A stretch of DNA of 16,736 bases from an uncultured Lachnospiraceae bacterium (GTDB lineage Bacteria > Bacillota_A > Clostridia > Lachnospirales > Lachnospiraceae), in NCBI GenBank assembly GCA_902783205.1, contig CACZQE010000054.1:1-16736 (forward strand). Reading direction: 5' to 3'. The position numbers and the translations under genes are program-made. This document shows, one piece after another, positions 1 through 16,736 of the stretch (its first letter is position 1; each line of letters starts with the position of its first letter). Below the pieces are notes generated by a model that was given only the letters and a program-made list of their open reading frames with translations, did not search any database and was not told the origin of the DNA.

Positions 1-1266
1 GACCAATCCCAGCTTCAGGCCATACGACAGGCGCTGACCCAGGGGATATCAGTGATCACCGGCGGTCCCGGCACAGGGAAGACGACGACCATCAACCAGA
101 TTATCCGCCTGTTTGAGCAGGACAATGCCGACATCCTGCTGGCGGCGCCGACAGGAAGAGCAGCCAAGCGTATGACGGAAGCCACAGGCTATGAGGCAAA
201 GACCATACACCGCCTGTTGGAAATCAGCGGCGGGGCCATGGACGGAACACCCTACCATTTTGACAGAAATGAGGAAAATCCTCTGGAAGCGGACGTGATC
301 ATCATCGACGAGATGTCCATGGTCGATCTGCAGCTGATGTACTCCCTGCTTAAGGCTGTCCTTCCCGGCACAAGGCTGATTCTGGTGGGAGATGCCAACC
401 AGCTTCCCAGTGTGGGTGCGGGAAATGTTCTGCGGGACATCATATCATCCGGCCGCTTTCCGGTAGTCAGCCTTACCAGGATATACCGCCAGGACGAGGA
501 CAGCCAGATCATAGTCAATGCCCATAAGATCAACCGGGGTGAGCAGATTTCCCTGGACAACCGGAATAAGGACTTTTTCTTCTTTTACAAGGAGGATGCA
601 AGATCGGTGATCGGAGCCCTTGTTTTCCTGATCCGCACCCGTCTGCCGGAATACATCGGTGCAGACCCCATGGATATACAGGTGCTGACGCCCATGCGCA
701 GAGGAGAACTCGGTGTTGAACACCTTAACCAGGTGCTCCAGTATTACCTGAATCCGGCTTCGCCGGAAAAGGAGGAGCATGAGGCAGGCAGCCAGGTCTT
801 CCGGGAGGGAGACAAGGTCATGCAGATTCGGAATAACTATAAGCTGGAGTGGCAGGTTAAGAACGGCAAAGGATTTGTAATATCAGAAGGAACGGGCGTA
901 TTCAACGGCGACCTGGGAATCATAAAAGAGATCAATACATTTTCCGAGAAAGTGATCGTGGAATATGACGAGGGCAGGAGAGCCGAATACAGCTATTCTA
1001 TGCTGGATGAGATTGAACTGGCTTACGCAGTGACAATTCACAAGTCCCAGGGAAGCGAATATCCGGCAGTGATCATTCCTTTGCTGCGAGGCCCGGACAT
1101 CCTTTATAACAGAAACCTGCTCTACACTGCCGTGACCAGGTCGCAGAAATGCGCTGTAATCGTCGGGAGAGATGATGTAGTGGAACAGATGATCCGCAAT
1201 GAAAGAGAACAGAGACGGTACTCAGGCTTGAGGGAAAGTCTGGAGGAATTCTTTATTCCTGACTGA
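1..1266 (+). CDS. recD2: RecD2-type ATP-dependent DNA helicase, 3' part (5' end outside window)
   Basis: The reading frame is open from base 1 to a TGA at 1264-1266 and gives 421 residues. The family is usually about 740 residues, so roughly the N-terminal 40% lies upstream of the window. Visible superfamily 1B motifs in order: Walker A GGPGTGKTTT near the start, Walker B IIIDEMSMVDL, motif III GDANQLPSVGAGNVLRD, the conserved YRQ segment, TPMRRGELGVEHLN, and the C-terminal UvrD-like motifs AVTIHKSQGSEYPAVI and LLYTAVTRSQK. RecD2 enzymes are 5'-3' DNA helicases in bacteria that often lack RecBCD, and act in repair and fork maintenance. The first possible in-frame start seen (GTG at 52) is not the real start, because family-typical sequence continues upstream of it. 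It converges on comF with only 10 bp between the stop codons, and no clear bidirectional terminator is visible there. Confidence 0.93.
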   Translation, partial: DQSQLQAIRQALTQGISVITGGPGTGKTTTINQIIRLFEQDNADILLAAPTGRAAKRMTEATGYEAKTIHRLLEISGGAMDGTPYHFDRNEENPLEADVIIIDEMSMVDLQLMYSLLKAVLPGTRLILVGDANQLPSVGAGNVLRDIISSGRFPVVSLTRIYRQDEDSQIIVNAHKINRGEQISLDNRNKDFFFFYKEDARSVIGALVFLIRTRLPEYIGADPMDIQVLTPMRRGELGVEHLNQVLQYYLNPASPEKEEHEAGSQVFREGDKVMQIRNNYKLEWQVKNGKGFVISEGTGVFNGDLGIIKEINTFSEKVIVEYDEGRRAEYSYSMLDEIELAYAVTIHKSQGSEYPAVIIPLLRGPDILYNRNLLYTAVTRSQKCAVIVGRDDVVEQMIRNEREQRRYSGLRESLEEFFIPD

Positions 1267-1276
1267 TGTTTAGGAC

Positions 1277-2044
1277 CTATTCTCTGGAAAGACCTGTGCA
1301 GACAGAGCAGATATAGACATCTTTTATGCCTGCCCGGTTAAGGACGCGGGTACATGCTTCCATGGTGGCGCCGGTAGTGTAAATGTCATCTACCAGCAGA
1401 AGACGCCCTATGGAGGAAACATCACCGCTGTATTGCTTATTAAAGGAAAAAGCATCCGTAAGATTGGCAAGTCTGGCCTGGGAGCCGAACTGCTTTTGAG
1501 GCAGTGTGTTGACTTTGCGGATCAGAAGATCGGAAATATGAGAGAGGCCAAGACCGTAGGCGATCCTGCTGCTCAGGAGAGCCGCCTGGTTGTAGCCTCT
1601 CTTTTTGTATTTGATACGGTGTATGGGGACAGGGACTACCGTGTTGATTTTCCAGGAACGAAAAAGAGACCGGTACCGCTTCAGGATCTCATCAGAGAAA
1701 AAGTCGGCCAGAACCCGCTGGTTATGGTATTTGAAACGGACCATGGCCGGCTGGGTCATCCGGTCATAAATAAGCAGAGAACAGCCGCCAAGGAAACTTT
1801 TGGAGAAAACTCTGCAGTCATAACAGTATTCCTGTCCGGGATCAGAGACAGGCTTTCCGCAGCTGTAACAGGTGCAGGATCCTACAAAGGGAAGCTGTCT
1901 GTAACAGGAAGGACAGATGGCCCTCCCAAAAGGGACCGCAGCTTCGCATACCGGACACCGTAAAGGAAAAATAATCGGCAGGAGTTTCCTGCCGATTATC
2001 TGATAGTAACGCATATATTGACTTTGATAGGATCTTTTGATCAT
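1277..2044 (-). CDS. comF: ComF family protein (phosphoribosyltransferase-like, zinc-ribbon N-terminus)
   Basis: 255 residues with the chosen ATG at 2042-2044. An N-terminal zinc ribbon shows CPVC at residues 30-33, then CPSC, CYSC and CYDC pairs. The C-terminal phosphoribosyltransferase fold ends with the PRPP-binding loop LLLVDDIYTTGAT. ComF proteins are needed for natural DNA uptake in some species (with ComFA), but many homologues occur in species not known to be competent, so the role here is open. The frame stays open up to 2185, but that start would overlap dut by 137 bp. The ATG at 2044 lies 4 bp after the dut stop with GGAAAG about 10 nt upstream. The ATG at 2012-2014 is also possible and gives about 245 residues. 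It is the last gene of the nrdD operon, and a terminator-like hairpin lies inside its first codons (see 1971-1999). Confidence 0.88.
   Translation of the reverse strand: MIKRSYQSQYMRYYQIIGRKLLPIIFPLRCPVCEAAVPFGRAICPSCYRQLPFVGSCTCYSCGKPVSDPGQEYCYDCRVFSKSFLGGCSLLIYDRMTQPAMVRFKYHNQRVLADFFSDEILKRYRSLFRSWKINTVVPVPIHRIKYKKRGYNQAALLSSRIAYGLGLSHISDLLIRKVNTLPQKQFGSQARLANLTDAFSFNKQYSGDVSSIGRLLLVDDIYTTGATMEACTRVLNRAGIKDVYICSVCTGLSRE
1971..1999 (-). terminator. Perfect 13-bp inverted repeat with U-rich tail inside the start of comF
   Basis: Arms 1971-1983 and 1987-1999 are perfect reverse complements (ATAATCGGCAGGA with its complement), with a 3-nt loop. Read on the minus strand the hairpin is followed by TTTTCC, partly overlapping the stem's AT end, so it resembles a Rho-independent terminator for transcripts coming from nrdD-nrdG-dut. 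It lies within the coding sequence of the residues just before the CPVC zinc ribbon of ComF, so it doubles as coding sequence. Termination is inferred from shape only; the U tract is short. Confidence 0.55.
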
Positions 2045-2048
2045 CTGA

Positions 2049-2483
2049 TTAATTCTTTCCGGTTGAGCCGAAACCTCCACGGTCCGGATTAGCCAGGACC
2101 TGAGCCTCTTCAAAATGTATGGCCGGCTGATGTTCCATAATACGGAACTGGCAGATCCGGTCATTGACCCGTATGTCCGTATCACGCATTGCGATCACAG
2201 GCATATGCCACTGATCGTTGTCTCCGCAATAGGACTCATCCACAATGCCCATGTGATTGGCCTGGATGATACCGAAGTTTTTATAAGTGGAGCTCCGGGG
2301 TACGATATGTGCTTCATATCCTTTGGGAAGCTCCATGGCAACACCTAAGGGAATCAGGGCGAACTGGCCTTTTTCCAGGTGCATGTCTTTTGCGGCCCGC
2401 AGGTCGATCCAGTCTGAAATGCCGTCTATATAAGTCAGCTTCTCGATTTCATCCGAGATATATCTGATACGAATGGTTTTCAT
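2049..2483 (-). CDS. dut: dUTP diphosphatase (dUTPase), trimeric family
   Basis: 144 residues, the usual length of the homotrimeric family, which hydrolyses dUTP to dUMP and pyrophosphate. This keeps uracil out of DNA and supplies dUMP for thymidylate synthesis. The five family motifs are visible: DLRAA (27-31), PRSS (62-65), [10 protein letters not shown] (79-88, including the catalytic Asp and Tyr), RICQF (109-113) and the P-loop-like C-terminal RGGFGSTG (135-142). Motif 1 is slightly divergent before DLRAA. The start codon overlaps the nrdG stop in an ATGA arrangement (2480-2483), indicating translational coupling in the dNTP operon. It is followed after 4 bp by comF. Confidence 0.95.
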
Positions 2484-2974
2484 ATGATCTCCCCGCTGAA
2501 TTCATCTGTAAGGCGGATCAGCCGCTGATTTGCACTGCCCCTGAATGGAAGTTCCAGACTCCTCTGTTCCTCTATGTAGGGGCCGTCGATCAGAAGATCC
2601 GTTACATCAAGTAAAGCTTTAACCCAGGGATCAGATGATGCCCGGTCGAGCAGATCCTCATAGATGAATCCTGTGTAGGTTATGACATTACCGCCTTCTT
2701 TCCGGACCATCTGTCCCAGACGGGCCAGGGCTTCCGGCTGGCAGAAGGGCTCTCCGCCTGAGAAGGTTACACCGGACAGAAGAGGGTTCTTCCGGTACCG
2801 GTCAAAGAGCTCATCTACTGTTGTAAGACGGCCTCCGTCAAAAGCGTGGGTCTGGGGATTGTGACATCCCCTGCAGTTGTGAGGGCAGCCCTGAACGAAT
2901 ATGGTGAAACGCAGGCCCGGCCCGTCTACGATGGAATCTTCGATGATATCGCTGATCCGCAGATTACATTCCAT
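2480..2974 (-). CDS. nrdG: Anaerobic ribonucleotide reductase activating enzyme (radical SAM)
   Basis: 164 residues. NrdG uses a [4Fe-4S] cluster and S-adenosylmethionine to place the glycyl radical on class III ribonucleotide reductase. The cluster motif CxxxCxxC is seen as [11 protein letters not shown] (Cys30, Cys34, Cys37). The SAM-binding GGE motif is at residues 73-75 (TFSGGEPF), and the N-terminal DGPGLR segment is typical of glycyl-radical activases. The length matches the short NrdG group, which lacks extra ferredoxin-like domains. The ATG at 2972-2974 lies inside the last codons of the upstream 51-codon glycyl-radical ORF (11-nt overlap), and the 3' end overlaps dut by 4 nt. The radical acceptor and its activator are therefore probably translated in a coupled way. 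Confidence 0.95.
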
Positions 2975-3119
2975 GCTTTACGCGGTCCTTTTCTTCCTCA
3001 CGCTTGGCATTGTTAAAGCGATCTACTGTTCCCACAAGATATCCTGTGATGCGGCGGATCCGCTCGAAACCTACGCCTTCGCCTACAGTTACTGTATCTT
3101 TGCTTCTTTTGATCGTCAT
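2964..3119 (-). CDS. Stand-alone glycyl-radical segment of class III ribonucleotide reductase (NrdD C-terminus), 51 residues
   Basis: The ORF starts at ATG 3117-3119 behind AAAGGAG (6-nt spacing) and ends in TAA at 2964-2966. The core reads FERIRRITGYLVGTVDRF followed by [14 protein letters not shown]. This matches the extreme C-terminus of NrdD proteins such as those of E. coli and phage T4, where RVCGYL carries the radical glycine and KQEEVKRRVKH ends the protein. Gly26 (in RITGY) is therefore the predicted radical site. The upstream 754-residue NrdD ends after its zinc site and lacks this motif, so this peptide probably docks onto NrdD and completes the active site, as GrcA (YfiD) can do for pyruvate formate-lyase. 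An in-frame TAA lies 8 codons before the ATG, which argues against a simple fused reading. The 3' end overlaps nrdG by 11 nt. I recall similar short ORFs being annotated as NrdD in related Clostridia, but could not check. Confidence 0.85.
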   Translation of the reverse strand: MTIKRSKDTVTVGEGVGFERIRRITGYLVGTVDRFNNAKREEEKDRVKHGM

Positions 3120-3156
3120 GGTAATCTCCTTTGTCTTTTTTTAATATTTTCCGGTG

Positions 3157-3179
3157 GGGCTGCTGGCAGTCAGCAGCCC
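3157..3179 (-). other. 9-bp stem hairpin between nrdD and the glycyl-radical ORF
   Basis: GGGCTGCTG (3157-3165) and CAGCAGCCC (3171-3179) are perfect complements around a 5-nt loop. It starts 46 nt after the nrdD stop in the minus-strand transcript. What follows is A-rich, not U-rich, so it does not look like an ordinary terminator. It may be an mRNA processing or stabilising element that sets the ratio of NrdD to the small radical subunit. Confidence 0.5.
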
Positions 3180-3225
3180 GGTCTATGGTTAAAACCTCCC
3201 GTCACGGCTATTACAGCTGCTTCGG

Positions 3226-5490
3226 TCAGGTTGTGCATTCATAAACAGGAACATTGGGGAACTTCTTGCGAAGTTCTCTCAGCTTCTCGGCCGGTACGGA
3301 TTCTCCTTCCCGTCTTCCGCAGCGCGGGCAGACATCGCCGATGACGCCGGTGTAGCCGCATACGGGATCCCGGTCAACAGGATGATTGACAGAACCGTAG
3401 CCGATGCCCTGCTCCTTCATGTAACGGATGATGTTCTCAAAGGCGGTCAGGTTGCGGCAAGTATCGCCGTCCAGCTCTACATAACTGATATGTCCCGCGT
3501 TGGTAAAGGCGTGATAAGGAGCCTCGAGCTGAATCTTACGATATGCCTGAATCGGGTAGTAGACCGGTATGTGGAAGGAATTGGTGTAATATGCCTTATC
3601 CGTGATTCCTTCGATTTCACCGTACTTGTTACGGTCCATCCGGACAAAACGTCCGCTCAGACCTTCGGCCGGTGTGGCCAGCAGTGTGAAGTTCAGACCG
3701 GTTTTCTCGGATTCCTGATCCAGCTTGTGACGCATGAAGCGGACAATCCGAAGTCCCAGCTGCTGAGCTTCCTCGCTTTCTCCGTGGTGTGCACCGCAGA
3801 GAGCCTTGAGGGTTTCAGCAAGCCCGATGAAGCCGACACTTAAAGTACCGTGCTTAAGGACTTCACCGATGGTATCGTCAATGTCCAGCTTGTCGGAATC
3901 GATCCAGATGCCCTGTGCCATCAGGAAGGGGTAATTACGCACTTTCTTTGCCGCCTGTATCTTAAAGCGGTGAAGAAGCTGGCGGATTACCAGATCCATC
4001 ATGTCTTCGAGCTTGTCGAAGAACACGTCTACAGCGCCGTTGGCCTCCAGACCCAGCCTGGGCAGGTTGATGGAGGTAAAACTGAGATTGCCCCGTCCGA
4101 AGGTACACTCCCTGGTGGGATCATAGTGGTTGCCCAGTACTCTGGTACGGCAGCCCATGTAAGCGACCTCGGTATTGGGATCTCCCGGCTTGTAGTAGGA
4201 GATGTTGAAGGGCGCGTCAAGGAAGCTGAAATTTGGGAACAGCCTCTTGGCTGATGTGGCAACAGCCTGCTGGAAAAGGTCGTAGTTGGGGTCGCCCGGG
4301 TTGAAGTTCACGCCTTCCTTCACCTTGAAGATCTGTACGGGAAAGATGGGTGTCTCGCCGGCTCCCAGACCGTCCATGGTTGCCTCAAGCAGCATGTGGG
4401 TCACCAGGCGTCCTTCCGGGGAGATGTCGGTTCCGTAATTAATGGAAGAAAAAGGAACCTGTGCTCCCGCGCGGGAATGCATGGTGTTGAGGTTGTGGAT
4501 TAGGGCCTGCATGGCCTGCTTGGTCTGATCACGGGTGTCGGTCCGTGCCTGTCTGACACAGAAGCTGTGCATCCGGCGGATCTCTTCTTCGGAAAGATCG
4601 GGAAGAGACAGGCTGAGGAGATCCTGAAGGAAAGAATCCTCATCCTCGAGCGCCAGGGGATGACTCACACCGCCCTCGATCAGGGTCTCAAGCATCCCGG
4701 CTTTGTCAGGCTCATAATCATGAACAGCTGTCACATAGGACTTCAAGGCATGGAAGTACTCTTTGTGGTAGGTCTTTGCCACACCGTCGGCCATGGCGAA
4801 ATCGAAGTTCGGCAGACTCTGTCCGCCGTGCATCTCATTCTGGTTTGCCTGGATGGCAATACAGGCCAGTGCCGCATACGTCTGAATGGACTGGGGCTCA
4901 CGGACGTAGCCGTGTCCGGTGGAAAAGCCTCCGTCAAAGAGCTTGGTCAGGTCTATCTGACAGCAGGTCTCTGTCAGCATGTAGAAATCCATATCATGGA
5001 TATGAATGTCACCGTTGACATGGGCTGCTGCGATATCCTTGGGCAGGACATGATTGATGATAAAGAACTTGGAACCTTCGGAACCGTACTTGAGCATGGT
5101 TCCCATGGCCGTGTCACCATCAATATTGGCATTCTCCCGCTTGATGTTCTCTGACTCTGCGTCGGAGTAGGTCAGACGGTGGTAGATGTCCATCAGATAG
5201 GACTCCGACTCACGGATCTTGGTATGTTCCGCGCGGTAGAGAATATATGCCTTGGCTGTGCTTGCAAAATCATAGCGGATCAGCGTCTCTTCCACAATAT
5301 CCTGTACCTGCTCGACGGTGGGTACCGGAATATCCGCAACTCTGTCGCAGACTTTCTGTGTGAGGTAGTTGAAATCCGCAGGCGTCATGTTGTCGTCTAC
5401 TGCCTGGCTTGCCATATGAATGGCATTCATGATCTTCATTGGATCAAAAGGGACCAGATCGCCGCTCCTTTTCTGTATCAGTCGTTCCAT
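3226..5490 (-). CDS. nrdD: Anaerobic (class III) ribonucleoside-triphosphate reductase large chain, lacking its own glycyl-radical tail
   Basis: 754 residues. NrdD reduces ribonucleoside triphosphates to dNTPs anaerobically, typically with formate as reductant. Residues 1 to about 95 form an ATP-cone regulatory domain (start MERLIQKRSGDLVPFDPMKI). The barrel carries TETCCQIDL (Cys176/Cys177), MHGGQSLPNFDFAMA, MGCRTRVLGN (Cys447, predicted thiyl-radical residue on the finger loop), GRGNLSFTSINLPRL and GFIGLAETLKAL. The end has a zinc-site-like DPVCGYTG and CPRCGR with only three cysteines (711, 721, 724) where four are usual; another Cys is at 752. No R-x-x-G-Y radical motif is present anywhere in the chain; it is on the next ORF. 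The ATG has GGAAGG about 9 nt upstream. It is the first gene of the nrdD-nrdG-dut-comF operon, with promoter and NrdR-like boxes about 90-190 bp upstream. Confidence 0.94.
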   Translation of the reverse strand: MERLIQKRSGDLVPFDPMKIMNAIHMASQAVDDNMTPADFNYLTQKVCDRVADIPVPTVEQVQDIVEETLIRYDFASTAKAYILYRAEHTKIRESESYLMDIYHRLTYSDAESENIKRENANIDGDTAMGTMLKYGSEGSKFFIINHVLPKDIAAAHVNGDIHIHDMDFYMLTETCCQIDLTKLFDGGFSTGHGYVREPQSIQTYAALACIAIQANQNEMHGGQSLPNFDFAMADGVAKTYHKEYFHALKSYVTAVHDYEPDKAGMLETLIEGGVSHPLALEDEDSFLQDLLSLSLPDLSEEEIRRMHSFCVRQARTDTRDQTKQAMQALIHNLNTMHSRAGAQVPFSSINYGTDISPEGRLVTHMLLEATMDGLGAGETPIFPVQIFKVKEGVNFNPGDPNYDLFQQAVATSAKRLFPNFSFLDAPFNISYYKPGDPNTEVAYMGCRTRVLGNHYDPTRECTFGRGNLSFTSINLPRLGLEANGAVDVFFDKLEDMMDLVIRQLLHRFKIQAAKKVRNYPFLMAQGIWIDSDKLDIDDTIGEVLKHGTLSVGFIGLAETLKALCGAHHGESEEAQQLGLRIVRFMRHKLDQESEKTGLNFTLLATPAEGLSGRFVRMDRNKYGEIEGITDKAYYTNSFHIPVYYPIQAYRKIQLEAPYHAFTNAGHISYVELDGDTCRNLTAFENIIRYMKEQGIGYGSVNHPVDRDPVCGYTGVIGDVCPRCGRREGESVPAEKLRELRKKFPNVPVYECTT

Positions 5491-5537
5491 AGCCAGAAAC
5501 CTTCCTTATTATATAATGAAGAAACAGGTGTGCTCCC

Positions 5538-5571
5538 CGGGAAAAAACCCGACTGGAATGGCAGATATTCC
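5538..5571 (-). other. Two small hairpins in the nrdD leader
   Basis: The predicted nrdD transcript has a leader of about 150 nt. It contains CGGG (5538-5541) pairing with CCCG (5548-5551) around six A/T, and GGAAT (5555-5559) pairing with ATTCC (5567-5571). On the minus strand the first loop is a run of six U. I do not recognise a known riboswitch, and the function is unknown. Confidence 0.3.
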
Positions 5572-5588
5572 CTCCCTAGTCAAAAATA

Positions 5589-5641
5589 ACAAAACACAAC
5601 ATTTTGTATGTTATGTTTTGTCGGAGCACAAAATAACGGAT
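5589..5641 (-). promoter_or_regulatory. 33-bp inverted repeat and two NrdR-like boxes at the nrdD promoter
   Basis: ACAAAACACAACA (5589-5601) and TGTTATGTTTTGT (5609-5621) are inverted repeats with one mismatch around a 7-bp centre. Within this, 5594-5609 (ACACAACATTTTGTAT) matches the NrdR-box pattern ACACAATATATTGTGT at 13 of 16 positions as judged by eye. A weaker match (about 10 of 16) sits at 5626-5641, exactly 32 bp away. NrdR, the ATP/dATP-sensing repressor of ribonucleotide reductase genes, usually binds two such boxes about three helical turns apart. Both sites lie just downstream of the predicted nrdD -10 element, where a repressor would block initiation. Confidence 0.6.
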
Positions 5642-5650
5642 ATACTACTA

Positions 5651-5679
5651 ATATTATACCGAACATTTGTTTTTGTCAA
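5651..5679 (-). promoter_or_regulatory. Predicted sigma-A promoter of the nrdD operon
   Basis: On the minus strand a perfect TTGACA (5674-5679) is followed after 17 nt by TAATAT (5651-5656). A perfect TATAAT overlaps it with a 15-nt spacer. Transcription would start near 5644, giving a leader of about 150 nt before the nrdD ATG at 5490. Confidence 0.75.
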
Positions 5680-5760
5680 TAGAAATATTTGCAATATGAG
5701 GAGGCCGGTAATATTCGGAATTGAGCGATAGAAAAAGACAGAAAACAGAGTTTTCTGAAA

Positions 5761-5918
5761 TGTTGATAAGGGCCGGGTCATCCACCTTTTATCCACAGAG
5801 AATTCTTGCAAAGACAGAACCGAAAGAGTATGATAATAAAAGACCTTTAAAATGTCAGCCTGAGACTTGTCCACTTTACCCACATATCTATGTGGATTTT
5901 GTGGATAACTTATACACA
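5761..5918. promoter_or_regulatory. Cluster of DnaA boxes between the nrdD and rpmG operons
   Basis: Perfect consensus boxes TTATCCACA occur at 5789-5797 (plus) and as TGTGGATAA at 5900-5908 (minus). TTATACACA, which fits TTATNCACA, is at 5910-5918 (plus), so the last two form an inverted pair one base apart. One-mismatch boxes lie at 5761-5769 (minus, TTATCAACA) and 5876-5884 (plus, TTACCCACA). Weaker two-mismatch copies are at 5778-5786, 5867-5875 and 5891-5899. The cluster is about 80 bp upstream of the nrdD -35 and about 60 bp upstream of the rpmG -35. It is expected to bind the replication initiator DnaA and could regulate either operon or titrate DnaA. No dnaA or dnaN gene is nearby, so it is not evidently oriC. 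Confidence 0.8.
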
Positions 5919-5976
5919 GCAAAAAAATGCATGACCGGGTTTAATCTGCGGCCGGATTCTCCCGAAAGAAAATGTG

Positions 5977-6005
5977 TTGACGAACAAATATCCTTATGCT
6001 ATATT
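5977..6005 (+). promoter_or_regulatory. Predicted sigma-A promoter of rpmG-secE-nusG-rplK-rplA
   Basis: TTGACG (5977-5982), a 17-nt spacer and TATATT (6000-6005). The predicted start is near 6012, leaving a leader of about 95 nt before rpmG. Confidence 0.75.
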
Positions 6006-6021
6006 AAGGTGACGATGGAAA

Positions 6022-6077
6022 GGTCTTTTTTTTATGCCCTTTTTTCCGTAAAGGAATTGCCCGGGCACTGAAAGACC
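6022..6077 (+). other. Possible structured 5' leader of the rpmG operon
   Basis: Nested complementary segments are visible: GGTCTTT (6022-6028) with AAAGACC (6071-6077), TGCCC (6035-6039) with GGGCA (6063-6067), and CCTTT (6038-6042) with AAAGG (6050-6054), the last two sharing bases and so mutually exclusive in part. The region also has T-rich runs. No known leader family was recognised. Confidence 0.35.
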
Positions 6078-6106
6078 GTAAAAAATGAAAATTGGAGGTG
6101 GAAGTT

Positions 6107-6256
6107 GTGCGCGTTAGGATAACATTGGCATGCACAGAATGCAAGCAGCGTAACTACAATACGACGAAGGAAAAGAAGAATCATCCTGAGAGACTTGAGA
6201 CTCGTAAGTATTGCAGATTCTGCAAAAAGCATACTGTTCATAAAGAAACCAAGTAG
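6107..6256 (+). CDS. rpmG: Ribosomal protein L33
   Basis: 49 residues starting at GTG 6107 (8 nt after GGAGG), with stop TAG at 6254-6256. The sequence [17 protein letters not shown], then [18 protein letters not shown], is the zinc-ribbon form of L33 with two CxxC pairs (CTEC and CRFC). L33 is a small protein of the 50S subunit near the E site. Zinc-free paralogues in Firmicutes usually respond to zinc limitation; this cysteine-containing form fits zinc-replete growth. It is the first gene of the operon, 22 bp before secE; an in-frame GTG at 6098 overlaps the ribosome binding site and was not chosen. Confidence 0.95.
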
Positions 6257-6278
6257 AACCGTATGAAGGAGTGATTGC

Positions 6279-6476
6279 ATGAGCAATAAGTCAAAAAAGA
6301 CGGGAATTAAAGACTGGTACCAGGGCCTTCGCGGGGAGTTCAACAAGATCAGCTGGCCTGATCGTGAAACCCTCACAAGGGAGACAGTCACCGTAACAGT
6401 CGTGTCGATTGTGATCGGCGTCATCATTGCGATGCTTGATATGGTTCTTCAATATGGAATTAGCTTTCTGGTCTAG
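6279..6476 (+). CDS. secE: Preprotein translocase subunit SecE
   Basis: 65 residues. An amphipathic cytoplasmic segment with the family signature (EFNKISWPDRETLTRET, residues about 20-36) is followed by one membrane span (about 38-62, VTVTVVSIVIGVIIAMLDMV). This is the short single-span SecE typical of Firmicutes. It clamps SecY in the SecYEG channel of the inner membrane. AAGGAG lies just before the ATG, and the gene sits in the conserved rpmG-secE-nusG order, 21 bp before nusG. Confidence 0.96.
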   Translation: MSNKSKKTGIKDWYQGLRGEFNKISWPDRETLTRETVTVTVVSIVIGVIIAMLDMVLQYGISFLV

Positions 6477-6497
6477 TATAAAGGACAAGGTGAATCT

Positions 6498-7025
6498 ATG
6501 TCAGATTTCAACTGGTATGTAGTCCATACCTATTCAGGATACGAGAATAAAGTTAAGGCTAATATTGAAAAGACAATTGAAAACAGGAAGATGCAGGATC
6601 AGATCAATGAGGTCAGGGTTCCGCTGCAGGATGTAGTGGAAGTAAAGAACGGCCAGCAGAAGACAGTATCCAAGAAGATGTTTCCGGGATACGTTCTGGT
6701 AAATATGGTCATGAATGATGACACATGGTTTGTGGTCCGGAACACGCGAGGCGTTACCGGATTTGTCGGTCCGGGGTCGGAACCGGTCCCGCTCACAGAC
6801 GCGGAGATCAGGAACCTGGGCATCGGGACAGATCAGGAAGAAGAAGTTATCAGCATCGACGTGGAGCCGGGCGATATGATTCGCGTGGTTTCCGGCGCAT
6901 GGGTAGGCCGGGAAAGCGTTGTCAAGGCAGTTAATTTCAATAAGAAGACCGTCACGATCGAAGTTGAAATGTTCGGAAGAGAAACTTCCGTTGAAATTGG
7001 ATTTTTGGATGTACAGAAAGTATAA
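6498..7025 (+). CDS. nusG: Transcription termination/antitermination factor NusG
   Basis: 175 residues. The N-terminal NGN domain is recognised by WYVVHTYSGYENKVK at the start and KKMFPGYVLVNM in its middle. The C-terminal KOW domain begins about residue 122 (EPGDMIRVVSGAWVGRESVV) and ends with VEMFGRETSVEIGFLDVQKV. NusG binds the RNA polymerase clamp, promotes processive elongation or pausing, and couples transcription to ribosomes or Rho. The length is normal with no inserted domain. It lies 65 bp upstream of rplK, and that gap carries a putative L1 operator. Confidence 0.97.
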   Translation: MSDFNWYVVHTYSGYENKVKANIEKTIENRKMQDQINEVRVPLQDVVEVKNGQQKTVSKKMFPGYVLVNMVMNDDTWFVVRNTRGVTGFVGPGSEPVPLTDAEIRNLGIGTDQEEEVISIDVEPGDMIRVVSGAWVGRESVVKAVNFNKKTVTIEVEMFGRETSVEIGFLDVQKV

Positions 7026-7044
7026 GGTCTGCGGCAGGCAGATC

Positions 7045-7074
7045 TGTGGGAGGGACACCCCCGTAATTACCACA
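7045..7074 (+). promoter_or_regulatory. Putative ribosomal protein L1 operator before rplK
   Basis: The nusG-rplK gap contains GTGGGAGGG (7046-7054), a C-run, then GTAATTACCAC (7063-7073). This gives a short hairpin closed by TGTGG and CCACA, with a one-sided internal loop. The same two elements, GUGGGAGG and (G)AAAUACCAC, form the base of the L1 stalk (helix 76 region) in 23S rRNA as I remember it from E. coli. A matching copy precedes rplA. It lies directly upstream of the rplK AGGAGG, so L1 binding would block initiation. Feedback by L1 on the L11 operon is established in E. coli. Confidence 0.65.
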
Positions 7075-7090
7075 ATAGGAGGTAGCTATC

Positions 7091-7516
7091 ATGGCAAAAA
7101 AAGTTACAGGTTATATTAAGTTACAGATTCCGGCAGGAAAGGCAACTCCTGCACCGCCTGTAGGACCTGCATTAGGTCAGCACGGTGTGAATATCGTTCA
7201 GTTTACCAAAGAGTTCAACGCGAGAACAGCAAATCAGGGCGACCTGATCATCCCGGTTGTAATCACGGTATACCAGGACAGAACATTCAGTTTTATTACT
7301 AAAACACCACCGGCAGCAGTATTATTGAAGAAAGCCTGCAACATCCAGTCAGGATCCGGCGAGCCCAACAGAGTAAAAGTGGCAACCGTATCCAAAGACA
7401 AAATCAGAGAAATCGCTGAAACAAAGATGCCTGATCTGAATGCGGCAAGCATTGAGGCGGCTATGAGCATGATCGCAGGAACAGCTCGAAGCATGGGCAT
7501 TGTTGTGGAAGATTAG
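7091..7516 (+). CDS. rplK: Ribosomal protein L11
   Basis: 141 residues, normal for the family. The N-terminal domain shows [26 protein letters not shown], including the conserved proline helix that binds thiostrepton-type antibiotics together with 23S rRNA. The C-terminal RNA-binding domain ends in [18 protein letters not shown]11 forms the GTPase-associated centre base with L10/L12, and in many bacteria it is needed for RelA-type stringent signalling. ATAGGAGG lies 8 nt before the ATG. It is followed 68 bp later by rplA in the conserved rplKA pair. Confidence 0.97.
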
Positions 7517-7540
7517 TTTTGAAAGATAAGAGATGTTAAA

Positions 7541-7568
7541 GTGGGAGGGTTGCTCCCGATAATACCAC
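7541..7568 (+). promoter_or_regulatory. Putative ribosomal protein L1 operator before rplA
   Basis: A second copy of the element seen before rplK: GTGGGAGGG (7541-7549), CTCCCG, then ATAATACCAC (7559-7568). GGGAG pairs with CTCCC, and GTG pairs with CAC across a one-sided loop. The final CCAC is immediately followed by the rplA Shine-Dalgarno AGGAGG (7569-7574), so the hairpin and any bound L1 would directly mask it. The resemblance to the L1 site of 23S rRNA is the basis of the call. Confidence 0.68.
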
Positions 7569-7584
7569 AGGAGGTTTAATAGAT

Positions 7585-8274
7585 ATGAAAAGAGGAAAAA
7601 GATATCAGGAAGCTGCAAAGCTCAGAGATAAAACAAATTTATATGAAGCAGCGGAAGCCATTTCCATCGTTAAACAGGCAGCCAGTGCTAAATTCGATGA
7701 GACCATCGAAGTTCATCTGAAGATGGGTCTTGACGGACGTCACGCTGATCAGCAGATCCGTGGTGCCGTTGTATTACCTCACGGAACCGGAAAGAACGTC
7801 CGCGTTCTTGTATTCGCTAAAGGCGAGAAGGCAGAAGAAGCCGCAGCAGCAGGCGCTGATTACGTAGGCGCTGAGGAGTTCGTCCCCAAGATCCAGAAAG
7901 AGGGTTGGATGGACTTTGACAAGTGTGTTGCTACTCCCAACATGATGAGTGTTGTAGGACGTCTCGGCCGTATCCTCGGACCGAAGGGTCTTATGCCGAA
8001 CCCCAAGGCAGGAACAGTAACCATGGATGTTGCTACAGCAGTCAAAGAGCTGAAAGCAGGTAAGATCGAATACAGACTTGACAAGACCAACATCGTTCAC
8101 GTGCCGATCGGCAAAGCTTCCTTTACAGAGGAACAGCTGGCCGAAAACTTCCAGACATTAATAGACGCTATTGTGAAAGCAAGACCGGCGGCTGCAAAGG
8201 GACAGTACATCAGAAGTGCTGCAATCTCTTCCACCATGGGCCCCGGAATCAAGATCAATCCTACAAAGTTCTAG
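7585..8274 (+). CDS. rplA: Ribosomal protein L1
   Basis: 229 residues, the usual length. It starts [16 protein letters not shown] and contains the L1 signature around [16 protein letters not shown] (in domain II) and [21 protein letters not shown]1 builds the mobile L1 stalk of the 50S subunit at the E site, and in studied species represses its own mRNA. The AGGAGG is 10 nt before the ATG and abuts the predicted operator hairpin at 7541-7568. It is the last gene of the rpmG operon, as a strong terminator begins about 30 bp after the stop. Confidence 0.97.
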
Positions 8275-8303
8275 GACTGACCTGATCATATTAAGCGCAG
8301 AAG

Positions 8304-8339
8304 ATACCGTATCCTTTTTTAAGGATGCGGTATTTTTTT
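8304..8339 (+). terminator. Rho-independent terminator after rplA
   Basis: ATACCGTATCCTT (8304-8316) pairs with AAGGATGCGGTAT (8321-8333) with one G-U pair and a 4-nt loop, followed by a run of eight T to 8339. It ends the rpmG-rplA unit, so the two downstream genes need their own promoter. Confidence 0.93.
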
Positions 8340-8367
8340 GTCCGCGGACCGGGTTATGTGATATACT
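8338..8367 (+). promoter_or_regulatory. Predicted extended -10 promoter for the zinc-ribbon/TPM gene pair
   Basis: TGATATACT (8359-8367) is an extended -10 element (TG-n-TATACT). A weak -35 candidate TTGTCC is at 8338-8343, overlapping the end of the rplA terminator. It leads into an AGAGGAGG ribosome binding site before the ATG at 8401. Confidence 0.55.
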
Positions 8368-8400
8368 GTATATACATAAAAACTGAGAGGAGGGCGGCCG

Positions 8401-9504
8401 ATGGAACAATTAAAACAGTACAAATGTCCGGTATGCGGCGGCGAAGTCGCATTTGACAGCAGTATCCAGAAAATGAAGTGTCCCTACTGTGACACAGAGT
8501 TTGAAGTGGATTACTTTGAAAAGCCGGATGAATTCGGCGAGGGCTCTGAACAGGGAGAAACTGCAGCAGAAACGGAACAGGACGGTCCGGTAAGCCCCAC
8601 ATCCCAGTGGAGTCAAGAAGAAGCCGCTTCCATGAGGGTCTATGCATGCACGGCCTGCGGAGGCGAGATCGTGACGGATGAAACCACGGCTGCGACAGAT
8701 TGTCCCTTCTGCGGGAACCATGTGGTCATGAAAGAGCAGCTTTCCGGAGACCTGAAACCGGATTTCGTGATCCCCTTCAGGAAAAGTAAAAATGAAGCAA
8801 TCAACACCTACAGGAAATACATAAAGAAAAAAGATTTTGTACCCCGTATCTTTAAGGACAGCGGCCATATCGATACCATGAAGGCAGTTTACGTTCCCTT
8901 CTGGCTTTTTGACATGGAAGCGGATGCGGATATGATCCTCAGCGCAAGAACGACCCGGGTCTGGATTCAGGGAGACGAGGAGTTTACGGAAGTAAAGGAG
9001 TATGACGTGCGCAGACAGGGGCAGATGCATTTTGAACGGGTGCCTGCCGACGGCTCGACTTCCATGGATGATGCCCTGATGGAATCCCTTGAACCCTATC
9101 ATTATGAGGAAATGGTACCTTTCTCGGCGGGTTATCTGGCAGGTTATCTGGCCGACCGTTATGATGTCAGCGCAGAGGAGTGTATTGACCGGGTCAAAGC
9201 CAGGGTAAGGAAGAGCACCGAGCGGCAGATTATCTCTTCGGTACAGGGATACGACTTTGTAAAGCCTGTGGAAAGCAATATTGATGTTACTGCGACCGGG
9301 ATTTCCTACGCCCTGTGTCCGGTGTGGCTGCTGACTACCAGGTGGGGGAAGGAGAATTACCTCTTTGCCATGAACGGGCAGACCGGAGCTATGATCGGCG
9401 ATCTGCCTTTTGACAAAAAGTCCTTCTGGAAATATGTTCTGATCCGCGGTCTGATCACTGCAGTGGTCATTTATCTGATCATGTGGATCATTGTCCTGAT
9501 GTAA
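8401..9504 (+). CDS. Double zinc-ribbon protein with C-terminal membrane anchor
   Basis: 367 residues. Two zinc ribbons are visible: CPVC at 9-12 with CPYC at 27-30, and CTAC at 83-86 with CPFC at 101-104, separated by an acidic Glu/Gln-rich linker. A middle region follows (residues about 120-340) with WLFDMEADADMILSARTT and ALCPVWLLTTRW segments. The C-terminus is a hydrophobic span (about 345-367, YVLIRGLITAVVIYLIMWII), suggesting a tail-anchored protein with its ribbons in the cytoplasm. Such proteins are often named TFIIB-type zinc-ribbon protein by annotation pipelines, but no biochemical function is known to me. In Firmicutes I recall such genes next to TPM-domain or SPFH-domain genes, and here the next gene, 12 bp downstream, encodes a TPM protein. 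Confidence 0.85.
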   Translation: MEQLKQYKCPVCGGEVAFDSSIQKMKCPYCDTEFEVDYFEKPDEFGEGSEQGETAAETEQDGPVSPTSQWSQEEAASMRVYACTACGGEIVTDETTAATDCPFCGNHVVMKEQLSGDLKPDFVIPFRKSKNEAINTYRKYIKKKDFVPRIFKDSGHIDTMKAVYVPFWLFDMEADADMILSARTTRVWIQGDEEFTEVKEYDVRRQGQMHFERVPADGSTSMDDALMESLEPYHYEEMVPFSAGYLAGYLADRYDVSAEECIDRVKARVRKSTERQIISSVQGYDFVKPVESNIDVTATGISYALCPVWLLTTRWGKENYLFAMNGQTGAMIGDLPFDKKSFWKYVLIRGLITAVVIYLIMWIIVLM

Positions 9505-9516
9505 GGGGGTGACGAG

Positions 9517-10347
9517 ATGAAGAAAGTATGGTTATCCCTGCTCCTGGCTCTCTGTATGGTGATTGCAGCGGCAATTCCCTCTCTGCCTGCCCGTGCCGCT
9601 TCCGGTCTGCCCAGGCTGGTTGATGACGCGGATATTCTGACGGACGATGAGGAAAAGGAAATCCTTGCTCAGCTTGACCGGATCAGTGAAGAGCAGGAGT
9701 GCGATGTTCTGGTATACACGGCGGATTCTCTGGAAGGGAAAACAGCCACGGAATTTGCCGATGATTATTATGATTATAGAGGATACGGTATGGGACCGGC
9801 GAAGGACGGAATCCTGCTCATGATCTGCATGGAAGAGCGCGACTGGGCAATCTCCACCTGCGGATACGGGATTACGGCATTCACCGATGCGGGACAGGAA
9901 TACATGATGGACCGGATCCTTCCTTATTTAAGCAGCGGCAATTACGGCAGGGCATTTATGACCTATGCCGACATGTCGGAGGATCTTCTTAAGCAGGCAA
10001 GGGCGGGTGAACCCTATGATGTGAGGCCGGCTGAAAAGGAGAAAAGAGGAGTATCTCCCTTCTGGCTCCTCGGCGATGCAGGAATCGGCTTCGGAACCGC
10101 TTTAATGGGGGCCAACAGGAAGAAACGGAAACTGAAAACCGTCTACAGGAAGAAACAGGCATCCATCTATATGCAGCCAAACGGATTTGTTCCTGCTTTC
10201 ACCAACGACAGCCTGATCAATACCCGTATCACCCACACAAGGATCCAGAGGGACCGCGACAATGACAGTTTCGGCGGCGGAGGAGGAAGTACGGTACATA
10301 CCAGCTCCTCGGGAACGACCCACGGCGGTTCCAGCGGCAAGTTCTAG
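9517..10347 (+). CDS. TPM-domain protein with signal peptide and glycine/serine-rich tail
   Basis: 276 residues. A signal peptide covers about residues 1-28 (MKKVWLSLLLALCMVIAAAI, cleavage after ARA). The TPM (TPM_phosphatase, YgcG-like) domain occupies roughly 30-165, recognised by LVDDADILTDDEEKEILAQL, DDYYDYRGYGMGPAKDGILL and YGITAFTD. A second hydrophobic stretch (about 178-198) followed by RKKRKLK suggests one more membrane span with a cytoplasmic tail. The tail ends in GGGGGS and SGTTHGGSSGKF, a common ending in this group. TPM domains act extracytoplasmically, for example in photosystem II repair in plants; the bacterial role is unclear. It is preceded by a G-rich ribosome binding site 12 bp after the zinc-ribbon gene, so the two are co-transcribed and their products may interact at the membrane. 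Confidence 0.88.
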   Translation: MKKVWLSLLLALCMVIAAAIPSLPARAASGLPRLVDDADILTDDEEKEILAQLDRISEEQECDVLVYTADSLEGKTATEFADDYYDYRGYGMGPAKDGILLMICMEERDWAISTCGYGITAFTDAGQEYMMDRILPYLSSGNYGRAFMTYADMSEDLLKQARAGEPYDVRPAEKEKRGVSPFWLLGDAGIGFGTALMGANRKKRKLKTVYRKKQASIYMQPNGFVPAFTNDSLINTRITHTRIQRDRDNDSFGGGGGSTVHTSSSGTTHGGSSGKF

Positions 10348-10353
10348 GCCCGG

Positions 10354-10380
10354 CGGGGAAATATTTCCGATTTTCTTTTT
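10354..10380 (+). terminator. Weak terminator-like hairpin after the TPM gene
   Basis: An imperfect palindrome (CGGGGAAAT meeting ATTTCCG, with practically no loop) is followed by ATTTTCTTTTT. The stem geometry is poor, so it may be only a partial terminator separating the TPM gene from the L10 promoter. Confidence 0.35.
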
Positions 10381-10387
10381 CCGGCAC

Positions 10388-10417
10388 TTGACAAATGAAG
10401 AGAAATGATGATAATAT
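10388..10417 (+). promoter_or_regulatory. Predicted promoter of the L10 leader / rplJL unit
   Basis: A perfect TTGACA (10388-10393) is followed by TAATAT at 10412-10417 (18-nt spacer) or GATAAT at 10410-10415 (16-nt spacer). Transcription would begin a few bases before the conserved L10 leader. Confidence 0.75.
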
Positions 10418-10420
10418 AGC

Positions 10421-10540
10421 CGGGTACGAACGCCGAAGACAGCAGGTGCCTTATGGCATAATGTGATGAACGCCTGCCGAGGAAGTAAGATCAGTATTTG
10501 TGATACTATGCTCTCTGTCTTTGGACAGGGAGCTTTTTTC
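10421..10540 (+). ncRNA. Ribosomal protein L10 leader RNA (autoregulatory)
   Basis: The leader contains the family hallmarks GCCGAAGACAGCAGGTG (10432-10448) and CCTGCCGAGG (10473-10482), where GCAGG (10442-10446) pairs with CCTGC (10473-10477). These form the kink-turn-bearing domain bound by the L10(L12)4 complex. A second hairpin, AGTAT with ATACT (10493-10507), leads into the intrinsic terminator at 10510-10540. This layout matches the Firmicute L10 leader, in which L10 binding favours the terminator and lowers rplJL transcription. Confidence 0.9.
10510..10540 (+). terminator. Attenuator terminator of the L10 leader
   Basis: GCTCTCTGTC (10510-10519) pairs with GACAGGGAGC (10524-10533) with one G-U, a TTTG loop, and a run of six T (10534-10539). 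It lies 72 bp before the rplJ start codon. Confidence 0.88.
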
Positions 10541-10611
10541 TATACTTCGATGGAAACCGGCCCTCCCGGGGGACGGCGGCGGTACACACAAAGAATCAAG
10601 GAGGTGCACCA

Positions 10612-11127
10612 ATGGCTAAAGTCGAATTAAAACAGCCGATCGTTGATGAGATCAGAGCCGCATTAGACGGAGCGAAGTCAGTGGTTGTTGTGGACTACCG
10701 CGGTATCTCGGTTGCAGATGTTACCGAGCTTCGTAAGCAGTGCCGTGAAGCAGGTATTGTTTACAAGGTATACAAGAACACAATGGTCAGACGCGCTGTC
10801 GAGGGAACAGAGTTCGACGGGATCACAAAGGATCTCGAGGGAACAAATGCATTTGCAATCTCTAAAGAAGATGCGACAGCACCTGCAAGAATTATTGCAG
10901 GATTCATCAAGAAGGCAAAAGTCTGCCAGCTGAAGAGCGGAGTTGTCGAAGGCACATATTATGATGCAGCAGGCATCAGTGAAGTGGCTACGATCCCGTC
11001 CAGAGACGAACTTATCGCAAAGTTCATGGGAAGTATCCAGTCTCCGATCGCAAACTTTGCTCGCGTTATCAAGCAGATCGCGGAAAAAGACGGCGAGGCT
11101 GCTCCTGCAGAAGAAGCTGCAGAGTAA
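10612..11127 (+). CDS. rplJ: Ribosomal protein L10
   Basis: 171 residues. The N-terminal rRNA-binding part shows KQPIVDEIRAALDGAKSVVVVDYRG and YKVYKNTMVRRAVEGT. The C-terminal helix that carries L7/L12 dimers includes IQSPIANFARVIKQIAEK, and the chain ends in an acidic Ala/Glu tail. L10 anchors the flexible stalk that recruits translational GTPases. AAGGAGGTG lies 6 nt before the ATG. It is controlled by the leader at 10421-10540 and followed 95 bp later by rplL. Confidence 0.97.
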   Translation: MAKVELKQPIVDEIRAALDGAKSVVVVDYRGISVADVTELRKQCREAGIVYKVYKNTMVRRAVEGTEFDGITKDLEGTNAFAISKEDATAPARIIAGFIKKAKVCQLKSGVVEGTYYDAAGISEVATIPSRDELIAKFMGSIQSPIANFARVIKQIAEKDGEAAPAEEAAE

Positions 11128-11143
11128 GAAGGAATCATGTTTG

Positions 11144-11190
11144 CGCGGCAGAGGCTGCGTAAAGGTCCCCAGGCATGACTTTAGTGCCTG
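11144..11190 (+). other. Two hairpins in the rplJ-rplL spacer
   Basis: CGCGGC (11144-11149) pairs with GCTGCG (11154-11159) around AGAG, and CAGGCA (11170-11175) pairs with TGCCTG (11185-11190). Neither has a U tract, so these are not terminators. They could be processing or stability elements that help raise L7/L12 above L10, since several L12 copies are needed per ribosome. Confidence 0.4.
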
Positions 11191-11222
11191 AATGAAAAGA
11201 TGAATAATGGAGGAATAATAAG

Positions 11223-11585
11223 ATGACAACACAGGAAATTATTGAAGTTATCAAAGGATTATCCGTATTAGAGTTAAACGAGTTAGTAAAAGCTTGTGAA
11301 GAGGAATTCGGCGTTTCCGCAGCAGCAGGCGTTGTTGTTGCAGCAGGCCCGGCAGCTGAGGAAGTTGAAGAGAAGACTGAGTTTGACGTTGAGCTTACTG
11401 AGATCGGCGGCCAGAAGGTTAAGGTTATCAAAGAGGTTCGTGGTATCACAGGTTTAGGTCTTAAGGAAGCTAAGGCTCTCGTAGACGGCGCTCCGAAGCT
11501 TGTTAAGGAAGCTGTTTCCAAGGAAGAGGCTGAGGCTGTTAAGAAGCAGTTAGAAGAGGTTGGAGCTAAAGTTACAATCAAATAA
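11223..11585 (+). CDS. rplL: Ribosomal protein L7/L12
   Basis: 120 residues, typical. The N-terminal dimerisation and L10-binding helices ([20 protein letters not shown]) are followed by an Ala/Gly-rich hinge (about residues 33-52) and the C-terminal GTPase-contacting domain with [20 protein letters not shown]. Multiple copies sit on L10 and stimulate EF-Tu, EF-G, IF2 and RF3. Codon use is strongly biased toward GTT, GCT and GAA, as expected for a very highly expressed gene. TGGAGGAATAATAAG precedes the ATG. A strong terminator starts 38 bp after the stop. Confidence 0.97.
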
Positions 11586-11623
11586 TCGAACTGCATCTGC
11601 TCAGAATCATGAGAAAAGAAGAG

Positions 11624-11655
11624 GACTGTCACTGAAAAAGTGGCAGTCTTTTTTT
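11624..11655 (+). terminator. Rho-independent terminator after rplL
   Basis: GACTGTCACT (11624-11633) pairs with AGTGGCAGTC (11639-11648) with one G-U and loop GAAAA, then seven T (11649-11655). The rpoB promoter begins 2 bp later. Confidence 0.93.
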
Positions 11656-11656
11656 C

Positions 11657-11685
11657 TTGACATGGCTTGACACGTGTGCTATTAT
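11657..11685 (+). promoter_or_regulatory. Predicted promoter of rpoBC
   Basis: A perfect TTGACA (11657-11662), a 17-nt spacer and TATTAT (11680-11685). A second TTGACA at 11667-11672 forms a 10-bp tandem repeat but is too close to the -10 to serve it. Transcription should start near 11692, about 80 nt before the rpoB ATG at 11771. Confidence 0.75.
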
Positions 11686-11770
11686 AGGAAATTGATTCAC
11701 AATGGGTTTGTATGCCTATTGGATAGGAACTGATAATTCAACCGCAAGATATCAAGGGGTGAATACATCT

Positions 11771-14700
11771 ATGGAAAAGAACAGAATTCGTCCGGAAAGG
11801 GTCACTGGCAGTAAAAACATCAGAATGAGCTATGCCAGAAAGAAAGATGTCCTCGACATGCCTAACCTGATTGAGGTACAGAGGAACTCGTACAACTGGT
11901 TTCTGAACGATGGTCTTGCTGAAGTGTTCCGGGATATTTCTCCGATCACGGATTACAATGGCCAGCTCAGCCTGGAGTTTGTAGACTACCAGCTCTGTCG
12001 GGACGATAAGAAATATACGATTGAAGAGTGCAAAGAAAGAGACGCTACCTACGCAGCACCTTTGAAGGTAAAGGTACGCCTCCATAACAAAGAAACAGAT
12101 GAATTAACCCAGCATGATATCTTTATGGGGGATCTCCCCCTGATGACGGAGACGGGTACATTTGTCATTAACGGCGCGGAGCGTGTCATTGTTTCACAGC
12201 TCGTCCGTTCTCCGGGAATCTACTATAAAATAGGTCATGATAAGATCGGAAAGAGACTGTTCTCCTGTACGGTCATCCCCAACAGGGGAGCATGGCTTGA
12301 GTACGAGACGGATTCTTCCGACATTTTCTATATCCATGTGGACCGTAAGAGGAAGGTGCCGGTAACAGTCCTTGTACGTACTCTGGGATACGGCACCAAC
12401 GCACAGATCCTTGACCTGTTCGGGGATGAGCCCAAGATCCTCAAGACGCTGGAAAAGGATACGGCGACTAATTATAAAGAAGGTTTAAGAAAGCTGTATG
12501 AAAAGATCCGCCCGGGCGACAAGTTCTCCGATGACGGTGCGGAAAGCCTGATCAACAGCATGTTCTTTGATGCCAGAAGATATGACCTGGCAAAAGTAGG
12601 CCGTTATAAGTTTAATAAAAAGCTGATGCTGCGCAACCGGATCGCGGGACATACTCTTGCCCGCGAGGTAGTGGACGAGACTACCGGAGAGATCCTCTTC
12701 GAGGCAGGAACCCGCCTTGACAAGGAAATGGCCGACAGGATCCAGAACGCAGCTGTCAGAGCCGTGTACATCGATACGGATGAGCGCGAGGTCAAAGTAC
12801 TGTCCAGCATGATGGTAGACTTCTCCAGCTTCTGTCCGGACATTGATCCTGAGGAAGTGGGCGTGACTGAACTCGTATATTATCCGCTCTTAGAGCAGAT
12901 TCTCGAGGAAAACACCGAGACAGAGGATATCAAAAATGCCGTCAGAGCCAATATCGATGAACTGATCCCCAAGCATATCACCAAGGAAGATATCATTGCT
13001 TCCATAAACTATAACATTCATCTGGAGTACGGAATCGGCAATGATGACGATATCGATCATCTGGGCAACCGCCGGATCCGTGCCGTGGGAGAACTCCTCC
13101 AGAACCAGTACAGGATCGGTCTGTCCAGAGTGGAGCGTTTCGTGCGCGAGCGTATGTCCACACTGGATCAGGAGACGGTATCTCCCCAGACACTGATCAA
13201 TATCAAGCCGGTTACGGCAGCAGTCAAGGAGTTCTTCGGAAGTTCCCAGCTGTCTCAGTTCATGGATCAGCATAATCCGCTGTCCGAGCTGACACACAAG
13301 AGAAGACTGTCCGCTCTCGGACCCGGCGGTCTGACAAGGGACCGTGCAGGTTTCGAGGTCCGTGACGTTCATTATTCCCATTACGGAAGAATGTGCCCCA
13401 TCGAGACTCCCGAGGGTCCCAACATCGGTCTGATCAACTCTCTGGCGACATATGCCCGGATCAATGAGTACGGATTTGTTGAGGCACCTTACAGGAAAGT
13501 CGACAAGAGTGACCCCGCCAATCCGGTTGTCACCGACGAAGTAGTTTACCTCATGGCAGATGAGGAAGACGAATATACAGTTGCGCAGGCGAATGAGCCT
13601 CTGGATGAAGAGGGACATTTTGTACATAATAATGTATCCGGAAGACACAAAGAGGATACATCCGAGTTCCCCAAGAGCAGGATCGACCTGATGGACGTTT
13701 CTCCTAAGATGGTATTTTCCGTGGCGACTTCCATGATCCCCTTCCTGGAGAACGATGACGCCAACCGTGCCCTTATGGGATCCAACATGCAGCGTCAGGC
13801 AGTACCCCTGCTGAAGACTGAAGTGCCGGTAGTCGGTACCGGTATGGAAGCAAAAGCAGCCCGCGATTCAGGTGTCTGCATTATCGCAAAGCACAGCGGT
13901 ACAGTGGAATACTCCACCAGCAAGGAAATCGTGATCCGCAGAGAGGATGGCGTACGTGATACATATCACGTGATCAAGTTCTCCAAGAGCAACCAGGGCA
14001 ACTGCATGAACCAGAGACCGATCGTCAGGAAAGGCGAGTATGTGGAAGCCGGCGATATCATTGCCGACGGCGCATCTACCTGCGGCGGCGAGATGGCACT
14101 GGGCAAGAATCCGCTGATCGGATTCATGACATGGGAAGGCTATAACTACGAGGATGCGGTTCTCTTAAGTGAAAAACTGGTGCAGAAAGATGTCTACACC
14201 TCCGTTCATATTGAAGAGTATGAGACAGAGGCCAGGGACACCAAGCTGGGACAGGAAGAAATCACAAGAGACCTGGCAGGCCTGAGCGAAGACGTGCTGA
14301 AAGATCTTGATGAGAACGGTATCATCCGCATCGGCGCTGAAGTTCATGCCGGTGACATTCTCGTGGGTAAGGTTACCCCCAAGGGCGAGACAGAACTGAC
14401 TGCAGAAGAGCGTCTGCTCCGTGCAATCTTCGGTGAGAAAGCCCGTGAAGTAAGAGACACATCCCTTCGTGTACCCCACGGTGCTTACGGTGTCGTAATG
14501 GATACGAAGGTGTTCACAAGAGAGAACGGAGACGAGCTTCCGGCTTCCGTCAACAAGTCCGTTCGAGTATATATCGCGCAGAAGCGTAAAATCTCTGTAG
14601 GCGACAAGATGGCAGGACGTCACGGAAACAAGGGTGTTGTATCCCGGATCCTTCCGGTAGAGGATATGCCCTTCCTCCCCAACGGACGCCCTCTGGATAT

Positions 14701-15607
14701 CGTGCTGAATCCTCTGGGTGTTCCCTCCCGAATGAATATCGGGCAGATCCTGGAGCTGCACCTGAGCCTGGCTTCAAAGGTGCTCGGATTTAATGTATCC
14801 ACACCGGTCTTCAACGGCGCCAACGAGAATGACATTATGGAAACCCTGGAAATGGCCAACGACTACGCCAACTCTACATGGGATGAGTTCGAAAGCCGCT
14901 GGGGTGACAAGGTCAATGATGATATCATGAAGTTCCTCTATGATAACCGGGATCACCGTGAAGAGTGGAAGGGAGTTCCCATTGACCGCACCGGAAAAGT
15001 CCGCTTAAGAGACGGACGTACCGGCGAAGAGTTTGATTCTCCGGTTTCCATTGGATTCATGCACTACCTGAAGCTGCATCATCTTGTTGATGACAAGATT
15101 CATGCACGTTCCACCGGTCCTTACTCTCTGGTAACACAGCAGCCTCTGGGCGGAAAAGCCCAGTTCGGCGGACAGCGTTTCGGTGAGATGGAGGTATGGG
15201 CACTGGAGGCGTACGGAGCATCCTACACTCTGCAGGAGATCCTGACAGTGAAGTCGGATGATGTGATCGGCCGTGTGAAGACCTATGAGGCCATCAGCAA
15301 AGGCAAGAACATCCCCGAGCCCGGCATTCCGGAGTCCTTCAAGGTATTGTTAAAAGAGTTCCAGTCCCTTGCACTGGATGTGCGTGTCCTGAAAGAGGAT
15401 ATGACAGAAGTAGATTTCAAAGAAGAAAGTGAGACCATTAATCAGGAAGTAAATGATGTTCTGACAAGCGCGCCCGAGGAAGGCGACTATGAGCAGGAAA
15501 GCTTTGAAGATCACGGATATGCCGAGCGTACTCTTGAGGAGGACAGCAGCATAGACGAGTCGTCCTTCGCGTTTGCAGCGGCAGAGCCCGGTGATTCGGA
15601 TTATTAA
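11771..15607 (+). CDS. rpoB: DNA-directed RNA polymerase subunit beta
   Basis: 1278 residues with the ATG at 11771, preceded by AAGGGGTG about 10 nt upstream. An upstream in-frame ATG at 11702 would add 23 unusual residues, has no ribosome binding site and lies about 10 nt from the predicted transcription start, so it was not used. Core features: the rifampicin-binding region ([12 protein letters not shown] from about residue 488, Asp499, His509, Ser514, equivalent to E. coli 516, 526 and 531), [20 protein letters not shown], the active-site segment [18 protein letters not shown], and the C-terminal anchor [23 protein letters not shown] family block. The residues at the common resistance positions are wild type, predicting rifampicin sensitivity. 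The last 60 or so residues form an acidic tail rich in Glu, Asp and Ser, as in related Clostridia. rpoC follows after 70 bp. Confidence 0.97.
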
Positions 15608-15677
15608 AAGAACCCGGACCGGGAGGACTGTATTTGGCAGATTGGAACAGTAAAGGTTTTACGAAAAGGAGATACCT

Positions 15678-16736
15678 ATGTCTGTAATGAATAATCAACA
15701 AGCAGAACAGTCAGTGAATTTTGACGCGATAAAGATCGGCCTGGCTTCTCCGGAAATGATCCGCAAATGGTCCCATGGTGAGGTGACCAAGCCGGAAACG
15801 ATCAATTACAGAACACTGAAGCCGGAAAAAGACGGCCTGTTTTGTGAGAGGATCTTCGGACCGAGCAAGGACTGGGAATGTCACTGCGGAAAATATAAAA
15901 AAGAGCGCTATAAAGGCGTTGTCTGTGATAAATGTGGTGTTGAGGTTACCAAAGCAAGCGTGAGGCGTGAGCGTATGGGACATATCGAGCTGTCCGCGCC
16001 GGTTTCCCACATCTGGTACTTCAAGGGAATCCCCAGCCGTATGGGACTGATTCTCGATATGTCACCCAAGGACCTGGAAAAGGTACTGTACTTTGCTTCC
16101 TATGTGGTTCTGGATTCCGGCAATACCACCTATCTGGAAAAGACAGTGATTTCTGATGCGGAGTACCGCCGTATTCTGGACGAGTACAAGAACGCCGGCG
16201 ACGATATCGGAACCTTCCGCGTAGGTATGGGTGCCGAGGCCGTCAAAGAACTTCTGCAGAAGATCGATCTTGAAAAGGAGTCCGAGACCCTCAGGGAGAG
16301 TCTTGACAGTACGAGCGGACAGAAGAAAGCAAGGGTTATCAAGCGTCTTGAAGTGGTGGAAGCGTTCCGCCAGTCAGGAAACCGTCCGGAATGGATGATC
16401 CTTGATGCGATCCCTGTTATTCCTCCGGATATCCGTCCTATGGTACAGCTGGACGGCGGCAGATTTGCCACATCGGATCTGAATGATCTTTACCGCCGTA
16501 TTATTAATAGAAATAATCGACTGAAAAAGCTTATTGATATGAAAGCACCGGACCTGATCGTGCGTAATGAGAAGCGTATGATGCAGGAAGCAGTGGATGC
16601 CCTGATCGACAACGGCCGCCGCGGCAATGCGGTTACCACCCAGGGCAACCGTAAGCTGAAGTCTCTTTCCCACATGCTTCGCGGTAAGCAGGGACGCTTC
16701 CGTCAGAATCTTCTGGGCAAACGTGTTGACTATTCA
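15678..16736 (+). CDS. rpoC: DNA-directed RNA polymerase subunit beta', N-terminal part (continues beyond window)
   Basis: The first 353 codons are present with no stop before the window end; the family is about 1200 residues. ATG 15678 follows AAAAGGAG (7-nt spacing). Near the N-terminus is the zinc-binding site CHCGKYK and CDKCGVEV (Cys68, Cys70, Cys83, Cys86), followed by [20 protein letters not shown], the clamp region, and [19 protein letters not shown] before the bridge-side core. The active-site NADFDGD motif lies beyond the window. Together with rpoB it forms the catalytic centre of RNA polymerase. A short 4-bp hairpin (15613-15623) in the 70-bp gap is too weak to be a terminator, so rpoB and rpoC are read together. 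Confidence 0.97.

Follow-up and report, generated by a model that had tools for sequence, protein, structure and literature searches.

Organization of the split nrdD locus

The window (the whole 16,736-nt stretch of DNA analyzed here) carries on its minus strand a class III ribonucleotide reductase (RNR) gene, nrdD, followed by a small ORF, the activase gene nrdG, and a dUTPase-like gene. The features considered are:

3226..5490, minus strand: nrdD catalytic chain, with ATP cone, barrel, MGCR finger loop, and zinc ribbon, without the radical-glycine segment (ORF and profile matches)
4150..4152, minus strand: codon of Cys447 in the MGCR finger loop, the expected site of the thiyl radical (motif)
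3319..3360, minus strand: C-terminal zinc-ribbon cysteines Cys711, Cys721, and Cys724
3229..3300, minus strand: NrdD C-terminal tail past the zinc ribbon (SVPAEKLRELRKKFPNVPVYECTT), conserved in split Lachnospiraceae
3120..3225, minus strand: 106-nt spacer from nrdD to the small ORF, with the latter's ribosome-binding site AAAGGAG (3126-3132)
2964..3119, minus strand: glycyl-radical protein of 51 aa, the proposed NrdD radical subunit (ORF and profile matches)
3042..3044, minus strand: codon of Gly26 (in RRITGY), the predicted radical glycine (motif)
2480..2974, minus strand: nrdG, radical-SAM activase
2049..2483, minus strand: dUTPase-like gene, overlapping the end of nrdG (Pfam)

The NrdD chain is 754 aa long, ends ...CPRCGRREGESVPAEKLRELRKKFPNVPVYECTT, and contains no RxxGY motif. 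The small ORF is in a different frame from nrdD, and its product contains FERIRRITGYLVGTVDRF...DRVKHGM. nrdG begins inside the last codons of this ORF, with an 11-nt overlap, and its product scores 134.7 bits against TIGR02491 (NCBIfam), above the cut-off, so an activase is encoded nearby. The initial annotation had described an NrdD ending past its zinc site, a 51-codon ORF with its own AAAGGAG and a DRVKH ending, and an nrdG starting within that ORF, and had numbered the radical-site glycine and the MGCR cysteine as Gly26 and Cys447; the ORF reading agrees with it on all of these points. Motifs like those of the dUTPase gene are also found downstream of nrdG in the window's closer relatives.

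Comparison with full-length NrdD, which the same annotation had proposed, gives complementary halves: the NrdD chain covers positions 1-531 of the 562 in Pfam NRDD (PF13597; 622 bits), in addition to an ATP cone (PF03477, 68 bits), and the 51-aa protein covers positions 533-562 (E 5e-8, above the curated cut-off). The same division is seen with NCBIfam PRK07111, where the NrdD chain matches 3-711 and the small protein 710-744, of 746. The radical glycine, in NrdD usually on the same chain, is thus absent from the 754-aa chain and present on the 51-aa protein. There are sequence matches to solved class III NrdD chains (8p23, 9d3x, 1h78), and in a fused relative the radical-site segment lines up with ITGYLVGT in 8p23. 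PF02867, the class I/II large-subunit domain, is not among the Pfam matches of the window protein, nor is PF01228, the pyruvate formate-lyase (PFL) C-terminus, among those of the small proteins. When the in-frame split pair of one relative (locus L015) was modelled as a single chain, with the stop read as Gly, the radical portion was of low confidence, residues 753-821 having pLDDT <50.

Linked split loci among relatives

Seventy-three NrdD loci from relatives were classed by the position of the radical segment in the fetched flank. In 27 it is linked and short, in 13 linked and long, and in 11 fused; 19 have no radical segment in the fetched flank, and three are cut by contig ends. In 25 of the 27 linked short loci, as in the window, the small ORF starts at an ATG of its own, comprises 50-53 codons, and follows a spacer of 2-126 nt. 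The cultured Catenibacillus scindens DSM 106146 is among the relatives with the split. Across these 26 loci the two ORFs are in relative frames 0, +1, and +2 in 3, 8, and 15 cases, respectively, and the nrdG ATG lies 11 nt before the end of the small ORF's stop codon in every one (26/26). Purifying selection acts on both ORFs: over 13 overlapping locus pairs, uncorrected pN/pS is 0.136 pooled for the radical ORF (0.062 beyond its first 15 codons) and 0.035-0.182 for the NrdD core.

The small form is more than a chance occurrence: in a search of 5.8 billion proteins, at least 7991 of 7999 scored small candidates (28-89 aa, some probably fragments) matched at E <= 1e-3, and few small proteins are named among the matches listed (two listings, 120 each). 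The initial annotation had suggested looking for the same split across the Lachnospiraceae. It is conserved at the loci of relatives, but it is not general in the family sampled around Coprococcus catus, where the small protein was matched in just 8 genomes out of 200.

Unlinked radical proteins

Of the 19 genomes with a truncated NrdD and no linked segment, 18 encode a free radical protein (~89 aa) elsewhere, 17 of them on another contig and one, G007, 73 kb off on the same contig; none was found in the remaining genome, G004. The glycine is present at all 19 places where such proteins were found in these genomes. Two other same-contig distances between a truncated NrdD and its free gene are larger, 252 kb in G488 and 429 kb in G751.

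The RNR complement was surveyed in 14 genomes, chosen mostly for long contigs. In six (G265, G488, G444, G420, G799, and G751) the two-piece NrdD is the only RNR detected; they have a truncated NrdD and a separate glycine-bearing ORF only, with no PF02867 match. Seven less complete genomes (G010, G016, G017, G018, G022, G027, and G043) likewise have a two-piece NrdD only, with no class I/II large subunit detected. A second, distant full-length NrdD, about 23-27% identical and with its own glycine motif, is present in many Lachnospiraceae relatives. The window's organism may have one too, so the split locus may not be its only RNR.

Full-length NrdD, too, can be accompanied by a free radical protein. 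A fused NrdD and a free glycine-bearing radical protein are found together in 7 of the 11 fused genomes of the subfamily, and a full-length NrdD with such a protein in 12 of 119 genomes of one family sample, in which the glycine was checked. In G755 and G854 both are encoded on single contigs, of 3.97 and 3.22 Mb, respectively. G376 has a fused NrdD and, on the same 2.57-Mb contig, a free homologue; it had appeared to be the best spare-part case and was dropped, since TDY replaces TGY in that homologue. The free proteins of the other 12 genomes with both forms were then read, and 12 of 13 stand. One of three free homologues in G279 has ADY; with the TDY of G376, this indicates that not every free homologue is a radical carrier. 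Some genomes (G016, G279, G330, and G604) have two or three free copies.

Many free radical proteins carry an extra N-terminal domain. In the predicted structure of a long one this is a beta-alpha-beta-beta domain, with pLDDT 84-89 over residues 1-50. None of 274 PDB matches to it reached E <= 0.001, and a supposed resemblance to ribosome hibernation factors was dropped on this account. No dedicated NCBIfam or Pfam family was found for the free radical proteins scanned, and PADLOC gave no result.

A probable two-chain enzyme and its alternatives

RNR makes all DNA precursors de novo, and the class III enzyme is cleaved at its glycine by oxygen. Judged from its sequence, the locus very probably encodes an obligate two-chain class III RNR. 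The initial annotation had already proposed two chains; conserved separate ORFs, unlinked copies, and long-contig genomes with the split enzyme as the only RNR detected all support this. Chain 1 (754 aa) would provide the ATP cone, the barrel with Cys447, and the zinc ribbon, and chain 2 (51 aa) the loop with Gly26 and the C-terminal tail, NrdG making the radical on Gly26. Chain 2 would then dock in trans, physically entering the barrel and bringing Gly26 to Cys447 for radical transfer between the chains, as the covalent glycyl-radical domain does in ordinary NrdD. Since the window's NrdD itself lacks a radical segment, it should depend on the small protein for more than repair. Tentatively, its use may nonetheless be exchange or repair after oxygen cleavage.

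The alternative that survives best denies only this last point. Plain gene fission could have given a permanent two-subunit enzyme with no repair or exchange role, which is compatible with two chains and is suited by the arrangement in the window and its relatives, where a small gene fixed in the operon and overlapping nrdG by 11 nt would favor constant stoichiometric production. We regard it as a serious possibility, if a rather doubtful one. Fission does not account for free radical proteins beside full-length NrdD and would not create the extra domain seen on many of them. In 11 of 11 non-Ruminococcus contexts (0 of 5 in Ruminococcus), the free gene has a rubrerythrin-like gene no more than 2.4 kb away, which also speaks against fission, and a single clade of all split NrdDs is rejected (p-AU 2e-62, for a clade chosen once a first tree was in view).

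It is very unlikely that the split locus is a decaying duplicate, with a second full-length NrdD doing the work. The initial annotation had foreseen that a second complete nrdD, with this locus inactive, would count against two chains. The first part has a parallel in the distant NrdD of many relatives; against the second stand purifying selection on both ORFs and the 6 of 14 surveyed genomes, with the seven less complete ones, in which the two-piece NrdD is the only RNR detected. Pseudogene and intein readings were likewise rejected for the host loci.

Nor, with a probability that is if anything lower still, is the small protein expected to serve another partner, either acting on NrdG as decoy or regulator or being the spare part of some other glycyl-radical enzyme. 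Copies at unlinked sites, at times several per genome, and loss of the glycine in two of the free copies read would fit such a role, but the sequence is of NrdD rather than PFL type, and genomes with only a truncated NrdD would be left with no radical site for the sole RNR detected.

Least credible is a frameshift, stop read-through, or sequencing error masking one continuous chain: a shared frame with an intervening stop does occur, in 3 of the 26 short loci and in some Selenomonad loci, but three relative frames, variable spacers, and an own ATG and ribosome-binding site cannot be explained in this way, and radical genes that are unlinked in 18 of 19 other genomes, or hundreds of kb off, refute it as a general explanation, disposing of the sequencing error or recoding that the initial annotation had allowed for.

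Evolution of the split

An NrdD spare part is the probable origin of the two-chain class III RNR. It is likely that free radical proteins of the NrdD type came first, beside full-length NrdD, like YfiD/GrcA beside PFL. Later, in several lineages, the catalytic chain would have lost its own glycyl segment or let it decay and come to depend on the free protein. The gene for the radical protein lies within the operon in the Lachnospiraceae, and its product has a short N-terminus. Loss following the free protein is the probable order of steps. In some lineages other than the split Lachnospiraceae, the NrdD tail resembles a decayed FERIRRITGY. A 7-mer test for such decayed copies gave p <= 0.05 in 13 of 31 core tails, a signal weak in any one of them, and a 10-mer test on 18 of the 31 gave p from <1/4000 to 0.43. 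A duplication in the core tail is, on these sequence comparisons, a lead only.

We lean toward a broader reading, in which NrdD-specific, autonomous glycyl-radical proteins of about 50-125 aa make up an undescribed family in Clostridia and Selenomonadaceae (with a trace in a phage), many members having the small beta-alpha-beta-beta domain as a putative N-terminal docking domain. The family would have originated as a spare part for oxygen-cleaved NrdD and repeatedly have been left as sole radical carrier once NrdD had lost its own segment, some genomes thus encoding a pre-cleaved RNR and a replaceable radical cartridge. In many gut and rumen bacteria, the oxygen-sensitive NrdD appears to be in two pieces, with the radical glycine on a small and often obligatory protein. 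A stand-alone radical subunit would change the description of class III RNR, which places the radical glycine in the catalytic chain, and would offer a natural system for swapping, labelling, or titrating the radical loop in trans. There is a consequence for annotation as well: few of the small proteins among the matches listed have names, and the catalytic chain looks like a truncated NrdD.

Comparison with known systems

No description of a two-piece class III NrdD was found in searches of an open-access library. The window's enzyme shares with ordinary class III NrdD (8p23, 9d3x, 1h78) the ATP cone, barrel, MGCR finger loop, zinc ribbon, and NrdG, the role of the finger-loop cysteine in class III RNR being treated in section 9 of PMC9669993; it differs in that another polypeptide carries the radical glycine. 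Two chains also make up the catalytic protein of the split class II RNR NrdJa/NrdJb, but class II uses adenosylcobalamin and no glycyl radical, and NrdJb holds other C-terminal domains (PMC9669993). Phage RNR genes may be in pieces as well, with introns, inteins, and homing endonucleases, in an account that mentions in passing split RNR genes of some cellular organisms, class unnamed in the passage concerned (PMC3653736). In contrast, no element intervenes in the window's split, many host lineages share a single functional boundary as the break point, and the two parts can lie at unlinked sites.

The closest parallel is YfiD/GrcA (and phage T4 Y06I), the PFL spare part, which is likewise a small free protein with an enzyme-like glycyl-radical segment. 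YfiD is activated by its enzyme's own activase, and the NrdD-type small protein would be too. The initial annotation's comparison with GrcA gains support from G755, G854, and other genomes in which a full-length NrdD coexists with a free NrdD-type radical protein. According to PMC8683613, as of which spare parts had been validated for PFL only, YfiD is likewise extended at its N-terminus and duplicates a region that stays on the enzyme after cleavage. The present proteins bear, for NrdD, on the possibility raised there of spare parts for glycyl-radical enzymes beyond PFL. They differ from YfiD/GrcA in that the partner is NrdD, the sequence matching NRDD rather than PF01228, and in that the window's enzyme chain has no radical segment of its own.

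Organization of the nrdD locus

The class III ribonucleotide reductase (RNR) genes of the window, with the neighboring dUTPase-like gene, are arranged as follows:

3226–5490, minus strand: nrdD, 754 aa
2964–3119, minus strand: 51-codon ORF carrying the glycyl radical segment (radical ORF)
2480–2974, minus strand: nrdG
2049–2483, minus strand: dUTPase-like gene

NrdD ends 30 codons past the last zinc-ribbon cysteine, and the 562 positions of the Pfam NRDD model are covered in a complementary manner, 1–531 in NrdD and 533–562 in the 51-aa product. This agrees with the initial annotation, which had proposed a two-chain enzyme with Gly26 on the small protein and Cys447 on NrdD; its coordinates and both residues are correct. 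Cys447 lies in the finger loop, in MGCR, a motif with a single cysteine that PMC9669993 describes for class III RNRs. An inverted repeat (ACAAAACACAACAT..ATGTTATGTTTTGT) is found upstream of nrdD at 5589–5621. Paired candidate sites resembling NrdR boxes lie upstream of nrdD in four related loci (L003, L005, L008, and L011).

Linked radical ORFs

Among 73 loci encoding close NrdD relatives, 27 have a separate short radical ORF linked to nrdD, 13 (the Selenomonad group) a longer one, and 11 a fused, full-length NrdD; in another 19 the fetched flank contains no radical segment, and three are interrupted by contig ends. Measurements were made for 25 of the 27 short loci plus the window, leaving out L013 (Coprococcus catus) and L072, where the NrdD frame extends beyond the small-ORF start. 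In all 26, the small ORF starts with ATG, has 50–53 codons, and follows the NrdD stop by 2–126 nt, with the nrdG ATG 11 nt ahead of its end. Its frame relative to NrdD is 0 in three, +1 in eight, and +2 in 15. A recoding event or sequencing error hiding a single chain, which the initial annotation had named as one possible refutation of its reading, is excluded by the three relative frames and by the unlinked loci; frameshifting, read-through, and sequencing error are alike incompatible with the pattern of start, length, spacer, frame, and nrdG overlap. Two conserved genes occur together and divide NrdD at the glycyl segment.

Searches with the short query matched eight of 200 genomes in the family of G030 (Coprococcus catus), all in short frames. 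In a sample drawn from the phylum, 154 of 398 genomes had matches, with free and fused forms among the matches listed. A more distant NrdD lineage (L168 1–1979, genome G558) also has a linked split: its NrdD terminates in CPNCGSVNVMEEEIEYDLEWPATGTTN, and the next genes are one for a 102-aa radical-type protein and one resembling nrdG.

Unlinked radical genes

Whole-genome searches of the 19 genomes without a linked segment, all with a truncated NrdD, found a free radical protein in 18; none was found in G004. The glycine is present at all 19 radical-gene places (two in G016). The free protein is typically of a longer type (~89 aa), M[VI]DVNV.GGKL..EEI.YYI...YPEK... then FQRIRRITGYLVG...RVKH. 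Its gene is on a different contig from nrdD in 17 genomes, whereas in G007 both are on one contig, separated by 73 kb. On longer contigs the two genes are 252 kb (G488) and 429 kb (G751) apart, which excludes contamination as the explanation in these two genomes. An additional, distant NrdD (26–30% identity over the catalytic part) occurs in 14 of the 19; five have a single NrdD.

Neighborhoods were retrieved for 16 of the 19 places. All 11 non-Ruminococcus contexts (L093–L099, L105–L108), which are not independent because the neighbors are syntenic, have a rubrerythrin-like gene no more than 2.4 kb from the radical gene and on its strand, but none of five Ruminococcus contexts does; this evidence is circumstantial. 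The N-terminal domain of the long protein is predicted to be beta-alpha-beta-beta, with no significant PDB match, and may be a docking part where the radical gene is unlinked.

Free radical proteins with fused NrdD

Of the 11 genomes whose fused NrdD belongs to the same subfamily, seven (G049, G247–G252) also encode a free glycine-bearing radical protein; none was found in G046, G047, G048, or G253. In a family sample of 119 genomes around G016 (match, E ≤ 1e-6; fused, open frame of at least 500 aa), 79 match. Of these, 41 have only a free form, 23 only a fused one, and 13 have both; two are ambiguous. At least one free protein has the glycine in 12 of the 13 with both, as read from their sequences, and the glycine was likewise read in about half of the free-only genomes. 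The free ORFs of G352 are short-type ones, perhaps parts of a second nrdD that is itself split. On a 3.97-Mb contig, G755 encodes a single full-length NrdD, of another type, and one free radical protein of 87 aa containing RRITGY, with no further PF13597 or PF02867 match; G854 (on a contig of 3.22 Mb) and G604 resemble it but have additional copies.

Genome G315 (L212, L213, L214) has a fused NrdD and three free radical proteins with another N-terminal part (ILKDFPKGVEPDEAFKEYWWEFE...). A free homolog in G376 (L196 492–749) has TDY for TGY (ATDYLV), and one of three in G279 (L207) has ADY (SADYLV); these are glycine-less paralogs, perhaps regulators or decaying copies.

Use of the split enzyme

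No PF02867 (class I/II large subunit) match was found in 41 of 48 genomes encoding NrdDs of the set, fused included. Many split Lachnospiraceae genomes have a second full-length NrdD with its own glycine motif (~23–27% identical where fetched), which argues against essentiality of the split enzyme in those species. Long contigs were the main criterion in selecting 14 further genomes for inspection. In six of them (G265, G488, G444, G420, G799, and G751) the sole NrdD detected is a truncated one without RxxGY in its tail, accompanied by one separate radical ORF with the glycine and no PF02867 match. Each of the other eight has a fused NrdD and/or a class I/II enzyme. Seven less complete genomes (G010, G016, G017, G018, G022, G027, and G043) are consistent with the split-only six. 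Over 13 overlapping pairs of loci, uncorrected for multiple hits, pN/pS is 0.035–0.182 for the NrdD core. The radical ORF has a pooled value of 0.136, with 0.341 over its first 15 codons and 0.062 in the remainder.

The second NrdD of split genome G028 (L112 338–2848) has the motif RITGYY, followed by a putative glutaredoxin/thioredoxin-like stretch (TPTCPNCK), so named from its sequence. G799 also encodes a short protein (L153 1054–1302) resembling the N-terminal extension, ending in ...YPFERIWRISTCNN in place of RRITGY, possibly a decayed copy.

Evolution of the split

A tree of 33 NrdDs picked from the set (C-terminal columns removed, LG+G4) requires at least three changes for the fused rows. 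A single group of all split rows, a clade named for testing once an initial 78-row tree had been seen, is rejected (p-AU 2e-62), and the split Ruminococcus rows group with the fused NrdD of G376 as their sister (95/93). The covalent segment was therefore likely lost repeatedly, the direction being unfixed by the root.

Several split NrdDs have a stretch like a decayed FERIRRITGY ~7 residues past the zinc ribbon (IEVLRKLNGY in L180, VAHLKRIGAY in L165, TERIPRIKG in L191); in fused NrdDs the best FERIRRITGY match is at offset 7–8. Compared with shuffles, in rows related by descent, FERIRRI gives p ≤ 0.05 in 13 of 31 tails, and in 18 of those tails the best FERIRRITGY match is at offset 7 in 15, with p from <1/4000 to 0.43. 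As a lead, these stretches would fit duplication followed by decay over plain fission.

An 81-aa homolog (P0105) has a zinc-ribbon-like CPNCGR and two FERIRRI elements, with TGY after the second only. The NrdD of Eggerthella phage EL753P1 (L122 1724–5155) has a finger loop interrupted by an intein-like insertion, lacks a glycyl segment, and terminates past the zinc ribbon; some 400 bases further downstream is a radical-like segment whose frame changes between RRI and TGY.

Possible mechanism and comparison with known systems

In the known class III family, NrdG forms the radical on the NrdD glycine, from which it moves to the finger-loop cysteine. In the two-piece enzyme, the small protein would dock in trans onto NrdD, be activated by NrdG, and be replaceable following oxygen damage. 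A single-chain model of the L015 read-through did not place the radical segment. Cleavage of class III RNR by oxygen at the glycyl radical is reported in PMC3019208.

The only NCBIfam and Pfam models for the radical proteins scanned are those of whole NrdD. Neither an NrdD spare part nor a class III RNR split so that a second chain bears the glycine was found in the open-access literature, as far as its text was available; the related cases there are class II NrdJ encoded as two chains, phage nrdD genes in pieces, and the spare parts of PFL. In the accessible portions, published accounts (PMC9669993 among them) place the glycyl-radical domain at the NrdD C-terminus, PMC3653736 mentions split RNR genes in some organisms, class unnamed, and PMC8683613 describes spare parts as validated only for PFL and suggests that further glycyl-radical enzymes could have them. 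The two-piece enzyme shares fold family, active-site motif, and activase with class III RNR but is not a standard NrdD. A full-length enzyme with a free radical protein, as in PFL with YfiD, is an arrangement also found here for NrdD. The small protein of the window is not a member of the PFL-type GrcA family; the two-piece NrdD should, as the initial annotation suggested, work on the GrcA principle.
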